Of a DNA stretch of 64,000 nt, positions 1-64,000 are shown piece after piece; within the stretch, counting starts at the first letter, position 1; the number at the start of each line of letters is the position of its first letter. Source of the stretch: a virus; the IMG/VR virus record IMGVR_UViG_3300048694_001005, positions 116,566 through 180,565 of that record; one strand, given 5' to 3'. The position numbers were made by a program, and so were the translations under genes. Under the pieces are notes generated by a model. The model did not search any database. It had not been told where the DNA came from and saw nothing but the letters and a program-made list of their open reading frames with translations.

Positions 1-130
1 GTAAGTTGAGACTGACACCAGGATACAAAGCATCTAGAGAATTAATTATTTCTAAATTTTGCCTAGCTCGTCTGGTGCGCCCCTTGGCAGCTATTTTTTC
101 AAAATACTCTTTAAGTTCGTTTTTGGTCAT
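1..130 (-). CDS. Partial minus-strand ORF, hypothetical
   Basis: Reading leftward, an ATG at 130 opens a frame that stays open to the window edge (43 codons seen, beginning MTKNELKEYF and rich in Lys/Arg). It is divergent from the tail tube gene. A late-promoter-like TAAATAC on the minus strand lies about 30-40 nt upstream. Function not recognised; the C-terminus is outside the window. Confidence 0.55.
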   Translation of the reverse strand, partial: MTKNELKEYFEKIAAKGRTRRARQNLEIINSLDALYPGVSLNL

Positions 131-237
131 AAGTGATTTACTGGTAATTTGTGATTAAAAGTATTTAAGATAAAATATGTCTAATTATATACGTAGTTTA
201 TACCTGATATAAGTAGACACCAGAAAACCCGTCATCA

Positions 238-246
238 AATAAATAT
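238..246 (+). promoter_or_regulatory. T4-type late promoter before the tail tube gene
   Basis: AATAAATAT resembles the T4 late promoter core TATAAATA. It is followed about 20 nt later by a strong ribosome site (AAGGAG) and the ATG at 275. Confidence 0.6.
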
Positions 247-274
247 TAATGTATCCTTTTAAGGAGTAACAAAA

Positions 275-892
275 ATGTCAGTAGCAAGTTTAACTAAATT
301 TACAGTACCACTAGCAAGTGATCAAAGCGCCAGCAGCCAGGGCCTGTTAATGCCCAAACTGCAATATCGTTTTAGAGTGACCTTTGAAAACTTTGGTGTC
401 AGTACTCCACGTACAGAATTAACAAAGCAAGTTAACGATTTTAAACGTCCCACAGTTAGCTTTGGTGATATCGTAATTGATACTTACAACAGCAAAGTAA
501 AGCTAATTGGTAAGCCAGAGTGGCAGGATGTTACAGTAACCTTCCGTGACGACATGCAGGGACAGGTCAGCAAACTGATTGGTGAACAGCTACAGAAACA
601 GTTTGATTTCATGGAACAGGCCAGTGCATCTTCTGGTATTGACTACAAGTTCATCACACGTTGCGAAATGCTGGATGGCGGCAATGGTGCAAGCACTCCC
701 ACTGTATTAGAAACTTGGGAACTGTATGGTTGCTTAGTGAGTCAAGTAGATTACCAAACAGTAGACTACAAAAGCAATGATCCAGTTACAATTCAAATGA
801 CCATTAAGTTTGACAACGCAGTGCAAACGCCAGTTGGCACAGGTGTTGGTGCTACAGTAACTCGTGCATTAGGTACTGTAGTAACTGGTTAA
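275..892 (+). CDS. 19: Tail tube protein (gp19-like)
   Basis: A 205-residue protein matching the length and composition of T4-like tail tube monomers (gp19), which polymerise inside the contractile sheath as the DNA channel. Visible features are an N-terminal stretch ending in the PxxxFGDIVIDTYN region, a central VTVTFRDDMQG segment and the beta-rich C-terminal half typical of tube folds. It starts at an ATG preceded by AAGGAG and a late promoter and is followed by a rho-independent terminator, so it is probably expressed strongly on its own transcript. Assignment rests on family resemblance; the order relative to T4 differs because baseplate and packaging genes follow. Confidence 0.85.
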   Translation: MSVASLTKFTVPLASDQSASSQGLLMPKLQYRFRVTFENFGVSTPRTELTKQVNDFKRPTVSFGDIVIDTYNSKVKLIGKPEWQDVTVTFRDDMQGQVSKLIGEQLQKQFDFMEQASASSGIDYKFITRCEMLDGGNGASTPTVLETWELYGCLVSQVDYQTVDYKSNDPVTIQMTIKFDNAVQTPVGTGVGATVTRALGTVVTG

Positions 893-912
893 TAATAACT
901 ATAAGAAATCTT

Positions 913-941
913 AAGCCCGGCTTCAAAAACCGGGCTTTTTC
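913..941 (+). terminator. Rho-independent terminator after tail tube gene
   Basis: AAGCCCGG and CCGGGCTT form an 8-bp stem around a short A-rich loop, followed by a run of T. It separates the tube gene from the next late transcript. Confidence 0.85.
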
Positions 942-946
942 TTATG

Positions 947-954
947 CATAAATA
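947..954 (+). promoter_or_regulatory. Late promoter, start codon at predicted TSS
   Basis: CATAAATA lies 6 nt before the ATG at 960. T4 late transcripts start about 6 nt after this core, so the mRNA would begin at or next to the start codon. Confidence 0.65.
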
Positions 955-959
955 TCTAT

Positions 960-2003
960 ATGTCCATATTAGATAGCATTCTTAAACCTATAACCGGTCT
1001 CACTGGCAGTGGCTTATTAAAGAGCCTGGGCCAAAGCGAGAATATGCGTGATTACCAACATGCTAGTAAATTGTTTGTATCAAATGGTTACGAGCTGTCG
1101 CCAAAAACACAATTTCTTTATCATGTATACTTCAATATTAATTCATCAGCTAGGTCACTGGTTCAAAATTGGGATAGCTTAAAAAAATTAGAAGTAGGAA
1201 TGTTAGTAAAAAGTGTGGACCTTCCCAAATACAAACTTAACACCAAAGTGTTAAATGCTTATAACCGCAAACAGATTGTGCAGAGTAAACTGGATTACGA
1301 ACCGGTACAGTTAGTAATGCATGACGATTCACAAAACGTAGCTCGTGATTTATGGCAAGCTTATCTTAAATATTATTACAGAGATACAGACTATGGCGTT
1401 GACAAGTATAAAGTTATAAACACATATGATCCTAGAATTACTGATCAGTGGGGATATACAATACGTGGTGATACCGGTGCTGCGCAAAACTTTTTTACAA
1501 GTATAAAGATTTACAGCCTTAGTTTGAAAAAATACAGTTTATATGAATTAATTAATCCCAAGATTGACGGTTTTGAACATGGTAGGCACGATGTAAGTCA
1601 GGGCACAGGCACAATGGAACATACCATGCGTGTAAGTTATGAAACTGTGAAGTATAGTCAGGGATATGTAGGCAGTGGTAATGTAAGCGGATTTGCACAA
1701 CAGCATTATGACACACAGCCAAGTCCATTAAGTCCCTTGGGTGGTGGAACAAAAAGTATATTGGGTCCAGGTGGCCTTATTGATAGTGCCGCAAACATTG
1801 CAGATAATTTGGGAGAAGGTAACTTTGGTGCTGCTGCGTTGGGTGCACTACGTGCTAGTCAAAATCTTAAAAACTTTGATTTTAAAGCCGTGGCCAAACA
1901 GGAATCTATAGACAGCATTCGCAATGTTATACGTAATACTGCTAATGGCCCATTTAAATTTCCCAGCCCTAACAGTGAAAAACCTAATCAAGCTACTCCA
2001 TAA
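960..2003 (+). CDS. Baseplate-tail tube junction protein (gp48/gp54-like)
   Basis: A 347-residue late protein. The central region (about residues 45-235) has the beta-rich tube-like character of T4 gp54 and gp48, the tube initiator and cap proteins joining baseplate to tail tube. The last ~100 residues are Gly/Ser/Asn-rich and probably flexible. It lies directly after the tail tube gene, which fits a tail role. No good ribosome site precedes the ATG; instead a late promoter ends 6 nt upstream, suggesting near-leaderless translation. I cannot tell gp48 from gp54 by eye, and another tail structural role is possible. Confidence 0.6.
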   Translation: MSILDSILKPITGLTGSGLLKSLGQSENMRDYQHASKLFVSNGYELSPKTQFLYHVYFNINSSARSLVQNWDSLKKLEVGMLVKSVDLPKYKLNTKVLNAYNRKQIVQSKLDYEPVQLVMHDDSQNVARDLWQAYLKYYYRDTDYGVDKYKVINTYDPRITDQWGYTIRGDTGAAQNFFTSIKIYSLSLKKYSLYELINPKIDGFEHGRHDVSQGTGTMEHTMRVSYETVKYSQGYVGSGNVSGFAQQHYDTQPSPLSPLGGGTKSILGPGGLIDSAANIADNLGEGNFGAAALGALRASQNLKNFDFKAVAKQESIDSIRNVIRNTANGPFKFPSPNSEKPNQATP

Positions 2004-2006
2004 ACT

Positions 2007-2372
2007 ATGGCCAACTACAGCAATTTACCAGTAATAGACAAACCAGAAACACAGAGATATTTTGAAGAATATTTTGTGAAAGAACGTGGAGTCAGTCAGA
2101 ATTTCTACGACAGTGCTATAGCTTTTTTTGAACAACAAACTAATGGCAACAAGTTGGCCGCAGCTAATATTGTTGCTGCATTAATTGAAGTAGTTAAAAC
2201 ACAAAACTTAGACCCAAACGAACTATTAGATAATTTTAGGACCATGAGCATGCAAGACATTAATATGTTCATGGTTACCGCACTAAATTTCAATAGAAAA
2301 AACACAAGCTTTTTGGGATTTAGAACAGTACGTCGCAGCAATGCATTAGTAGATAGAACACTTTTGCCCTAA
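2007..2372 (+). CDS. Probable virion structural protein, T4-like, unassigned
   Basis: 121 residues, mostly helical by composition, with the string NMFMVTALNFNRKNTSFLGF near the C-terminus. It starts 3 nt after the previous stop and shares a TAATG overlap with the gp4 gene, so it is translationally coupled to virion assembly genes. I do not recognise a defined T4 counterpart; a small head-completion or baseplate protein is most likely from context. Confidence 0.5.
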   Translation: MANYSNLPVIDKPETQRYFEEYFVKERGVSQNFYDSAIAFFEQQTNGNKLAAANIVAALIEVVKTQNLDPNELLDNFRTMSMQDINMFMVTALNFNRKNTSFLGFRTVRRSNALVDRTLLP

Positions 2373-2809
2373 TGGCCAATAGATTTTTAAAGGGTGAATA
2401 TAAACTACAGAATCCAGAAAAGTATACTGGTACAAGAGCGCCTCTATATAGAAGTTCTTGGGAATATGGGGTCATGCGATTGTTTGATAATAATCCAGCG
2501 GTAATTGCCTGGGCCAGTGAAAGTGTAGTTATACCCTATATAGATCCACTAACTGGGCACAAGAAAAATTATATACCGGATTTTCTCGTAGTTTATCAGG
2601 ATCGCAAGGGTCAAAATCATGCGGAGATAGTGGAAGTCAAACCCAGCAAAGAAGCATCACTAACCGAAGCTAAGAGCATCAGAGACAAGGCCCTAGTAGC
2701 ACGTAATCAAGCTAAATGGCGTGCTGCCACTGCATTTTGCAAAGGTGCCGGCATGAGCTTTAGAGTAGTAACCGAAAACCAAATTTTTGGCGCTGCTCGC
2801 AAGCGGTAA
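2372..2809 (+). CDS. 4: Head completion nuclease gp4 (gp50/gp4 family)
   Basis: 145 residues, the expected length for T4 gp4, needed to finish the head before tail joining. The sequence follows the family pattern: RSSWEYGVMRLFD near residue 28, WASESVVIPY near 50, IPDFLV near 69 and EIVEVKPSKE near 87. The spaced E...PDF...EVK residues match a PD-(D/E)xK (TnsA-like) nuclease core. The ATG overlaps the upstream stop (TAATG). It is followed 7 nt later by the small terminase gene, keeping head-completion and packaging functions together. Confidence 0.85.
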   Translation: MANRFLKGEYKLQNPEKYTGTRAPLYRSSWEYGVMRLFDNNPAVIAWASESVVIPYIDPLTGHKKNYIPDFLVVYQDRKGQNHAEIVEVKPSKEASLTEAKSIRDKALVARNQAKWRAATAFCKGAGMSFRVVTENQIFGAARKR

Positions 2810-2812
2810 ATA
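2805..2812 (+). promoter_or_regulatory. Late promoter for small terminase, near-leaderless
   Basis: GGTAAATA overlaps the end of the gp4 gene, and the ATG at 2817 follows it by 5 nt, placing the start codon at the predicted transcription start. Confidence 0.6.
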
Positions 2813-2816
2813 CAGC

Positions 2817-3308
2817 ATGACCAAACATTTAGAAGAATTGTTCAACATACCACCAACTCCCACTCAGTTAGAAGAAAATTTACCCATAGAAGTATTGGAG
2901 GAAGTTGATGCAGCTTTGGATAAAATAGATAATGCATTGCCGCAAGTGCGAGCATTAGAGTCCAGTGACAGTGAACTAGACGAACTAGCTAATTTGGCCA
3001 AAGACAAGTTTAACGATCTCATGGATCTAGGAATGAATGTAGAACCGCGCATCAGTGGGCAAATATTTCAAACTGCTGGTGTGCTTTTAGGACATGCCAT
3101 AACTGCCAAACAGGCAAAGATAGACAAAAAACTGCGTATGGTACAGTTACAAATACAAAAAGCTAGGCTGGATAAAACAAATAATTCAGCACCGGCCGGG
3201 GCGCAACCTGCAGAACCAGAGGAAATTGAGGGCAAAGCTACGGTAATAGATCGTAATAGCTTGTTAAAAACTATACTTGCAGAAGCAAAAAAGAATGAAA
3301 ACGAATAA
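2817..3308 (+). CDS. 16: Terminase small subunit (gp16-like)
   Basis: 163 residues from the ATG at 2817; an upstream in-frame TTG at 2787 is not preferred because a late promoter sits between. The protein opens with KHLEELFNIPPTPTQLEE and continues as long amphipathic, Glu/Leu-rich helices, ending in a charged tail. This is the pattern of T4-like gp16, the ring-forming DNA recognition subunit that stimulates the gp17 packaging motor. It lies next to the gp4-like gene. Assignment is by resemblance to marine T4-like gp16 proteins. Confidence 0.7.
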   Translation: MTKHLEELFNIPPTPTQLEENLPIEVLEEVDAALDKIDNALPQVRALESSDSELDELANLAKDKFNDLMDLGMNVEPRISGQIFQTAGVLLGHAITAKQAKIDKKLRMVQLQIQKARLDKTNNSAPAGAQPAEPEEIEGKATVIDRNSLLKTILAEAKKNENE

Positions 3309-3330
3309 ATATTGTGATAGGATAAAGACA

Positions 3331-3924
3331 ATGAAATCACTAACCCATTACCTAACCGAAAGTGCAAGAACCTACAGTTTTAAAATAAAGATTGCTGTAG
3401 ATAGCCTAACTGATGAACAAATTGATGCTATAGAGCAACAACTACAGGCATACAAATTGGTCAACATAAGCAAACCAAAACGACTGCCCATTCAACAAAA
3501 TCCCTTGGGTTTTGAACATTTGGGTGCTGTTACTGTACAAGCTATGGAAGCTGAACTAGCTTACCCAGCAACTGATGTACAGGTAAAAGAAGCTGTAAGA
3601 CTGGGTTGCAAATGTGCTGGCAATCACATTTATGTTGGTAGCGAAGCGCAAGAGCAAGATACTGTTCGTTTAGACCTGGACGAAAAAGATGGCAAGCCCA
3701 TACTAATGCAGGATTATGATAAAAGTGATCCCAAAGTAAAAGAACTTTATGGTGATGAAAACATTAAGATCATACTAAAAGATTTTGACAGCAAGAAACG
3801 CAAGTATGAATTTGAAGTAGTTAACAACACCGAAGCAAAAAGCACGAATGATTTACCGCAGGGTAAGATGAGTCCTGTTGGCAGTACGCAAAACAAGATT
3901 CCAGACCCATATAAGAACCGTTAA
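3331..3924 (+). CDS. Putative internal head protein with cleavable N-terminal targeting peptide
   Basis: 197 residues from the ATG at 3331, after a GATAGG ribosome site and an ATAAATA late promoter at about 3305. The N-terminus MKSLTHYLTES resembles the T4 internal-protein capsid-targeting sequence, which ends in an [L/I]xE site cut by the gp21 prohead protease; here LTE|S falls after residue 10. The rest is soluble and charged with no domain I recognise. If the site is used, the mature protein would be packaged in the head and possibly injected. This is inference from the motif and late-gene context. Confidence 0.5.
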   Translation: MKSLTHYLTESARTYSFKIKIAVDSLTDEQIDAIEQQLQAYKLVNISKPKRLPIQQNPLGFEHLGAVTVQAMEAELAYPATDVQVKEAVRLGCKCAGNHIYVGSEAQEQDTVRLDLDEKDGKPILMQDYDKSDPKVKELYGDENIKIILKDFDSKKRKYEFEVVNNTEAKSTNDLPQGKMSPVGSTQNKIPDPYKNR

Positions 3925-3935
3925 GGACCTGTACC

Positions 3936-5594
3936 ATGAAAATGATAAACGTATTGAACAAGCTAACTGAACTAAGCAAAGAAAACACCAGTCCCGATGT
4001 CAAACAGGCCCTGGAAAGTACACGTAAGATAAATGGTGATGCTAACCTACAGGTCATTGAAGAACACATCGTGGAAGGTCGCATTGACGATTTGAACGAT
4101 CGTCGCGCAGCTAAAAAACGCAAAAGCAAAAAGCACAAAGACAAAGCTGGCACCAAGGAAAAGCCACGTATGGTCAAGGGTCATCGTTATGGTGGTAGCA
4201 AACAAAAAGATGATGATGACAGAGAAGATTTGGATGAAAGCGATGAGCTAGCACGCCGCGCTGATTTACGCGCCAAGTCTGGTGAAGGTATTTTGACTAA
4301 GAGAAAATATGGTCCTGAATACAAAGCTCACATGCGCAATAAAAAGAATTTAAAGCAGGATCCTTACAAGATTGCTGGACCAAAAGGTGCATTGCCCGAA
4401 TCAGAAGTGCAAGAAGTAATCACTAAGAAAACACCTGCTGGTGAGATCATTAGTGATTTCCAAAAGAGCAAGAACCCAAAGTTTAAGGGTAAGAGCAAAG
4501 CCAAGCGCAAGGACATGGCGCTGGGAGCATACTATGGCATGCATCCCGAAAAAAGCAAAGTTAAAGAAACAGCAATGACACCCAAGCAAAAGAAATTCGC
4601 AGCATTAGCAAAGCCTACGAACAAAATTACCTATGCTGACAAAATTGCTGGCGCACGTAAGAACACTGGAGTAAAAGAAACTAAACTAACACCCAAGCAA
4701 ATGAAGATTGCTAAAGCAGCCAAGCCAACCAATGCAATTACCGGTGCTGATTTTGCAGCATTGCGTAAGGGACGTAAAGTTGAAAGCGCATTAGTTCGTG
4801 AAGGTACTGAGCGCAAAGCTAAAAACCTAACTGAAAGCAAAATGATCACAGAGACCAATGATTTGGTTGACTTGAGAAAACTAGCTGGCTTAAATGAATG
4901 CGGCATGATGGGTACCACAATGGGTGCACATACACCAGCAAACATCAGTATTAATGCAAGTGCAGCCAGCGGCAGTGAAGTAGCCAGCATGATGCGTGAC
5001 TTGATGCGTTTAGCCGGTGGCGAAACTTCGGCACATGTGCCCGAGATTGCAGTAATGGATGGTGCAGCCTGCGGTGGTATGGAAGAAATGGTGGATGAAA
5101 GCGAACAAGACGGACACTTTGCTGATGCTACCACAGAACCAGCAGAGCAAGTATTTGACGAGAATCCAGTTGTTTCAATGACTGGTAAACAAGTGCAAAC
5201 ACCCAATGGTAATGCACGTCAAAACGACAATCCACTAGAAGAAAGTCTTTGGAAAAAATACCAAGCACAGGTAAACGAAGGATTCGATCCTGAAAGTTTT
5301 GAAGGCAGCACAGATGTAACTTGGATTGGTGACGATGGTGAAGAAGTGGAGGGATATGTAAATTATATCGCTACACCTGATCCACAAACCGGACATTTAC
5401 ATGTTAAGTTAACTGGTGGTGCTGTAACTGGTAACAATATTGCTGCTAAAGTTGACGATCACATGATTCAGTATCTAATCACTGATCCAGACTACAGTGC
5501 GGAATATCAACAGGCTGCTGAACAGGATGCACAAGCACAGTGGGACTCACGTGACGCTAAACAGCACGACTTGGGCGATCCAGCAGCTATGTAA
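3936..5594 (+). CDS. Large late protein with repeated prohead-protease-like motifs
   Basis: 552 residues. The N-terminal third is very basic (KKRKSKKHKDK near residue 50). The middle has two imperfect repeats built on TPKQxKxAxxAKPTNxIT (about residues 212-275). The C-terminal third is acidic and contains LMRLAGGE and LRKLAGLNE motifs. Possible gp21-type sites recur: IVE|G, LPE|S, LTE|S, LNE|C, LEE|S. Basic and acidic segments separated by cleavage-like sites suggest a scaffold or core component, or a processed DNA-associated head protein. No enzyme domain recognised. Late, in a run of structural genes. Confidence 0.45.
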   Translation: MKMINVLNKLTELSKENTSPDVKQALESTRKINGDANLQVIEEHIVEGRIDDLNDRRAAKKRKSKKHKDKAGTKEKPRMVKGHRYGGSKQKDDDDREDLDESDELARRADLRAKSGEGILTKRKYGPEYKAHMRNKKNLKQDPYKIAGPKGALPESEVQEVITKKTPAGEIISDFQKSKNPKFKGKSKAKRKDMALGAYYGMHPEKSKVKETAMTPKQKKFAALAKPTNKITYADKIAGARKNTGVKETKLTPKQMKIAKAAKPTNAITGADFAALRKGRKVESALVREGTERKAKNLTESKMITETNDLVDLRKLAGLNECGMMGTTMGAHTPANISINASAASGSEVASMMRDLMRLAGGETSAHVPEIAVMDGAACGGMEEMVDESEQDGHFADATTEPAEQVFDENPVVSMTGKQVQTPNGNARQNDNPLEESLWKKYQAQVNEGFDPESFEGSTDVTWIGDDGEEVEGYVNYIATPDPQTGHLHVKLTGGAVTGNNIAAKVDDHMIQYLITDPDYSAEYQQAAEQDAQAQWDSRDAKQHDLGDPAAM

Positions 5595-5608
5595 TTTCAA
5601 AGCAATGA

Positions 5609-6046
5609 ATGATTGTTTATTCAAATTCTGTGGACACCTACGTTTTAAGTCGGTTGTCTGAACTCAAACGAATCCGCCGTGGCTATCATGCCACGGCAGT
5701 GCCCTGGTACTATCAATGCAATGTGAACAACTGGGATTGCCTTAGTGGGTTTCCAGTTGACATCACTAGTGTTAAACTAGTCAAAGTATCAGCAAAGCTA
5801 TACAAAAAAACGGCAGTTAATTCTCTCACCTTGGCCAAGACTGAAGCCCTGGACTTTGACTGTGTTCGTATTGCGATACCACTTAGCGATCAAGGGCATT
5901 ATGAGCTGCATGCTGGTGCTGACACCGTGTCGCTAAAATATGGGCGTGTTTATGTGTTCACAGCAGTGGATACTATGAAATTATCAGTTAAAAAACTCAG
6001 CAGTAAAGACTATTACCTATTGATGATTGATTGCATATTAGTATAA
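5609..6046 (+). CDS. Hypothetical late protein
   Basis: 145 residues, starting MIVYSNSVDTYVLSRLSELK, beta-rich with no recognised domain. It lies 14 nt after the previous gene in the same orientation, and its stop codon overlaps the late promoter of the next gene. Context suggests a virion-associated protein; nothing in the sequence fixes a function. Confidence 0.5.
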   Translation: MIVYSNSVDTYVLSRLSELKRIRRGYHATAVPWYYQCNVNNWDCLSGFPVDITSVKLVKVSAKLYKKTAVNSLTLAKTEALDFDCVRIAIPLSDQGHYELHAGADTVSLKYGRVYVFTAVDTMKLSVKKLSSKDYYLLMIDCILV

Positions 6047-6049
6047 ATA
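6042..6049 (+). promoter_or_regulatory. Perfect T4-type late promoter
   Basis: TATAAATA overlaps the stop codon of the upstream gene and is followed by a TGAGGA ribosome site and the ATG at 6072. Confidence 0.75.
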
Positions 6050-6071
6050 CTGATATCCTGAGGACAGAAAC

Positions 6072-8786
6072 ATGCATGTATTAGATTTATTTGGTGAAGA
6101 GTCGCAGCCGTTAAATGAGGGTTCGGTAAAGAATAGAGATATCGAGCGTCAAGACTATGAAAACATGTCAGGACGAGAATTTTTGGCGGCTTATAAAATG
6201 GGCAAAGCAGAATGGGCGCTTAAAAACCCTGACATTGTGCCAAAAAAATCTAAACCCAAAACCACCAACGAAGCTAAACCTGTGGCACATAGTATTGAAC
6301 ATGCTGTTTGGAGTAAAAAGTCCCCTGATGAACAAAAGTTTTTGAAACAGTTGCATCCCGACTTAAAAATCAAAAACGTACCACCAGCACCACGTCCTGA
6401 GCGAGTTAAAAAGACACCAATTGATTACGCCGCTATTGCGCGTAAAGCCGAGAATGTCTGGGGCAATATATTTCCTGATGGCGATCCCGTAGATTGGATG
6501 TATCCGTATTTAAAACGCATGGGTATTCCTGCTGAAAAGCAATACAAGGTATTGGATCGAGCTATTAGATTGCATGTAGACAAAAAAGGTTATGATCATT
6601 GGTTGGAATCAAGCTGGGATCAAGTAGCTGACGACAATATGATGCCAGGTACGGTTACTCGTGAAAATAATCCATGGCGAGTTTCTGAAGGTGTGACAGA
6701 AAATAGCGGAGACACAAGGGCTAAACTGGCCAAAATCATTGCACGTGAAATGAAGACAGCAAAGTCCAGTGAGTTGACAAAGACACAACGCAAACACGCA
6801 TTCGCGGTACTAACACGCGCCAAAGAAGCTAAACGTATGTTGGATGCTGGTGCAGATGAATCCACAGCATGGGCACACTTCCAAGGTACCAAGCAGGAAA
6901 TGGCGGAAGGCAAATGGTTCCGCACCACTTATGGTTGGGCCGGTGGTGAGAAGCCTGGTGGCGGCAAATATGTTCATCCTGAGGTCGCAGCCGAACGTCG
7001 CCGTGAAAAAGCCAAGAAAAAGCGTGAACAGGAACGACAAGCAAAGTCAGGTACAGGTGCCAAACCTACTACCAGTACACATTGCCCGGGCTGTTACAGT
7101 ACCGATATCAAAACCTACAGTGATGGTGAGAAAGAATGCCATCAATGCGGTAAAACTTGGCATGTTTTTGGAAATAGAATTTTTATAGATCATCAGGGCG
7201 AATGGGAGGAGAAAATCAGTAAAGTTTGGCCAAGATCACAGATAGAATACTCCGGCGAAGATATGTATGCCGCTCGTCTAACAAATGGTTATCTCGTAGG
7301 AGCATTCAAAATAGATCAAGGTGGTTGGATAGAAAAGCCAAGGAAAGGTGTGGCGGAAGGCTCCAAAACTCCTTGGAAAGATTTAGATAAACCTTTTGAC
7401 CGAGATGTTAAAAAAATGAAAAACCAAGGCAGCGCCAATCCATTGTACAAAAAGAAGGTTGGTGAGCAAGGTGTGGCGGAAGGCTCGGCGTATCAACATC
7501 ATGTTGTATCAAAATTAGATGGCAATGTATTGGCTTCTTATAAGACGCGAGAAGAAGCTCAGAAAAATGCTCATGGTAATCCAGTTGTTTCTGGTTCTTT
7601 AGAGACCATTGGTGATAGACAATATACCAGAGAGCAAGGTGTGGCGGAAGGCTATTGGCAAGATGCCATACAGGATGTGGAAGCAGCACGTAAAGCACGT
7701 AAAGGCAAACCGTTTGAAAAGAATCCGCTAAGCCATGATGAACAGGGAGTTTACATCGGTGATAAGGATTTAGCTGGCAATCCTGTACCTAAACCCAACG
7801 AAAAGGACGTGGCAGAAGCTAAGCCAGGACTGTATGCCAATGTACAGGCCAAGCGCAGGAGAATCAAACAGGGATCTGGGGAGCGTATGCGCAAGCCTGG
7901 AACTAAGGGCGCACCCACTGCACAAGCTTGGCGCGATGCAGCAAAAACAGCTAAGAAGGAAAGCATGGAGGAAAACATGAAACTTGTTGAATATTTGACA
8001 CGTCCCGGAGAATCATTTGACGCAATTTTAGGTCTTAATGTTTTCGCTGATCTAGTAGGTGATGTTCAAGACATGGATGAAATGTTTGGAGAAAGTAGAG
8101 AATGGCGCAGGATTAGAAAGAAATACACCAAGATAGCCAAATACTATATTGATCTAGTTAACCAAATTTCCGCCACAGGTAGAAAGCTGACAAAGGAAGA
8201 GTCAGACGCTATTGAAATTTGGTGGTATGATGGCAATGATATGTATGATGATGAAGAAATGTCTGGATTGGCGGAAACATACGATGGCCAACTTAAATTA
8301 GTTGAAAGACTAATTGGATCAGGACAATCGGGAGTGACCGAAGATTTGATGAATGAACTGTCCCGAGACACGCTAAAGAGTTATTTTGGTAAACGCATGG
8401 CATCAGCCACGTCCATGGACAAACGCAAAAATTTTAAAAAGGCTACTAAAATCATCAAAACTAATTTACCACTTGCTATGAAAAAACTTAAAGATCCAGC
8501 GTATGGTAAAGCTACGCCCAAATTAGTTGATGAAGCTGCCTTACCAGAAGAACTGTTTAAGACTACATCAGAAATCAATAACCCAACTGATGCCGTAAAA
8601 ATGGATATCCCTCTACTGATTAGAATTATGGAATACGCACGTGAAGATGCCAAAACTGACTTAGAGCTGCATGATGTAGCAGAACGATTAATTAGTTTGG
8701 GCAAGGCAGGTAACACATTAAGCATGCGTGACTATGATAAGATTGTTGGCACTGATGCAAAGGCAATGATCAATAACAAACTATGA
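6072..8786 (+). CDS. Modular 904-aa late protein, candidate head polyprotein
   Basis: Begins MHVLDLFGEE and carries a possible N-terminal cleavage site LNE|G at about residue 18. The same type of site recurs: MAEG, three copies of GVAEG, VAEA, and LAET near the C-terminus. The three GVAEG copies come from an almost identical DNA repeat near 7348, 7469 and 7637, so the middle looks assembled from modules. One module (about residues 335-365) is a zinc ribbon (CPGC...CHQCG). The C-terminal ~250 residues are helical and charged. A prohead-protease-processed polyprotein delivering several internal proteins would explain the layout; unproven. No catalytic domain recognised. Confidence 0.5.
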   Translation: MHVLDLFGEESQPLNEGSVKNRDIERQDYENMSGREFLAAYKMGKAEWALKNPDIVPKKSKPKTTNEAKPVAHSIEHAVWSKKSPDEQKFLKQLHPDLKIKNVPPAPRPERVKKTPIDYAAIARKAENVWGNIFPDGDPVDWMYPYLKRMGIPAEKQYKVLDRAIRLHVDKKGYDHWLESSWDQVADDNMMPGTVTRENNPWRVSEGVTENSGDTRAKLAKIIAREMKTAKSSELTKTQRKHAFAVLTRAKEAKRMLDAGADESTAWAHFQGTKQEMAEGKWFRTTYGWAGGEKPGGGKYVHPEVAAERRREKAKKKREQERQAKSGTGAKPTTSTHCPGCYSTDIKTYSDGEKECHQCGKTWHVFGNRIFIDHQGEWEEKISKVWPRSQIEYSGEDMYAARLTNGYLVGAFKIDQGGWIEKPRKGVAEGSKTPWKDLDKPFDRDVKKMKNQGSANPLYKKKVGEQGVAEGSAYQHHVVSKLDGNVLASYKTREEAQKNAHGNPVVSGSLETIGDRQYTREQGVAEGYWQDAIQDVEAARKARKGKPFEKNPLSHDEQGVYIGDKDLAGNPVPKPNEKDVAEAKPGLYANVQAKRRRIKQGSGERMRKPGTKGAPTAQAWRDAAKTAKKESMEENMKLVEYLTRPGESFDAILGLNVFADLVGDVQDMDEMFGESREWRRIRKKYTKIAKYYIDLVNQISATGRKLTKEESDAIEIWWYDGNDMYDDEEMSGLAETYDGQLKLVERLIGSGQSGVTEDLMNELSRDTLKSYFGKRMASATSMDKRKNFKKATKIIKTNLPLAMKKLKDPAYGKATPKLVDEAALPEELFKTTSEINNPTDAVKMDIPLLIRIMEYAREDAKTDLELHDVAERLISLGKAGNTLSMRDYDKIVGTDAKAMINNKL
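7346..7655 (+). repeat. Direct repeats encoding GVAEG
   Basis: GGTGTGGCGGAAGGCT occurs three times (near 7348, 7469 and 7637), with a related copy (ATGGCGGAAGGC) near 6900. They delimit dissimilar segments within one reading frame. Confidence 0.75.
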
Positions 8787-8944
8787 GCCCAAAAGAGCAG
8801 CGTAACGCTTATATTCAATACCTTTTAATGAAGGTTGAGCAAGCTGACTGGCATGGTGTAAGTGATGCCGCAAATGACCTGCGTGAACTAGAAGCTCGTT
8901 ACACTGCATTGCGCGATGAGGAAATAAACCTGAATAGATCATGA
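8783..8944 (+). CDS. Small hypothetical protein (53 aa)
   Basis: A 53-residue frame starting MSPKEQRNAYIQYLL that overlaps the stop of the 904-aa gene by 4 nt (ATGA) and the next start by 4 nt (ATGA). Double overlap and amphipathic helix composition argue that it is a real coupled gene. Function unknown. Confidence 0.65.
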   Translation: MSPKEQRNAYIQYLLMKVEQADWHGVSDAANDLRELEARYTALRDEEINLNRS

Positions 8945-9447
8945 GCAACTATCAAATCTATCTACAGACCTGTAGAGAATTGGTAATTGAAGCGGAATCA
9001 TCAGCCCATCTTGATCTTAATGACAGCGTGAACGCATATTTGGTTGCATTGCTAGCCAAAAATTTTGACAAACCCAACTGTATACAATACAATTACGATC
9101 TATTAACTCGCACCACTAGCAAAGAAGACAGCTATCTAGCACGTACCGAATGTGTAGCGGCCGCGGAACAATGTTTAATGATTAGTGGCATTACACCATT
9201 TGTTGCAGAACGACGTGGCATTGAGCCCAAGCATTTCACTCAATGTGGTCGCACTTTTTATCACAGAGCAGCACATTGCACTAGACCACCTGATGATTTT
9301 ATGACTGAACTTGCTGGGCAATTTGCTGTTATGCGTGACATTGTAGGCACTGCATTTGACCGCGGAATTAAAACATTTGCGCAGCGTAGACAGCTTGTGG
9401 CGGCAGGAAGCTGTGCCATCAAACACTACTCTATAAATATCAAGTAA
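8941..9447 (+). CDS. Hypothetical late protein
   Basis: 168 residues, starting MSNYQIYLQTCREL, with several conserved-looking Cys and His residues (CGRTFYHRAAHC near residue 100). Its ATG overlaps the stop of the 53-aa gene, so it is coupled to the structural block. No recognised domain; a perfect TATAAATA lies inside its last codons and probably serves the next gene. Confidence 0.55.
   Translation: MSNYQIYLQTCRELVIEAESSAHLDLNDSVNAYLVALLAKNFDKPNCIQYNYDLLTRTTSKEDSYLARTECVAAAEQCLMISGITPFVAERRGIEPKHFTQCGRTFYHRAAHCTRPPDDFMTELAGQFAVMRDIVGTAFDRGIKTFAQRRQLVAAGSCAIKHYSINIK
9432..9439 (+). promoter_or_regulatory. Late promoter inside the gene end
   Basis: TATAAATA, 80 nt before the DsbA-like gene. 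Confidence 0.65.
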
Positions 9448-9518
9448 TTTAGTTTTGCTCAAATTGCTAGATTTAATCATCACATTCATATACAATTTAA
9501 TTTCAAAGGAGACTTATA

Positions 9519-9779
9519 ATGAGTAACAGAGTAATCACTGCTGAACAAAAGGCCAAACTAAATCAGCTTTTCAATGAAGGGATTTCGGTCCTTACAGAAA
9601 TCGAGGATTTGACCGCTGGACTAAACGATACTATCAAAGCAGTGGCAGAAGAAATGGAAATTAAACCTGCCGTGCTAAAGAAGGCAATTAAAATTGCTAA
9701 GAAAAGCGAATTCGGCAAAGAAACCGAAGATCACGAATTGCTGGAAACCATTCTTACTACGGTGGGACGTACTGTTTAA
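9519..9779 (+). CDS. dsbA: DsbA-like double-stranded DNA-binding protein
   Basis: 86 residues, the size of T4 DsbA (89), a dsDNA-binding protein that helps late transcription. It is helical with a Lys-rich middle (KKAIKIAKKSEFGKE) and ends in an acidic ELLETILTTV segment comparable to the VELYDTVF end of DsbA. It has a strong AAAGGAG site and overlaps the polymerase gene by TAATG. Similarity is partial, so the name is tentative. Confidence 0.5.
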   Translation: MSNRVITAEQKAKLNQLFNEGISVLTEIEDLTAGLNDTIKAVAEEMEIKPAVLKKAIKIAKKSEFGKETEDHELLETILTTVGRTV

Positions 9780-12439
9780 TGAGTTACGTTGATGCTTACC
9801 TAAACAAAGAAGAAGATCGTATATATGTAGTAGAACGCATAGATGGCAAAAGGATATTTACTGAATATCCTGCCGAATATAGGTTCTACTACGATGATCC
9901 ACGTGGAAAATTTCAAACTATCTATGGCACGCCGGTAAGCAGGTTCACAACACGTAACAGCAAAGAGTTCCATAAAGAGCTGCGCATTAACAGCAATAAT
10001 CGTATTTGGGAAGGTGACATCAATCCCGTATTGCGATGCCTAAGTGAGAACTATCTTAACGCAGCAGCACCACAATTACAAACCGCGTTTTTTGATATTG
10101 AAGTCGCGTTTGATCAGGATCGCGGCTTTAGTTCGCCCACAGATCCGTTCAATCCCATCACTGCAATCAGTGTGTATTTGGATTGGTTGGATCAGTTAAT
10201 CACACTGGTCATACCGCCCAATCATATTAGTGATGAATCTGCGGCTGAAATAGCCAACAAGTTTGAAAACTGTTTGGTTTTTAGGTCTGAGGCGGATCTA
10301 CTTAATACGTTCTTGGAAATAATTGATGATGCTGACATACTGAGCGGCTGGAACAGTGAAGGCTATGATATTCCCTACACTGTTAACAGAACTGTGCGCG
10401 TATTAAGCAAAAACGATATACGACGATTCTGTTTATGGGATCAAAATCCACGCAAGCGAACCTTTGAACGATTTGGTAACGAAGAAACTACCTTTGACTT
10501 GATTGGTCGTGTGCATTTGGACTACATGCAGCTATATCGCAACTATACCTATCATGAAATGCATAGTTATAGCTTGGATGCTATTTCGGAATATGAGCTA
10601 GGTGAGAAAAAGGTAGCTTATGAAGGCACACTGGATCAGTTATACAACAAAGACTTTCAAAAGTTCATAGACTATAACCGCCAGGATACCATGTTGCTGG
10701 CTAAACTAGACAAGAAGCTGAGATTTATTGATCTCAGTAATGAACTGGCACATGAAAACACGGTGTTGTTGGCAAAAACCATGAGCGCAGTGGCACTGAC
10801 TGAGCAAGCAATTATCAATGAAGCACATGCTCAGGGTTTAATTATTCCAAACCGCAAAGAATATGCCACAGATGACAATAGACCTGCTGCGGGTGCGTAT
10901 GTTGCATATCCCAAAAAGGGTATGCATGAGTGGATTGGTGCAATAGATATTAACTCACTGTATCCTTCGGCTATTCGCGCATTAAACATGGCTCCAGAAA
11001 CTATTGTGGGACAATTACGACCCATAATGACTGATAACTATATTCAGGAAAAGATCGATGGCGGCGCGCATTTTGCAGCAGCATGGGAAGGCTTGTTTGG
11101 TAGTTTGGAATATTCGGCCGTAATGAACCAGGAGCGCGGTACTGAGATTACTGTAGACTGGGAATCTGGTGACAGCACTACACACAGCGCAGCAGAATTG
11201 TGGCGACTGATCTTTGACAGTCACAATAAATGGACCCTAAGTGCGAATGGTACTATCTTTAGTTATGAACGTGATGGTATTGTACCGGGATTATTGGCGC
11301 GTTGGTATGCAGAACGTAAAGAACTACAGGCCAAAAAGAAAGATGCTACAGATAAAGCTGAAATAGCGTTTTGGGACAAGCGCCAGCTAGTAAAAAAGAT
11401 TAACCTAAACAGTTTGTATGGTGCCATTTTGAATCCAGGCTGTAGGTTCTTTGATGCCCGCATTGGACAAAGCACCACGCTAACAGGTCGTCAAGTAGTT
11501 AAACACATGAACGCCAAAATCAATGAGTTGGTGGCTGGCGAATATAACCACGTGGGTGTAAGTAATATCTACGCTGACACTGATAGTGCGTATTTTAGCA
11601 TTTGGCCTGTTATCAAAGAATCAGTTGAACGCGGTGACATGGTCTGGAATAAAGATGCTTGTGTTGAACTTTATGATGCCATAGCAGAGCAGGTTAACGA
11701 AAGCTTTCCAGCATTTATGGAACAGAACTTCCACTGCCCACGACGTTTAGGTGAGCTGATACGTGGTGGTCGCGAACTAATCGCTAGCAAGGGGCTATAT
11801 ATCACCAAGAAACGTTATGCGGTATTGATATATGACTTAGAAGGCAAGCGACTGGATGTCAATGGTGAGCAAGGTAAAACTAAAGCCATGGGACTGGACC
11901 TTAAACGCAGCGATACGCCAAAAATTGTGCAGGATTTCCTAAGCAAAGTATTGATGGAAGTGTTAACTGGTGCAGATCGCGAACAAGTAATAGACATGAT
12001 CAAGGAGTTTAAGGCTAAGTTTTCCGATCTTCCTGCCTGGCAAATGGGAACACCAAAACGTGTGAACAATTTAACCAAATTTACACGTGAAGAAGAACGA
12101 CTGGGCAAAGCAAATATGCCAGGGCATGTTCGAGCAGCTATGAACTGGAACAATTTGCGAAGAATGCATGGTGATAATCACAGCATGAAGATCACTGATG
12201 GCATGAAGACCATTGTTTGTAAGCTCAAAAATAATCCCTTGGGTTTAACAAGTGTGGGCTATCCTATTGATCAGCTAAACTTGCCAGAGTGGTACAAAGA
12301 GCTGCCTTTTGACAATGCGGAAATGGAAGATACTATCGTGGATCAAAAGATTGACAATCTTTTGGGCATATTGGACTGGAATCTACGTGATGCTACCACA
12401 ACTAAAACAAAAATTAACGATCTATTCAGCTTCGAATGA
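9779..12439 (+). CDS. 43: DNA polymerase, family B (gp43)
   Basis: 886 residues, close to T4 gp43 (898). It replicates phage DNA and proofreads. The exonuclease domain shows Exo I (FFDIEVAFD, about residue 104), Exo II (ILSGWNSEGYDIPY, about 188) and Exo III (FIDYNRQDTMLL, about 298). The polymerase domain shows motif A (IDINSLYPSAI, about 391), motif B (KKINLNSLYGAIL, about 538), motif C (YADTDSAYF, about 601) and the KKRY motif (about 678). All catalytic aspartates are visible. The start overlaps the DsbA-like stop, and the TGA overlaps the next ATG. Confidence 0.97.
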   Translation: MSYVDAYLNKEEDRIYVVERIDGKRIFTEYPAEYRFYYDDPRGKFQTIYGTPVSRFTTRNSKEFHKELRINSNNRIWEGDINPVLRCLSENYLNAAAPQLQTAFFDIEVAFDQDRGFSSPTDPFNPITAISVYLDWLDQLITLVIPPNHISDESAAEIANKFENCLVFRSEADLLNTFLEIIDDADILSGWNSEGYDIPYTVNRTVRVLSKNDIRRFCLWDQNPRKRTFERFGNEETTFDLIGRVHLDYMQLYRNYTYHEMHSYSLDAISEYELGEKKVAYEGTLDQLYNKDFQKFIDYNRQDTMLLAKLDKKLRFIDLSNELAHENTVLLAKTMSAVALTEQAIINEAHAQGLIIPNRKEYATDDNRPAAGAYVAYPKKGMHEWIGAIDINSLYPSAIRALNMAPETIVGQLRPIMTDNYIQEKIDGGAHFAAAWEGLFGSLEYSAVMNQERGTEITVDWESGDSTTHSAAELWRLIFDSHNKWTLSANGTIFSYERDGIVPGLLARWYAERKELQAKKKDATDKAEIAFWDKRQLVKKINLNSLYGAILNPGCRFFDARIGQSTTLTGRQVVKHMNAKINELVAGEYNHVGVSNIYADTDSAYFSIWPVIKESVERGDMVWNKDACVELYDAIAEQVNESFPAFMEQNFHCPRRLGELIRGGRELIASKGLYITKKRYAVLIYDLEGKRLDVNGEQGKTKAMGLDLKRSDTPKIVQDFLSKVLMEVLTGADREQVIDMIKEFKAKFSDLPAWQMGTPKRVNNLTKFTREEERLGKANMPGHVRAAMNWNNLRRMHGDNHSMKITDGMKTIVCKLKNNPLGLTSVGYPIDQLNLPEWYKELPFDNAEMEDTIVDQKIDNLLGILDWNLRDATTTKTKINDLFSFE

Positions 12440-13482
12440 CAATACAAATAAAAGACGCACAATTAAGGCAGCTGATTGAAACCGAGACAGAAATTAGTCG
12501 TATAATGGCCAAATTTCCAGTAATAACCACAAATGCTAGGCACGAATTTAGTGAGATGCTTGGTCAATTACATGATATATCTCCAGTCGCTCTTAAAAAA
12601 GAATTATACCCTATGCAAGGTCGCATAGATGAAATTTTCCATCTATCCGGCCAATTGCATTACGACTATAATGAGTTTTTACAGAAACTAAAAGCGGAAA
12701 TAAAGAGAATTAAATCAGAAAAACAGCTTTTGTTAGCGAAAAATCTCAATATTAAATCGAAATCTTTTACCAACTACCCACTATCTGGCGACCTAGACCC
12801 AAATACAGATAATGAATTGACTTTATTTTTACAAGGCTTATTGGACTACAATGTAAGTTTTAAATTTCCTGGTTTAATATTAGGAGGTGAAGTAGACCAA
12901 TGTCTAAATACTATGGTAGCTAATGATCCTTTGTATACCTGCGTAAATAATTCTAAAATGGAAAAATATCAAACCATGTTAAACAATGACTTTTATTTTT
13001 CCAAACGACTAAGAAAATATAATTATGACAACTTCAGTTTAGAAAGCTTGGACGCTTTACCTAAAGGACAGTTTGGGCTAATTGTTGCAACTGGTCATAT
13101 TGACATGTTGCCACGATATAATATACAAGCGTATATGACACAGATAGGTCAACTGTTGCGTCTGGGTGGTACTTTTATTTTTAGTTTCTTTGATATTGAT
13201 ATTTTAAAAGCTGCCGAGGCTATGGAATTGCATTTAATTAATGAAAATATCAAGCATCAAGCAGCTATCAACAGCGACCCTATTTGGTGGCATAAATTAG
13301 AACCATATCCCAGTTGTTTAACACTACATGACTATCTACCCATTATCAATTCTACTCAAATGAGGTTCATTAGTTACAATCAATTTGCATATCACAGTAT
13401 CGTAGTATGCAAAAGACTGGGCGATATTCAAACTATAAAATTATCACAGAATTTAGGCGAAATAAAATCTACACAAGACTAG
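12436..13482 (+). CDS. Putative methyltransferase-like protein
   Basis: 348 residues. The N-terminal ~110 residues are helical and probably coiled coil. The region from about residue 205 (GLIVATGHIDMLP...IGQLLRLGGTFIFSFFDID) resembles the beta4-beta5 part of class I SAM methyltransferases, where a carboxylate-proximal loop is followed by LxxGG. A classical GxGxG motif I is not obvious, although FPGLILGGEVDQ (about 147) could stand in for it. It is coupled to gp43 by an ATGA overlap. Enzyme activity is uncertain. Confidence 0.4.
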   Translation: MTIQIKDAQLRQLIETETEISRIMAKFPVITTNARHEFSEMLGQLHDISPVALKKELYPMQGRIDEIFHLSGQLHYDYNEFLQKLKAEIKRIKSEKQLLLAKNLNIKSKSFTNYPLSGDLDPNTDNELTLFLQGLLDYNVSFKFPGLILGGEVDQCLNTMVANDPLYTCVNNSKMEKYQTMLNNDFYFSKRLRKYNYDNFSLESLDALPKGQFGLIVATGHIDMLPRYNIQAYMTQIGQLLRLGGTFIFSFFDIDILKAAEAMELHLINENIKHQAAINSDPIWWHKLEPYPSCLTLHDYLPIINSTQMRFISYNQFAYHSIVVCKRLGDIQTIKLSQNLGEIKSTQD

Positions 13483-13527
13483 ATTTTTCTAAATACATGT
13501 AATACAATAATTCCATTGGAGAAAACT

Positions 13528-14262
13528 ATGAAAGACTATCTATCAGATCTAGTAGCACACACGCAGGGCTTGGGAAGTATTGGCTTTGTAAAAATCACAG
13601 GCAACACGAAAGATACAAAAATCGAAGCAGTGAGCGAAGATAAAGCAATTATTTTGCAGGGTGCTTTCAACGCGCCAATCGCAGAATTTATTGGTGTTTT
13701 TGGTATGCCAGATTTGAACAAGCTTAATATCATATTGAACATTAGTGAATATGAGGAAGATGCAGTAATCAGTGTAACTAAAAAGACAGTGGGCAGTGAT
13801 GAAGTACCCAGCGGTTTGCATTTTCAAAACAAAGCTGGTGACTTTGAGAACATTTATAGGTTCATGACTACAGATGTGGTTAACGAAAAACTTAAATTTA
13901 TCAAATTGAAGAATACGCCAAAGTGGAATATCACTTTTAATCCCAGTGTGGCTAGTATTCAGCGTTTCAAGTTTCAGAGTCAAGCGCACAGCGAGGAACC
14001 CTTGTTTACGGCCAAGACTGAAAAGAAGAACTTAGTGTTCCAGCTGGGTGATGTAAGTAGTCATGCTGGTAACTTTGTGTTTGAAAACAATTTCACTGGC
14101 AGCATTAGTAAACCCTGGAGTTATCCGGTACAGTCAGTGTTAAGCATCATGGGACTATTGGGCGACAAAACTATGATGTTCAGTGACGAAGGTCTATTGC
14201 AAATTACAGTAGATAGCGGCATTGCCAAATATAACTATATGTTGCCTCCACACACCAAATAA
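13528..14262 (+). CDS. 45: Sliding clamp (gp45)
   Basis: 244 residues from the ATG at 13528, preceded by a TGGAGAAA ribosome site; an in-frame TTG at 13516 is less likely. It matches the T4 gp45 class of trimeric clamps (228 in T4) that tether gp43 and, in T4, also activate late transcription. The two-domain beta-alpha composition and the C-terminal pattern TVDSGIAKYNYMLP fit the family. Position between gp43 and the modification locus is consistent. Confidence 0.85.
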   Translation: MKDYLSDLVAHTQGLGSIGFVKITGNTKDTKIEAVSEDKAIILQGAFNAPIAEFIGVFGMPDLNKLNIILNISEYEEDAVISVTKKTVGSDEVPSGLHFQNKAGDFENIYRFMTTDVVNEKLKFIKLKNTPKWNITFNPSVASIQRFKFQSQAHSEEPLFTAKTEKKNLVFQLGDVSSHAGNFVFENNFTGSISKPWSYPVQSVLSIMGLLGDKTMMFSDEGLLQITVDSGIAKYNYMLPPHTK

Positions 14263-16025
14263 TGCAAAATTTAACCAACTATCAAAGCGATTACTCGATT
14301 TTTCTGCCAGCTATGAGTGGTTTCTATACCACTTATATTGGCAGACAGCGCAGTGACCCCAATTATGTTGATGCCAATCGCATGCCCAAGGCATTTCCAC
14401 ATGGCATGGAAAGTCTCAATATTATAAATGACAAGCAAGCCATGTTTTATTATAAGTGGTTTTTGTACAGCGGTGGTCATGCCAACTTAAACATACATGA
14501 GGAAGATCCCTGCGAAGACATGATTCGCAAGCGTGATCGTAACACCAGCTTCATGTTGGCTGACTCTGGTGGCTTTCAGATAGGTAAGGGGGTATGGGCG
14601 GGTGAGTGGAATGATCCCACTGGTCCAGTAGTAGCACAACGCATGGCTGATTGTATGGCGCGAAAAACAGAAAATAGACCTGTCTTGGATAAGAATGGTA
14701 ATCCTGCTCTAGACAAGAATGGTAACCCTAAGGTTAAAGTAGTTGATCTTGTGAAGGAATATCAAGATAAACTGGATACTGTTGAGCGTCAACGTCGTTC
14801 TGTATTGGAGTGGATCGACGAATATGCGGATTACGGTATGATTTTGGACGTGCCTAGTTGGATCAGCAAAGACGCCTACGCAGTAAAGCAAACAGGTATC
14901 ACTAGTTTTGATGAAGCACTGTCAGCGACAGAATATAATAATGAATACTTTATCAAGCATAGAAAAGGCAAAGCCAAATTTCTAAACGTGCTACAGGGCA
15001 TGGACCACGGAACTGCCGATAAATGGTATGACGTGATGAAAAAATACTGTGATCCTAAACAGTATCCTGGGCGTCATTTTAATGGCTGGGCTATGGGTGG
15101 TCAGAATGGTAGTGATATTACACTCATACTTAGGCGTATAATTACTATGATGCATGATGGTTTGCTGGAACCTGGTGTGCATGATTGGATGCACTTCCTG
15201 GGAACTAGCAAGTTAGAAGTAGCATTGGTACTTACTGACATACAACGTGCGGTACGCAAATATCATAATCCAAATTTCACTATTAGTTATGACTGTGCGA
15301 GTCCCTTTTTAGCTACGGCTAATGGGCAGATCTACACAGATATTATCACTGAAAAAGATGGCAACTGGACCTATAGAATGTTACGTGGTCTAGACGATAA
15401 AAAATATGCTACCGATCAAAGAACCTATGCGGATGCGGTTATTCAGGATGACATATTTGAAAGTGGGTTCATGAGTAGCCCTATTACAGACGCGATCAAA
15501 GTGTCTGATGTATGTGTTTACAAGCCTGGTGACCTCAATAAAATTGGCAAGGAAGGTAGAACTAGCTGGGACAGCTTCAGTTATACACTGCAAATGGCAC
15601 ATAATATTTGGATGCATATCGTAGCAGTGCAGTCGGCCAATGCCAAATACGACAATAATGTTATACCAAAAATGTTAATTGACATGGAGGTAGAACGGAA
15701 AACCTTTCGTGATATGATTGAGCATGTTTTTGCTTTACAAGATAAAGATAAAGCTATACAATTTATCAACAGTGAAGAAAACATGACATTTTGGCAAAAA
15801 TTCAAAAGTAGTGTTGGTAATACCGGCAAAAATACGCATAATGCCGGTCCAGAGTACAACAAAAAATTTGAAGCTCAAGGTAACATTAAAATGGAAAAAT
15901 TGATGAAATCTGTAAGTAAAGTAATCAACACTGGACATCTTGATGTTCAAACAAACTATGAGACTAAAAAAACTGCCAAAAAACCACTCACCACAATTAA
16001 CAGCAGTATCGTAGAGGTAATGTAA
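14262..16025 (+). CDS. dpdA: 7-deazaguanine DNA transglycosylase (DpdA-like)
   Basis: 587 residues, TGT-fold. TGT enzymes swap a guanine base for a 7-deazaguanine; the phage DpdA family does this in DNA, protecting it from restriction. Visible motifs are ADSGGFQ (residues 100-106, with the general acid Asp), FLNVLQGM (about 240), GWAMGG (275-280) and ISYDCASPF (341-349), whose Asp344 aligns with the catalytic nucleophile of TGT. A duplicated LDKNGNP heptad lies at 142-156. The gene overlaps gp45 by TAATG and is followed immediately by a T-fold protein; FolE, QueD and QueE are encoded within 9 kb, which supports the assignment. Subfamily is not resolvable here. Confidence 0.9.
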   Translation: MQNLTNYQSDYSIFLPAMSGFYTTYIGRQRSDPNYVDANRMPKAFPHGMESLNIINDKQAMFYYKWFLYSGGHANLNIHEEDPCEDMIRKRDRNTSFMLADSGGFQIGKGVWAGEWNDPTGPVVAQRMADCMARKTENRPVLDKNGNPALDKNGNPKVKVVDLVKEYQDKLDTVERQRRSVLEWIDEYADYGMILDVPSWISKDAYAVKQTGITSFDEALSATEYNNEYFIKHRKGKAKFLNVLQGMDHGTADKWYDVMKKYCDPKQYPGRHFNGWAMGGQNGSDITLILRRIITMMHDGLLEPGVHDWMHFLGTSKLEVALVLTDIQRAVRKYHNPNFTISYDCASPFLATANGQIYTDIITEKDGNWTYRMLRGLDDKKYATDQRTYADAVIQDDIFESGFMSSPITDAIKVSDVCVYKPGDLNKIGKEGRTSWDSFSYTLQMAHNIWMHIVAVQSANAKYDNNVIPKMLIDMEVERKTFRDMIEHVFALQDKDKAIQFINSEENMTFWQKFKSSVGNTGKNTHNAGPEYNKKFEAQGNIKMEKLMKSVSKVINTGHLDVQTNYETKKTAKKPLTTINSSIVEVM

Positions 16026-16492
16026 TGTCGGATAAGATTGTAAGCATACTTGAGCAACGCAGGCAAGCGTTGCTGGAACGTGCGTCTAAAACCAAAGATA
16101 TCGCGGAACGTATGATATGGGTCACCTTCCGAAAGGAGGGTATTCACCAATATCCCGCGGCCTCCACTGATCCCGGCCTAGCAGATGTAAATTTTTTGGG
16201 TTATCCGCATAGACACATATTTCATTTTACTGTTTGGATTACAGTATGGCACAATGATCGTGACCTTGAATTCATACAATTCAAGCGTTGGTTAGAATCA
16301 CTATATGGTGATGGCATACTGGACCTAAATAATCAGAGTTGCGAAATGATGTCTGACGCACTCTATGACAAGATCACAGAACGATATCCAGATCGCAATA
16401 TTTGGATTGAAGTCAGTGAAGATGGTGAAAACGGCTGTTTAATCAAATATAAATTGCCGGAAGCACCTGTTAATCAACCTAAATATCGTTAA
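16025..16492 (+). CDS. QueD-like T-fold protein adjacent to DpdA
   Basis: 155 residues, a protein type seen in many phages without a known function. The run GYPHRHIFHFTVWITV (about residues 57-72) resembles the zinc-binding HxHxF/Y strand of PTPS/QueD T-fold enzymes. It is followed by a helix (EFIQFKRWLESL) where QueD has DFGDLK, and by SCEMMSDAL...IWIEVSEDGENG where QueD has the PTAENLA...VWETP region. It overlaps the DpdA gene by TAATG. It could be a second pterin-binding enzyme or a DpdA partner. Fold assignment is by pattern only. Confidence 0.45.
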   Translation: MSDKIVSILEQRRQALLERASKTKDIAERMIWVTFRKEGIHQYPAASTDPGLADVNFLGYPHRHIFHFTVWITVWHNDRDLEFIQFKRWLESLYGDGILDLNNQSCEMMSDALYDKITERYPDRNIWIEVSEDGENGCLIKYKLPEAPVNQPKYR

Positions 16493-16512
16493 TCAACTAA
16501 AGGAAACAAAAA

Positions 16513-16695
16513 ATGGCACAACCTGCTTGGCTCAAAAAATACCTCACCATGAAACCCGAGGTCGTTAAACTCTTCGAAACCATCGAAGCCTATCATGATT
16601 ACTGTAGGTTTGAATTGTTGCCGTTCGACCCTGCAGCCGTAAACAATAAACGAAGTAAACAGTGGAAAGAGTACGTTAAAAGTTTGGAAAATTAA
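16513..16695 (+). CDS. Small hypothetical protein (60 aa)
   Basis: 60 residues, starting MAQPAWLKKYLTMKPEVVKL, soluble and helical, with an AAAGGAAA site. It overlaps the glycosyltransferase start by TAATG. No recognised domain. Confidence 0.6.
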   Translation: MAQPAWLKKYLTMKPEVVKLFETIEAYHDYCRFELLPFDPAAVNNKRSKQWKEYVKSLEN

Positions 16696-17771
16696 TGAAG
16701 ATTTATATAGTTGGCCTAGAAGCTGTAGATACTCGATACACTGGTCAATGGAAAACTCATATCCCTGAACTTTTGTCTAATCATGGATACGATTTCCGTG
16801 TTATATCTGGATCAGAAGATATACCTACTGCTACTACACCCGGTGCTTTTTTAAACTTTGGTGGTACCAATGTTTACAAATCTACACAGGTTGAAGCTAT
16901 TGCTAGGCTCTTCTGTGCTGGACATGTAAAACCTGGTGATCACTTTATCTTTACTGATGCGTGGCACCCCGGTATCATTAATCTCAAATACATGAGTGAG
17001 CTATTGGGTACAAAAGTAGTCATTCATGCCTTGTGGCATGCGGGGTCATACGATCCACAGGACTTTTTGGGTAGACTAATTGGTGATGAACCCTGGGTTA
17101 GACACGCTGAAAAAAGTTTCTTCCATGCTATCGATCATAACTATTTTGCAACACAGTTTCATATTGATATGTTTTTTGAAAACTTACTTGAAGCCAATTT
17201 CAACACAGGATTCAATGTTGCAGACAAAATAGTTCGTACTGGTTGGCCCATGGAATATATGCCCAGCATCTTGCAGCAGTATTCACAGATTAAGAAACGA
17301 GACTTGATCTTATTCCCACATCGTATCGCACCAGAAAAGCAAGTGAATATTTTCCGTGATCTAGCACAGCAATTACCAGAGTATGAGTTTGTGGTATGCC
17401 AGGATCAGCAATTAACCAAGGATCAATACCATAATTTGCTAGGTACTGCCAAGATTGTGTTCAGTGCTAACTTGCAAGAAACTTTGGGTATTAGTTGTTA
17501 TGAAGGCGCATTGGTAAATGCAATTCCCATGGTTCCAGATAGATTGTCCTATTCAGAAATGTATTATGATGGGTTCAAATATCCCAGTCAGTGGACTGAA
17601 CGTTGGGACTCTTATATACAACATAGGCAAGAATTGTGCCATCATATTGTAGTGACAATGACACATTACGAAAAACGTCTGCAGCAACTACAAAATCAAA
17701 CAAATGATCTCACCAATAACTTTTTTAGTGCAAATGGATTATTGGGGCAATTGGCAAAATATAAATCATAA
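16695..17771 (+). CDS. GT-B glycosyltransferase (GT4-like)
   Basis: 358 residues with a two-domain GT-B layout. The N-terminal domain ends near RTGWPMEYMPSIL (about 197). The C-terminal domain contains LFPHRIAPEKQVNIF (about 217) and the donor-site region ANLQETLGISCYEGALVNAIPMV (about 256-278), a typical E-x7-E-like glycosyltransferase signature. Lying between DpdA and FolE, it could decorate a modified base as T4 glucosyltransferases do, or act on a surface sugar. Substrate unknown. Confidence 0.75.
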   Translation: MKIYIVGLEAVDTRYTGQWKTHIPELLSNHGYDFRVISGSEDIPTATTPGAFLNFGGTNVYKSTQVEAIARLFCAGHVKPGDHFIFTDAWHPGIINLKYMSELLGTKVVIHALWHAGSYDPQDFLGRLIGDEPWVRHAEKSFFHAIDHNYFATQFHIDMFFENLLEANFNTGFNVADKIVRTGWPMEYMPSILQQYSQIKKRDLILFPHRIAPEKQVNIFRDLAQQLPEYEFVVCQDQQLTKDQYHNLLGTAKIVFSANLQETLGISCYEGALVNAIPMVPDRLSYSEMYYDGFKYPSQWTERWDSYIQHRQELCHHIVVTMTHYEKRLQQLQNQTNDLTNNFFSANGLLGQLAKYKS

Positions 17772-17822
17772 AGCCTTGCGTCCACGATCTAAATAAAGTA
17801 ACATACAGTCTAAGGAGAATAT

Positions 17823-18500
17823 ATGGAAAACAAAAAAATTTCTGATGCAATACGACAAAGAATTAAGGAGGCTGGCGCATCATTTAATTGCAATGACAAT
17901 ATCAGTCGTTACGTCAAACGTGGTGAGCTTGATCGTTTGACTGCAGAAGTTGAGGCTAATTTACAAGCGGTATTGGACAGCTTGGTAATTGATACAGCAA
18001 ACGATCACAATACTCAGGAAACAGCACATAGAGTAGCAAAGATGTTTGTGCATGAGATCTTTGGCGGGCGTTATCAGCCGCAGCCTAAGATTACTGCGTT
18101 CCCAAACGTGACCGCATACGATCAACTTTATGTAACAGGACCAATTACAGTACGTAGCACATGTGCTCATCACATGATGCCTATTGTTGGTAAAGCATAT
18201 ATTGGCGTTTTTCCTGGTAAGAACGTAATTGGTCTAAGTAAGTTTAATCGTATTGCTGATTGGATTGCCAGTAGACCACAGATCCAGGAAGAAATGACCG
18301 TGCAGCTGGCCAATGAGGTTGAACGCGTCACAGAAGCCGAAGGTATCGCAGTGTTGGTACAAGCTGAACATTTTTGCTTAACGCATAGAGGAGTTCGCGA
18401 GCACGATAGCGATATGTCTACCAGTATTGTGCGTGGAATATTGCGCGAAGAACCAGCACTTAAACAGGAATTTTTCAGTATCGTTGGGAGAATGAAATAA
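17823..18500 (+). CDS. folE: GTP cyclohydrolase I (FolE)
   Basis: 225 residues. FolE turns GTP into dihydroneopterin triphosphate, the first step to 7-deazaguanines as well as folate. The zinc ligands are visible in STCAHHMMPI (about residues 117-126) and EHFCLTHRGV (about 181-190). The GLSKFNRIADW and RPQIQEEMTVQLA helices are family hallmarks. The length equals bacterial FolE. It has a CTAAGGAG site and is followed 1 nt later by the phosphoribosyltransferase gene. With QueD, QueE and DpdA it makes up most of a phage deazaguanine pathway. Confidence 0.95.
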   Translation: MENKKISDAIRQRIKEAGASFNCNDNISRYVKRGELDRLTAEVEANLQAVLDSLVIDTANDHNTQETAHRVAKMFVHEIFGGRYQPQPKITAFPNVTAYDQLYVTGPITVRSTCAHHMMPIVGKAYIGVFPGKNVIGLSKFNRIADWIASRPQIQEEMTVQLANEVERVTEAEGIAVLVQAEHFCLTHRGVREHDSDMSTSIVRGILREEPALKQEFFSIVGRMK

Positions 18501-18501
18501 C

Positions 18502-19062
18502 ATGACTGCCATGGTTCAAATTGGCTACCAAGAATATGTGGGATTGACTGCTGATCTATGCAGGCAAATCGCTAATACAACTTGGCGACCTGACTATATC
18601 GTAGGTATTGCACGTGGTGGGTTAATTCCTGCTGTTTACATGAGTCAATACTTTGATGTGCCCATGCATAGTCTCAAGGTCAGCTTACGCCACGGCGCTG
18701 AAGATACCGAAAGCAATCTTTGGATGGCCGAAGATGCTTTTGGTTATGTGGACAAGGAAGAACGCGGCGATGAAGTAACGTGGAGCGATATAGAACGTCG
18801 CAAAAATATATTGATCGTAGATGATATAAACGACACTGGTGCAACGTTTAACTGGATACGTGACGACTGGCAATCTGGTTGTTTGGGTGCAAGGGCCCAG
18901 GACATTTGGAATGGTATTTGGGGCGGCAACGTAAGATTTGCAGTGTTGGTTAATAATGAAGCAAGCAGTTTTAAGGACATTAACTTCTCGGCTAGAACTG
19001 TAAATAAAGCTGATGATCCACAATGGCTAGTCTTTCCCTGGGAAGATTGGTGGAAAAATTAA
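18502..19062 (+). CDS. Phosphoribosyltransferase
   Basis: 186 residues of the type I PRTase fold. The PRPP-binding signature ILIVDDINDTGATF is at about residues 97-110 and an IARGGLIPA loop at about 36-44. The family moves purine or pyrimidine bases onto PRPP. It follows FolE by 1 nt, so it is probably part of the deazaguanine operon; salvage of the guanine displaced by DpdA would be a sensible role, but substrate residues cannot be read here. Starts at an ATG with a second ATG four codons in. Confidence 0.85.
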   Translation: MTAMVQIGYQEYVGLTADLCRQIANTTWRPDYIVGIARGGLIPAVYMSQYFDVPMHSLKVSLRHGAEDTESNLWMAEDAFGYVDKEERGDEVTWSDIERRKNILIVDDINDTGATFNWIRDDWQSGCLGARAQDIWNGIWGGNVRFAVLVNNEASSFKDINFSARTVNKADDPQWLVFPWEDWWKN

Positions 19063-19074
19063 AAGGACATAAAC

Positions 19075-19491
19075 ATGGCTATTTGGAAAATCACAAACCT
19101 TGAAAAGAAAAATGCAGTAGAAAGACAGTTTTGGACTCGAGAAGGAAAAACTATAACTAGGGAAGATGGTTTTAGATGGGGTATTTGGACCTGCGAAAGC
19201 GAATCTAAACCCGATATCAATTTGGATAATCCTGATGGTTACCAAGTAGGTTTTGGTGAGTGTGATTGGGAAATGGAAGAGATGCAGGATGGGTGTTGGA
19301 GTGACATCACATACCCAGAAGATATGACGGACGAAGAACAAGAAGCATGGCAGACAGCATGGGACGAAGACTTTTTTGAAGGTGTAGAAAAATTGGGATG
19401 GATTAATGATGAAACAGAATATTGGATATATGGTCCCATACAATTGACAAATGAAGATACCGGAGAAACTTATGATGGACAGTCAAATTAA
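19075..19491 (+). CDS. Acidic hypothetical phage protein
   Basis: 138 residues, strongly acidic and Trp-rich, starting MAIWKITNLEKKNAVERQFW. It resembles an uncharacterised family seen in T4-like phages of aquatic bacteria. A good AAAGGAC site precedes it. Its C-terminus overlaps the MazG-like start by 20 nt. The acidic surface might mimic nucleic acid, but that is speculation. Confidence 0.6.
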   Translation: MAIWKITNLEKKNAVERQFWTREGKTITREDGFRWGIWTCESESKPDINLDNPDGYQVGFGECDWEMEEMQDGCWSDITYPEDMTDEEQEAWQTAWDEDFFEGVEKLGWINDETEYWIYGPIQLTNEDTGETYDGQSN

Positions 19492-19762
19492 AAAGATTAA
19501 TGAAATCTTAACAATCACACAGGAAGAATGTGCAGAAGTTATTCAAGTCATAAGTAAAATACATCGCTTTGGTATTGGACATGAGCATGTTAGTAGTCAT
19601 CGTGGAATCACTAATACAGAAAAGCTGGAAGAAGAAGTTGGTGATTTACTGGCTATGATTGATCTGTTAATTGAGAATAAGATCCTGGCTACTGACAAAC
19701 TAAACGAAGCCAAACAGAAAAAGATTGAAAAATTGCATGTTTGGTCAGATATTTTTAAATGA
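19472..19762 (+). CDS. MazG-like nucleotide pyrophosphohydrolase
   Basis: 96 residues from the ATG at 19472, chosen for the GGAG 8 nt upstream; an ATG at 19451 is possible. The metal-binding pattern of all-alpha NTP pyrophosphatases is present: EECAEVIQ (about residue 14) and EEVGDLLAMID (about 55). Such enzymes hydrolyse NTPs, dNTPs or alarmones and are common in phages. It overlaps the next gene by ATGA. Confidence 0.7.
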   Translation: MMDSQIKKINEILTITQEECAEVIQVISKIHRFGIGHEHVSSHRGITNTEKLEEEVGDLLAMIDLLIENKILATDKLNEAKQKKIEKLHVWSDIFK

Positions 19763-20196
19763 TTGTATTTTGGTTTTTCTTATGGACACTATGCCTATAT
19801 TTCGTACATAGATTGGCACATGCTATCCCATTCATACAGACTATACATAACGATCATCATGCCTTTATAGCAAACAATACTCCACCTGTGTGGCAGTGGA
19901 ACAATTTGCTTTTGTTCAATGATACCTGGCTAAGTACATTGGATCTCTGGCTTACCGAAGTGTTACCTACGATTATCTTTGCTTGGTTAACAGGACAGTG
20001 GTGGATTATGGTATTTTATTATTTTTGGGCCGCGCTGTTGCAAGAAAGAATAGAACACAATCCACAATTTGATATCTTTCCAATATTACCTAGTGGATGC
20101 TGGCATTTGTTGCATCATGATAATTGCAGGGTTAACTTTGGTCCTTTCGTTGTAATATGGGATATAATTTTTGGGACTTACAAATGCTCGCAATAG
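19759..20196 (+). CDS. Membrane fatty acid hydroxylase / sterol desaturase-like protein
   Basis: 145 residues with about four hydrophobic segments and the eight-histidine pattern of membrane di-iron hydroxylases: HRLAH (17-21), HNDHH (30-34), a further His near residue 100 in ERIEH, and HLLHHD (115-120). The family hydroxylates or desaturates lipids in membranes. It is short for the family but keeps the His boxes. It sits between a MazG-like gene and a PP-loop gene in the modification locus and might remodel host membrane lipids. Substrate unknown. Confidence 0.7.
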   Translation: MIVFWFFLWTLCLYFVHRLAHAIPFIQTIHNDHHAFIANNTPPVWQWNNLLLFNDTWLSTLDLWLTEVLPTIIFAWLTGQWWIMVFYYFWAALLQERIEHNPQFDIFPILPSGCWHLLHHDNCRVNFGPFVVIWDIIFGTYKCSQ

Positions 20197-21068
20197 GTCA
20201 TAATGACTGGTTTCAAATTAGTTTGTCAAAAGGCGACATTTCTAATATTCAGTCCCCTTTTACAATTTCTTTCAATTTATCATCAAAAGTGCCTGACATG
20301 GATTTTAATTCTGCGGCTGACTATACTGCGCGGATAATTAATCAAAAATATAATAATTTACATCTATGTCTCAGTGGAGGCTTAGATAGTGAGTTTGTAG
20401 CTAAAGTGCTATTAAGAAACCAAATTCCTTTTACACCAGTGGTGGTAAATACGCCACACAATTCTGAAATCTGGTACGCACAAAAATTTTGTTATGAACA
20501 CAATCTTAAGCCTATAGTTTTTGATTTCTCTAGCAAAACGCAAGTGCAAAATAACTTTTATATGGGAGATTTAATTTGTTTAGCTTATGAAAAAGCTATT
20601 TCAATGAATTTACCAGTAGTTGAAGCACTTATATCTAATGTTATATCAAATTTATTACGGGATGACTCGATTAACTTAATAACAGGATTTGGAGACCCTT
20701 TGCCTATATCAAAAACATATGATGAACCCATGGGCGAAGTTGTAGAAATTAGTGATCACGATTATTATTTGGAATTGGAATATCAATCAAAACATCCCGG
20801 AGCTTTTTTCTCTTTTACTCCGGAACTCTTCAAATCAATGTTACAAAATATCGATACAACTCTCAATAGTCAGACAGCTAAGTCAAAGTTATATGACTTG
20901 CCGGTTAGACCTAAGTCTTTCTCATCTTTTGAATTTTGCAAGTACGTACTTGCGTCGCGAAATGCGGTCTATCAAAAAATAAATGAGAAGTTTCGTCGTT
21001 CCGACCAGTTGGCGTTTTTACAATTACCTAGATCAGAAGTTTATCAAATGTTGAGTGTCGATAAATAG
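20184..21068 (+). CDS. PP-loop ATP pyrophosphatase, asparagine-synthase-like
   Basis: 294 residues from the ATG at 20184, overlapping the upstream gene by 13 nt; an ATG at 20157 is also in frame. The PP-loop LCLSGGLDSEFV is at about residues 56-67. The family adenylates a carbonyl or carboxyl so that it can be replaced (QueC, TilS, ThiI, AsnB). It lies in the position where QueC would complete the preQ0 pathway, but the zinc-binding Cys cluster of QueC is absent. Two related PP-loop genes occur at 36571 and 58546. Substrate unknown. Confidence 0.65.
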   Translation: MLAIGHNDWFQISLSKGDISNIQSPFTISFNLSSKVPDMDFNSAADYTARIINQKYNNLHLCLSGGLDSEFVAKVLLRNQIPFTPVVVNTPHNSEIWYAQKFCYEHNLKPIVFDFSSKTQVQNNFYMGDLICLAYEKAISMNLPVVEALISNVISNLLRDDSINLITGFGDPLPISKTYDEPMGEVVEISDHDYYLELEYQSKHPGAFFSFTPELFKSMLQNIDTTLNSQTAKSKLYDLPVRPKSFSSFEFCKYVLASRNAVYQKINEKFRRSDQLAFLQLPRSEVYQMLSVDK

Positions 21069-21098
21069 ATGTACAGCGGTCTTTTGGCGTCATCCCGC

Positions 21099-21128
21099 TT
21101 TACGAAATTCTGCCGCCTATGCTATAAT
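21099..21128 (+). promoter_or_regulatory. Sigma70-type promoter
   Basis: An extended -10, TGCTATAAT (TATAAT at 21123-21128), with a weak TTTACG -35 18 bp upstream, just before the 58-aa gene and queD. Confidence 0.6.
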
Positions 21129-21147
21129 CTAACATAGGAGAAATAAC

Positions 21148-21324
21148 ATGGCACAAGAACTAACTTACGAAGAATGGCGTTCTCTAAATACTGTAGTAAT
21201 TGATACAGGTGTGAGCGCAGCATTGAAACAACTGCACAACATCGATGCAGACGCTGAGGTTGAATCAGCAATGCGACGAGAATATGAAGCCTATCTCGCT
21301 CATGAAACATCTAAGGGAGATTAA
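21148..21324 (+). CDS. Small hypothetical protein (58 aa)
   Basis: 58 residues, starting MAQELTYEEWRSLNTVV, acidic and helical, with an ATAGGAG site directly after a sigma70-type promoter. It ends 1 nt before queD and is probably cotranscribed with it. No known function. Confidence 0.65.
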   Translation: MAQELTYEEWRSLNTVVIDTGVSAALKQLHNIDADAEVESAMRREYEAYLAHETSKGD

Positions 21325-21325
21325 T

Positions 21326-21802
21326 ATGGCCAAATACATCAGCACAAAAACCTACAGACAAATCGGACCAGTAGCCTACCGTCAGTGGCGCGCCGATAGT
21401 CATTGCAATCTCGTCCATGGATACGCACTGAGTTTCCACTTTGAGTTTGAATGTGATACTCTGGATGCTAGAAACTGGTGCATGGATTTCGGTGGTCTCA
21501 AACCACTCAAAGACAAACTGGAAGAATGGTTTGATCATACCCTGCTAGTGGCAGAAGATGATCCTCAGCGCGAAGAATTAATTCGACTAGGCAAGTTAGG
21601 ACTAGCCAAGATCACTGAAGTGGAAAAGACTGGTTGCGAAGGTCTAGCGGATTTTCTCTATGAGTATGTAAACACCATTTTCCTGCCGCAATACGGCGCA
21701 GCCGAAGCTGAACGTATTTGGTGCTGTAGAGTAGAAGTTCGTGAAACTGACAGCAACATGGCTATGCGGGTGGGTCATAGGTCGGACGCTGAGTTTGAAT
21801 AA
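21326..21802 (+). CDS. queD: QueD-like 6-carboxytetrahydropterin synthase
   Basis: 158 residues from the ATG at 21326 (GGGAG upstream). QueD converts dihydroneopterin triphosphate to 6-carboxytetrahydropterin. T-fold hallmarks are the zinc strand SHCNLVHGYALSFHF (about 25-39), the MDFGGLK turn (about 55-61), FDHTLL (about 71) and a C-terminal IWCCRVEVRETDS where the family has VWETP. The usual HGH is HGY here, so one zinc ligand differs; this variant is common to phage homologues as far as I recall. It fits between FolE and QueE in the pathway. Confidence 0.85.
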   Translation: MAKYISTKTYRQIGPVAYRQWRADSHCNLVHGYALSFHFEFECDTLDARNWCMDFGGLKPLKDKLEEWFDHTLLVAEDDPQREELIRLGKLGLAKITEVEKTGCEGLADFLYEYVNTIFLPQYGAAEAERIWCCRVEVRETDSNMAMRVGHRSDAEFE

Positions 21803-22007
21803 AGAGTTTGTTCTTAAGTGGCTGTCACATGCCATCATTGTGGCGGCCACAGTAGCCAATGCATTTGACTTTGTACCCTTAAACAAAGTATTATTTTTAC
21901 TTGGCTGCGTTTTATGGACTTGGGTAGGTTTGATTTGGCGGCAACCTAGTTTATGGACACTCAATATATTTTGTGGTTTGATTTACGTTATAGGATTAAT
22001 TAAATGA
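21795..22007 (+). CDS. Small integral membrane protein
   Basis: About 70 residues from a TTG at 21795 that overlaps the queD stop; an in-frame ATG at 21741 would lengthen it inside queD. It is strongly hydrophobic, with two to three predicted membrane spans (AIIVAATVANAF, VLFLLGCVLWTWVGLIW, IFCGLIYVIGLI). A small holin-like or membrane-modulating protein is possible; nothing diagnostic. It overlaps the next gene by ATGA. Confidence 0.5.
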   Translation: MNKEFVLKWLSHAIIVAATVANAFDFVPLNKVLFLLGCVLWTWVGLIWRQPSLWTLNIFCGLIYVIGLIK

Positions 22008-22297
22008 AATTGTTTGATCGATGGTTTATGAAAAAGTTTCGCTGGGCGTGGCAACATAGGCACGATGACGGTATTGAACCAGCAGTGCGTTCAACCGCAT
22101 CAATTGAAGAGGATAATCATAATCTAACTGATGGCGTAACCATTTACCTTAAACAAGTTATAGGTGGTAGATTAGTTTCTTTCCGCACTTACGATCGTAA
22201 GATGGATGAAAACAACACAAGAACCTATGTTATTACAGAAGATCAAAATTTTGAGCTGGAGTTAGGTAAGATTATTACACTGGAGAGCATGAGATAA
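22004..22297 (+). CDS. Hypothetical protein, first of a tandem pair
   Basis: 97 residues. The C-terminal half (GGRLVSFRTYDRKMDENNTR...ITLESMR) is clearly related to the product of the next gene, so the two arose by duplication. The N-terminus is basic with several Trp. It overlaps its neighbours by 4 and 1 nt. Function unknown. Confidence 0.6.
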   Translation: MKLFDRWFMKKFRWAWQHRHDDGIEPAVRSTASIEEDNHNLTDGVTIYLKQVIGGRLVSFRTYDRKMDENNTRTYVITEDQNFELELGKIITLESMR

Positions 22298-22617
22298 TGG
22301 GAAACTGGACTTTTACTGGTTGGTTTAGTAAAAACAAAAATAGGAATTTGGTTGGTTCCTCGTCGACAACATCACCTATGGTTTTTATGAATGCTCAAAC
22401 TGCGGGTCCAACGTCTGATAGAGATAAATTTATCAACGCTAATGGAATTACATTTACCGTTTACCCTGCAACTGGTGGTCATATTGTAGAATTTAGATCC
22501 TATGACTCTACAATGGATAGATTAACAACACGGTTGCATGTTATCCCAGAGGGCGAAGAATTCGCTCAACGGATAGCAGAAACTGTTACTTTGGAATGTT
22601 TGAGAGGAAAACAATGA
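22297..22617 (+). CDS. Hypothetical protein, second of a tandem pair
   Basis: 106 residues. Shares GGHIVEFRSYDSTMDRLTTR and VTLECLR with the upstream protein. It is a small compact beta-rich domain of a kind seen in other aquatic T4-like phages. It overlaps queE by ATGA, so it is translated with the deazaguanine genes, but no role is known. Confidence 0.6.
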   Translation: MGNWTFTGWFSKNKNRNLVGSSSTTSPMVFMNAQTAGPTSDRDKFINANGITFTVYPATGGHIVEFRSYDSTMDRLTTRLHVIPEGEEFAQRIAETVTLECLRGKQ

Positions 22618-23459
22618 GCAAAATTAAGATTGCAGAGCTGTTCTACAGTATACAGGGAGAGGGCAGATACATGGGTGTGCCCAGTGTTTTCCTTAGAACC
22701 TTTGGTTGTAACTTTACTTGTAGTGGCTTTGGCATGCCGATTGGACAAAAGTCCACAGAGCGTGATGCGATTGCAGAACGTATTGATGAATATAAAAATT
22801 ATAATGAATTACCTTTGGTTTCTACAGGTTGCGACAGTTTCGCCAGTTGGGACGTGAGATTTAAACATCTTAGTCCAGTAATAGATACCAATGACATTGC
22901 AACAAAAATAATTGATATATTGCCCTACAAGGCCTGGCGTGATGAGCATTTGGTTATTACTGGCGGTGAGCCACTACTGGGTTGGCAGCGTAGCTATCCA
23001 GACTTGTTGAATCATCCATTAATGATCAACCTTAAAGAACTTACTTTTGAAACTAATGGAACGCAGCCCTTAAGTGACGAATTCGCACAGTATCTAATTG
23101 ACAAATGGTTGTATCGCAAAGACAGTTTGACTTTTAGTGTCAGTCCAAAATTGTCGGCATCTGGCGAATGTTGGTGTGACGCTATTAAACCTGAGATTGT
23201 AGTGGACTATGAGCGGCATGGTTACACGTATCTTAAGTTTGTAGTATCTACTGAAATGGATGTCAAAGAAGCATTGCAGGCAGTATCAGAATATCGTGCA
23301 GCGGGATTTACGGGTCCGGTATATTTGATGCCAGTGGGCGGAGTTGAAAGTGTTTATTCACTTAACAATAGGCGGGTTGCAGAGCTAGCTATGAAACATG
23401 GGCTACGCTACAGTGACAGATTACAAGTGCCGCTTTTCAAGAATGCATGGGGAACCTAA
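22614..23459 (+). CDS. queE: 7-carboxy-7-deazaguanine synthase (QueE), variant cluster loop
   Basis: 281 residues. QueE is a radical-SAM enzyme forming the 7-deazaguanine core. FYSIQGEGRYMGVPSVFLRTFGC at the start and the TGGEPLL motif (about 119-125) are diagnostic. The usual CxxxCxxC is altered: C32 and C36 are present, but the residue at the third position is Phe39. A GCDSFASWD motif, equivalent to the canonical CDTxxxW, supplies C73 after a ~36-residue insertion. The enzyme is therefore probably intact with a long cluster loop. The start overlaps the previous stop (ATGA). Confidence 0.88.
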   Translation: MSKIKIAELFYSIQGEGRYMGVPSVFLRTFGCNFTCSGFGMPIGQKSTERDAIAERIDEYKNYNELPLVSTGCDSFASWDVRFKHLSPVIDTNDIATKIIDILPYKAWRDEHLVITGGEPLLGWQRSYPDLLNHPLMINLKELTFETNGTQPLSDEFAQYLIDKWLYRKDSLTFSVSPKLSASGECWCDAIKPEIVVDYERHGYTYLKFVVSTEMDVKEALQAVSEYRAAGFTGPVYLMPVGGVESVYSLNNRRVAELAMKHGLRYSDRLQVPLFKNAWGT

Positions 23460-23470
23460 AAGGAAAAATT

Positions 23471-24172
23471 ATGTCTTTAACTATTAAAATGATTACATTA
23501 TTGAAAAATCTTTTAAACACACAACAATCAGTAGCTACGCCGCCTAAAGCTGCGCCGGCTAAAGCTGCACCACCTAAAATTAGGAAAAAATCTAATAAAT
23601 TGACTAAGAAGCAAATAAGAATTATAGAATCATTAGAGGGACACCAATTGCCTATTAATATAGCAACTGGTGCAGATAATGCAGTTGGTCATTATGTTGA
23701 AAATTGGTTAGAAAATCAAGGCATCCCAATTGATAAATTTGCTGTTTGCGATTTGGCTGATGGCAAGGAGATCAAAACAAGGAAAAAAAGCAGCAGTGCC
23801 AAACACACCGTTGGGATTATGACATATGACAAAATTAATTGGTGTTCCTATGATACAAGCGATGTCAAGAAAAAACTTACATACCAAATAAGATTGGAAT
23901 GGAATGAACAGTTTTTTACCATAGACAAGGTTCAGTTCATGGATTTTAGAGATAAAGAAATACAGAAATTGCTTAAAAAAAGATATGATGCTTCTAAAGC
24001 AGCAGTAATTGCTGCTCAAAAGAATGGGTTTATCCGGCACAATTCATATGGTGATTTTGAGTATAAAGACGGTAACTGCTTTGCCTTTAGACTTCCAGAT
24101 GCGATTATGAAGCAAATTATTTCAATGTCAAAATCTTCTGGCTCGAGAAAAAATATATTTGATATCAAGTAA
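23471..24172 (+). CDS. Putative restriction-endonuclease-like (PD-(D/E)xK) protein
   Basis: 233 residues from the ATG at 23471 (AAAGGA upstream). After an Ala/Pro/Lys-rich linker (18-40) the core shows GHYVENWLENQGIP...VCDLADGKEIKTRK (about 77-110), where D...EIK looks like the active site of MutH/MvaI-type nucleases. It lies just after QueE; a phage nuclease tolerant of the phage's own modified DNA would fit, but that is inference. No target can be predicted. Confidence 0.45.
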   Translation: MSLTIKMITLLKNLLNTQQSVATPPKAAPAKAAPPKIRKKSNKLTKKQIRIIESLEGHQLPINIATGADNAVGHYVENWLENQGIPIDKFAVCDLADGKEIKTRKKSSSAKHTVGIMTYDKINWCSYDTSDVKKKLTYQIRLEWNEQFFTIDKVQFMDFRDKEIQKLLKKRYDASKAAVIAAQKNGFIRHNSYGDFEYKDGNCFAFRLPDAIMKQIISMSKSSGSRKNIFDIK

Positions 24173-24184
24173 AAAAGGATCCAA

Positions 24185-24526
24185 ATGTTTGACTATTTCA
24201 AAAAGCTATTTGGCAAGAAAACAAAAACCACAAAGGAACTGGCCACAGAACGTGGTGAGCCATATGTTAATGTATTAAGTGTGGATATTGATCCTAAAAG
24301 TCCCAAGACTGGTAGTTTTGAATTAGATTGGAATATTCACTTTATAGAACTGTTGCGTAAAAGTGGGTATGTAGGCAAAACGCAAGAACAAGTTATAGAT
24401 CAATGGTTTAACGACGTTTGCAGAAATGTGGTGTTGGAAAGCTATGAGCAAGAGCAAGCGGATCCTGCTAATCGCTCATTCGTTACCCGCAAACCTGTGG
24501 ATAAAAATCGTAGCGAAATTGGTTAG
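24185..24526 (+). CDS. Conserved hypothetical phage protein
   Basis: 113 residues, starting MFDYFKKLFGKK, then a segment GEPYVNVLSVDIDPKSPKTGSFELDWN. It resembles an uncharacterised family in T4-like phages of aquatic bacteria. It has an AAAAGGA site and sits before a strong promoter. Function unknown. Confidence 0.6.
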   Translation: MFDYFKKLFGKKTKTTKELATERGEPYVNVLSVDIDPKSPKTGSFELDWNIHFIELLRKSGYVGKTQEQVIDQWFNDVCRNVVLESYEQEQADPANRSFVTRKPVDKNRSEIG

Positions 24527-24533
24527 ATTCTAC

Positions 24534-24562
24534 TTGACTGCATAATTATATGCTGCTATTAT
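24534..24562 (+). promoter_or_regulatory. Near-consensus sigma70 promoter, leaderless start
   Basis: TTGACT, 17 bp, TATTAT. The -10 ends 6 nt before the RNase H start codon at 24569, so transcription should begin at the ATG itself. Confidence 0.8.
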
Positions 24563-24568
24563 AGCTGC

Positions 24569-25558
24569 ATGACTAGATACCTTATTGTTGACTTAGCGAA
24601 TACATTTTTCCGTGCCCGGCATGCCGCACATCGCAGTGCTGACATGTGGGATCGGTTAGGCTTTGCGGTACATGTGTCACTGGCTAGTATAGCCAAATGT
24701 TGGCGTGAGCAACGAGCTGATCATTGTGTAATTTGCTTGGAAGGTAGATCCTGGCGCAAGGACTTTTATAAGCCCTACAAAGCTAATCGTGCTGTAGCTC
24801 GCGCAGCCCTTACCGAAACAGAGCAGGAAGAAGATAAACTGTTTTGGGAAGCTTTTGATAATCTCAAAACATTCCTTGCTGAAAAATCTAACTGTACTGT
24901 ATTGCATCATAAAGAGCTTGAAGCTGATGATTTGATTGCAGGTTGGATTCGCAATCATCCCAACGATCATCACACCATTGTTAGCAGTGACAGTGACTTC
25001 CATCAACTACTTGCAGAAAATGTGAACCAATACAATGGTATTGCAGAAGAACTGCATACCCTAACAGGGATCTTTGATGATCGTGGTCGCGCAGTAGTTG
25101 ACAAGAAAACTAAAGAACCCAAGAAGATACCGGATCCCAAGTGGATTCTGTTTGAAAAATGTATGCGTGGTGATCCTACTGATAACGTGTTCAGTGCATT
25201 TCCTGGTGTGCGTGAAAAAGGCAGCAAGAACCGCGTTGGGTTACGCGAAGCATTTGCTGATAAAAACAGCAAGGGATTTGCTTGGAATAATCTCATGCTC
25301 CAACGATGGCTTGATCACAACAAAGAAGAACATCGCGTTTTGGATGATTACAATCGCAATGTGACATTAGTTGATTTGACCGCACAACCTGATGGTATTA
25401 AACTTAAGATTGATGAAACAATTCAAAACGTCCAGCCTAAGAATTCAAAAATGGTAGGTGCAAACTTTTTGAAATTCTGCGGCAAATATGAACTAAAACG
25501 CATCAGTGACCAAGTGGAAAGATATGTTGAATTTCTCCAAGCTGCTTACAAAAAATAA
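24569..25558 (+). CDS. rnh: RNase H / 5'-3' exonuclease (T4 Rnh type)
   Basis: 329 residues of the FEN-1/T4 RNase H family, which removes RNA primers from lagging-strand fragments. Metal-binding acidic residues show as LIVDLANTFFRA (about 5-16), LEADDLIAGW (about 117-126) and SSDSDFHQLL (about 138-147). DPTDNVFSAFPGV (about 209) marks the helix-hairpin region. The start sits at the predicted transcription start of a strong promoter and lacks a ribosome site. It overlaps the next gene by 35 nt. Confidence 0.88.
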   Translation: MTRYLIVDLANTFFRARHAAHRSADMWDRLGFAVHVSLASIAKCWREQRADHCVICLEGRSWRKDFYKPYKANRAVARAALTETEQEEDKLFWEAFDNLKTFLAEKSNCTVLHHKELEADDLIAGWIRNHPNDHHTIVSSDSDFHQLLAENVNQYNGIAEELHTLTGIFDDRGRAVVDKKTKEPKKIPDPKWILFEKCMRGDPTDNVFSAFPGVREKGSKNRVGLREAFADKNSKGFAWNNLMLQRWLDHNKEEHRVLDDYNRNVTLVDLTAQPDGIKLKIDETIQNVQPKNSKMVGANFLKFCGKYELKRISDQVERYVEFLQAAYKK

Positions 25559-26219
25559 ACGTAAAGACCTAAAATGGTTTGATGGTGAAGTGACGTGCGT
25601 CAATGCTGGTCCAGGCGCCGAAGAAAGTTTTTTTGAAAAGTTATTCAAACGACCTGCACCACTGATCCACAAAGATGATCGCAGGCTAGTGGGTAATTTC
25701 CTTAAACCCAATTTGGAACAAGGTCCCTGGATCGCAGGAGGTGCTCCGCTGCGTTGGTATCAAAACTTGTCTGTGGGTGATCATGATATTGATGTGTTTT
25801 TTGCCAACCAACAGCAGTTTGATGAACTATCAGAAATCGTTACTAAGCGACTGAGCGGATACATACTGTTCAATAGTGAACATGCACTAACGCTCAAGGC
25901 CTACGTAAATAATTTGGATTACAAGGTTCAATTGATCAAAAAATTCCGACCATCACTGGCTGATCTTTTGGATAATTTTGATATTACAGTATGCAAAATT
26001 GCCACAGATGGTGAATACTGGGTCAAGGGCCAAGACTTTGATCGTGATCTAGCTGCACGGGCATTGGTATTACACAATGAATTGAGGCCGGACAGCATTA
26101 AACGAGTGGTAAAATATATGCTGTATGGCTATGAGCCCAGCAATGAATTACTGGACCAAATTTACAACAACGCAGACCTACAGGTGAAATTTAGCGATGA
26201 TGAAGACTATAGAATGTGA
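25524..26219 (+). CDS. Nucleotidyltransferase-fold protein
   Basis: 231 residues from the ATG at 25524. The stretch WIAGGAPLRWYQ...VGDHDIDVFF (about 66-90) matches the GG(x)nDxD signature of the pol beta-like nucleotidyltransferase superfamily (CCA-adding enzymes, poly(A) polymerases). A KVQLIKKFRP strand follows at about 138 where a third carboxylate would be expected but is not evident. Given the tRNA array with some genes lacking encoded CCA, a tRNA-end role is possible but unproven. Confidence 0.5.
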   Translation: MLNFSKLLTKNKRKDLKWFDGEVTCVNAGPGAEESFFEKLFKRPAPLIHKDDRRLVGNFLKPNLEQGPWIAGGAPLRWYQNLSVGDHDIDVFFANQQQFDELSEIVTKRLSGYILFNSEHALTLKAYVNNLDYKVQLIKKFRPSLADLLDNFDITVCKIATDGEYWVKGQDFDRDLAARALVLHNELRPDSIKRVVKYMLYGYEPSNELLDQIYNNADLQVKFSDDEDYRM

Positions 26220-26556
26220 TGAGCGGTATGGTGGTGTGTTGGCCTGGAGTCGCATCGACCCCAAACCCGTGTTAGTGCATGATACCAAGACTGGACAATA
26301 TATCACGTGTTGGAATGGTGCGGCCTTTCCCAGACGTGTTGGACTGGTATTAGCAGCCAAGTTTCTTTTTGGGTTGTACCCATCGCCGTCAGTGGTTAAG
26401 GAACTAGCCCAGGAATGTGCAGGTCTAAAGATGAAACTTAACCTTAGCAAAGTAGAGAATAGCATCGCCGCTGCCATTTTAATCTTGCGAAATAACACAG
26501 AGGATCGCAAGGATGTTTTGCGATGGTTTGATAAACGTAACGCAATGGAGGTTTAA
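26197..26556 (+). CDS. Hypothetical protein
   Basis: 119 residues with ATGs at 26197 and 26200; it overlaps the upstream gene by 23 nt. The N-terminal half is beta-rich (YGGVLAWSRIDPKPVLVHD), the C-terminal half helical. It appears to belong to the same early operon as the nucleotidyltransferase. Not recognised. Confidence 0.5.
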   Translation: MMKTIECDERYGGVLAWSRIDPKPVLVHDTKTGQYITCWNGAAFPRRVGLVLAAKFLFGLYPSPSVVKELAQECAGLKMKLNLSKVENSIAAAILILRNNTEDRKDVLRWFDKRNAMEV

Positions 26557-26775
26557 ATGAACACACTGGAAGATCTGATAGTAAATTCTGATATTTTCGA
26601 CACCATCATGACGCGACGACTGGCAGAAGATATCAAATCAGTTAGTGATGATATCGCTCGCTTGCGTAAGATTAAACGACTGAAGCCATATCAGCAGGAG
26701 GATCTGGAAGCAAATCTGGAGATATTAGCAGCATTGAATCACGTTTATGACTATTATGGTGGACATCTGGAATGA
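26557..26775 (+). CDS. Small helical protein
   Basis: 72 residues, almost entirely helical and charged, with heptad-like spacing (IARLRKIKRLKPYQQEDLEANLEILAAL); probably a small coiled coil. It starts next to the previous stop and overlaps the AbrB-like gene by ATGA. Function unknown. Confidence 0.55.
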   Translation: MNTLEDLIVNSDIFDTIMTRRLAEDIKSVSDDIARLRKIKRLKPYQQEDLEANLEILAALNHVYDYYGGHLE

Positions 26776-26942
26776 ATAGCTATGTAGTAGAGTTGGAAGA
26801 AGACGAATACGGTTACCTCATACTGCCATTGCCCGAAGATTTACTACGCAAAATGGGCTGGCGCGAGGGTGATACTATTAAATGGCATGACAATGGTGAT
26901 GGATCTTACAGTTTAACTAAAAAGAAGGCACAAGATGCGTAA
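26772..26942 (+). CDS. AbrB/MazE-like swapped-hairpin DNA-binding protein (56 aa)
   Basis: 56 residues. ILPLPEDLLRKMGWREGDTI followed by a Gly/Asp turn and SLTKKK is the classical AbrB/MazE fold pattern (PLPeelleelGwkeGD). Such proteins bind DNA as dimers and often regulate their own operon; small versions are common in aquatic T4-like phages. It has ATGA overlaps on both sides. Confidence 0.75.
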   Translation: MNSYVVELEEDEYGYLILPLPEDLLRKMGWREGDTIKWHDNGDGSYSLTKKKAQDA

Positions 26943-27486
26943 AGAATTTGATGAATTACTGTGCAGCAAATATCCCCTAATCTTCAAAGATAGGCATGGA
27001 GATATGACTAAAACAGCTATGGTCTGGGGGTTTGAATGTAGCGATGGATGGTTTACATTAATTGATAACCTTTGCCGCCAGTTGATGAATGATGTGACGC
27101 AATGTCAATATAGGCTTGAGCGCCAGGAACATATGGCCACCGTCACTGATAGGTCAGAATGGAATCAATGGCAGCTGGATAATTTCTCTGATGAGCAGTT
27201 ACAACTGGCGCGCACAGAATTAGCAGAAGCCATGGCCAAAGTACCAGTGGCAGTGCAGGTCAAGGAAAAATTTGGTGGTCTACGTTTTTATGTGCATGGT
27301 GGCACTGATAAACATCATGCCTTGATAAGTTTTGCAGAAGAGCTCAGCTACAAAATCTGTGAAGATTGTGGTGCGATGCAGGATACAAAAACTTATACGC
27401 AGGGCTGGAATAGAACGCTGTGTCCTACGCATGCGCTACAACATTATGGGGCTGATGCATTGGAACCTGAGGTAGGTCCAGTATGA
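26935..27486 (+). CDS. Conserved phage protein with C-terminal zinc-finger pattern
   Basis: 183 residues, starting MRKEFDELLCSKYPLIFKDRHG. A phage-wide uncharacterised family. VKEKFGGLRFYVHGG (about 107) and CEDCGAMQD...LCPTH (about 141-164) suggest a small treble-clef or zinc ribbon at the end. It overlaps its neighbours by 8 and 4 nt. Role unknown. Confidence 0.6.
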   Translation: MRKEFDELLCSKYPLIFKDRHGDMTKTAMVWGFECSDGWFTLIDNLCRQLMNDVTQCQYRLERQEHMATVTDRSEWNQWQLDNFSDEQLQLARTELAEAMAKVPVAVQVKEKFGGLRFYVHGGTDKHHALISFAEELSYKICEDCGAMQDTKTYTQGWNRTLCPTHALQHYGADALEPEVGPV

Positions 27487-27905
27487 GCAACCTAGTTAAG
27501 CATGCAGAAAACGAACTCAAATCGGTGGGTATGTTAGACAGTGGCGAGGAAATGAATGAGTTCATGTGCAAGAATTTGCTGGACTTGATAAAAGTATTCT
27601 CAGAGCAGGGACATAGTGGCATGAGTGCTAGCTATTGCGTGGATATGTTTAGCAAATTGGCTAGATTTGAGCCGCTGGGTCCGTTAACTGGTGAGGACTG
27701 GGAATGGGTTGAAATCGCACAGCAAGATGGACCACTGTATCAAAATATTCGATGCAGCCATGTATTCAAGGATAATAACGGCGCATACGATATAGATGGC
27801 AAAGTTTTTATTGGAACATCTGGTGGGGCCTATACCAATAAGGACAGCAGAGTACCAGTGACCTTTCCCTATACACCCAAGACAGAGTATGTAAACGTAT
27901 TATGA
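27483..27905 (+). CDS. Conserved hypothetical phage protein
   Basis: 140 residues. Pattern LTGEDWEWVEI...LYQNIRCSHVFKD is shared by an uncharacterised family in many large phages. ATGA overlaps with both neighbours place it in the early operon. No catalytic motif visible. Confidence 0.6.
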   Translation: MSNLVKHAENELKSVGMLDSGEEMNEFMCKNLLDLIKVFSEQGHSGMSASYCVDMFSKLARFEPLGPLTGEDWEWVEIAQQDGPLYQNIRCSHVFKDNNGAYDIDGKVFIGTSGGAYTNKDSRVPVTFPYTPKTEYVNVL

Positions 27906-28261
27906 TTGATCATATTGTCATTACTGATCCGTTGCTTACCGCGTCACTGACGCCTAAGCCTTATATTTCTCAGCCAGCATATATAAATTCCCAACCCATG
28001 CGTAATGTAGTGGGCGAAGTCCATTACAACACTACCACTCAAATGATGGAAATCTTTGATGGACAGTCTTGGCGCTCAGTATCACAGGCCGTTACGCTTA
28101 ATGCAGGGCCTAGATTACATGCAGTAGTGAGCTGGGCCGAAAACAAGATGCGTGAAGAAGCAGAACTTGAAGCATTAATGGCAAAACATCCAGGGTTAAA
28201 AGAATCCAAGGAACGATTTGATATTATGCTGGCATTAACTAAAGAAACAACAAATGAGTGA
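27902..28261 (+). CDS. Hypothetical protein
   Basis: 119 residues. The N-terminal half contains GEVHYNTTTQMMEIFDGQSW, a motif of the kind found in small phage particle-decorating or fibre proteins; the C-terminal half is helical. Coupled by short overlaps to its neighbours. Function uncertain. Confidence 0.5.
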   Translation: MIDHIVITDPLLTASLTPKPYISQPAYINSQPMRNVVGEVHYNTTTQMMEIFDGQSWRSVSQAVTLNAGPRLHAVVSWAENKMREEAELEALMAKHPGLKESKERFDIMLALTKETTNE

Positions 28262-28520
28262 TAACAAAACCTGGAACGATTTGGTTCAAAGTATTTGGCC
28301 CAACGTAACTGCCGAACAAGCGGAGATATTGCTATGGGAAACCACTTGTTTTCCCATGGGCACAGCGGAGGACGTTGAGCGGCAATTACGAGAAAATTAT
28401 CAACGCAGCGGTGGCGATGTTGATCTAATTGTTAAGTTAGTGTATGCTGACATAGATCAACATATACAGGAGAATAGATTTTGGGAAGCACTAACAGATG
28501 ACTATGAAAACCGCAAATAA
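28254..28520 (+). CDS. Hypothetical protein
   Basis: 88 residues, acidic and helical, starting MSDNKTWNDLVQSIWPNVTA. Overlaps the upstream gene by 8 nt and the downstream one by 23 nt. Not recognised. Confidence 0.55.
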   Translation: MSDNKTWNDLVQSIWPNVTAEQAEILLWETTCFPMGTAEDVERQLRENYQRSGGDVDLIVKLVYADIDQHIQENRFWEALTDDYENRK

Positions 28521-28989
28521 AGTAGACCCTATCACTAGTAATTGCAACATCAAATTGAAAGCAAAACCAGTCATAAACGACAGGTTTTGGATAGTGGACA
28601 ACGGTTCACAAAACGTTGGCACTATTGAAAAAACACAGGAAGGTGTAGTTTATTATTCTGGGCGCAAGCGTACCTTTTTTAAGAACATTAAAAGTCTTAC
28701 TAACGATCTAAATATTGTTATCAGCTACAGCGACAGCGCAAAAACTAAGCCAATTACTGATACTGGTAGTTTTCCTACAGCTACTAAACCACATAATGTT
28801 TTGTACGATGTAAAACATAAAACCTACGTGTTTACTAAAACATCTAAAAGCAAAAGTTATTATTGCGCTGGTTATTTTGCTGTACAATTAGCAGGCGTTT
28901 GGCAACAGGTATACTGCCCTAAGTTAATCACGATACAAAGATACCCATATCTTGGTCCATTTATGTCCGCTAAAGATATCAAAGTATAA
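28498..28989 (+). CDS. Hypothetical protein
   Basis: 163 residues with ATGs at 28498 and 28504; basic and beta-rich. Its repeated FWIVDNGSQNVGTIEKTQEG-type strands resemble the N-terminus of the product at 29227, suggesting distant paralogy. No known function. Confidence 0.5.
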   Translation: MTMKTANKVDPITSNCNIKLKAKPVINDRFWIVDNGSQNVGTIEKTQEGVVYYSGRKRTFFKNIKSLTNDLNIVISYSDSAKTKPITDTGSFPTATKPHNVLYDVKHKTYVFTKTSKSKSYYCAGYFAVQLAGVWQQVYCPKLITIQRYPYLGPFMSAKDIKV

Positions 28990-29198
28990 TGGGGTTACAT
29001 TTACAAAAGTTCAATCAACGACTACAAAATATGAATCAATCTGGTGGTCGAGAGCTGATATTGGGGGCTAAGGAAGCACGTGATCTACAGCATGAAATCT
29101 TTGCTTTGCTGGATCAAGTGTCAGAAATGGAGAAAAAACTTAAAAACCCTAATAATAACAGTACTGAACTAGCCGCAGATGGCGGTGGGTTCAAATAG
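28989..29198 (+). CDS. Small coiled-coil protein
   Basis: 69 residues, starting MGLHLQKFNQRLQNMNQSGGRELIL, with a helical middle (AKEARDLQHEIFALLDQVSEMEKKL). It resembles small helical proteins in T4-like cyanophages. TAATG overlap with the upstream gene. Function unknown. Confidence 0.55.
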   Translation: MGLHLQKFNQRLQNMNQSGGRELILGAKEARDLQHEIFALLDQVSEMEKKLKNPNNNSTELAADGGGFK

Positions 29199-29213
29199 TT
29201 CATTAACTGATAG

Positions 29214-29221
29214 TATAAATA
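29214..29221 (+). promoter_or_regulatory. Perfect late promoter
   Basis: TATAAATA ending 6 nt before the ATG at 29227, again placing the start codon at the predicted start of transcription. Confidence 0.7.
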
Positions 29222-29226
29222 TTAAT

Positions 29227-29526
29227 ATGTCTAGACCTAAACCAACCATATTAATTGAGCAAGTAAATAAAACCAATTATCGTTGCGATCAAATACTCAG
29301 TAGTGAAGGTATTTGGTCTGTAACTTTTGAAGGCAAGCCTATCAATTTGAAAAGTAGCAATATGCTAGTTAATTATCCTGGTCCAAAATACAAGAAAACC
29401 AGTTTCAGTAATCCAGGACATGCTATTAACCTAGCAAAAAAGTTAAATACGCAATTCAAAACTGACAAGTTTGAAGTAGTTTTATTGACGCACGGTGAAA
29501 AAATCTTTCCTAAAACGCAAGCATGA
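29227..29526 (+). CDS. Hypothetical late protein
   Basis: 99 residues from the ATG at 29227, basic, starting MSRPKPTILIEQVNKTNYRC. No ribosome site; the late promoter core ends 6 nt upstream. Overlaps the next frame by 32 nt. Function unknown. Confidence 0.55.
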   Translation: MSRPKPTILIEQVNKTNYRCDQILSSEGIWSVTFEGKPINLKSSNMLVNYPGPKYKKTSFSNPGHAINLAKKLNTQFKTDKFEVVLLTHGEKIFPKTQA

Positions 29527-29875
29527 TTATACAGATGCCTTTATTCGTGAGGCAGGTATAGATCCCAATTTACACACGGAAGTTTTTAATCGTTGGTGGT
29601 ATGCTCCTAAAGAACCTAATCTTAGATTAAGTGTACATGGATATGATTACCTAACCCAAGTGCTAAAGCTCACCAGTTACAAGATAGAACTGGGTGATGC
29701 GCAAAGCAAGTTGCTGTTACTGTTACAAAAGAAAATGGATAGCCCATACTATTTGCATCAACGGCGCAATTATGCGGTCTATTCGGATGTAAGTATTTTC
29801 GCCAGCAGTGATGCTACAATGATTCTCTTGGCTGACAATAACTTAGAGCGATACCTACGTGATATGAAAGGTTGA
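29495..29875 (+). CDS. Conserved hypothetical phage protein
   Basis: 126 residues from a GTG at 29495. The C-terminal half (KMDSPYYLHQRRNYAVYSDVSIFASSDATMILLADNNLERYL) resembles a family seen in T4-like aquatic phages. The start codon is uncertain because the ribosome site is weak. Confidence 0.55.
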   Translation: MKKSFLKRKHDYTDAFIREAGIDPNLHTEVFNRWWYAPKEPNLRLSVHGYDYLTQVLKLTSYKIELGDAQSKLLLLLQKKMDSPYYLHQRRNYAVYSDVSIFASSDATMILLADNNLERYLRDMKG

Positions 29876-29900
29876 CAACATCAACCAAAACTGCTATACT
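29872..29900 (+). promoter_or_regulatory. Consensus sigma70 promoter, leaderless start
   Basis: TTGACA, 17 bp, TATACT. The -10 ends 6 nt before the ATG at 29907, so the mRNA should start at the AUG. Confidence 0.85.
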
Positions 29901-29906
29901 AGCAGT

Positions 29907-30293
29907 ATGAAAAATATCCATTATAGGTATTTCAAAAACAGGTTTGCAGTTGATCGCAACTGGGGCAATGTCCACGAAGATTGCAGGGAAGCGATCTTTA
30001 ATTACCTTGCCTATGGTTATGACCCTGGTGGTTTTTTAACCGCAGTATTGACCAACGATCTCTACCGAGCTGCAGGAATTTCTGATTTTGAAAATAAAAA
30101 ACGCTTGGCATTTGTGGCTAACTTTGTGGCCATGAACCTGCCACTTGCATGTTACGGCACCGCAAAGAAAATGCGAGCTTGGATGGAATTGAGCAATGAA
30201 GATCGCGAAAAGATTATGACTGAAGCGCGGTTATTCCCAACATTGTTTGACATCATACGTGATCCCAACATGGAATCAGAGCCAAACTTTTAG
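29907..30293 (+). CDS. Hypothetical early protein, leaderless
   Basis: 128 residues, starting MKNIHYRYFKNRFAVDRNWG, helical, with no recognised domain. It is driven by a consensus promoter whose start site coincides with the ATG. Strong early expression is predicted, which makes it a candidate takeover protein. Confidence 0.65.
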   Translation: MKNIHYRYFKNRFAVDRNWGNVHEDCREAIFNYLAYGYDPGGFLTAVLTNDLYRAAGISDFENKKRLAFVANFVAMNLPLACYGTAKKMRAWMELSNEDREKIMTEARLFPTLFDIIRDPNMESEPNF

Positions 30294-30318
30294 TAATAAA
30301 TCAAGAATTTAGCGGTTG

Positions 30319-30347
30319 TTGACACAGCAGTAATTTGGTAGTATAAT
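30319..30347 (+). promoter_or_regulatory. Perfect sigma70 consensus promoter
   Basis: TTGACA, 17 bp, TATAAT, the exact bacterial consensus. It is followed by a normal leader with a TTAGGAG site before the ATG at 30372. Confidence 0.9.
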
Positions 30348-30371
30348 TGCTTTTTAACTTAGGAGTCTGGC

Positions 30372-30524
30372 ATGGAAAACTTTGTCATTGGTATCGACTA
30401 CGATCAACAAAATTTCAACTATCGTGCTGCACTGGCTGACGGTCAAGTAATTGAGCTTGATGCCGAATCCTATGAGGATGCGGTGTTGGAAGCTGACACG
30501 CTGGACCTTGAGCAGTATGCCTAA
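30372..30524 (+). CDS. Small acidic early protein (50 aa)
   Basis: 50 residues, starting MENFVIGIDYDQQNFNY, very acidic, behind the best promoter in the window with a good ribosome site. It overlaps the phosphoesterase start by 8 nt. High early expression of a tiny acidic protein suggests a host-takeover or inhibitor role; function unknown. Confidence 0.7.
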   Translation: MENFVIGIDYDQQNFNYRAALADGQVIELDAESYEDAVLEADTLDLEQYA

Positions 30525-31305
30525 GGTAGATCTCGTTTCAGACCTGCATCTTGAATGCAAGGAACTCACGTTGCCCGGCGGTGATATTTTGGTCATCGCC
30601 GGGGACGCTATGGAGTTTAGGAATTATCTGCAGGCCTTTCACTCTACTAGGTCGCTGGGAGAACCTACAGATAGATTCCTACGTTTCTTTGAAGTAGAGT
30701 GCGCCAAGTATCAAACTGTTCTCTACTTGCCGGGCAATCACGAGTTTTATGGATCGGAGATTGAGTCCGTGTCACAGCGTATGCAGTCTGGCGTATTGCC
30801 TGACAACGTGCGAATACTTGATCGTTCAGTCTATGACGCTGGCGACGTTCTGTTTGTGGGTGCTACACTATGGACCAACTGCAACAATGGCGACTGGTAC
30901 ACTCACTATCACCTAAAACGCTGCATGAACGATTTCCATGTGATTAAGTATAAGGAAAAACGTTTTACCACTCATGATATGATTGATTTACACAATCGTG
31001 ACTTTAGCTATATCAAAACCGTAGTTGAGCAAAACGCTGATCGCAAGATCTTTGTGGCCACGCATCACACGCCCAGCTTCATTAACTGTGCAGCCAAATA
31101 CGCCAATGATAAGCTCATGAATGGTGGCTATCACACGGAATTGAGTGAGTTCATTTTGGATCACACCAACATCACACATTGGGCTTTTGGTCATACGCAT
31201 GAACCTTTTGATCATTACATTGGAACCTGCAGATTAGTATGCAATCCGCGTGGTTATTGGCCTCATGAAGGTAGCAAAGGCTACATGCCCAAGACCATAA
31301 TGTAA
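30517..31305 (+). CDS. Calcineurin-like metallophosphoesterase
   Basis: 262 residues from the ATG at 30517. The metal-binding blocks are visible: SDLHLE (about 7-12), AGD (about 26-28), GNHEFYG (about 68-74), ATHHTPSF (about 181-188) and GHTHEPFD (about 221-228). The family cleaves phosphodiesters or nucleotides; the phage substrate is not predictable, and cyclic nucleotides, RNA or DNA ends are all possible. It ends just before a late-type motif and a terminator. Confidence 0.85.
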   Translation: MPKVDLVSDLHLECKELTLPGGDILVIAGDAMEFRNYLQAFHSTRSLGEPTDRFLRFFEVECAKYQTVLYLPGNHEFYGSEIESVSQRMQSGVLPDNVRILDRSVYDAGDVLFVGATLWTNCNNGDWYTHYHLKRCMNDFHVIKYKEKRFTTHDMIDLHNRDFSYIKTVVEQNADRKIFVATHHTPSFINCAAKYANDKLMNGGYHTELSEFILDHTNITHWAFGHTHEPFDHYIGTCRLVCNPRGYWPHEGSKGYMPKTIM

Positions 31306-31346
31306 TAAATACGTTACCCACTCGGAATGGGAAGGCGGTATTGATT

Positions 31347-31371
31347 AAGCCCTGAGAAATCAGGGCTTTTT
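31347..31371 (+). terminator. Rho-independent terminator
   Basis: AAGCCCTGA pairs with TCAGGGCTT around a GAAA tetraloop, followed by TTTT. It closes the early operon of the phosphoesterase. Confidence 0.9.
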
Positions 31372-31490
31372 CATTATAGATTCTAGGTAAATACTGTGGA
31401 TCTATAATGAATAACTCTGTCGTAATACAACATAATCTTAACAGCACGTGACATAAAACCACTCTGTTCATAGAAGATCATTTAACTGAA

Positions 31491-31640
31491 ATGATTCATT
31501 GGACTGAGTCGAATTGCAGAAGCAAGGTGCAATGTTTTGGAGTGCCAGGGGATAATAATGTGGTTGAATTTGTTTTTGAAAGCGGAGAAGACGCAGTGTT
31601 ATTTGCGCTCAAATGGAGTGGAAGTAGTTGCAATCAATAA
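31491..31640 (+). CDS. Small hypothetical protein (49 aa)
   Basis: 49 residues, starting MIHWTESNCRSKVQCF and ending with an amphipathic FVFESGEDAVLFALKWS segment that looks protein-like. No clear ribosome site. It lies alone between a terminator and the next late gene, so confidence is moderate. Confidence 0.45.
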   Translation: MIHWTESNCRSKVQCFGVPGDNNVVEFVFESGEDAVLFALKWSGSSCNQ

Positions 31641-31680
31641 ATTTATAGTTTATACTTCGTAAATAACTCTTAAATAATAG

Positions 31681-33258
31681 ATGTGGTTTAATTTCTTAAC
31701 ATTAATCACCGCACTCACAATAAGTGGAGTAGCGGCCTATTACAGTATAATTGGCTTAACCGCCATCTTCGCTGCGGCGTTTTGGCCTATTGTTATTATG
31801 GGCAGCGTGTTGGAAGCTGGAAAAATTGTTACTAGTGTTTGGCTTAAGAAGTTTTGGCACAAAACAAGTTGGCAGTTAAAAACCTATTTGACTTTCGCAG
31901 TATCTATTTTAATGCTCATAACAAGTATGGGTATATTTGGCTTTCTTAGCAAAGCCCACATGGATCAAGGAGTACCTTCTGGGGATATCGCCGCACAGGT
32001 CAGTTTGATTGACGAAAAGATTAAGACACAGCGTGATAATATCGAAGCTAACCGCAAAGCACTGGCACAAATGGATGCAACTGTTGATCAAACTATCAGT
32101 CGCAGTAGCACAGAGCAAGGAGCCACCAACGCAGCTAATCTACGTCGTAGCCAACAGCGAGAACGTGGTGCATTGCAGAATGAGATCGCCACCGCACAAA
32201 AGGCTATAGCTAAGTTGAATGAAGAACGTGCTCCGGTGGCCAGCCAATTGCGCAAAGTTGAAGCAGAAGTTGGTCCCATCAAATACGTAGCTGCATTGAT
32301 CTACGGTGACAATCCTGATCAAAACCTATTAGAAAAGGCAGTGCGTTGGGTTATCATTATATTAGTTTTGGTGTTTGATCCTTTAGCGGTAGCTCTTATA
32401 TTAGCAGCAAACAGTAGTATGCGTTGGCAACAAGAAGCACCACAGCAAAGTAAAGAATCAAACACGGAACCTAAAATAGAAGCGGATGGTAATGATCTAG
32501 AAGATATAAATCAAAAGTTAGGTGCTATTCCGCAGCAGGTTGACGCCGAAGCGGAGGCTATTGCTAGTACTGTACAGGAAACAGCCCATAGCGATCTGCA
32601 GGTGGAGCGAGATAGATTATTTGTGGCACATAGCGCGGAGTTAACTAGAGCGGATCAATTACAAATTGCGTTGGATAATAAGCAGCAAGAGTTAAACAAT
32701 GCGCAAGAGCAGTTACTACAAAAAGAACAGGAACTATCAGAAATAGCTGATAAATTAACAGAATACTTGTCTTCAACACCGCAGACTGCTGAAACAGATG
32801 CTCAAACATTACAAAAAGAGTCGGAAATCTTTTTATTAAAAGAAACAATAAACCAGCAGCAAACAAAGATTGCTGACCTACAAAAACATATAGATGATTT
32901 AGAACAATTACGTGGACTTTACAAGTTAGTTGAGCAGATGCGTGGAGAACCAGAAGGAGTAGACCTTAATCAAAAAAACCAACCTAGCGAAGCAGGTTTT
33001 GGTTCAGATTTCCCCAACAATCCACGCAAGTCAGACATGTTTGTGCGAGTAGATATGTTGCCACATAAAGTATTTAAATTCAATGGTAACAAGTGGATAG
33101 AAGTAGACAAAAATTCAACTGACACATACATTTTTAATGATGAATACGTACGACATTTGGTGGATATGCTAGCACGTGGGGAAATAGAGTTGGACCATAT
33201 CAACGAAACCGAGCAGGCACAAATAAAAGCATTGCTGCGTAGAGAAAGTCGTGGCTAG
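31681..33258 (+). CDS. Large membrane-anchored coiled-coil protein
   Basis: 525 residues. Two or three hydrophobic spans at about residues 5-45 and 68-88 and one at about 222-245 surround a soluble loop with coiled coil (LIDEKIKTQRDNIEANRKAL). A long cytoplasmic coiled coil follows (about 275-425) and a compact C-terminal domain ending GEIELDHINETEQAQIKALL. Similar membrane proteins occur in aquatic T4-like phages with no known role. A TAAATAA motif overlaps its start region, so expression is probably late. Confidence 0.6.
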   Translation: MWFNFLTLITALTISGVAAYYSIIGLTAIFAAAFWPIVIMGSVLEAGKIVTSVWLKKFWHKTSWQLKTYLTFAVSILMLITSMGIFGFLSKAHMDQGVPSGDIAAQVSLIDEKIKTQRDNIEANRKALAQMDATVDQTISRSSTEQGATNAANLRRSQQRERGALQNEIATAQKAIAKLNEERAPVASQLRKVEAEVGPIKYVAALIYGDNPDQNLLEKAVRWVIIILVLVFDPLAVALILAANSSMRWQQEAPQQSKESNTEPKIEADGNDLEDINQKLGAIPQQVDAEAEAIASTVQETAHSDLQVERDRLFVAHSAELTRADQLQIALDNKQQELNNAQEQLLQKEQELSEIADKLTEYLSSTPQTAETDAQTLQKESEIFLLKETINQQQTKIADLQKHIDDLEQLRGLYKLVEQMRGEPEGVDLNQKNQPSEAGFGSDFPNNPRKSDMFVRVDMLPHKVFKFNGNKWIEVDKNSTDTYIFNDEYVRHLVDMLARGEIELDHINETEQAQIKALLRRESRG

Positions 33259-33556
33259 CAAAATCAAATTAATAACACCTCCAGATTCTATCAATGATAG
33301 TGGGTGTAATGTATTGCTAATTAACATAACCATGGAAAATTTGACTAAATTAATTAATGATTTATGGGATCATGATCTTGCTTTAAACCTATATTTGTGC
33401 AATAATTTAGATGATGCTTGGCTGGATACAGTCTTACCAAAGATGTCTAAAATATTAGCATATGATGTAGCCGCATACAGTGCAAAATTATGCGATCATA
33501 TTGGATTCGCTAAATATCGAAACTATGAGGAAATACTAAATGAACTTTCAACGTGA
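33251..33556 (+). CDS. Hypothetical protein
   Basis: 101 residues from a GTG at 33251 overlapping the upstream stop. Alternating strands and helices (VLLINITMENLTKLINDLWDHDLALNLYL) without a recognised motif. It overlaps the bS21-like gene by 17 nt. Confidence 0.5.
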   Translation: MASKIKLITPPDSINDSGCNVLLINITMENLTKLINDLWDHDLALNLYLCNNLDDAWLDTVLPKMSKILAYDVAAYSAKLCDHIGFAKYRNYEEILNELST

Positions 33557-33785
33557 AGATAACAGGATGTGTAAGGGTTCCACAGTAGAAGTTAAAAATG
33601 ATAACTTTGAAAAGGCTGTACGTAAATGGAAGAAAAAGGTACAGGAAAGTGGATTAATGAATGATTTACGTGAGCGCGAAGCTTATGAAAAACCCACGGT
33701 GAAACGCAAACGTCTTAAAAATCTGGCACGTCGTCGTTGGCAAAAATGGTTACAAAGCCAACAGCTTCCAGCCAAAAATTATTGA
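33540..33785 (+). CDS. rpsU: Ribosomal protein bS21 homologue
   Basis: 81 residues. DNFEKAVRKWKKKVQESGLM...REREAYEKPTVKRKRLKNLARR is the bS21 signature, including the NFExAlRrfKrk start and the EYEKPSxKRKRK block, with the expected basic helices. bS21 sits near the anti-Shine-Dalgarno on the 30S subunit and affects initiation. Phage copies are known in some large phages and could bias host ribosomes. The ATG at 33540 has a GAGGAAA site; an ATG at 33567 also exists. Confidence 0.88.
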   Translation: MNFQREDNRMCKGSTVEVKNDNFEKAVRKWKKKVQESGLMNDLREREAYEKPTVKRKRLKNLARRRWQKWLQSQQLPAKNY

Positions 33786-33812
33786 CAATTACGGGTATAT
33801 CCTGTATAAATA
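33782..33812 (+). promoter_or_regulatory. Composite early/late promoter for hsp20
   Basis: TTGACA and TATAAA are 17 bp apart, and the same -10 is the T4 late core TATAAATA (33805-33812). The gene could be served by host and late-modified polymerase. Confidence 0.75.
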
Positions 33813-33881
33813 CTATTGTAACAAATGCCCATGGTGGGGTTTGTTACAGTAAAATGTTCGCTTAATTTTAAGGAGACAATT

Positions 33882-34313
33882 ATGAACAAACTAACTACTC
33901 TTGATTTATCCCCCTTTTATCGCAATTCCGTTGGACTGGATCGACTGTTTGATACCATGTTGAACCGTGGTGACAACAACGTCAATGCAGGTTACCCTCC
34001 CTATAACTTGATCAAAAATGATGATGATCACTATGAAGTTCAGTTGGCTTTAGCTGGTTTTAAAAGTACCGAGATCGATGTCAGTGTAAAAGATGGTCAG
34101 TTAATCGTCAAGGCAGATCGTGCTGAAACTGAGGAATCTGGCGAATACATACATCGTGGTATTGGGGTACGTAGTTTTATACGCACCTTCCAACTAGGGG
34201 ATTATGTTGAAGTAGTGACCGCGCAGTTAGTTGACGGCATACTGAGCATTAAACTAGAACGTTTAGTGCCAGAAGGCTTGAAACCTCGCAAGATCACTAT
34301 TGAAACAAAATAA
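33882..34313 (+). CDS. Small heat shock protein (Hsp20/IbpA family)
   Basis: 143 residues from the ATG at 33882 (AAGGAG site). The alpha-crystallin domain spans about residues 42-135, with YEVQLALAGFKSTEIDVSVKDGQLIVKA, the GVRSFIRTFQL strand and DGILSIKLE. These ATP-independent chaperones hold unfolding proteins and are common in T4-like phages of aquatic bacteria, perhaps aiding capsid assembly. Driven by a composite promoter. Confidence 0.9.
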   Translation: MNKLTTLDLSPFYRNSVGLDRLFDTMLNRGDNNVNAGYPPYNLIKNDDDHYEVQLALAGFKSTEIDVSVKDGQLIVKADRAETEESGEYIHRGIGVRSFIRTFQLGDYVEVVTAQLVDGILSIKLERLVPEGLKPRKITIETK

Positions 34314-34327
34314 GCGGTGTAAATACA

Positions 34328-34349
34328 GTGGGGGAGTAAAATCCCCCAC
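34328..34349 (+). other. Strong intergenic hairpin
   Basis: GTGGGGGA pairs with TCCCCCAC across a 6-nt loop, but no T-run follows. It may be an attenuator or stabilising hairpin between hsp20 and clpS. A TAAATAC motif lies just upstream. Confidence 0.6.
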
Positions 34350-34369
34350 ACTAAAATGGCAGAAAGGCT

Positions 34370-34672
34370 ATGAGCGTAGAAATTAAAGAAGTGATTAAAG
34401 TCGATACAACCGTTACCCCTCCTGTAGATTTTAACGTAATTTACGAAAATGACGAAGTAACTACTCAGGATTTTGTTGTAGAAACGTTAGTATTAATTTT
34501 TAACCATGATCAACCTCATGCAGAAGAATTAACTATGCGTGTGCACACTGAAGGTCGTGCGGTTGTTGCAACATTGCCTTATGAGATAGCAGAGCAAAAA
34601 GGTGTAGAAGTTACTATGCTTGCTCGCAACAATGGATTTCCTTTGTCCATCAAATTAGAACCCAATACATGA
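34370..34672 (+). CDS. clpS: ClpS-like protease adaptor
   Basis: 100 residues. The core (about 26-95) matches ClpS: YENDEVTTQDFVVETLVLIF, the AEELTMRVHTEGRAVVATL block and the AEQKGVEVTMLARNNGFPLSIKLE end. ClpS hands N-degron substrates to ClpAP, so a phage copy could redirect host proteolysis. Located between Hsp20 and a cytidylyltransferase; overlaps the latter by 4 nt. Confidence 0.85.
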   Translation: MSVEIKEVIKVDTTVTPPVDFNVIYENDEVTTQDFVVETLVLIFNHDQPHAEELTMRVHTEGRAVVATLPYEIAEQKGVEVTMLARNNGFPLSIKLEPNT

Positions 34673-35160
34673 TTATTCAAAACGGCAAGGAACAGCGTGT
34701 TGGCTTTACGGCCAGCGCCTTTGATTTGCTTCATGCTGGGCATATAAGCATGTTACATGAAGCCAAACAACAATGCGATTATTTGATCTGTGGCTTACAA
34801 AACGATCCCACTGCGGATAGACCCACAAAGAATCGCCCAGTGCAAAGTGTAGTTGAACGACAAATCCAGCTTAAAGCCTGCAGGTATGTGGATGAAATTT
34901 GGGTTTACAACACGGAAAAAGAACTAGAAGACCTATTACTGACTTTGCCCATAGATATAAGGATCCTGGGTGTAGAGTATCAGGATAAGGACTTTACAGG
35001 TAAAAAGATCTGCGAACATAGAAATATTGATCTTTATTACAACAAAAGAGATCATAGTTTCAGCAGCAGTGATCTTAGGCGCAGAGTATATCAAGCTGAG
35101 TTTTTCAAAAACGCAACTGATCAAATTGATTTTGACGTAGATCCAGAAAACGTCGTATAA
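34669..35160 (+). CDS. Cytidylyltransferase-like protein
   Basis: 163 residues. GFTASAFDLLHAGHISMLHEAK (about 12-33) holds the HxGH nucleotide-binding motif, and SSSDLRRRV (about 131-139) is the ISSTxLR-like second motif. The family activates glycerol-3-phosphate, heptose or ethanolamine phosphate as CDP or ADP derivatives; the substrate is unknown. Could feed the phage's glycan genes. ATGA overlap with clpS. Confidence 0.8.
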   Translation: MIIQNGKEQRVGFTASAFDLLHAGHISMLHEAKQQCDYLICGLQNDPTADRPTKNRPVQSVVERQIQLKACRYVDEIWVYNTEKELEDLLLTLPIDIRILGVEYQDKDFTGKKICEHRNIDLYYNKRDHSFSSSDLRRRVYQAEFFKNATDQIDFDVDPENVV

Positions 35161-35166
35161 TACACG

Positions 35167-35703
35167 ATGGATGTAACAATCGATTTAGAAACTCTGGACT
35201 TTAGGCCCACGTCAGTTGTATTGACGCTGGGTGCTATCAAGTTTGACCCCTATAGCAGTCGTGAGCCGGGCCCTGGTTATTATGTGAGATTTAATGTAGA
35301 CCAGCAGTTAGCTCTGGGCAGAACTGTGGATGATGCCACACTAAAGTGGTGGCGGCAACAGCCCGACCACATTCGTGATGAGGCTATGCAGGAACAGGAT
35401 CGCACAGACATAAATCAAGCATTGGATGAGTTATGCAAATTCCTAGTAGGTGTTGACAATATATGGGCGCAGGGCCCGGTGTTTGATATAGCTATGCTGG
35501 AGAATCTACTAAGTCAATTGAAGCGGCCCTATCCCTGGCAGTATTATCAAATACGTGACAGTAGAACACTGTTTGGCCTTGGCTGGGATCCGCGACGAGA
35601 GATGCGAACTGAAGCGCACAATGCACTGGCTGACTGTTATTATCAAAGCATCGCAGTGCAAAAGGTCTACGCAAAATTTGGTATCAAAAAGGATAGCAAG
35701 TGA
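35167..35703 (+). CDS. dexA: 3'-5' exonuclease, DexA-like (DEDDh)
   Basis: 178 residues. Exonuclease motifs are visible: VTIDLETLDF (about 3-12), GPVFDIAMLENLL (about 103-115) and HNALADCYYQ (about 158-167), giving the DEDDh set. T4 DexA degrades single-stranded DNA and possibly RNA. The gene starts 6 nt after the cytidylyltransferase and overlaps the Bug-type gene by GTGA. Confidence 0.8.
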   Translation: MDVTIDLETLDFRPTSVVLTLGAIKFDPYSSREPGPGYYVRFNVDQQLALGRTVDDATLKWWRQQPDHIRDEAMQEQDRTDINQALDELCKFLVGVDNIWAQGPVFDIAMLENLLSQLKRPYPWQYYQIRDSRTLFGLGWDPRREMRTEAHNALADCYYQSIAVQKVYAKFGIKKDSK

Positions 35704-36584
35704 GAAGTATTTTTGGTTTAATTTTATTTATTGGTTTTATCGCGCCGTTGCATGCACAAAATAACCTACAAATTGTGGTACCATTCGCTGCTGGTGGTCT
35801 CAACGACAGGTTGGCAAGACTGCTAGCATTGCAAATACCCAATGTTATCGTGGAAAATATCACAGGTGCTGGTGGGCTTGTGGGGGCAAATGCAGTAGCT
35901 AAAACAAATAAATTAGAAAATATGGTAGTGTTACACAGTGACGCTATTATGATTGCACCAATGCTTGCTACCGAAAAATTCTACACATTTCCGCAAGACT
36001 TTTCGTGCATTGCTGAAATAGGTGAAACTTACTTAGTTCTTTATAAATCTAAAAAAGCAAATTTCCCACCAAAAAACAACGAAATTTTGACCATTGCTGA
36101 TGGTGGCTTTGGTTCTACTGCTAATCTTGCAAGCACTTTATTAAAACAATATGTAAACGTCACACACATAAATTATAGAGGTGCTGCCCCCGCATTGGTT
36201 GGATTCTTGGCCGGAGATACTAATTTTTTAATGGAATTTGCTCCAATTGGAAAGGAACATGTTAATCGAGGAACAATAGATGTTGTTGCAGTGACTTCTC
36301 TTAAACGTCAAAGTGACTTTCCAACTGCGCCAACATTTCATGAACTAGGATATAAAAATGTCGTGGTAACTCCCACGATATTTGTTTTCGGCAATACGAA
36401 AATGTCGGTCCAAAGAAAACTAGAGTTAAATCAGAAATTAAATCAAATAATGGCATCTAATACAATGACTGCGCAGTTAGAACAAATTTCTGTTAAACAC
36501 ACAAGTTATGACTTAGAACAATGTCAAAATGCAGTAAGTCGAATTCACAGTAGATGGCAAAATGTCCTCAATGCCGTTAAATAA
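35700..36584 (+). CDS. Bug/TctC-family periplasmic binding protein
   Basis: 294 residues from a GTG overlapping the dexA stop. A signal peptide is clear (MRSIFGLILFIGFIAPLHAQ). It is followed by the family start (IVVPFAAGGLNDRLARLLA, about 24-42), VENITGAGGLVGANAVA (about 50-66), a mid-domain GAAPALVGFLAGD and a C-terminal helix region. These proteins capture small carboxylates for tripartite transporters and are very numerous in Burkholderiales. The gene would be exported by the host. A phage copy is unusual and suggests a metabolic or receptor-masking role. Confidence 0.85.
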   Translation: MRSIFGLILFIGFIAPLHAQNNLQIVVPFAAGGLNDRLARLLALQIPNVIVENITGAGGLVGANAVAKTNKLENMVVLHSDAIMIAPMLATEKFYTFPQDFSCIAEIGETYLVLYKSKKANFPPKNNEILTIADGGFGSTANLASTLLKQYVNVTHINYRGAAPALVGFLAGDTNFLMEFAPIGKEHVNRGTIDVVAVTSLKRQSDFPTAPTFHELGYKNVVVTPTIFVFGNTKMSVQRKLELNQKLNQIMASNTMTAQLEQISVKHTSYDLEQCQNAVSRIHSRWQNVLNAVK

Positions 36585-37710
36585 CCCTGATATCTTTGGA
36601 TATTATACGGTAGGTGGTTACAAAACCTATAGCAAATTAGAAGCCATTGAGTTACACACCAAAACTGGAATACACCCGTCTTGGCATTTTAACGATGAAG
36701 TTTTTAGGTCATACGATTGGACTAAAGAGCCCGATCTATCGCTACCCGAGTTGTACAAAATTAGAGCACAGCAAATCCGTGAAAAATACGACTACATAGT
36801 TTTGTTTTACAGTAGCGGTGCAGACAGTCAAAACGTACTGAATACCTTTATACAAAATGATATTCATTTGGATGAAATTTTAAGTTTATGGGCTAAGGAT
36901 GGTGATGGTAGTTATGACACCTTTTTTAATCGAGAGATTTATCATGATGCAATCCCCCAAGTACAGTCAATTTTAAAAAAAGATCCTACAGTTAAGCATC
37001 GATTAGTTGATTTGACATATATTATAGATAAACTTTATAATGACAAGAATATAAAATTTGATTTTTTATATGACATGAACGGAATGTTTAGCCCTAATAA
37101 CTATGCCAGAAGCTTTATTAGGGAATTAACACCTGAATTTAAAGATATTATTGATAGTGGCAAAAAGATGTGTTTTTTATATGGCAGCGAAAAACCCAGG
37201 ATTTATAAACAATCAGGCAAATATTGTCTTAAATTTTTAGATTTAATCGATAGTGTGGTTAGTCCAAGAACACAAAGACTAAATAGATCCTGGGAAAATA
37301 ACGAACTTTTTTATTGGTCACCAGACCTGCCGCAACTAATTATTAAACAAGCACATCTAGTTATCAACTTTCTAAAGTCAGCGAAAGTTGATCCTATTTA
37401 TTTTAGTGACACCCCGGTGTATGGTAACTTTGGCACAACCGAAATAGACGGTAAAATATATTATCTCACAGCTCATGGTGTTCATCAAATCTTATATGGT
37501 TTTATGAATCGCAATATTTACAAATCTCCCAGCGTAGTTTTCAGTAAGAGAGATTTTTGGTTTTTAAAAAACCCGCATCATTTAATTAGTGCCACAAATT
37601 ATATGAATGGTATCAAAAAACTATCCGATATTTTACCAAAATATTGGTTAAATGGCACTATTGATAAAGGAATAAAGGGTTGCATTAGTCAGCCCTATTG
37701 GTTAGAATGA
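36571..37710 (+). CDS. PP-loop ATP pyrophosphatase-like protein, paralogue A
   Basis: 379 residues from the ATG at 36571, overlapping the Bug-type gene. An N-terminal domain (FGYYTVGGYKTYSKLEAIEL...WHFNDEVFRSYDW) is shared with the protein at 58546, about half the residues being identical by eye. The PP-loop is FYSSGADSQNVL (about 90-101), one Gly of the usual SGGxDS being Ser. Substrate unknown; the family activates substrates by adenylation. It may act on the same unknown target as its paralogue. Confidence 0.65.
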   Translation: MPLNNPDIFGYYTVGGYKTYSKLEAIELHTKTGIHPSWHFNDEVFRSYDWTKEPDLSLPELYKIRAQQIREKYDYIVLFYSSGADSQNVLNTFIQNDIHLDEILSLWAKDGDGSYDTFFNREIYHDAIPQVQSILKKDPTVKHRLVDLTYIIDKLYNDKNIKFDFLYDMNGMFSPNNYARSFIRELTPEFKDIIDSGKKMCFLYGSEKPRIYKQSGKYCLKFLDLIDSVVSPRTQRLNRSWENNELFYWSPDLPQLIIKQAHLVINFLKSAKVDPIYFSDTPVYGNFGTTEIDGKIYYLTAHGVHQILYGFMNRNIYKSPSVVFSKRDFWFLKNPHHLISATNYMNGIKKLSDILPKYWLNGTIDKGIKGCISQPYWLE

Positions 37711-37976
37711 GCAAATACGAACCAAGAGTAAAAGAAATACGCGAGTTAGCTGACGCCATGAATTGGAAGATCAGTTGGCGCCGACGCGGTTCACGTGTCT
37801 ATGTAACTGTGATTACAAAGGATGGTAATCCGCTGTTGGGTGGGTATGATAATGTTCGAGAGTTTTTACAACGGTATTATAAAAATGTAGAAATAACCGC
37901 AGGTGGATATGGACGTTGGCATTTTTTGGTATATGACCTAATAGAATTACTAAAAGGAGAATGCAGTGCAGATTGA
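37707..37976 (+). CDS. Hypothetical protein
   Basis: 89 residues from the ATG at 37707 (ATGA overlap). Basic N-terminus and an alpha/beta composition (SWRRRGSRVYVTVITKDGNPLLGG). No recognised domain. Confidence 0.5.
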   Translation: MSKYEPRVKEIRELADAMNWKISWRRRGSRVYVTVITKDGNPLLGGYDNVREFLQRYYKNVEITAGGYGRWHFLVYDLIELLKGECSAD

Positions 37977-38394
37977 TCTAGAAAAATACAAAGAGTTTGT
38001 GGAGGCAGTAACTAGCGAGCCCAGTAATAACCTAACAGCTTTTATGAATCGCTGTGACGAACTGGATGCTAACTATGACAATGGTCAGCATGGACCGAAT
38101 ATCAATGTTCCATTATTGCTTACCGCATGCCTGGGTCTTGCAGCAGAATCCGGCGAGTTCATTGAAATTCCCAAAAAGATCTTCTTTCAGGGTAAACCAC
38201 TCAACGAAGAAAACGTATTCCATATGAAACGTGAATTGGGCGACCTTCTTTGGTATTGGGTCAATGCTTGCCGTGCATTAAATCTTGACCCCAATGATGT
38301 CATTGCAGAAAATGTGCGCAAACTGGAAGCGCGTTATCCCGGTGGTTCCTTTAACGTATATAACAGTGAGAATCGTAAAGATGGAGACATATAA
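37966..38394 (+). CDS. MazG-like nucleotide pyrophosphohydrolase 2
   Basis: 142 residues from a GTG with an AAAGGAG site. The all-alpha NTP-PPase pattern is strong: AAESGEFIEIPKKIFFQ (about 58-74), RELGDLLWYW (about 88-97) and a C-terminal NVRKLEARYPGGSF. Second MazG-type gene of the window. Possible roles are dNTP sanitation or alarmone hydrolysis. Confidence 0.8.
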   Translation: MQIDLEKYKEFVEAVTSEPSNNLTAFMNRCDELDANYDNGQHGPNINVPLLLTACLGLAAESGEFIEIPKKIFFQGKPLNEENVFHMKRELGDLLWYWVNACRALNLDPNDVIAENVRKLEARYPGGSFNVYNSENRKDGDI

Positions 38395-38737
38395 TTTAGG
38401 TGATGATCTGGCAAAATGCCAGTGGTTGGTTAACAAAGTGAAGACCAGCGAAACCTATGCGCAGAATCTTTATGCATCTCTTTGTAATATGCGGTGGCAA
38501 CGAGCCGAAGCTTGGCCCATATTAAAGGGCGAATTATGTGGCTATACTTGGCGCAGTGCCGGTGGTTTGATAGCTGATTTGCGCGAAGAAGGTGATTACC
38601 TCACGTGGTATTGCAGTGGTATTGGCGATGATAAACTTACACAGGGATATGTAGGCGAGGGAGTAGTTACTGATGAAATACGTGATGATCTAAAACGCTT
38701 GGGATGGTTCCCTGTTCCCTACGACGATGATCTGTAA
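38381..38737 (+). CDS. Conserved hypothetical phage protein
   Basis: 118 residues from the ATG at 38381. The segment CQWLVNKVKTSETYAQNLYASLCNMRW followed by RSAGGLIADLREEGDYLTWYCSG is typical of an uncharacterised family in many aquatic phages. Overlaps the MazG-like gene by 14 nt. Function unknown. Confidence 0.6.
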   Translation: METYNLGDDLAKCQWLVNKVKTSETYAQNLYASLCNMRWQRAEAWPILKGELCGYTWRSAGGLIADLREEGDYLTWYCSGIGDDKLTQGYVGEGVVTDEIRDDLKRLGWFPVPYDDDL

Positions 38738-38770
38738 AATCAAGCGGTTAGAAAATATTTCATCAAAATA

Positions 38771-38802
38771 ATAAAAAATGCTTGACCGCAGGTATAAATA
38801 AA
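38771..38802 (+). repeat. Duplicated composite promoter, copy 1
   Basis: A 32-bp sequence identical to 45857-45888. It contains TTGACC (38782-38787), with TATATT 17 bp downstream, and the late core TATAAATA at 38793-38800. Confidence 0.8.
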
Positions 38803-38832
38803 GTTATATTAGATGCACAGTTAAACAAAGAG

Positions 38833-38934
38833 ATGAACATGAAAACCTATTTCAACAACCAAAGCAATCAGCAAAATCAGAGTGATAATAACTCTGATAG
38901 CGCACGGCTTTTGGGTGAAGGATGGGATGAATAA
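38833..38934 (+). CDS. Short ORF (33 aa) after composite promoter
   Basis: 33 residues, Asn/Gln/Ser-rich, starting MNMKTYFNNQSNQQNQ. It lies between a duplicated promoter and a terminator, in the same place as the unrelated 39-aa ORF in the second copy. It may be a leader peptide or dispensable cargo. Confidence 0.35.
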   Translation: MNMKTYFNNQSNQQNQSDNNSDSARLLGEGWDE

Positions 38935-38955
38935 GTAACAACAGATTCCAACAAA

Positions 38956-38988
38956 GACCCCAGAAGCCCAAAGCGACTGGGGTTTTTC
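38956..38988 (+). terminator. Terminator, copy 1
   Basis: CCCCAG pairs with CTGGGG around a loop containing AAGCCCAAAGCGA, followed by TTTTT. A sister element is at 46079-46110. Confidence 0.75.
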
Positions 38989-38998
38989 ATTGCTGTAT

Positions 38999-39060
38999 GT
39001 GTGGCGCAACGCGGGCGCGGCAGGCACATTAAACATCTGTAAAAAGGGCGGCCTGGTGGA
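38999..39060 (+). ncRNA. Covarying RNA element, copy 1
   Basis: Shares GTGTGGCGCAACG, a 13-nt hairpin loop of the form GCACNNTAAACAT, and GGGCGGCCT with 46122-46182. The hairpin stem differs but stays paired: GCAG/CTGT here, AGTGG/CCACT in copy 2. Compensatory change supports a conserved RNA structure of unknown function. Confidence 0.55.
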
Positions 39061-39105
39061 TGAACTCCCTCTTGTGGGACGAAAAATACCAGCGTAATAT
39101 TTTGT

Positions 39106-39182
39106 AGGGGTGAGATGCGACGGGAAGCATACCAGCCTTTGAAGTTGGGTCTTAGTGGGTTCGAATCCCTCCACCCCCGCCA
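39106..39182 (+). tRNA. tRNA-Gln (UUG)
   Basis: Cloverleaf with acceptor AGGGGTG/CACCCCC (A1-C72 mismatch, as expected of the weak end pair of Gln tRNAs), anticodon loop CTTTGAA, T-loop TTCGAAT and encoded CCA. First tRNA of the array. Confidence 0.9.
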
Positions 39183-39202
39183 AAATGTTAAGTGTTATTT
39201 GT

Positions 39203-39289
39203 TCCGGAGTACCCGAGTTGGTAGCAGGGGGCAGACTGTTAATCTGTTGCGCGGAAGCGCCATCGCTGGTTCGAGCCCAGCCTCCGGAG
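39203..39289 (+). tRNA. tRNA-Asn (GUU) with class II extra arm
   Basis: Acceptor TCCGGAG/CTCCGGA, anticodon loop CTGTTAA and G73 are Asn-like. The variable region is 17 nt with a GCGC/GCGC hairpin, and the D-arm and anticodon stem resemble tRNA-Tyr. No CCA is encoded (CAA follows). Confidence 0.8.
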
Positions 39290-39303
39290 CAAATAACATT
39301 TAT

Positions 39304-39379
39304 ACCGTAGAGTCCACCGGGTGGTGATACCTGACTGTCTATCAGGTCGCGGCGGGTTCGAGTCCCGTCTACGGTGCCA
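39304..39379 (+). tRNA. tRNA-Asp (GUC)
   Basis: Acceptor ACCGTAG/CTACGGT, anticodon arm CCTGA-CTGTCTA-TCAGG, T-loop TTCGAGT, G73, encoded CCA. Short variable loop. Confidence 0.9.
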
Positions 39380-39385
39380 AAATTT

Positions 39386-39472
39386 GGAGACGTGGCTGAA
39401 TTGGTAAAAGCGTCGGATTGCTACTCCGAAGACCGAAAGGTTGCGCAGGTTCGAACCCTGTCGTCTCCGCCA
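39386..39472 (+). tRNA. tRNA-Ser (GCU), copy 1
   Basis: Acceptor GGAGACG/CGTCTCC, anticodon loop TTGCTAC in TCGGA/TCCGA, long variable arm as normal for Ser, G73 and encoded CCA. Confidence 0.9.
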
Positions 39473-39509
39473 ATATCGCAATAAATACAGCATTAACAAG
39501 GAACATTCA

Positions 39510-40214
39510 ATGAAGCAAGTTTATGGCTGGTGGTTTCCTGACTGGGAACAACATTTTCAAGATTATTTCAAAAGCTTTTCTAAACAATGTAAAGAAATTC
39601 CCTGCCCCTATCAAAAGGCACAAAGAGATTTTGCATTACAATTTGTAAAGAAACATCGAAAAATAATAGATGTAGGCGGCAATGTAGGTACGTGGAGTCA
39701 TCCACTTAGTAAGATATTTGCAGAAGTTCATGCATTTGAGCCGCATCCAGAGAATCGTGAATGTTTTCAGCGCAACATGGAAGCAGTTAAAAACTACACT
39801 CTATATCCCTATGCGCTAAGTGAACGCGCTGGTCGTTTTCCACTCTATATACATGATACTAGCTGCGGTAATATAAGTTTAAACCTAACAGGAGTATTGC
39901 AGGGCCCTACTCCAGATATCAGCAAGCCTTCAATGGAACATATCAAAACTATTGAAGTTGAAGTACGAACCTTAGATAGTTTTAACTTTAGCGAAGTTGA
40001 TTTTATCAAGATTGATGTGCAAGGGCACGAGTTTGGTGTGTTGAAAGGTGCCACGGAATTATTGAGGATGCAAAGTCCAGCTTTAGTTATGGAATTAGCC
40101 ACACGAACACCTGAGGAGATTGCAGAAAAGAATTCTATCACCCAATGGTTACAGCAGTTTGGTTATGTGTTACGTGGCAATAGAAATAAAGAAACAGTTT
40201 ACACTAAACAATGA
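39510..40214 (+). CDS. FkbM-family methyltransferase
   Basis: 234 residues from the ATG at 39510 (AAGGAAC upstream, ATAAATA late motif at 39481). The SAM-binding motif IIDVGGNVGTWSHPLS is at about 48-63, followed by VHAFEPHPENRECF (about 70) and the FkbM hallmark VDFIKIDVQGHEFGVLKGA (about 171-189). The family O-methylates sugars or polyketides. It overlaps the next gene by ATGA and likely modifies a surface glycan. Confidence 0.85.
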   Translation: MKQVYGWWFPDWEQHFQDYFKSFSKQCKEIPCPYQKAQRDFALQFVKKHRKIIDVGGNVGTWSHPLSKIFAEVHAFEPHPENRECFQRNMEAVKNYTLYPYALSERAGRFPLYIHDTSCGNISLNLTGVLQGPTPDISKPSMEHIKTIEVEVRTLDSFNFSEVDFIKIDVQGHEFGVLKGATELLRMQSPALVMELATRTPEEIAEKNSITQWLQQFGYVLRGNRNKETVYTKQ

Positions 40215-41029
40215 CAGTTAGCTGTTATTTGCAGGGCACAAGTAAGGGTGACAATATTGTTAGACTCTTTGCTGGTGGGTGTGCTGGCACTTTAGCTCGC
40301 ACCACAGACTACATACAGACGCGACTGCTACCAAGTACTCCGGTTTTTCTCTGGGGATGTTTGCGTGGCAGTGATTTAATACTCAAACAATGCCTAGCAA
40401 CAGGGCATGAATTTTACTATGCGGATAATTGTTATTACGGTAACACGGATTTTTTACGTATAACACGAAACGGACTGCAAAACACTAAGTTTATCCAACG
40501 CCACGGTGATAGGCTCAGTAATAACCCAGTCAAAATTAAAAGTTGGCGTCGCAGTGGTTCACATATTGTGATTTTGCCGCCAACAGAAAGCTTTGCTCAA
40601 TTGTTTGGCAAGCAAACCTGGGTGCAGGATACAGTAAATGAATTAAAGCAATACACCGATAGGCAGATCATTGTACGTTACAAGCCCAACGAAACGAAAA
40701 TAGGCTGGGAAAATGGTTACATGGTAAATGCTGGCGCTATAACAAGACAGGATGCTACGACACGTAGTTTACAGCAGGATTTAGCTGATGCTTGGGCAGT
40801 GGTGGCATTTCAAAGCAGTGCGGTCTGGGAAGCAATTGCGCAGGGTGTGCCGGCATTTGTTGATCCCATGAATGCTGCTAGTGTGTTAGGCAATACAGAT
40901 TTAAGCAAAATTGAAACGCCCGTGTATCCGGATCAGGAACCGTATTTTAGGCATATCAATTATTGTCAGTTTACAAGAGCGGAGATAGCAAGTGGCTTCG
41001 CTTGGCAGATTTTGAGCACAGCGGTATGA
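40211..41029 (+). CDS. Putative glycosyltransferase-like protein
   Basis: 272 residues. The C-terminal half (ADAWAVVAFQSSAVWEAIAQGVPAFVDP, about 196-223) resembles the sugar-nucleotide site of GT-B capsule and lipid-linked glycosyltransferases. The N-terminal half is unfamiliar. Coupled to the FkbM methyltransferase, so both probably act on one glycan. Medium confidence. Confidence 0.5.
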   Translation: MTVSCYLQGTSKGDNIVRLFAGGCAGTLARTTDYIQTRLLPSTPVFLWGCLRGSDLILKQCLATGHEFYYADNCYYGNTDFLRITRNGLQNTKFIQRHGDRLSNNPVKIKSWRRSGSHIVILPPTESFAQLFGKQTWVQDTVNELKQYTDRQIIVRYKPNETKIGWENGYMVNAGAITRQDATTRSLQQDLADAWAVVAFQSSAVWEAIAQGVPAFVDPMNAASVLGNTDLSKIETPVYPDQEPYFRHINYCQFTRAEIASGFAWQILSTAV

Positions 41030-41051
41030 ACGCTCACTCCTGTGGAGGTCG

Positions 41052-41155
41052 GATGGGAGTGTCTGGTGCGTGTGGGCGAGCCGACGTCAATCTACATTGC
41101 TTCTTTTGATGATAGGCCAGAAAGTGGGTGCAGGGGGTTCGAATCCCTCAATCCC
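41052..41155 (+). tRNA. Irregular tRNA-like sequence, possibly Arg (UCU)
   Basis: A canonical T-arm (GGGGG-TTCGAAT-CCCTC) is followed by AATCCCA, which pairs with TGGGAGT at 41053 except for one G-A mismatch. CATTG-CTTCTTT-TGATG could be an anticodon arm. The D and variable regions are far too long (34 and 21 nt), so this may be degenerate or interrupted. Confidence 0.35.
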
Positions 41156-41163
41156 ACCTCAAA

Positions 41164-41171
41164 TATAAATA
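41164..41171 (+). promoter_or_regulatory. Perfect late promoter, near-leaderless
   Basis: TATAAATA ends 5 nt before the ATG at 41176. Confidence 0.75.
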
Positions 41172-41175
41172 CGTG

Positions 41176-41625
41176 ATGCACATTACAGAAATAGAAGATC
41201 AGGAAGATAAAGTTGGTGAGGCCATGGAGAGTTGGTTTGAGATGTGGCAACCCAGTAAACAGATACCCATAATCTTATCTGCTCCTGAAGCAAAGGATTT
41301 TAAAACAGCTAATGCCGACACCATTTATCGCTGTTATGTTTTGACACGGGATGGTAAGATACGTGGTCAAAAGAAGAATTCAAAGGTGGCAGTTTATACC
41401 ATGGATCAGCGCATGGCTCATGAGTTTTATCATTCACTGGACATTGCAAACAAATATATTGTTGTGGCCAAGCAATTCCATCCCAAAGATTTGATACTGA
41501 ATTTCAGTGCATTTGCTAACAGCAAAGGTCGCAGTGGTGGCTGGGACGAAAAAGAGTTATGGATGAAACCAACTCCATACTATACTTCAGTGCAGCCCAG
41601 CGAAATCGTATTCAGAAGTAAATAA
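41176..41625 (+). CDS. Hypothetical late protein
   Basis: 149 residues from the ATG at 41176, starting MHITEIEDQEDKVGEAMESW. A HEFYH string (about 77) has the HExxH spacing but no wider protease context. The gene is wedged between tRNA sequences and uses a late promoter 5 nt upstream instead of a ribosome site. Possibly a virion or injected protein; function unknown. Confidence 0.6.
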   Translation: MHITEIEDQEDKVGEAMESWFEMWQPSKQIPIILSAPEAKDFKTANADTIYRCYVLTRDGKIRGQKKNSKVAVYTMDQRMAHEFYHSLDIANKYIVVAKQFHPKDLILNFSAFANSKGRSGGWDEKELWMKPTPYYTSVQPSEIVFRSK

Positions 41626-41627
41626 TT

Positions 41628-41719
41628 GGAGAGTTGGCAGAGCCCGGCTTATTGTACCGCATTGGAAGTGCGGAGGTGCGTTTACGTGCCCGCGAGTTCG
41701 AATCTCGCACTCTCCGCCA
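41628..41719 (+). tRNA. tRNA-Ser (GGA)
   Basis: Acceptor GGAGAGT/ACTCTCC, anticodon arm CCGCA-TTGGAAG-TGCGG, long variable arm, T-loop TTCGAAT, G73 and CCA. Confidence 0.92.
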
Positions 41720-41721
41720 AA

Positions 41722-42000
41722 TTATTTGTAACCAATACGATTAAGGATATTAATAGCTCTATTGCGCAGTTTAGTTTCAAACTGGCTTTCAGTTAATACA
41801 CCTTTTTCCGTGTTACATTTTCTGCAGGTAACTTGCAGATTAGCATATGATGTGGCACCACCCTGTGATTCAGGAACAACGTGGTCCAAGTGTACTTCAG
41901 ATTTATCCAAGTCCACACCACAATAAACGCAACGTAACCCATCGCGTTCAATTACCATGCGACGCAGGTTAACGGGGATTCGTTCTTTTGTTTTGGACAT
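41722..42000 (-). CDS. HNH homing endonuclease
   Basis: 92 residues on the minus strand, ending 3 nt from the 3' end of tRNA-Ser(GGA). A complete HNH core is visible: RDGLRCVYCGVDLDKSEVHLDHVVPESQGG...LQVTCRKCNTEKG, with CxxC pairs binding a structural zinc. On the minus strand TAAATA stands 5 nt before the ATG, so a near-leaderless late transcript is predicted. Small enough to be a minimal free-standing endonuclease. Confidence 0.9.
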   Translation of the reverse strand: MSKTKERIPVNLRRMVIERDGLRCVYCGVDLDKSEVHLDHVVPESQGGATSYANLQVTCRKCNTEKGVLTESQFETKLRNRAINILNRIGYK

Positions 42001-42011
42001 ATCGTTATTTA

Positions 42012-42170
42012 CTTTGGTTGATGTACCAAATTAAGAATCTCCGCCTACAGGACGCTGTAGGTATGATAGCTGCGACTCCGATGGCACTGCGGGGTCTGGA
42101 AATACCGGATTTTAGTCTCCGGTGCAACCGTCAAGCCGGGAAAGAAACCATAACAGGTGTCAGCGAACAA
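42012..42170. other. Structured gene-free segment
   Basis: Contains strong hairpins, notably CCTACAG-GACG-CTGTAGG near 42050 and ACCGGA/TCCGGT near 42105. No T-loop or ORF. It could be a tRNA relic or a separate RNA. Confidence 0.4.
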
Positions 42171-42171
42171 T

Positions 42172-42240
42172 TGGGGTGAGACTGGGAGTCACACCTGCCT
42201 CTGAAGCAGGATGGAGTTGGTTCGAGCCCAACCGCCCCCG
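42172..42240 (+). tRNA. tRNA-Gln (CUG)
   Basis: Acceptor TGGGGTG/CGCCCCC (T1-C72 mismatch, Gln-like), anticodon arm CCTGC-CTCTGAA-GCAGG, T-arm GTTGG-TTCGAGC-CCAAC, G73. The D-arm is compact (GACTGGGAGTC); the encoded tail is CCC rather than CCA. Confidence 0.8.
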
Positions 42241-42253
42241 CCCAGTGATTCAA

Positions 42254-42261
42254 GCTAAATA
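42254..42261 (+). promoter_or_regulatory. Late promoter, near-leaderless
   Basis: GCTAAATA ending 6 nt before the ATG at 42267. Confidence 0.65.
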
Positions 42262-42266
42262 CTGAC

Positions 42267-43442
42267 ATGAGATCCTACGAATTTTTAAACGAAAACATCA
42301 GTGATGATATGTACCTGCTGCATCTGGCCCGGGACCTAAAACAGGCGGTCTTCAAATGGTGGGTGATACACGGCAAGATAGATTCAAAAAAAAAGGTATT
42401 GGTTGGCAAAGTAAAAGATTTGGTCACGACCCCTTATCAGGGCGATAATCCCAATATACCAGAACTATTTAATACCAGAATTTATATTGGTGACCCCTAC
42501 TATGACTGGGAGGGGCGGCGAGCCGGCGCCTATGCCAGCTCTAGTGAAATAGTTTTACGTGATAAAGACAGAATAAGAGAAAAAACATTTGCACATGAAT
42601 TAAGGCATGTGTTAGATAGCATATCTTTGTACATCTATAAAGGAAATAGACAGAGAAAACGAGACCCAGAAAACACTTGGTCCAGTGATCTCGAGCTTGA
42701 TGCGATATTCACAGAAGTTTTGCATAGTATCTATGAACAGTTAATCTTCGATCAAGCGTACGGAAACCCAAGGAAAGAAACTCGTTCTAGTAATTTGATT
42801 CGAACCGTTGACAAGGCATTCAATTGGTTCGGTGATCGGATAACATCTTTGCAAAGTGGTGATGCTCGAGATCAAGCGCTCTATAAAAACTATCGGCGCA
42901 AGGCCATGACCTACGCAGTACATGTCTATGACAACGCACAATCTTATCTGGAGAAAAACCCAGTACAAATAAATTGGAATGAACGACAAAGACCCGCCTC
43001 AGGTTGGACACAAGGCTATGTACCAATAAACCTAAATGTGCGTTCGCTGGTGAGATTTTATCTCTGGGATCAGGCCCGGAAAAATCCCAGCCTATACAAT
43101 ATGTCGCTGGGTCAACTCAAGCAGTACATAATCAACTCTCCGGATGTGGGGGATTACGCGAAATACGGCGATGGTAAAACGCCAAAAGAAGACATCATCA
43201 AACTCATGAACTACAACCACAAAAATGCAACGTTGTTGAATCGATATGCAGGGGAATACTATGTTGATGATGAAAATGACAGTGAAGAGGACCAAGAATT
43301 CTATTCCGATATGGACCCTTATGAAATACAATTGGCCGATGGTACTAGGATGATAGTCCCCAGCACCATAATATCGTACACAAATCCCAACTATAACTAC
43401 GAATATGATGAACGAGGACGGAGACGTTATGAAAATACATGA
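42267..43442 (+). CDS. Putative zinc metallopeptidase with capsid-targeting-like N-terminus
   Basis: 391 residues. MRSYEFLNE|N at the start resembles a T4 internal-protein targeting peptide with an LxE cleavage site. FAHELRHVLDS (about 112-122) is an HExxH zinc-protease motif in a helix, with acidic helices downstream (LELDAIFTEVLH) that could hold a third ligand. A head-packaged, injected protease would fit. Near-leaderless late promoter. Activity and target are unknown. Confidence 0.5.
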   Translation: MRSYEFLNENISDDMYLLHLARDLKQAVFKWWVIHGKIDSKKKVLVGKVKDLVTTPYQGDNPNIPELFNTRIYIGDPYYDWEGRRAGAYASSSEIVLRDKDRIREKTFAHELRHVLDSISLYIYKGNRQRKRDPENTWSSDLELDAIFTEVLHSIYEQLIFDQAYGNPRKETRSSNLIRTVDKAFNWFGDRITSLQSGDARDQALYKNYRRKAMTYAVHVYDNAQSYLEKNPVQINWNERQRPASGWTQGYVPINLNVRSLVRFYLWDQARKNPSLYNMSLGQLKQYIINSPDVGDYAKYGDGKTPKEDIIKLMNYNHKNATLLNRYAGEYYVDDENDSEEDQEFYSDMDPYEIQLADGTRMIVPSTIISYTNPNYNYEYDERGRRRYENT

Positions 43443-44367
43443 AATCATAACTGAGCTACGACGCCACGCTGATAGATTCGAGCGTAAACCCGAATTGCAG
43501 GAACTTTTTGATTATTTGAGAAGTTTTGATCAAAGCCAATTACAAAACATGTTTGTTCACGCATCGGAGATTCCCAAAATTGGATTGAAACCAACTAAGC
43601 CAATAACTTATGCTGGTACCATAGAACCACAGGGAATCTATACTTATAGAGCAATCGATTATCTTTCGTGGATGAAAAAACATGGTCTGACAGGGTTTGG
43701 CGGCTCTTTTCCCTTTGTTACCGTGCTAACTGTAAAATCTGACACAAAGTTTCTCGACGCGGAACATTACGAACAAATAATCGAAAAGTTGAAATCTCAA
43801 AGTGCAGATCCTCCTGGCTCAAAAAATTGGAAGATCACCGCGGCGCAGGTAAACCACTATCTTCAAAGATTGGGATATGGGTTTGTACAAAGAAGATTGC
43901 CCGGAAACCGAGTATCAAGCGCCAAAGAATATGTTATATTAAGCCCAAAATATATTGACACTATGAAACAATTTGAGGTGCATAAATCACCAGCTAACGG
44001 TTCTTATCCTATTCGTGATTTTGATGCTACCGCTTGGATCGCGTCCAAGGAGTATAGAAAAAAACTAAAGCCATACCAAGATTTCGCAAAAACACACCCC
44101 GAATTAAGGGGTTTTGATTTTAATGAGATGTCGCCACGCAATATTTCAGCACTAAAGTTATTGATTTATGCACTCAAGAATAAAAAAGTATTGGATCGAC
44201 GTCAGGAAGAAGCATTGGTTGCTTATAGAACAGCTGACACCCCTTCGGACCCAGAATATACTCACGAACTCTTTGACATCTACAAAAAAGAAGTATTAGA
44301 TCCGCAGGGTCTCAAGCCTAAACTGACGCCGACGGAGTTGGCTAATGTGGCTAGGGTAGTAAATTAA
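43429..44367 (+). CDS. Hypothetical late protein
   Basis: 312 residues from the ATG at 43429, with a GAGGACGGAG site inside the upstream gene. The N-terminus MKIHEIITE|L again has an [I/L]xE site. A middle part (GTIEPQGIYTYRAIDYLSWMKKHG...FVTVLTVKSDTKFL) looks enzymatic but I do not recognise it. Translationally coupled to the putative protease, so the two may act together in the infected cell. Confidence 0.5.
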   Translation: MKIHEIITELRRHADRFERKPELQELFDYLRSFDQSQLQNMFVHASEIPKIGLKPTKPITYAGTIEPQGIYTYRAIDYLSWMKKHGLTGFGGSFPFVTVLTVKSDTKFLDAEHYEQIIEKLKSQSADPPGSKNWKITAAQVNHYLQRLGYGFVQRRLPGNRVSSAKEYVILSPKYIDTMKQFEVHKSPANGSYPIRDFDATAWIASKEYRKKLKPYQDFAKTHPELRGFDFNEMSPRNISALKLLIYALKNKKVLDRRQEEALVAYRTADTPSDPEYTHELFDIYKKEVLDPQGLKPKLTPTELANVARVVN

Positions 44368-44378
44368 CTAATCCATTT

Positions 44379-44468
44379 GGAGAGTTGGCAGAGCCCGGTT
44401 TATTGCACCTGATTCGAAATCAGACATACCGCAAGGTATCATAGGTTCAAATCCTATACTCTCCGCCA
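44379..44468 (+). tRNA. tRNA-Ser (CGA)
   Basis: Acceptor GGAGAGT/ACTCTCC, anticodon loop TTCGAAA in CCTGA/TCAGA, long variable arm, T-loop TTCAAAT, G73, encoded CCA. Confidence 0.92.
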
Positions 44469-44472
44469 TAAT

Positions 44473-45171
44473 TTACTCCTTGTTTCTTTTGCATCGATCA
44501 AAGTGCCAACGATTCATAATGGTATTTCCGCCCAAAAAACCACAATGCGGGCATTGAATCTTTGGTACTGTTCTCTTTCTATGAGTAATGGAAAGACATT
44601 TGTCACCATGCCACCGACTATAATTTCCAGCATCAACAATTTTGCTGCAATGTGGGCATTGTTTTTTGATTTTATTTTGAAAGTGATGTTTATTTCTTGA
44701 AACAAGTTCGTTCTGCACAGCCCTTGAAAGTGTGCCATCTAAAAAATTATGAGTTCCCTCCTCTACACGCCTTCTACTGGTTTCTCCTTGGATGCGTCCA
44801 CCCAAAAAATGGTGTGTTCCGGCTTTAACCGCATCACTTGCATGGCTAGTGCCGTCGGCTCTTCTGAGTAAATGATGAGATCCTTCGTTTACCAATCGCC
44901 TTGCCAAATCCTTGGCATCATTGCTAATTTCTTCGTGAGTCTTACTCATCCTATTATTAATCCGAAAACATGCTCCCCAATCTCCCTGGGAGAAATGTAT
45001 GTCATAATGTTTTTGAATTGTGACGCATTTCAAATTATTTGGGTCATTGTTATCATGATTGCCATCTAAATGATGGATCTCATAACTTCTACCGGTGTGA
45101 TCTTTCGGGATTTTACCAAAGTGATTTTGGTAAATTTTACGATATTTTTTGGTTCCGCAATAAATACACAT
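44473..45171 (-). CDS. HNH homing endonuclease with NUMOD-like repeats and zinc fingers
   Basis: 232 residues from the ATG at 45171 (AAAGGAG site). IHHLDGNHDNNDPNNLKCVTIQKHYDIHF is an HNH core of the H...N...H type. It is followed by repeats containing GTHHFLGG and GTHNFLDG (NUMOD3-like DNA-binding segments) and two C-terminal zinc fingers (CPHCSK..., CPHCGFLGG). The gene ends 4 nt from tRNA-Ser(CGA). A minus-strand ATAAATA near 45233 could be its late promoter. Confidence 0.88.
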   Translation of the reverse strand: MCIYCGTKKYRKIYQNHFGKIPKDHTGRSYEIHHLDGNHDNNDPNNLKCVTIQKHYDIHFSQGDWGACFRINNRMSKTHEEISNDAKDLARRLVNEGSHHLLRRADGTSHASDAVKAGTHHFLGGRIQGETSRRRVEEGTHNFLDGTLSRAVQNELVSRNKHHFQNKIKKQCPHCSKIVDAGNYSRWHGDKCLSITHRKRTVPKIQCPHCGFLGGNTIMNRWHFDRCKRNKE

Positions 45172-45244
45172 GCTGGTGCTCCTTTCAAGCATTAGAGTGG
45201 TCGAGAATTGATACTTCTGTGGACCACACTTATTTATGCTGATA

Positions 45245-45685
45245 ATGATTAATTCAATTTCCGACCCCCTATTGAGATACATTAAGGACGATCCCGTCAG
45301 ACCAAATTTATCTACTGAGTTTCGAGTAACTGATAATAGAATTGTGTTAGCTTTGGTGGATCAAGATGATTTAGATATTAAGGTACGAGCAATGTGCTGT
45401 GTAAGTTTTCATGATTCGGTCCCACAGAGATTGGATGACTTGCTACAAACATCTGATTCCCCATCTATTTGTCTTTTCTATACAATCTGGAGTTACGTTG
45501 CTGGTGCAGGTAGAACGCTGATATTTGAAGCAGTGCGGCATATACAGGAAACACGACCCAATATACATAGATTTGTCACGCTCAGTCCCAAAACAGATAT
45601 GGCACGACGTTTTCACATACGTAATGGTGCAGTAGTGTTTAGGGAAAATCCCGAAACAGTCAATTACGAATACGTTAACAGTTGA
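45245..45685 (+). CDS. GNAT-like acetyltransferase
   Basis: 146 residues from the ATG at 45245. The family pattern CVSFHD...FYTIWSYVAGAGRTLIFEAVRHIQ...RFVTLSPKTDMARRFHIRNGAVVF, with the substrate-like NPETVNYEYV end, is that of a GNAT-related protein seen in many T4-like aquatic phages. It would transfer an acyl group from acyl-CoA to an unknown acceptor. A second ATG lies at 45236. Confidence 0.7.
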   Translation: MINSISDPLLRYIKDDPVRPNLSTEFRVTDNRIVLALVDQDDLDIKVRAMCCVSFHDSVPQRLDDLLQTSDSPSICLFYTIWSYVAGAGRTLIFEAVRHIQETRPNIHRFVTLSPKTDMARRFHIRNGAVVFRENPETVNYEYVNS

Positions 45686-45710
45686 CATTTATTTTAGATA
45701 TATGTATTAT
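45682..45710 (+). promoter_or_regulatory. Consensus promoter for tRNA-Ser
   Basis: TTGACA, 17 bp, TATTAT, ending 9 nt before tRNA-Ser(GCU). Drives a tRNA subset early. Confidence 0.85.
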
Positions 45711-45718
45711 AGGAACAT

Positions 45719-45812
45719 GGAGAGTTGGCCGAGTGGTCGAAGGCACCTTCCTGCTAAGAAGGCATACGGGCATAAACCTGTATCGAGAGTTCGAATCTCT
45801 CACTCTCCGCCA
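45719..45812 (+). tRNA. tRNA-Ser (GCU), copy 2
   Basis: Acceptor GGAGAGT/ACTCTCC, anticodon arm CCTTC-CTGCTAA-GAAGG, long variable arm, T-loop TTCGAAT, CCA. Same decoding as the tRNA at 39386 but a different body. Confidence 0.92.
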
Positions 45813-45856
45813 TAAAGTTTTGATTTGGTTGACATAAATAAATTTAACCAAAAGAA

Positions 45857-45888
45857 ATAAAAAATGCTTGACCGCAGGTATAAATAAA
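45857..45888 (+). repeat. Duplicated composite promoter, copy 2
   Basis: Identical to 38771-38802. TTGACC with TATAGT 17 bp downstream, plus late core TATAAATA at 45879-45886. Confidence 0.8.
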
Positions 45889-45933
45889 AGTATAGTAGCA
45901 ACATAGGAATTTAACTTTTAAACGGAAACAAAG

Positions 45934-46053
45934 ATGCAACACTTAAGAACACATATAGAGTTTACATTGAAACCAGCGATGACCGCACCGGCCTCATATT
46001 GGCTCGTGATTGGACGCGGTGAATGTGGATTCAGGGAGTTTTTGCAGATGTAG
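45934..46053 (+). CDS. Short ORF (39 aa) after composite promoter
   Basis: 39 residues, starting MQHLRTHIEFTLKPAMTAPA, unrelated to the ORF at 38833 although both lie in the same position between duplicated promoter and terminator. Possibly a leader peptide or nothing. Confidence 0.35.
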   Translation: MQHLRTHIEFTLKPAMTAPASYWLVIGRGECGFREFLQM

Positions 46054-46078
46054 CATCAAACAGATTTAATATGCAAAG

Positions 46079-46110
46079 ACCCCGAAGATCCCAAAGACTT
46101 CGGGGTTTTT
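46079..46110 (+). terminator. Terminator, copy 2
   Basis: Perfect stem CCCCGAAG/CTTCGGGG with loop ATCCCAAAGA, then TTTTT. The loop resembles that of copy 1. Confidence 0.88.
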
Positions 46111-46121
46111 CATTGTAGTTA

Positions 46122-46182
46122 GTGTGGCGCAACGAGGGCGCAGTGGGCACTATAAACATCCACTAAACGGGCGGCCTTGGTG
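46122..46182 (+). ncRNA. Covarying RNA element, copy 2
   Basis: See copy 1 at 38999. Conserved single-stranded blocks with a compensated stem AGTGG/CCACT. Confidence 0.55.
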
Positions 46183-46220
46183 ATCAACGTGCGGCGATAA
46201 CGCATTAGTAAAACCCAAGC

Positions 46221-46293
46221 GTAATAAAGTAGATTCTTTAAGGTCTGGCCGTTACCAGCCTGGCAAAAACGGCGACAGAATCTACTTTATTAC
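46221..46293 (+). repeat. 17-bp perfect inverted repeat with structured loop
   Basis: Arms 46221-46237 and 46277-46293 are exact reverse complements. The 39-nt interior contains GCCGTT/AACGGC and a TGGCC segment. There is no T-run. It resembles the sealed tRNA-like elements near 60 kb. Confidence 0.85.
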
Positions 46294-46351
46294 ACACATT
46301 CTGGAACCAAATGGGAGTGAAATGTCCGTGGCGGAGTGTGTTAAACAATAT

Positions 46352-46426
46352 GTATCGGTGGCTGAAAAGTTAGGCATCCGCCTGCAAAGCGGATTTATGG
46401 GATGGCAGAATTCCTCCGATACTCCA
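46352..46426 (+). tRNA. tRNA-Cys (GCA)
   Basis: Acceptor GTATCGG/CCGATAC, anticodon arm TCCGC-CTGCAAA-GCGGA, U73 and TCCA end as required for Cys. The T-arm is degenerate (no TTC loop). Confidence 0.8.
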
Positions 46427-46432
46427 AACAAT

Positions 46433-46522
46433 GGCGGGTTCGCATAGCGGCGATTGCAGTGGTCTCCAAAACCACCGATGAATATACCATCCACGGGAGT
46501 TCGAGTCTCTCACCCGTCGCCA
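46433..46522 (+). tRNA. tRNA-Trp (CCA) with extra arm
   Basis: Acceptor GGCGGGT/ACCCGTC, anticodon arm GTGGT-CTCCAAA-ACCAC, G73, CCA. The variable region is 19 nt and can form GATG/CATC, unlike normal class I Trp tRNA. The end of the minus-strand endonuclease gene overlaps its last 13 nt. Confidence 0.82.
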
Positions 46523-47184
46523 TACATTGAGTCAAATAACTTTATTCGTTGATGTAGGTCACTTAACGTGATTGACGATTTGGCTCGCTTTTTTTGATTT
46601 TCTTTATGTCGAACTAATTTACAGTTCGCGGGATGTGCGAGTAGTTTTGGATCAATTTTATTTTTGAACCCATCGCTTACCGAATAAAGATGATCACGTG
46701 AGATACCGTTAGTATTTTTAATTCCGGATCTAGATCCAGGAGTGGAATACCAACCAAACTCTTTAATCATTTCGGATGCCCCAATAAACCAATTTGGATA
46801 TTGGGATATTGAAAAATTAAATCGGCATTGATATCCGTATTGATTTTTTGTTTCCTGCACAGAAGGATGAATAGTTTTTACAGTTGGTGAATACCACTGC
46901 TTACCTGAAATCTTGCAGGTACAAAGGTAAATTTTTGTAAATGGTTCAACAAAGGCAATTTTGGATTTAACTCGTTCTTGCGGATTGCGTCGTTGGTGCT
47001 CTCCAAATTGGTTTTTGATAGTAGTTTTTTTACCGATGGTATATTTGAGTTTTGCTAGGTGGTCGTCGGTAATAACACGACTGTTGGCACAGCGACGAGA
47101 ACAGAATTTTTTGTTACCCCATTTACTGTAACTATTGAATACGATATTGCATTTGGGGCAGATGGCTTGAATATATTTGTTCAT
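46510..47184 (-). CDS. HNH-type homing endonuclease (HPxNC family), copy 1
   Basis: 224 residues. An N-terminal zinc finger (CPKCNIVF...CSRRCA) is followed by a central region shared with the protein at 48316. The core is GISRDHLYSVSDGF...HPANCKLVRHKENQKK, a phage homing endonuclease pattern. The last residues (FDSMYGDG) are encoded inside the 3' end of tRNA-Trp. A minus-strand TATAAATA at 47275-47282 is a likely late promoter. Confidence 0.82.
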   Translation of the reverse strand: MNKYIQAICPKCNIVFNSYSKWGNKKFCSRRCANSRVITDDHLAKLKYTIGKKTTIKNQFGEHQRRNPQERVKSKIAFVEPFTKIYLCTCKISGKQWYSPTVKTIHPSVQETKNQYGYQCRFNFSISQYPNWFIGASEMIKEFGWYSTPGSRSGIKNTNGISRDHLYSVSDGFKNKIDPKLLAHPANCKLVRHKENQKKRAKSSITLSDLHQRIKLFDSMYGDG

Positions 47185-47274
47185 GTTTGTTTCCCTTAAA
47201 TAGTGCTGTAGGGACAGTTCAGAGTTTCCCCTGAATTGATTTGTTGTTCTAGCAACAAATCTTACCTACTCAAG

Positions 47275-47282
47275 TATTTATA
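47275..47282 (-). promoter_or_regulatory. Late promoter for minus-strand endonuclease
   Basis: Reverse complement reads TATAAATA, about 90 nt upstream of the ATG at 47184. Confidence 0.65.
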
Positions 47283-47289
47283 CCAGTTA

Positions 47290-47770
47290 AATATCGGCTC
47301 AGTGATCGTGCGCAAGCACACAGACGGAGGGACTGCTGGAGAAAGTGTCCTGGGCGTGATGCGCCCGTCGACCATTCGGGTCTAACTCCAAAGAGCGACC
47401 ATTGTCGCAATACCCTGTTGCCAGTAATGGCTAACAAATGAAAAGCGTCCTAAAACGATCGGCGGGGCAAAACTTGCGACATAAAAATTAAGCCAAATGG
47501 CTACGGAATAGCGGTCAGCGCCAAGAGAGAACGTGAGCCACCCAGTGGGATGGGAGTTGAAGGCTCTTGGGACTCAGCCCCGCCCCCAACAGGGCTAGAC
47601 GCCAGAGTTGAGTACGCGACGTGTGTCCGAGGTAAAGAATTATGGTTGCACACTGAGTGAAGATGCCTCCTCTGCGCGAGACAATCCAGTGAGTCCCCTT
47701 AGCGAGGGATAGCTGGGCGCCCAACTTTCAATGCCGGCGGTTTCGCGTGTAACTCCACGTGCCGGCTCCA
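47290..47770 (+). ncRNA. Candidate large structured RNA (~480 nt)
   Basis: No ORF of note and no tRNA, but many compact hairpins, several with GNRA-like loops: GTGC-GCAA-GCAC, GGGCG/CGCCC, GCGAC/GTCGC, GCCA-GTAA-TGGC, AGCC/GGCT. The end forms a minihelix, GCCGGC plus CGCGTG/CACGTG, finishing in TCCA. It lies directly before tRNA-Ile. Large ornate phage RNAs such as GOLLD and ROOL occur beside tRNA arrays, which makes this a fair hypothesis. I see no rRNA, tmRNA or RNase P signature. Strand assumed from the array. Confidence 0.45.
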
Positions 47771-47778
47771 ATTATAAT

Positions 47779-47858
47779 GCCTCTTTAGCTCAGTCTGGTT
47801 CTAGAGCGTCGTGTTGATAACGCGGGGGTCCTTGGTTCAAATCCAAGAAGAGGCACCA
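47779..47858 (+). tRNA. tRNA-Ile (GAU)
   Basis: Acceptor GCCTCTT/AAGAGGC, anticodon arm TCGTG-TTGATAA-CGCGG, T-arm CTTGG-TTCAAAT-CCAAG, A73, CCA. Confidence 0.9.
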
Positions 47859-47866
47859 ATTTAAAT

Positions 47867-47944
47867 GCTGCGATGGCAGAGGCGGTCCTATTGCGCCGGT
47901 CTGAAGAACCGGATATGTCTGTTCAACTCAGACTCGCAGCACCA
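47867..47944 (+). tRNA. tRNA-Phe (GAA)
   Basis: Acceptor GCTGCGA/TCGCAGC, anticodon arm CCGGT-CTGAAGA-ACCGG, T-arm GTCTG-TTCAACT-CAGAC, A73, CCA. Confidence 0.92.
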
Positions 47945-47954
47945 TTACATTTTT

Positions 47955-48031
47955 GTCCCTATAGATTACGTTGGTTAGATCGCTGGCCCTTCAAGCCGGA
48001 AGACACGGATCGTCGCCGTGTAGGGACGCCA
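47955..48031 (+). tRNA. tRNA-Glu (UUC), copy 1, variant T-loop
   Basis: Acceptor GTCCCTA/TAGGGAC, anticodon arm CTGGC-CCTTCAA-GCCGG, G73, CCA. T-loop is ATCGTCG instead of TTCGANN. Confidence 0.88.
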
Positions 48032-48038
48032 ATATTAA

Positions 48039-48128
48039 GGGCGATACTGCCTGCGGGCGCGGGCGAGTATCCTGGAGTAAGGATATTTACAGCAAACCAA
48101 CTAATTGGTTCAACTCCAATATCGCCCG
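48039..48128 (+). tRNA. Class II tRNA, ambiguous anticodon (8-nt loop)
   Basis: Acceptor GGGCGAT/ATCGCCC, T-arm ATTGG-TTCAACT-CCAAT, G73, long variable region. The anticodon stem TATCC/GGATA encloses TGGAGTAA, eight nt instead of seven. Ser (GGA) fits U33 and G73 best, Leu (GAG) is possible. The encoded tail is CCT, not CCA. Confidence 0.65.
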
Positions 48129-48141
48129 CCTTATACAATAC

Positions 48142-48216
48142 GGGGACAGCGAAAGGTCGCGGATCTGCCTTGCAAGCAGATTGTCTACAAGGGAGCGTTA
48201 CCCTTGGTCTCCACCA
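48142..48216 (+). tRNA. tRNA-Ala (UGC), copy 1, short D-arm
   Basis: Acceptor GGGGACA/GGTCTCC, anticodon arm TCTGC-CTTGCAA-GCAGA, A73, CCA. The D-arm is only GCGA-AAGG-TCGC and the T-loop is AGCGTTA. Confidence 0.82.
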
Positions 48217-48242
48217 AATTAAATAGTGCGATACGATTCAGT

Positions 48243-48329
48243 GAAGGGTCGGCGAAGATGGTGAGTGTCGCGGCGGTCTGTAAAACCGTTACTTAAGAAC
48301 CGTAGTTTGTTCGAATCAAACACCCTTCA
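48243..48329 (+). tRNA. tRNA-Tyr (GUA)
   Basis: Acceptor GAAGGGT/ACCCTTC, anticodon arm GCGGT-CTGTAAA-ACCGT, class II variable arm, T-arm GTTTG-TTCGAAT-CAAAC, A73; CCA not encoded. The minus-strand endonuclease stop codon lies in its T-arm. Confidence 0.85.
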
Positions 48330-49260
48330 CTGAGTCGTATTGATTTACCATAGAGATTAAATCTTCATATTTAATTGATGATTTAGATTTTTTTACTCCG
48401 TTGAGCCTGTGGGGCATTAATTCACAATTGCATGGATGTGAGATATAATAAGGATCATAATTATATTTGATGGCGTCTGATATAGATACTTTGTGATCCC
48501 TTGATAATCCATCAAGATTCCATCTGCCAGTTTTGCCCCCTGGAGCATAAAATCCTACCCTTTTTAAGAGCTCTATGTCGAATAAATCTGGATAATCATA
48601 AACGTTAAAGCAAAATCTATATTGCGATCGTTTATTTGAATGGAATTTCCGGCATGGGTTACAAAATTGCAACTGCGTTCTGGCTATGAATAATCCCTTG
48701 CAGTTTTTACAAGAGCAATAACAAATTTTGGAAAATGGACCAGATGGATTTACATTGATTCTTTTGATTCTACTTCTTCTATGTTTGTCGGCGCAACAAA
48801 GTTTCGCATCTTTTCTATTTAGATGTAATGATTTACATTTCCTGCATTTGAACGTTTTAGTTTTCTTATTGGATTTAGATTTTAAGGTTTGAGAAATCTT
48901 ACTTTTGGTTGTTTGGGTTACATTATACCCGTTCTCTATACGTTTTTTATTGGATATTTTGGCAGCACACTTATGTGAGCAAAATCGATTTTTTCTTTTT
49001 GAGTAGATTAAAACCTCACAACAATTTTCGCATTTTTTTGGAGATCTGCTATAATCGTTAATCCTTTGTGTTTGAGATTTTTCTAATTGGTTCTTACGAT
49101 TTAATATGGATTTTTGAGATCCTAATGAACGTTTAACCCTATTAAAGCCATCTTTTGTATGTGACGCTAGATAATGTGAGTGAATTCCTTTTGCAGATCT
49201 TACATCTTTACAAATTACGCAAGAGCAAAGTGCTGAAAAATAAATATGGTTGCTGGACAT
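48316..49260 (-). CDS. HNH-type homing endonuclease (HPxNC family), copy 2
   Basis: 314 residues from the ATG at 49260 (AAAGGA site). Several zinc fingers (CSCVICKDV..., CENCCEVL...CSHKCA, CRKCKSLH) precede the core GLSRDHKVSISDAI...HPCNCELMPHRLNGVKKSKSS, paralogous to the protein at 46510. Its C-terminus (YDSVKGV) is encoded within tRNA-Tyr. A minus-strand CTAAATA motif lies near 49335. Confidence 0.85.
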   Translation of the reverse strand: MSSNHIYFSALCSCVICKDVRSAKGIHSHYLASHTKDGFNRVKRSLGSQKSILNRKNQLEKSQTQRINDYSRSPKKCENCCEVLIYSKRKNRFCSHKCAAKISNKKRIENGYNVTQTTKSKISQTLKSKSNKKTKTFKCRKCKSLHLNRKDAKLCCADKHRRSRIKRINVNPSGPFSKICYCSCKNCKGLFIARTQLQFCNPCRKFHSNKRSQYRFCFNVYDYPDLFDIELLKRVGFYAPGGKTGRWNLDGLSRDHKVSISDAIKYNYDPYYISHPCNCELMPHRLNGVKKSKSSIKYEDLISMVNQYDSVKGV

Positions 49261-49348
49261 GATTCGTTCCTTTCGAATTGTGTTGATGTCTAGGGCCAGT
49301 AGATGTTGACGCATCGTGACTGGCACTAAATTATTTAGTCAGGTTCGA

Positions 49349-49375
49349 ATCCTACCTGATCCACCAATTAAAATG
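49349..49375 (+). pseudogene. tRNA 3'-end remnant
   Basis: TTCGAAT T-loop followed by CTGATCC, A and CCA, but the upstream part is disrupted. GGGCCAG at about 49294 could pair with it except for one mismatch. It lies just beyond the start of the endonuclease gene, so it may be the target remnant left by insertion. Confidence 0.45.
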
Positions 49376-49385
49376 TTGCAGCGCA

Positions 49386-49393
49386 CATAAATA
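49386..49393 (+). promoter_or_regulatory. Late promoter, near-leaderless
   Basis: CATAAATA ending 6 nt before the ATG at 49399. Confidence 0.65.
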
Positions 49394-49398
49394 TCAGT

Positions 49399-49575
49399 AT
49401 GGATCGCGAAGACTTATTAAACGAAATCACAGCAGGTTTGCCCAGTGACAATGCTCACATAGCACGTTGTCTTGAACTAGCGGCTAATGAACCTGATGAT
49501 CTCATACGTGCATTTGCTCGATTGTGGCTGGAACATAACTGTGTAGCGATTGCTCGCAGACTGTTAGAACAGTAA
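49399..49575 (+). CDS. Small hypothetical late protein (58 aa)
   Basis: 58 residues, starting MDREDLLNEITAGLPSDNAH, helical. It lies inside the tRNA array with a late promoter at the start codon. LNE|I near residue 9 is again LxE-like. Function unknown. Confidence 0.6.
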   Translation: MDREDLLNEITAGLPSDNAHIARCLELAANEPDDLIRAFARLWLEHNCVAIARRLLEQ

Positions 49576-49581
49576 TCTCTT

Positions 49582-49659
49582 CGGTATATAGCGCAGCCCG
49601 GTAAGCGCACAGGTCTGGGGGGCCTGGGGTCGAAAGTTCAAATCTTTCTATACCGACCA
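49582..49659 (+). tRNA. tRNA-Pro (GGG)
   Basis: Acceptor CGGTATA/TATACCG, anticodon arm CAGGT-CTGGGGG-GCCTG, T-loop TTCAAAT, A73, CCA. C1-G72 is typical of Pro. Confidence 0.92.
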
Positions 49660-49670
49660 ATTTAATCAAT

Positions 49671-49746
49671 GGTGACTATAGTGTAGTGGTCTGCACCGAA
49701 CGCTGTGAACGTTCTAGTGAGAGTTCAATCCTCTCTAGCCACCCCA
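49671..49746 (+). tRNA. tRNA-His (GUG)
   Basis: Extra 5' G, acceptor GTGACTA/TAGCCAC with one A-C mismatch, anticodon arm GAACG-CTGTGAA-CGTTC, C73, CCA, all His identity features. Confidence 0.9.
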
Positions 49747-49900
49747 AGAATTTCCTAGGCAGGCTGAACACCTGCGACAAAGTACTTCGCTCAGGTTAAT
49801 GGCCCAAACTCTACCGGCAAACACTCAATAGCTGAGCAGCATGGGGCAGGTCCAAATCCGTGTAATGCGGAGCTCAGTGGCGAAGGAAAGGAAACAGTTT
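49747..49900. other. Gene-free segment between tRNAs
   Basis: No ORF or complete tRNA. Several short hairpins (for example around CAGGCTGAACACCTG). Nothing assignable. Confidence 0.3.
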
Positions 49901-49901
49901 T

Positions 49902-50024
49902 AGGATGCCTACAGCAATCAAATTGCCTTCTAAGCCGTGGACGGGGGTTCGATTCCCTCCGCTCTCCCCAATAATCTCTATGGAGAGTGTAGCTTAATGG
50001 TAAAGCACCGTAACGTGCATCCTG
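49902..50024 (+). tRNA. Possible circularly permuted tRNA-Arg (UCU) locus
   Basis: Order is 3' half then 5' half: anticodon-loop CTTCTAA (49927-49933), T-arm GGGGG-TTCGATT-CCCTC, CGCTCTC and CCCA. After 11 nt comes GGAGAGTG (49982), which pairs 8 of 8 with CGCTCTCC, and a D-arm GCTT/AAGC. Outer AGGATGC (49902) pairs with GCATCCT (50017). The 5' anticodon strand is not clear, so this is weaker than the case at 50870. Confidence 0.4.
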
Positions 50025-50055
50025 TGTTTATATTAAAATGGATACTAAATACTGC

Positions 50056-57010: not shown

Positions 57011-57889
57011 TTACCATTTTATTTCTTTATTCTCTAATACCAAGAATACATTATATCCTAAATTTTTCAATGAATTTAACTTACAGGTATTTCTTTTTTC
57101 GATGTCTGATCCAGGCTTGTTATTATTCCAGGTCCAGTTAGATTTAATTTCAAAAATATTTATATCATCTATGATAAAATCAGGGAAACACATTCTATCT
57201 TGTTGCCGAGTTACATCAAAATACCAGAATCCTTTGCCGCGACGAACATGATTTTCAATTTCGCTGTTGAAAATATCGTATTGTTTATGCAAGAAGCTTA
57301 ATTCAAGAGACCCTTGATAATACAATGATGTATTTTTGTATTTGCACATTTTATATCCGCGAAACATACCTTTTCGCAATGCAGTCTCAAATTTTGTCAA
57401 CCCGTTTCTATCTATTTTATTCATAGTTTCTAATCGTCGGCGAATTGATGTTTCGTGGATTGTTAAACCGGTTTCTGCATTCATTGTATTTTTCTTTGTC
57501 TGACCTCCACGTTTTGCGGCGTCGCTTGAAAGTGAATCATTTCGTTTTGTTTTTGATATTTTATTAGCAGTATTTTCGGCGATAGTTCTACCATTTGGTG
57601 TTAAAGTATTTTTCTTGGTATCGTGTGCTTTATATGCTCTGGCTACATCTAATGGTAATCCGGTTTGTGCATCAATTTTGGTTGTCCTAGTTAATCTAAT
57701 TTTTTCGAGTCTGAGTTCATTTGATGTTTTGCCAGTAATCGGGTCTATTTTTTTAAAAGCATTTTTAATTGATAAACCGGTTTTCTTTGACTTTTCTGGG
57801 CAATTGTTGGCGTGCTTAGAACACCTCCATTTTTTGGTATTTTTAGAATAGAATTTTGCTTCTTTGCCGCATCCATGCTCGCATAACAT
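57011..57889 (-). CDS. Homing endonuclease of PD-(D/E)xK type inserted in RF gene
   Basis: 292 residues from the ATG at 57889 (AAAGGAGAG site, late promoter at 57907-57914 on the minus strand). An N-terminal zinc finger (CEHGCGKEA...C) is followed by repeats of the type KIDPITGKTSNELR, KIDAQTGLPLDVAR, NAETGLTIHETS (NUMOD-like). The core at about 219-275 has FLHKQYDIFNSEI...CFPDFIIDDINIFEIKSNW, a Vsr/TnsA-like nuclease. It splits the release-factor gene from its original 3' end. Confidence 0.8.
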   Translation of the reverse strand: MLCEHGCGKEAKFYSKNTKKWRCSKHANNCPEKSKKTGLSIKNAFKKIDPITGKTSNELRLEKIRLTRTTKIDAQTGLPLDVARAYKAHDTKKNTLTPNGRTIAENTANKISKTKRNDSLSSDAAKRGGQTKKNTMNAETGLTIHETSIRRRLETMNKIDRNGLTKFETALRKGMFRGYKMCKYKNTSLYYQGSLELSFLHKQYDIFNSEIENHVRRGKGFWYFDVTRQQDRMCFPDFIIDDINIFEIKSNWTWNNNKPGSDIEKRNTCKLNSLKNLGYNVFLVLENKEIKW

Positions 57890-57920
57890 AATGCTCTCCT
57901 TTGCATTATTTATGCCATAA

Positions 57921-58028
57921 ATGATTCGCACATATCGTTTTCAGGATGATGTGGTACAGGATCATAGAACGGGGCGTCGTGCGCAGGTCAGTGCTGTGAT
58001 GCGTGGTCAATTTGACAAGTTATGGTAA
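57921..58028 (+). pseudogene. Original C-terminus of the release factor gene
   Basis: Encodes IRTYRFQDDVVQDHRTGRRA...GQFDKLW. IRTYxFxxxxVxDHRTG is the conserved end of class I release factors, so this is the displaced 3' end of the gene at 56340. Both ends share the KLW-stop-AAGAT context. Confidence 0.8.
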
Positions 58029-58073
58029 GATAATATTTGACCGTGCGGCGCCAAAATGCTTAAATAGATATAA

Positions 58074-58153
58074 CTCGGTGTCGGATAGCCAGGCTCATTC
58101 CACCTGCTTTGGGAGCAGGCACTACGTAGGTTCGAATCCTACCACCGAGACCA
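58074..58153 (+). tRNA. tRNA-Pro (UGG)
   Basis: Acceptor CTCGGTG/CACCGAG, anticodon arm CCTGC-TTTGGGA-GCAGG, T-loop TTCGAAT, A73, CCA. Confidence 0.92.
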
Positions 58154-58424
58154 ATTTTCAACACTTGACTCCACGCGGGTTGCTGCAAGCAATCTGAGGA
58201 AGTTCAGGACAAGCGCCAGGAGCGTATGGGAGATTGGGGTGGGCAGCACAGCCGATAGGCATGCTAGCCGATAACAGACAACGCGGCCCTGATCATTAAC
58301 ACCAGCGTGATATAGCTTGCAAGCCAAACAGAATGTGATAACTCTTGGATTATACATTCGGGTAGGTGCATAGATGAATGTGGAGATAAAACAGAATCCT
58401 GGCTATGGAGTGTTGAAATCTTTT
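58154..58424. other. Gene-free structured segment
   Basis: No convincing ORF. Hairpins include TTGCT/AGCAA, CTGA/TCAG around GGAAGT, and GAATGT/ACATTC. The string GAGGAAGTTC faintly recalls RNase P CR-I, but the other conserved blocks are missing. Unassigned. Confidence 0.35.
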
Positions 58425-58508
58425 GCCCCGGTGGTGGAATGGTATACACGACAGTTTGAGGGACTGTTGCCGCAAGGCTTGGGAGTTCGAGTCTCCCCCA
58501 GGGCACCA
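58425..58508 (+). tRNA. tRNA-Leu (GAG)
   Basis: Acceptor GCCCCGG/CCAGGGC (one mismatch), anticodon arm ACAGT-TTGAGGG-ACTGT, long variable arm, T-loop TTCGAGT, A73, CCA. Confidence 0.9.
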
Positions 58509-58533
58509 ATAATTTTTGTCTGCAACGCGGTGC

Positions 58534-58541
58534 CGTAAATA
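58534..58541 (+). promoter_or_regulatory. Late promoter, near-leaderless
   Basis: CGTAAATA ending 5 nt before the ATG at 58546. Confidence 0.65.
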
Positions 58542-58545
58542 CAGT

Positions 58546-59661
58546 ATGATTCAGCACCCAGACAAGTTTGGATTCTATCGTGTTGGCGATTTCAAAACAT
58601 ATAGTAAAATCGAGGCTATAGAGCTATCCAGAAGATTAAAAAAAGAATCTACTTGGCATTTTAATGACGAAGTATTTGGCAGTTATGACTGGACCGTTGA
58701 GCCCAATATTGATTTGTGGGAATTATATAAACAACGTGCTAGGCAAATACGTGAGGCCTATGACTATGTAGTTTTGTGGTATAGTGGTGGCAGTGACAGT
58801 CACAATATTTTGCATTCCTGGTTAGCAGCTGATTGCAAGATAGATGAGATAGCAGTTACTTGGAATTATAAAGGTTCAAAAACAAGACAAAGTCATTACA
58901 ATGCTGAAGTTGATAGGGTCGTTTTACCTGATATTGAGGAATTAAAAAAACAGGGATATGATTTCAAATTTAGGCTAATAGATATTAGCCAACTAAGTTT
59001 GGATACTGTAAATGAATTTGGATATAATTTTGTCTATTATGTAAACAGGTCCATGTCTGTAAATAGTGCGGCCAAAAGTTTGTTGCGAGATAAAATAGAC
59101 GATTATAAGAGAATAATTGACAGCGGAAAGAAAATGTGTTTTGTTTGGGGTATAGAAAAGCCTTGTGTGTCTTTATTATCAAATCGTTATGTATTTAATT
59201 TCTCTGATGCAATAGATGGCGGTTCTATAAATCCTTATGTGCAAAATAGATTTTTTAATGGTTGGTATGATGAATTATTTTACTGGTCTCCAGATTTCCC
59301 GTTATTGCCAATTAAAGCTGCTCATGTGTTAAAAAATTTTTTACGTACATGTCATGATCCCAATTGTTATCAAGATAATCCTAGTTATTATGGGTTTAAT
59401 CAAATTTTACAGCAATATATTAAAGTAGAAACAGTTAAGACATTGATTTATCCTTACTGGAACAATAATATTTTTTGTGATGGCAAAAGTGAAAGTGTGA
59501 TGATGAGTAAACGCGATTCTTGGTTCTTTAATAGCAATTTAATAGAATCTCAAAAGTTCAAACAATCAATTTATACAACAATACGATCAATAGGATCTGA
59601 TTGGTTGTCTAATAAAAATTTACGAATTCAAACATCTCAAACATATTATTTGGAAAAATAA
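58546..59661 (+). CDS. PP-loop ATP pyrophosphatase-like protein, paralogue B
   Basis: 371 residues from the ATG at 58546. The N-terminus (KFGFYRVGDFKTYSKIEAIEL...WHFNDEVFGSYDW) and the PP-loop WYSGGSDSHNIL (about 83-94) match the product at 36571 closely. Here the PP-loop keeps both glycines, so this copy is the more likely active ATPase. Target unknown; possibly nucleotide or peptide modification. Confidence 0.65.
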   Translation: MIQHPDKFGFYRVGDFKTYSKIEAIELSRRLKKESTWHFNDEVFGSYDWTVEPNIDLWELYKQRARQIREAYDYVVLWYSGGSDSHNILHSWLAADCKIDEIAVTWNYKGSKTRQSHYNAEVDRVVLPDIEELKKQGYDFKFRLIDISQLSLDTVNEFGYNFVYYVNRSMSVNSAAKSLLRDKIDDYKRIIDSGKKMCFVWGIEKPCVSLLSNRYVFNFSDAIDGGSINPYVQNRFFNGWYDELFYWSPDFPLLPIKAAHVLKNFLRTCHDPNCYQDNPSYYGFNQILQQYIKVETVKTLIYPYWNNNIFCDGKSESVMMSKRDSWFFNSNLIESQKFKQSIYTTIRSIGSDWLSNKNLRIQTSQTYYLEK

Positions 59662-59701
59662 ATTACAAGAATCAATGAGTTACTGTTTCTAAAAATAACT
59701 G

Positions 59702-59729
59702 TTGACAGCCTGATAAATTAGTGTATAAT
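59702..59729 (+). promoter_or_regulatory. Strong sigma70 promoter of the main tRNA operon
   Basis: TTGACA, 16 bp, TGTATAAT (extended -10). It heads a 1.4-kb run of tRNAs and tRNA-like elements without another gene. Confidence 0.85.
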
Positions 59730-59747
59730 ATTGAACATGTAGTTAAT

Positions 59748-59837
59748 GCAGCTAGGTGGTGGTGAAGTAAAGCCTAGTCAGGACACAGAACGAGATAACT
59801 TCAAAGTTCGCACTGGTTTCGAATCCAGTCAGCTGCT
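59748..59837 (+). other. tRNA-like sequence, unresolved
   Basis: GCAGCTA/CAGCTGC pair 6 of 7, and a T-arm ACTGG/CCAGT holds a TTCGAAT loop. A CTTCAAA string with UCA in anticodon position is present, but no proper stem forms around it. First transcribed element after the promoter at 59702. Confidence 0.4.
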
Positions 59838-59839
59838 GA

Positions 59840-59850
59840 GCTCTTTAAAA
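59840..59850 (+). promoter_or_regulatory. boxA-like antitermination site 1
   Basis: GCTCTTTAAAA matches bacterial rRNA-leader boxA (core GCTCTTTAA). Confidence 0.6.
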
Positions 59851-59961
59851 ATTTGCGCCGATACCCATCGCGTTGTATTTGGGATCGCCCGGTGTCTTCC
59901 GGGAAGCAGGTAATAAGAAAACTAGGGATTGCGATTTCTAGTAGAAATAACTGTGGTGCAA
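59851..59961 (+). ncRNA. Hairpin-rich segment between boxA sites
   Basis: ATTTGCGCC pairs with GGTGCAAAT (one G-T), enclosing CCCGG-TGTCTT-CCGGG and further stems. It lies between the two boxA-like sites, like the spacer hairpins of rRNA leaders. Confidence 0.45.
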
Positions 59962-59962
59962 A

Positions 59963-59974
59963 TGCTCTTTAACA
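59963..59974 (+). promoter_or_regulatory. boxA-like antitermination site 2
   Basis: TGCTCTTTAACA is identical to the E. coli rrn boxA as I recall it, the NusB-S10 binding site. Confidence 0.7.
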
Positions 59975-59979
59975 ATACG

Positions 59980-60099
59980 GCGTTATTCACATGCACACAA
60001 ATGCGTAGGCCACGCAGATAGAGGTGGGATCTAGCTTTGCCCCGTGATTGGAGCAAGGTTGGCAGGTTCAAGTCCTGTGAGTGTGCAGTTGAATAATGC
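59980..60099 (+). other. Sealed tRNA-like element
   Basis: Arms 59980-59998 and 60081-60099 pair 17 of 19. Inside are TGCGT-AGGCC-ACGCA (D-like with GG), TAGA-GGTGGGA-TCTA, CTTTGC/GCAAGG (variable-arm-like) and a T-arm GCAGG-TTCAAGT-CCTGT. The acceptor runs straight into the arms and no CCA exists. Confidence 0.5.
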
Positions 60100-60106
60100 T
60101 GTGACT

Positions 60107-60212
60107 ATATTGAAACACATTAATGACAATTTAACGGGCAAGCAGTAATCATTCAATTGATTATTCCGTGTCATACCGAAGACTTGGTATAACGGTTAGT
60201 GTGTTTCAATAT
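60107..60212 (+). repeat. 16-bp inverted repeat enclosing structured RNA
   Basis: Arms 60107-60122 and 60196-60212 pair throughout (one G-T). Inside are TGACA/TGTCA with nested TAATCA/TGATTA and a TACC/GGTA hairpin. No T-loop of the TTC type. Confidence 0.6.
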
Positions 60213-60331
60213 GGCGATGGCAACAGCATGAGCGTGGTTCGATTCTCGAGATAAGAGCCCGGACATGCGTTGGCTCAAAAGAGGAAGTCATGAGCCTCTT
60301 GAGCCAAAGATATTGGTTCGATTCCAATTTG
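60213..60331 (+). other. tRNA-like element
   Basis: T-arm ATTGG-TTCGATT-CCAAT is followed by TTGCTGT, C and ACCA; ACAGCA at about 60227 pairs with TGCTGT. The middle holds a long hairpin TTGGCTCAA/TTGAGCCAA rather than a normal anticodon arm. Confidence 0.4.
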
Positions 60332-60453
60332 CTGTCACCATATTAAATCACATTGAGGTGAGTTACCGCAGAGACGGCCGTCTTTGTAGTTGGCGCGATC
60401 CAACTTGGTTCCCTGGGTTCGATCCCCAGCAGTGTGATTTAATATGGTGACAG
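60332..60453 (+). other. Sealed tRNA-like element (24-bp inverted repeat)
   Basis: Arms 60332-60355 and 60430-60453 pair over 24 positions (one G-T). Inside are AGAGAC-GGCC-GTCTTT, GTTGG-CGCGAT-CCAAC and a perfect T-arm CTGGG-TTCGATC-CCCAG. CACATTG/CAGTGTG forms the acceptor end. No CCA. Confidence 0.55.
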
Positions 60454-60459
60454 AATTAT

Positions 60460-60537
60460 GCGGGTGGACAGGACAAGGGGCGTCCAGCGGATTTCCAATC
60501 CGCAGATCGCGGAGTTCAACTCTCCCCACCCGCTCCA
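60460..60537 (+). tRNA. tRNA-Gly (UCC)
   Basis: Acceptor GCGGGTG/CACCCGC, anticodon arm GCGGA-TTTCCAA-TCCGC, T-loop TTCAACT, U73, CCA. Confidence 0.9.
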
Positions 60538-60543
60538 GAACAT

Positions 60544-60613
60544 GAGTCGAGGGTAGTGGCCTCAACACGTTGCCTAGGGTAGTTCACTGCTACCCAAAAC
60601 AGCGTGGACTCCC
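60544..60613 (+). ncRNA. Three-way-junction RNA element
   Basis: GAGTC/GACTC closes two branches: GAGG-GTAGTGG-CCTC, and CACGTTG/CAGCGTG leading to GGGTAG-TTCACTG-CTACCC. The terminal loop could mimic a CAC (Val) anticodon loop, but no T-arm or CCA exists. Confidence 0.45.
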
Positions 60614-60621
60614 GATTATTT

Positions 60622-60707
60622 GCCTGGGTGGTGGAACGGTATACACAACGGACTTAAAATCCGTCGCCTTTACGGGCTTGAGGGTTCGAATCCCTCCCCA
60701 GGCACCA
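60622..60707 (+). tRNA. tRNA-Leu (UAA)
   Basis: Acceptor GCCTGGG/CCCAGGC, anticodon arm ACGGA-CTTAAAA-TCCGT, long variable arm, T-loop TTCGAAT, A73, CCA. Confidence 0.93.
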
Positions 60708-60807
60708 TATTGAAACGTATTCAAAGACTGTGGCCACAGTCCAGCTGGCAGCAGGGTTCAGATATCTGACACGTTGGGTTCGATTCCCAGAGTATGTTTC
60801 AATATGG
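60705..60807 (+). other. Sealed tRNA-like element (18-bp inverted repeat)
   Basis: Arms 60705-60722 and 60790-60807 pair over 18 positions with two G-T. Inside are GACTGT-GGCC-ACAGTC and a T-arm TTGGG-TTCGATT-CCCAG. The left arm begins with the CCA of the preceding tRNA-Leu. Confidence 0.55.
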
Positions 60808-60821
60808 TAACAAATGAATTT

Positions 60822-60917
60822 GCTCCTGTAGCATAATGGTCAATGCTCCAAGCTTATACCTTGGCGATGCCTCTAGATGAGGGGATGATGTAGGTTCGAA
60901 TCCTACCGGGAGTACCA
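60822..60917 (+). tRNA. tRNA-Ile-like (UAU) with class II extra arm
   Basis: Acceptor GCTCCTG/CGGGAGT, anticodon arm CCAAG-CTTATAC-CTTGG, T-arm with TTCGAAT, A73, CCA. The variable region is about 25 nt with CCTC/GAGG, which Ile tRNAs normally lack. Confidence 0.82.
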
Positions 60918-60925
60918 GAATTAAT

Positions 60926-61002
60926 CTGCCTGTAGCTCAGTTGGACAGAGCACGAGCCTTCTAAGCTTGGGGTCGGGGGTTCGAATCCCTCCAGGCAGGC
61001 CA
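60926..61002 (+). tRNA. tRNA-Arg (UCU)
   Basis: Acceptor CTGCCTG/CAGGCAG, D-arm of standard form, anticodon arm CGAGC-CTTCTAA-GCTTG, T-loop TTCGAAT, G73, CCA. Confidence 0.93.
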
Positions 61003-61019
61003 CAGTTAAATAGATATAT

Positions 61020-61095
61020 GCGTCCTTAGCGCAGCGGTAGTAGCATCGCCCTTACAAGGCGGAGGTCGTTGGTTCAATCCCAACAGGACGCACCA
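61020..61095 (+). tRNA. tRNA-Val (UAC)
   Basis: Acceptor GCGTCCT/AGGACGC, anticodon arm TCGCC-CTTACAA-GGCGG, T-loop TTCAATC, A73, CCA. Confidence 0.93.
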
Positions 61096-61101
61096 AATTA
61101 T

Positions 61102-61176
61102 GCCCCGATAGCTCAGTGGTAGAGCAACCGCCTTGTAAGCGGTAGGTCGTCTGTTCAATCCAGACTCGGGGCACCA
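61102..61176 (+). tRNA. tRNA-Thr (UGU)
   Basis: Acceptor GCCCCGA/TCGGGGC, anticodon arm ACCGC-CTTGTAA-GCGGT, T-loop TTCAATC, A73, CCA. Confidence 0.93.
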
Positions 61177-61217
61177 ACTTAAACACAGGCATAAATAAAA
61201 TAAAAGGTGCTTGTGGT

Positions 61218-61649
61218 ATGAAAAAAGTAAATTACAGAAAATGGCAATGTTTAGAGTGTGGGACTACGCATGAAACACTACCATGGAAAACTGGAATGTT
61301 TTGCGATAATGCATGCCAAAGAAAATTCCAAAGAAAAGAAAGAATAGCACAGTGGTTAAATGAAGGAATCGATTGGAAAAATAACAGACGGGTTCCCGAT
61401 TGGGCGAGGCAGCATATAACTGAGCGAGATGGACATAAATGTTCCGTTTGCGGAATTAATACCTGGAATAGTAAAAGTATTGTTTTTGAAATTGAACATA
61501 AAGATGGCAACAGTGAAAATAATTTAGAAAACAATCTTTGTTTAATCTGCCCTAACTGCCATAGTCAAACGGATACCTATAAAAATAAAAACAAAGGCAA
61601 AGGGAGACACTTTAGGCGCGTTCGTTACGCAGAAGGTAAAAGTTTTTGA
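61218..61649 (+). CDS. HNH endonuclease (+ strand)
   Basis: 143 residues. An N-terminal zinc finger (CLECGTTHE...FCDNAC) is followed by an HNH core: RDGHKCSVCGINTWN...FEIEHKDGNSENNLENNLCLICPNCHSQTDTYKN. GCATAAATA about 20 nt upstream is a probable late promoter. Sixth endonuclease gene of the array and the only one on the + strand. Confidence 0.9.
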   Translation: MKKVNYRKWQCLECGTTHETLPWKTGMFCDNACQRKFQRKERIAQWLNEGIDWKNNRRVPDWARQHITERDGHKCSVCGINTWNSKSIVFEIEHKDGNSENNLENNLCLICPNCHSQTDTYKNKNKGKGRHFRRVRYAEGKSF

Positions 61650-61663
61650 AGCACCAAGTTTTG

Positions 61664-61738
61664 GGTGATATGGCCTAGATGGATGGGCACGGGTCTCATA
61701 AGCCTGCCAGGTTGGATCGTTACCAACTATCACCACCA
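61664..61738 (+). tRNA. tRNA with CAU anticodon (elongator Met or Ile2), variant T-loop
   Basis: Acceptor GGTGATA/TATCACC, anticodon arm CGGGT-CTCATAA-GCCTG, A73, CCA. T-loop is ATCGTTA. Lysidine modification would make it Ile. Confidence 0.87.
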
Positions 61739-61912
61739 AGTTTCACTGCACAGTAAAAACAACGGAGAGGGTGTGCGGGTTCGAGTCCCGGCTGAGGCGG
61801 CTGGAAGGCCGGACTTGGCTGTCTCCCGGTGATTTAGGAGTACTCCTGGCGCCAGACTTCCCGATGCTGGCACAGGGAAGGGCAGTCGGGAAGCTGCCCG
61901 AGAGTTTTAGCA
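61739..61912. other. Structured gene-free segment
   Basis: Contains a T-loop-like GCGGG-TTCGAGT-CCCGG near 61778, CTTCCC/GGGAAG, GGCAG/CTGCC and a palindrome AGGAGTACTCCT. No complete tRNA could be folded; another irregular element is possible. Confidence 0.4.
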
Positions 61913-61986
61913 GCCCCCATAGTATAAAAGCATTACACGGCTTTGGTAAAGCTGAGACAGAGGAGCGTTACCTCTTGGGGGCACCA
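61913..61986 (+). tRNA. tRNA-Thr (GGU), variant arms
   Basis: Acceptor GCCCCCA/TGGGGGC, anticodon arm CGGCT-TTGGTAA-AGCTG, A73, CCA. T-loop is AGCGTTA and the D-arm lacks GG. Confidence 0.82.
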
Positions 61987-61993
61987 CAAATAT

Positions 61994-62081
61994 GGAGAGT
62001 TGGTAGAGCGGCCGATTACACCGGTCTTGAAAACCGGAGAACCGCAAGGTTCCGTGAGTTCGAATCTCACACTCTCCGCCA
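61994..62081 (+). tRNA. tRNA-Ser (UGA)
   Basis: Acceptor GGAGAGT/ACTCTCC, anticodon arm CCGGT-CTTGAAA-ACCGG, long variable arm, T-loop TTCGAAT, G73, CCA. Confidence 0.93.
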
Positions 62082-62099
62082 AATTAAAGGAAATAAAAA

Positions 62100-62312
62100 T
62101 TGTTTAAAGTTTATTGGACCACGAACACCGGCGCGGTGCACGGTCAAGAGATAGCGGAATTAACCGCAGCATTACAAAGAACACAAGAATTGCGAAACAG
62201 TGGCTTAGCACGATTTGTCACTGTGATAGCAGAAGATCCCAACTGCACCAGTTTACCGGGTGCAGTAGTAATGGATCAAGCGGATTATCACTGGCGGAAA
62301 CGTCGTCGATAG
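62100..62312 (+). CDS. Conserved small phage protein
   Basis: 70 residues from a TTG (AAAGGAAA site). FKVYWTTNTGAVHGQEI...FVTVIAEDPNCTSLPGAVV is shared with an uncharacterised family in aquatic phages. Between tRNA genes; function unknown. Confidence 0.6.
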   Translation: MFKVYWTTNTGAVHGQEIAELTAALQRTQELRNSGLARFVTVIAEDPNCTSLPGAVVMDQADYHWRKRRR

Positions 62313-62321
62313 TTAAGCAAT

Positions 62322-62398
62322 GCCCTGGTGACGGAATTGGCATACGTGTCAGACTCAAAATCTGAATTCTGTGGGTTCGAGTCCCACCTGGGGCACCA
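62322..62398 (+). tRNA. tRNA-Leu (CAA)
   Basis: Acceptor GCCCTGG/CTGGGGC, anticodon arm TCAGA-CTCAAAA-TCTGA, T-loop TTCGAGT, A73, CCA. Nearly the same body as tRNA-Leu(UAG) at 56242, so a recent duplication. Confidence 0.92.
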
Positions 62399-62419
62399 AA
62401 TTATATCAAAGGAGAAGCA

Positions 62420-62614
62420 ATGCGCAAACCAAGTCGTGGTACGGATTTAGATCGTCAAAAATGTGTAGCTGAAGCTGGTGGCAATCAATTTGATCTAGTA
62501 TTATTAGCAGCAGCACGAGCACGGCAATTAATGACAGAACGCAGTGACGCCGACAATTGTAACTCACCCATGACTGCGTTGTTAGAAATTCAGTCGGGCG
62601 AGTTGAAGAAATAG
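62420..62614 (+). CDS. rpoZ: RNA polymerase omega subunit-like protein
   Basis: 64 residues with an AAAGGAG site. TDLDRQKCVAEAGGNQFDLVLLAAARARQL follows the omega signature (NRFDLVLVAARRARQ), and the C-terminal part NSPMTALLEIQSGEL matches the KxTVIALREIEEG block. Omega folds around the beta-prime C-terminus. A phage copy could replace host omega and change promoter use or ppGpp response. Its stop overlaps tRNA-Val. Confidence 0.8.
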   Translation: MRKPSRGTDLDRQKCVAEAGGNQFDLVLLAAARARQLMTERSDADNCNSPMTALLEIQSGELKK

Positions 62615-62689
62615 CGCGGGTAGCTCAGAGGCAGCAGCATCTGCACGACATGCAGAAGGTCGAGATTTCGAAATTCTCTCCGCGTACCA
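62614..62689 (+). tRNA. tRNA-Val (GAC) with C33
   Basis: Acceptor GCGCGGG/TCCGCGT, anticodon arm TCTGC-ACGACAT-GCAGA, A73, CCA. Position 33 is C instead of the near-universal U. Confidence 0.8.
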
Positions 62690-62695
62690 AAATAT

Positions 62696-62769
62696 GCCCC
62701 TGTAGTTCAATGGTAGAACAACTGTTTCGTAAACAGTAGACGCCCGCTCGATTCGGGTCGGGGGCTCCA
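62696..62769 (+). tRNA. tRNA-Thr (CGU)
   Basis: Acceptor GCCCCTG/CGGGGGC, anticodon arm ACTGT-TTCGTAA-ACAGT, CCA. T-loop is CTCGATT; U73. Confidence 0.88.
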
Positions 62770-62777
62770 CTCATTAT

Positions 62778-62855
62778 GCGATTGTATGCCGCCACGGTCC
62801 TAACGTGGAGAAAGCTAATGGACACATGGAGGTTCGAATCCTCTCAATCGCGCCA
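62778..62855 (+). tRNA. tRNA-Arg (CCU) without D-arm
   Basis: Acceptor GCGATTG/CAATCGC, anticodon arm CCACG-GTCCTAA-CGTGG, T-arm GGAGG-TTCGAAT-CCTCT, G73, CCA. Only 7 nt separate acceptor and anticodon stem, so no D-arm can form; the variable region is 19 nt. Confidence 0.75.
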
Positions 62856-62925
62856 ATATCACCAAATAACTCAGACATTTATGTTGTCTTATGTTATACT
62901 AGGATATAACAAAGGAGACATGAAT

Positions 62926-64000: not shown

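Follow-up and report, generated by a model that had tools for sequence, protein, structure and literature searches.

An uncatalogued structured RNA within tRNA arrays of environmental phages

Comparative sequence analysis identifies positions 47590-47724 (+ strand) of a 64,000-nt stretch of virus DNA, hereafter the window, as one copy of an uncatalogued structured RNA of ~130 to 160 nt ("family A"), which is carried by at least 100 environmental phages. We assign a rough probability of 0.6 to the reading that family A is a stable, trans-acting RNA freed by tRNA processing, like RNAs C and D of phage T4.

Results and discussion

The phage record and its tRNA array

The window makes up the final 64 kb of an IMG/VR virus record 180,565 bases long. 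Among GenBank phages, its DNA polymerase is nearest to those of Sinorhizobium phage Phosso (49% identity) and Agrobacterium phage Atu_ph07 (46%), whose genome sizes are 469-490 kb, and the record is thus probably a jumbo-phage fragment. A tRNA array spans 39.1-62.8 kb of the window with every tRNA on the + strand (36 tRNAs by ARAGORN; 38 by the tRNA model in the whole record). Such arrays often contain divergent tRNAs, and the tRNA model matches places that ARAGORN missed, 46352-46423 (+) among them. Antisense phrog_23051 genes lie between tRNAs at 46510-47184 (-), homing-endonuclease-like by context, and at 48316-49326 (-), and related genes break up the arrays of loci L343 and L158 beside tRNA remnants, which suggests that phrog_23051-type genes home into tRNA genes.

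Downstream of the first of these antisense genes, a sequence-only reading had singled out ~480 nt (47290-47770) as a gene-free, hairpin-rich gap within a phage tRNA array, possibly one large ornate RNA recalling GOLLD and ROOL. The gap is gene-free as described, overlapped only by ORFs of 43-69 aa with TTG or GTG starts, and it does lie in the array; ARAGORN places no tRNA inside it and the next one, tRNA-Ile (GAT), at 47779-47858 (+). Likewise, the failure to align the gap to a known family was borne out by cmscan against Rfam at E ≤ 10, which over 47150-47800 returned only chance-level scores (10-16 bits). There was no Rfam match at the gathering threshold for the gap region, and none to a mundane family, an outcome named beforehand as refuting. 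BLASTn of the whole gap region against GenBank phages gave nothing credible, and the exact 19-mer GGAGAAAGTGTCCTGGGCG had 0 matches in viral contigs. The tRNA and tmRNA models found no match in the gap region, which speaks against a cryptic tRNA there; a group I intron, RNase P RNA, and tmRNA were judged by eye, and Rfam support for them is absent.

The hairpins fared less well. Short GNRA-capped examples do exist (GTGC-GCAA-GCAC at 47308-47319 and GCCA-GTAA-TGGC at 47420-47431), but the whole gap folds no better than chance (MFE z = -0.86), with 20 of 100 dinucleotide shuffles folding equally well or better and 47 pairs at p ≥ 0.8 against a shuffle mean of 60, i.e., no excess. Since shuffles match the fold of the gap, hairpin richness seen by eye is not evidence. 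GC content is 0.51 in the gap vs 0.41 in the window.

Discovery and distribution of family A

A whole-record tRNA search and the kinase gene at 52847-53707 led to relatives with tRNA arrays. Relatives traced through three other proteins, namely the DNA polymerase, an array protein of 244 aa, and one of 320 aa, had no gap homolog. With the gap as sole query, nhmmer gave two weak matches (E 0.012 and 0.027) in two relatives. Each lies between tRNAs on the tRNA strand, and the two align to the identical 3' part of the gap. Together with the window copy these make three first copies, which share UAGACG...GAG..GAGU...CUC.UC...CGAGACAA...GAGUCC...GAUAG, and the family search pattern drawn from them, CGAGACAANNNANNGAGTCN{6,20}GATAG, matched at least 120 stretches in IMG/VR viral contigs vs only 6 in 84,980 bacterial and archaeal genomes. 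The latter (L385-L390) were rejected as chance matches, lacking the 5' motif and going unfound by the family model R1. Among the matches listed, 113 were full-length copies, 72 of them non-redundant.

In the window, R1 matches 47583-47734 (79.2 bits, E 3.5e-20), this copy being itself in the R1 training set. It is an outlying member, at 79 bits vs up to 168 elsewhere, and its nearest kin are the copies in L343 and L368. R1 found exactly one copy in 29 of 29 carrier records, which are up to 383 kb long, and no copy in 11 other records including the complete Phosso and Atu_ph07. Among the largest carriers, polymerase identity to the window phage is mostly 59-71%, G147 being more distant. Many array-bearing relatives lack family A, which is therefore dispensable for having an array. 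BLAST with two typical copies found no match in 50,697 GenBank phage records; family A is absent from Rfam 15, where five further copies also gave no match at E ≤ 5, and we found no description of it in the open PMC literature.

A three-way junction supported by covariation

Judged by covariation, the fold of family A is a three-way junction. For an alignment of 62 sequences, the RNAalifold consensus has 24 pairs, which form stems P1, P2, P5, and P6, with 96.6% of 1487 cells paired (82.4% in shuffles), 13 of the 24 pairs changing on both sides, and a covariation score of 0.473 (0.198 in shuffles). All five fold measures beat all shuffles (0 of 500 match), and pairing falls to 35-45% (≤ 45.4%) once the partners are displaced by 1-3 columns. 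Five clades, aligned separately, give 35-45 pairs each at 97.6-99.1% paired and add stems P3 and P4. Family A is thereby established as a structured RNA. The window copy is in A2 and in R1, takes part in an independent clade fold with L343 and L368, and shows the covarying three-way junction together with the UAGA, AGACAA, GAGUC, and GAUAG motifs.

In the window, all on the + strand, the closing stem P1 pairs GGGC (47592-47595) with GCCC (47719-47722), and compensatory changes turn this pairing into TTTCCC/GGGAAA in L251 and TTTCAGA/TCTGAAA in L257. The junction strand J1/2 (UAGA, 47596-47599) is invariant in the 62 sequences while the base preceding it varies. A long arm, P2 (47600-47678), follows in the alignment and clade folds, pairing CGCCAGAG (47600-47607) with CTCTG (47670-47674) and GCG (47676-47678) and including the variable P3/P4 subdomain. 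The junction strand J2/5 (AGACAA, 47679-47684) is conserved, partly by construction since CGAGACAA is in the search pattern, and leads into a 3' arm (47685-47717) in which P5 (TCCAGT, 47685-47690, with GCTGGG, 47712-47717) and P6 (GTCCC, 47693-47697, with GGGAT, 47706-47710) are accompanied by a GA/A internal loop.

Motif invariance within 47677-47711 is partly a product of the search pattern, in which GAGTC and GATAG also sat, though that pattern left most P5 pairs unconstrained. The case for the fold hence rests on the stems and the unconstrained 5' half; the covariation is not a search effect, because the P1 5' strand and P2 lie upstream of the search motif and were free to vary.

Position within tRNA arrays

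At the loci of the 113 copies listed, 2191 tRNAs lie on the family A strand and 0 on the opposite one. A called tRNA ends right at the start of family A in ~60 of these 113 copies, many of the remaining copies are preceded by a divergent tRNA-like end with a T-arm and CCA, and the next tRNA begins within ~10 nt downstream in 79 of the 113. The identity of the neighbouring tRNAs and the place of family A in the array vary between copies, with upstream/downstream tRNA counts running from 4/25 to 31/3 among copies flanked by ≥ 3 kb on each side. Upstream of the window copy, the closest called tRNA is ~1 kb away and the antisense gene intervenes, which counts against the stable-RNA reading.

Comparison with known RNAs

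The closest known parallels are T4 RNAs C and D (species 1 and 2 RNA; rnaC and rnaD), non-coding RNAs of 139 and 119 nt in a phage tRNA cluster, which, like family A, nearly abut tRNAs on the same strand. They were detected as late RNAs of unknown function (PMC9697503). Homology with them was rejected: R1 on the T4 locus (L391), run with the arrays, gave nothing at E ≤ 1, the only R1 match, an insignificant one (11.2 bits, E 0.14), is on the opposite strand, and the tRNA-like T-arm sequence GGGTTCGAATCCC of T4 RNA C is absent from family A. As far as can be said, and by analogy, family A would work like these T4 stable RNAs.

GOLLD and ROOL are structured non-coding RNAs of unknown function that are often found near phage tRNA islands (PMC12286853). 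Family A shares that niche, so the likeness drawn by the sequence-only reading stands to the extent of a structured, uncatalogued RNA in a phage tRNA array. The likeness ends there: GOLLD often exceeds 800 nt whereas the conserved unit of family A is 130-160 nt, the GOLLD covariance model has no match at gathering or at E ≤ 10 (five other copies: none at E ≤ 5), the ROOL model has none in the window region or in the five other family A copies, and no other Rfam family matches. The arrays of relatives (G003, L154, and L156) also hold a structured RNA of the tmRNA type, including permuted forms (RF01850, RF01849, and RF04321), from which family A differs in being without a tRNA-like domain, a tag ORF, or a tmRNA model match. 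By these comparisons, family A is neither GOLLD, ROOL, tRNA, nor tmRNA, nor any Rfam 15 family. To our knowledge, RNAs beside phage tRNA genes, i.e., T4 RNAs C and D, GOLLD, and ROOL, have no known function.

A probable trans-acting RNA freed during tRNA maturation

In the reading we favour, family A would be transcribed within the polycistronic tRNA-array transcript and excised by the maturation enzymes of its neighbouring tRNAs. On the 5' side, this would be 3' maturation of the upstream tRNA; on the 3' side, RNase P would act at the next tRNA or, in the window phage, at a minihelix ending in TCCA (47733-47770), which may serve as an RNase P substrate replacing the usual downstream tRNA. As spacing is only a few nucleotides on both sides in most carriers, maturation of the tRNAs to either side would set free a family A RNA, expected to be ~140-160 nt and closed by P1. 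This product would accumulate during infection as a stable, single-copy, trans-acting small RNA. The reading draws on release by processing, on the occurrence of just one copy, on how widely family A is conserved, and on its mobility within the array; varying places and neighbours fit a gene of its own that acts in trans. The likeliest partner, at a guess, would be a component, protein or RNP, of the host's apparatus for translation or tRNA processing, with recognition via the conserved junction strands (UAGA and AGACAA) and the GAGUC/GAUAG arm; in the fold, the obvious candidates for contact sites are the junction strands, which are unpaired, and the GA/A loop in the 3' arm.

More broadly, we see about an even chance that family A is a dedicated component of tRNA arrays, i.e., a widespread, undescribed class of phage non-coding RNA with at least one companion class ("family D", below) in the arrays. 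Its role might then be, for example, that of a trans RNA reprogramming host translation or tRNA processing, or one blocking tRNA-directed defence. If true, a small, conserved set of RNA tools would accompany the tRNAs of large phages. Family A also shows that common RNA genes of environmental jumbo phages escape Rfam-based annotation. Being compact (~140 nt), single-copy, and known from > 100 natural variants with a firm covariation fold, family A makes the question of function testable: its length suits SHAPE, structural work, pull-downs, and deletion of the gene, and the conserved junction points to a site of action.

A role in cis within the array transcript, whether as a scaffold for processing, as a stabilising element, or in antitermination, would also account for family A always lying on the tRNA strand, embedded in the array transcript, and long untranslated arrays plausibly need shielding from termination. 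We nevertheless regard it as unlikely, since just one copy occurs per record and no array position is fixed, whereas an antiterminator should sit at the array start, a place occupied by another RNA, family D. Quite improbable, in our estimate, is a counter-defence decoy, an RNA that would occupy or inhibit a host nuclease or RNP attacking tRNAs or phage RNA. Recognised targets of phage immunity include tRNAs (e.g., PMC12851939); the presence of family A among related phages is patchy, and its variable parts would seem to evolve fast, as in arms races. However, neither a defence gene nor a target has been identified, and the core is strongly conserved across diverse clades, unlike a rapidly changing inhibitor.

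We give very little credence to the proposal that 47290-47770 forms one ornate RNA of ~480 nt with GOLLD-like logic, in which family A would be the conserved 3' domain of a larger, lineage-specific molecule. The contiguous gene-free stretch with its raised GC, a predicted pairing of 47295-47298 with 47761-47764 that would close it, and 96.6% conservation of 47500-47586 in L343 could be read that way, but the global fold resembles that of shuffles, the conserved structured part extends over only ~130-140 nt (47590-47724), and 47290-47460 has no homolog. Further, a 348-codon ORF splits the upstream-domain homolog from the family A copy in L343, and family A stands alone in L368, between tRNA-Trp and tRNA-Thr, as in most other carriers. 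On account of these two loci, the gap is most simply a composite of separate parts, of which the family A core is one.

Other parts of the gap and other RNAs in these arrays

The first part, 47290-47460 (+), is an unassigned non-coding stretch for which the homolog search found nothing. Next to it, folding delimits an upstream domain (47461-47588, +) closed by GGCGGGGC (47461-47468) and GCCCCGCC (47577-47584) and bearing a CCCA end. Its only homolog is the 47500-47586 match in L343 (5685-5771), where the ORF occupies 5718-6764 and family A 6749-6897; a pattern scan for the domain found only L343 plus one chance coding match. An atypical tRNA is a possible reading of this domain, which has an acceptor-like stem and the CCCA end but is missing a T-arm. 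The ending minihelix with TCCA noted by the sequence-only reading is present on the + strand as GCCGG...CCGGC-TCCA and is kept in L343 at 6893-6932 (nhmmer E 0.032), with the outer stem and TCCA conserved and the inner stem exchanged for a different complementary one.

Family D is a second uncatalogued RNA, located in the window at 38964-39110 and 46087-46350 (+), with the layout AGTGTG..(hairpin around AACGAGG)..GCACTnTAAACAT..AAACGGGCGG..GAAAAAT..GCGTATTAAAG and then a long arm. Its hairpin shows compensatory changes and there is an apparent pseudoknot. The loci examined contain 34 distinct copies, often just upstream of tRNAs (frequently tRNA-Tyr) and in several cases directly 3' of a terminator-like hairpin and T-run; the L343 and L368 copies had no Rfam match at E ≤ 2. 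In Phosso (L152:31808-33103), ~1.3 kb without annotated genes, and without an Rfam match at gathering, comes right after an annotated tRNA-Pyl(CTA).

Phage permuted tmRNAs occur in or near the arrays of relatives (L136:8634-8987, L156:6081-6448, and L154:4379-4735), with the tags ANDEVFALAA and ANDDLFAMAA. A conserved apical domain, CGTTACCAGCnTGGCAAAAACGGCGACAGA, caps long stems of differing sequence in different RNAs (window 46222-46300 (+); L136:8738-8800; L154, L155, L156, L157, and L158), including the intervening piece of permuted tmRNAs (G003, L154, and L156) and the long arm of family D in the window, and looks like a swapped RNA domain. Finally, several hairpins in one array have near-identical arms, AAACACATT..AGTGTGTTT, around different cores (L155:13259-14080; L158:1321-1394, 1801-1846, and 2107-2309), as if recombination keeps the arms alike.

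Follow-up and report, generated by a model that had tools for sequence, protein, structure and literature searches.

The tRNA arrays of large phages hold, besides tRNAs, more than 100 different small structured RNAs that share a common terminal helix (the clamp), have exchangeable insides and are absent from Rfam. These predicted clamp RNAs are a large undescribed superfamily: no known family of tRNA spacers joins a single conserved terminal clamp to a multitude of structured interiors that are unrelated to each other and exchangeable. Judging from sequence comparison, the sealed elements described below are probably small structured non-coding RNAs of phage tRNA-operon spacers, which are excised, protected by the clamp and equipped with a variable working module. 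Provided that they are stable, they constitute a new class of non-coding viral RNA that conflict with the host has probably shaped, and they touch on the long-standing question of why phages carry long tRNA arrays. The clamp itself is a direct handle for finding more such RNAs.

The window (the whole stretch of DNA analysed, 64,000 nucleotides) makes up the final 64 kb of a virus record of 180,565 bp. The DNA polymerase of the record is of the T4/jumbo-phage type, the nearest being those of Sinorhizobium phage Phosso and Agrobacterium phage Atu_ph07 (46-49% identity). ARAGORN locates 36 tRNAs between 39 and 63 kb of the window. Ungapped terminal helices were scored around 50-160 nt with a cut-off of at least 37. 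Eight helices reach this score in the 38.5-64 kb part, against a mean of 0.1 in 20 dinucleotide shuffles, and none does so in the first 38.5 kb. They correspond to elements A, B, C, D and E, tRNA-Asn at 39203, tRNA-Tyr at 48243 (Table 1), and one alternative pairing, in which the left arm of element C can pair with the right arm of element B.

Table 1. Features of the window and related loci (window coordinates unless a locus is named)
Feature	Position	Strand	Description
Sealed tRNA-Asn(GTT)	39189..39302	+	body 39203-39290; 14-bp extension; GCAA instead of GCCA; the record's only Asn tRNA
Sealed hairpin S	46221..46294	+	perfect 17-bp helix GTAATAAAGTAGATTCT/AGAATCTACTTTATTAC; 40-nt interior with GGCC; no T-arm; z -3.7 (67-nt stretch)
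Sealed tRNA-Tyr(GTA)	48229..48342	+	ordinary body; 14-bp extension; no CCA; the record's only Tyr tRNA
AGG-motif copy	49902-50023
AGG-motif copy	50870-50978		permuted tRNA-like gene
Sealed element E	52620..52721	+	helix AACCATAATAGAG/CTCTACTATGGTT (22 positions) from CCA of tRNA-Lys(CTT); canonical D-loop; T-arm; no 7-nt anticodon loop
AGG-motif copy	56081-56135
rrn-type boxA	59964..59977	+	GCTCTTTAACAAT, directly before element A
Sealed element A	59976..60103	+	clamp helix; 7-bp acceptor-like stem; D-like arm (loop AGGCC); hairpin; extra arm; T-arm; no CCA; relatives in L201, L167, L080, L240, L198, L193, L212, L116, L227, L187, L230
Sealed element B	60097..60222	+	clamp CTATATTGAAACACA/TGTGTTTCAATATGG; three-hairpin interior; no T-arm
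Odd tRNA-like unit	60213..60341	+	GATGGCA...TGCTGTC-A-CCA; long extra hairpin; T-arm; between elements B and C; sequence reading
Sealed element C	60332..60453	+	24 consecutive pairs in terminal helix including CCATATTAAATCACA/TGTGATTTAATATGG; GGCC hairpin; T-arm; z -8.5
Sealed element D	60704..60808	+	clamp ACCATATTGAAAC/GTTTCAATATGGT (19 pairs) from ACCA of tRNA-Leu(TAA); GGCC hairpin; T-arm
AGG-motif copies	L248:5671-5730; L248:6012-6102		phage DLP_6
Permuted tRNA-like genes	L137:10530-10643; L095:1646-1763; L116:9262-9374; others

The first-pass annotation of this DNA had described acceptor-like helices that run into long inverted repeats, and long terminal helices do close all six sealed elements (A to E and hairpin S). 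They fold far better than shuffled sequences (MFE z-scores from -3.7 to -8.5). It had further claimed that the elements encode no CCA and lack a normal anticodon loop; on reading the sequence, none of the six has a CCA after the right arm, and none contains an anticodon-like 7-nt loop. A T-arm (TTCRANT with a paired stem) and a D-like hairpin with GG or GGCC were said to be present in most, and elements A, C, D and E have both, while B and S have no T-arm. Left arms were said to begin often in the preceding CCA, as they do in or next to the CCA of a tRNA-like gene for C, D and E. A locus at 59748 turned out not to be sealed, as its acceptor has only 6 bp and its folding energy is ordinary (z 0.06), and the sealed tRNA-Asn and tRNA-Tyr had been overlooked.

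Elements A to E were called neither by ARAGORN nor by the Rfam tRNA model at gathering score. The sealed elements also lack the CCA of canonical tRNAs, which about 97% of the unsealed tRNAs in these arrays encode. Rfam 15 gave no gathering-level family match for sealed or clamp elements in the window and 13 further loci. The full clamp core (YCATAT-nn-AA / TT-nn-ATATGR beside a tRNA, with a covarying helix) is present in C and D, and in B with one base changed; A, E and S are placed in the superfamily by interior homology or sealing only. Element B has a close relative in locus L203 (nhmmer E 6.8e-16), and hairpin S a homologue at L207:2238-2300, adjoining a clamp RNA. The clamp of element C is opened by the CCA of the odd tRNA-like unit upstream, which ARAGORN does not call.

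Other phage tRNA arrays were brought in by another motif of the window (the AGG motif, described below), and scanning of these arrays revealed the same arms. The pattern CCATATnnAAA...TTTnnATATGG matched at least 119 stretches. Oriented by tRNA strand, at least 143 unique clamp elements, at least 126 of them with non-redundant interiors, occur at 77 or more loci; the sample consists of metagenomic contigs, possibly fragments, and the counts are inflated by phage relatedness. The helix CCAUAUnnAAACACA / UGUGUUUnnAUAUGG closes all 126 non-redundant RNAs listed. Detection used fixed core bases, so positions 2-6 and 9-10 were set by the search and the remaining ones are informative. Among the matches listed, position 7 is occupied by A-T (66), T-A (46), G-C (8) and C-G (5) pairs, and position 15 by A-T (103) and T-A (17). 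Pair changes on both sides exceed those in shuffles, an excess that is partly biased since detection required pairing. As the first detection had rewarded pairing, it was rerun with G-U and A-C scored alike, which makes the scoring strand-symmetric. On the tRNA-sense strand, the nine positions inward of the conserved mismatch then held 147 G-U against 3 A-C combinations. Such asymmetry is expected of RNA and suggests that the helix is formed by the transcript. The mismatch itself, a recurrent A-C two steps after CATAT, is present in 69 of 159 cases. Taken as comparative evidence, these data show that the predicted clamp helix is conserved and covaries at the RNA level. The first-pass annotation had made its proposal depend on the arms being conserved as helices in relatives, and when this was checked they did covary as helices.

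BLAST of element C, a B-like element, an L164-like element and the bare clamp against cultured phages produced no real match, BLAST being weak for short paired arms; a match in Sinorhizobium phage Phosso falls in a coding gene. In 84,980 bacterial and archaeal genomes the clamp pattern had three matches, all perfect palindromic pairs. We found no description of such RNAs in the open-licence literature (subscription journals and preprints lay outside the scope of this search).

In 71 of the 126 RNAs listed (those with an ARAGORN tRNA), the clamp opens with the CCA of the tRNA before it as bases one to three, most often Lys-UUU (39), followed by Glu-UUC (8), Gln-UUG (7) and Leu-UAG (4). Lys-UUU thus opens 39 of 71 clamps and makes up about 4% of the tRNAs in the same loci, an enrichment inflated by phage relatedness. 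The base before the clamp is A or G in 122 of the 126. In 23 listed cases the next tRNA, mostly tRNA-Met, starts two bases before the clamp end, C74-C75-A76 pairs with U-1 G1 G2, and the whole tRNA-tRNA spacer is the clamp RNA.

The sequence in front of element A is an rrn-type boxA antitermination sequence, and a second boxA-like sequence, GCTCTTTAAAAAT, is located at window position 59840. The boxA pattern GCTCTTTAA[AC]A occurs ten times in tRNA sense and never in antisense, often just before tRNAs or structured RNAs; besides the window, it was found in loci L109, L139, L207, L212, L069, L075, L078 and L094. In the CCATAT type, the helix spans the stretch between C74-C75-A76 of the upstream tRNA and the start of the unit that follows, in many cases U-1 G1 G2 of tRNA-Met. 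We envisage that the tRNA operon would be read through with boxA-type antitermination. The spacer RNA might then be freed by RNase P at the downstream tRNA, by tRNA 3' processing and/or by an RNase III-type host enzyme that cuts double strands; its duplexed ends would guard it against exonucleases, and the interior module would act on a host target. A search of 19 records turned up no RNase III of phage origin, which would leave the processing to host enzymes. A link to RNA repair was set aside, as no RtcB was found in the record itself. One expectation counts against this model: a clamp that partly seals both the CCA upstream and the 5' end of the following tRNA should slow the maturation of those tRNAs. 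Pairing of the leader with the 3' RCCA does slow RNase P (PMC9433436), and the clamp may therefore also time the maturation of its neighbours.

The same pairing, together with the exact span of the helix from the upstream CCA to the downstream 5' end, the boxA preceding element A and the presence of the same seal on ordinary tRNAs, would also agree with the long helices being mere processing stalks, like those around 16S and 23S rRNA, that mature the neighbour tRNAs and enclose filler. Both kinds of helix surround an RNA in a tRNA- or rRNA-type operon with boxA upstream. However, rrn stalks enclose rRNA while clamp helices enclose small variable RNAs, for which RNase III cleavage is only inferred here, and these interiors are structured, covary and fall into families that recur across contexts. 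We consider a mere stalk improbable. The suggestion of the first-pass annotation that the elements are processing signals is thus plausible as far as the helix and its boxA are concerned, but it is not the whole story, as the interiors are conserved structures.

Among the clamp RNAs listed, the interiors sort into 27 families and 66 singletons. Family A, which includes element A, combines an acceptor-like stem, a D-like arm, an extra arm and a T-arm. Both sides have changed in 23 of its 31 pairs, and 91% of the cells are paired. Its covariation score is 0.62, against 0.26 for shuffled sequences and at most 0.18 with slid partners, the slid control favouring the structure because it was derived from the same sequences. 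The family A model finds three members outside the training set (in L227, L187 and L230) with 80-91 bits. Elements C and D match it weakly (44.7 bits, E 8.6e-6, and 33.5 bits, E 0.0019, respectively), part of these scores coming from the clamp pairs that the elements have in common with the model. Two families without any T-loop covary as well. The proposal of a new RNA class, made in the first-pass annotation as one of several options, is well supported: arms and interiors covary in relatives, and no Rfam 15 family matches.

The interiors are also exchanged. In related arrays, flanking sequences can have 72-97% identity, and upstream flanks can be 94-97% identical while the interiors they adjoin have an identity of about 0.53-0.57, the level of unrelated interiors. 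L091 and L170, for example, are identical at 0.97 upstream, 0.72 downstream and 0.53 inside, and L186 and L226 at 0.81, 0.83 and 0.56. Conversely, near-identical interiors (0.91) occur in different tRNA contexts, after Gln in L135 and after Lys in L184. This mismatch between flanks and interiors suggests that interiors move or get replaced independently of their surroundings while the clamp is kept. The alignments show that the predicted interiors have structures of their own, keep them within families and are swapped as cassettes.

Conserved ends, a variable middle beside tRNA genes and interior exchange are also what could be expected of DNA sites, such as the ends of mobile elements or integron-like recombination sites. 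The arms covary within elements and their wobble pairs are strand-specific, although such a bias could equally arise from single-stranded DNA that folds on itself; the interiors fold and covary as RNA. No tyrosine recombinase (PF00589), the cognate enzyme looked for in the case of integron attC sites or mobile element ends, was found in 19 records. A mobile element or recombination site was set aside on the arm covariation, the strand-specific wobble and the missing tyrosine recombinase, and we regard DNA sites as very improbable.

The T-loop motif TTCRA is present in 34 of the 126 interiors listed, and the stricter GTTCRANTC in 21 of 126 (0.26 in mononucleotide shuffles), so no single tRNA-mimic function covers the superfamily. 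For the tRNA-like families, with a D-loop and a T-loop and neither an anticodon loop nor CCA, the leading candidate role would be that of a decoy or sponge, tying up the host proteins by which the tRNA elbow or acceptor is recognised; we hold this tentatively and at rather less than an even chance. As defences that target tRNAs have by now proved to be common (PMC11555353, PMC12851939), tRNA mimics are worth considering as decoys. Clamp RNAs at large might titrate anticodon nucleases of the host, or further defence enzymes directed at tRNAs; the presence of tRNA-like D and T arms in the absence of CCA and anticodon, and the fast, arms-race-like turnover of interiors, are consistent with this. 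So are other RNAs of the same arrays, which carry the AGG...CCU motif: hairpins with 7-nt loops occur in 51 of 107 of them against 4 expected (some of these loops being T-loops), and UUU and GUA are the commonest of the true anticodon loops among them. PrrC170, PARIS and retron-Eco7 are known to target tRNA-Lys-UUU and tRNA-Tyr (PMC11555353, PMC12409363). But the sealed elements of the window offer no anticodon loop to cut, about three quarters of the listed clamp RNAs have no T-loop, and in five records the sealed tRNAs with real anticodons have no second gene of their kind beside them. A role as decoys for anticodon nucleases, as put forward in the first-pass annotation, is thus plausible at most, and for clamp RNAs in general we rate it as rather unlikely.

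The AGG...CCU RNAs, which display anticodon stem-loops, fit the decoy idea better than clamp RNAs do. Their motif, TTTAGGnnnnCYaCAGCAA...n'n'n'n'CCTGT, has a covarying closing helix and was found in 107 copies at 48 loci, 106 of them on the tRNA strand; it has no Rfam match. The inserts are anticodon stem-loops, T-arms or elbow pieces. Among our BLAST queries, this motif alone led to a cultured phage, Stenotrophomonas phage DLP_6. Some of these RNAs contain circularly permuted tRNA-like genes, as 12 of the 55 longer inserts give an ARAGORN tRNA only when doubled (0 of 55 undoubled inserts and 0 of 165 shuffles). In the portion of the review drawn on here (PMC3978253), permuted tRNAs are named from algae, a nucleomorph and an archaeon, and none from bacteria or phages.

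Sealing is not confined to non-canonical elements. Among 1796 tRNAs the acceptor extension is bimodal: 1768 score 5 or less and 28 score 9 or more. CCA is encoded by 1722 of the 1768 unsealed tRNAs versus 3 of the 28 sealed ones, which include 17 His-GTG, 4 Asn-GTT and 2 Pro-TGG. Sealed Asn, Tyr and His genes are present also in L095, L103, L116, L080, L170 and other loci. In each of five whole or nearly whole phage records, the sealed tRNA is the sole gene for its amino acid, which argues against a pure decoy role and for functional tRNAs that mature in an unusual way; a simple reading of sealed tRNAs as decoys is set back by this. For this subset (Asn, Tyr, His and a few more ordinary tRNAs that carry a seal), as distinct from clamp RNAs, we see an even chance that they are working tRNAs with an alternative maturation, cut from a long duplex and given their CCA afterwards. 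The bimodal extension, the mostly missing CCA and the sole copies all agree with that, while records may be fragments and an unsealed copy could lie outside them. The His, Asn and Pro set overlaps the tRNAs with detected PARIS AriB cleavage products (PMC12409363); we place no weight on the overlap.

We speculate that the tRNA operons of large phages could carry a modular RNA arsenal, in which a shared, enzyme-readable clamp lets dozens of unrelated structured RNAs be excised and swapped from phage to phage, among them tRNA mimics disarming host tRNA-acting enzymes. We put this forward as a possibility with rather less than an even chance. Phage tRNAs that counter tRNA-cutting defence are similar in their location in phage tRNA arrays and in that some anticodons match known targets, but they are ordinary chargeable tRNAs which replace cleaved ones, unlike clamp RNAs (PMC11555353, PMC10264068).

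The best precedent for clamp RNAs is T4 species 1 RNA (rnaC), a stable non-tRNA RNA in a phage tRNA operon with a T-arm near its 3' end (CCGGG-TTCGAAT-CCCGG), no CCA and partly paired ends. It differs in having no CCATAT clamp and a short end helix, and in being a single RNA; to our knowledge, no cassette exchange is known for it. The family A model has no hit in the T4 tRNA cluster (L253), giving no indication of homology to species 1 RNA. Clamp RNAs could be filed under T4 species 1/2 if that precedent is taken to cover all non-tRNA RNAs of phage tRNA operons.

Bacterial Y RNAs of the YrlA type (RF02553) combine a stem made from both ends with a tRNA-like module. Clamp RNAs are alike in plan, but their modules vary far more. 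Weak YrlA matches occur in the array, and the shared architecture could mean that the elements are Y RNAs bound by Ro60 through the tRNA-like module. Yet these matches lie mainly across ordinary tRNAs, with none on the elements in 59748-60807. The YrlA covariance model produced no gathering-level match; one sub-threshold hit (24.0 bits, gathering 69) overlaps 52620-52721. A Ro60/TROVE gene was found neither in the record nor in 23 relatives (records possibly incomplete), while the control search found that of Deinobacterium. Y RNA identity was set aside on the missing Ro60 gene and the lack of a model match on the elements in 59748-60807, and we give it hardly any credence.

GOLLD RNA (RF02032) is likewise a structured RNA of phage tRNA arrays, and locus L203 has both GOLLD and a clamp RNA, but GOLLD is one large family (model of 416 positions) whereas clamp RNAs are diverse and 70-130 nt long. 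In L203 (120-579 and 6278-6629), the GOLLD RNA encloses a tRNA, and the array also holds a permuted tmRNA of the beta type.

Several other features were noted in the tRNA-rich part of the window. A sequence resembling RNase P RNA (58158-58416) lies between tRNA-Pro and tRNA-Leu, with the cores GAGGAAGUUC and ACAGAAUCCUGGCUA; it scores 39.6 bits with the archaeal model, below gathering, and has relatives in L200, L210, L156 and L248:6872-7094 (DLP_6). About 490 nt before tRNA-Ile (47280-47770) are non-coding and look structured, with weak similarity to four other arrays and no Rfam match. A 108-nt direct repeat (74% identical) occupies 38958-39065 and 46081-46188, each copy upstream of a stretch of tRNAs or non-coding RNAs. 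A gene for a small release-factor-like protein with RF-1 and PCRF domains is located within the tRNA array at 56487-57008.
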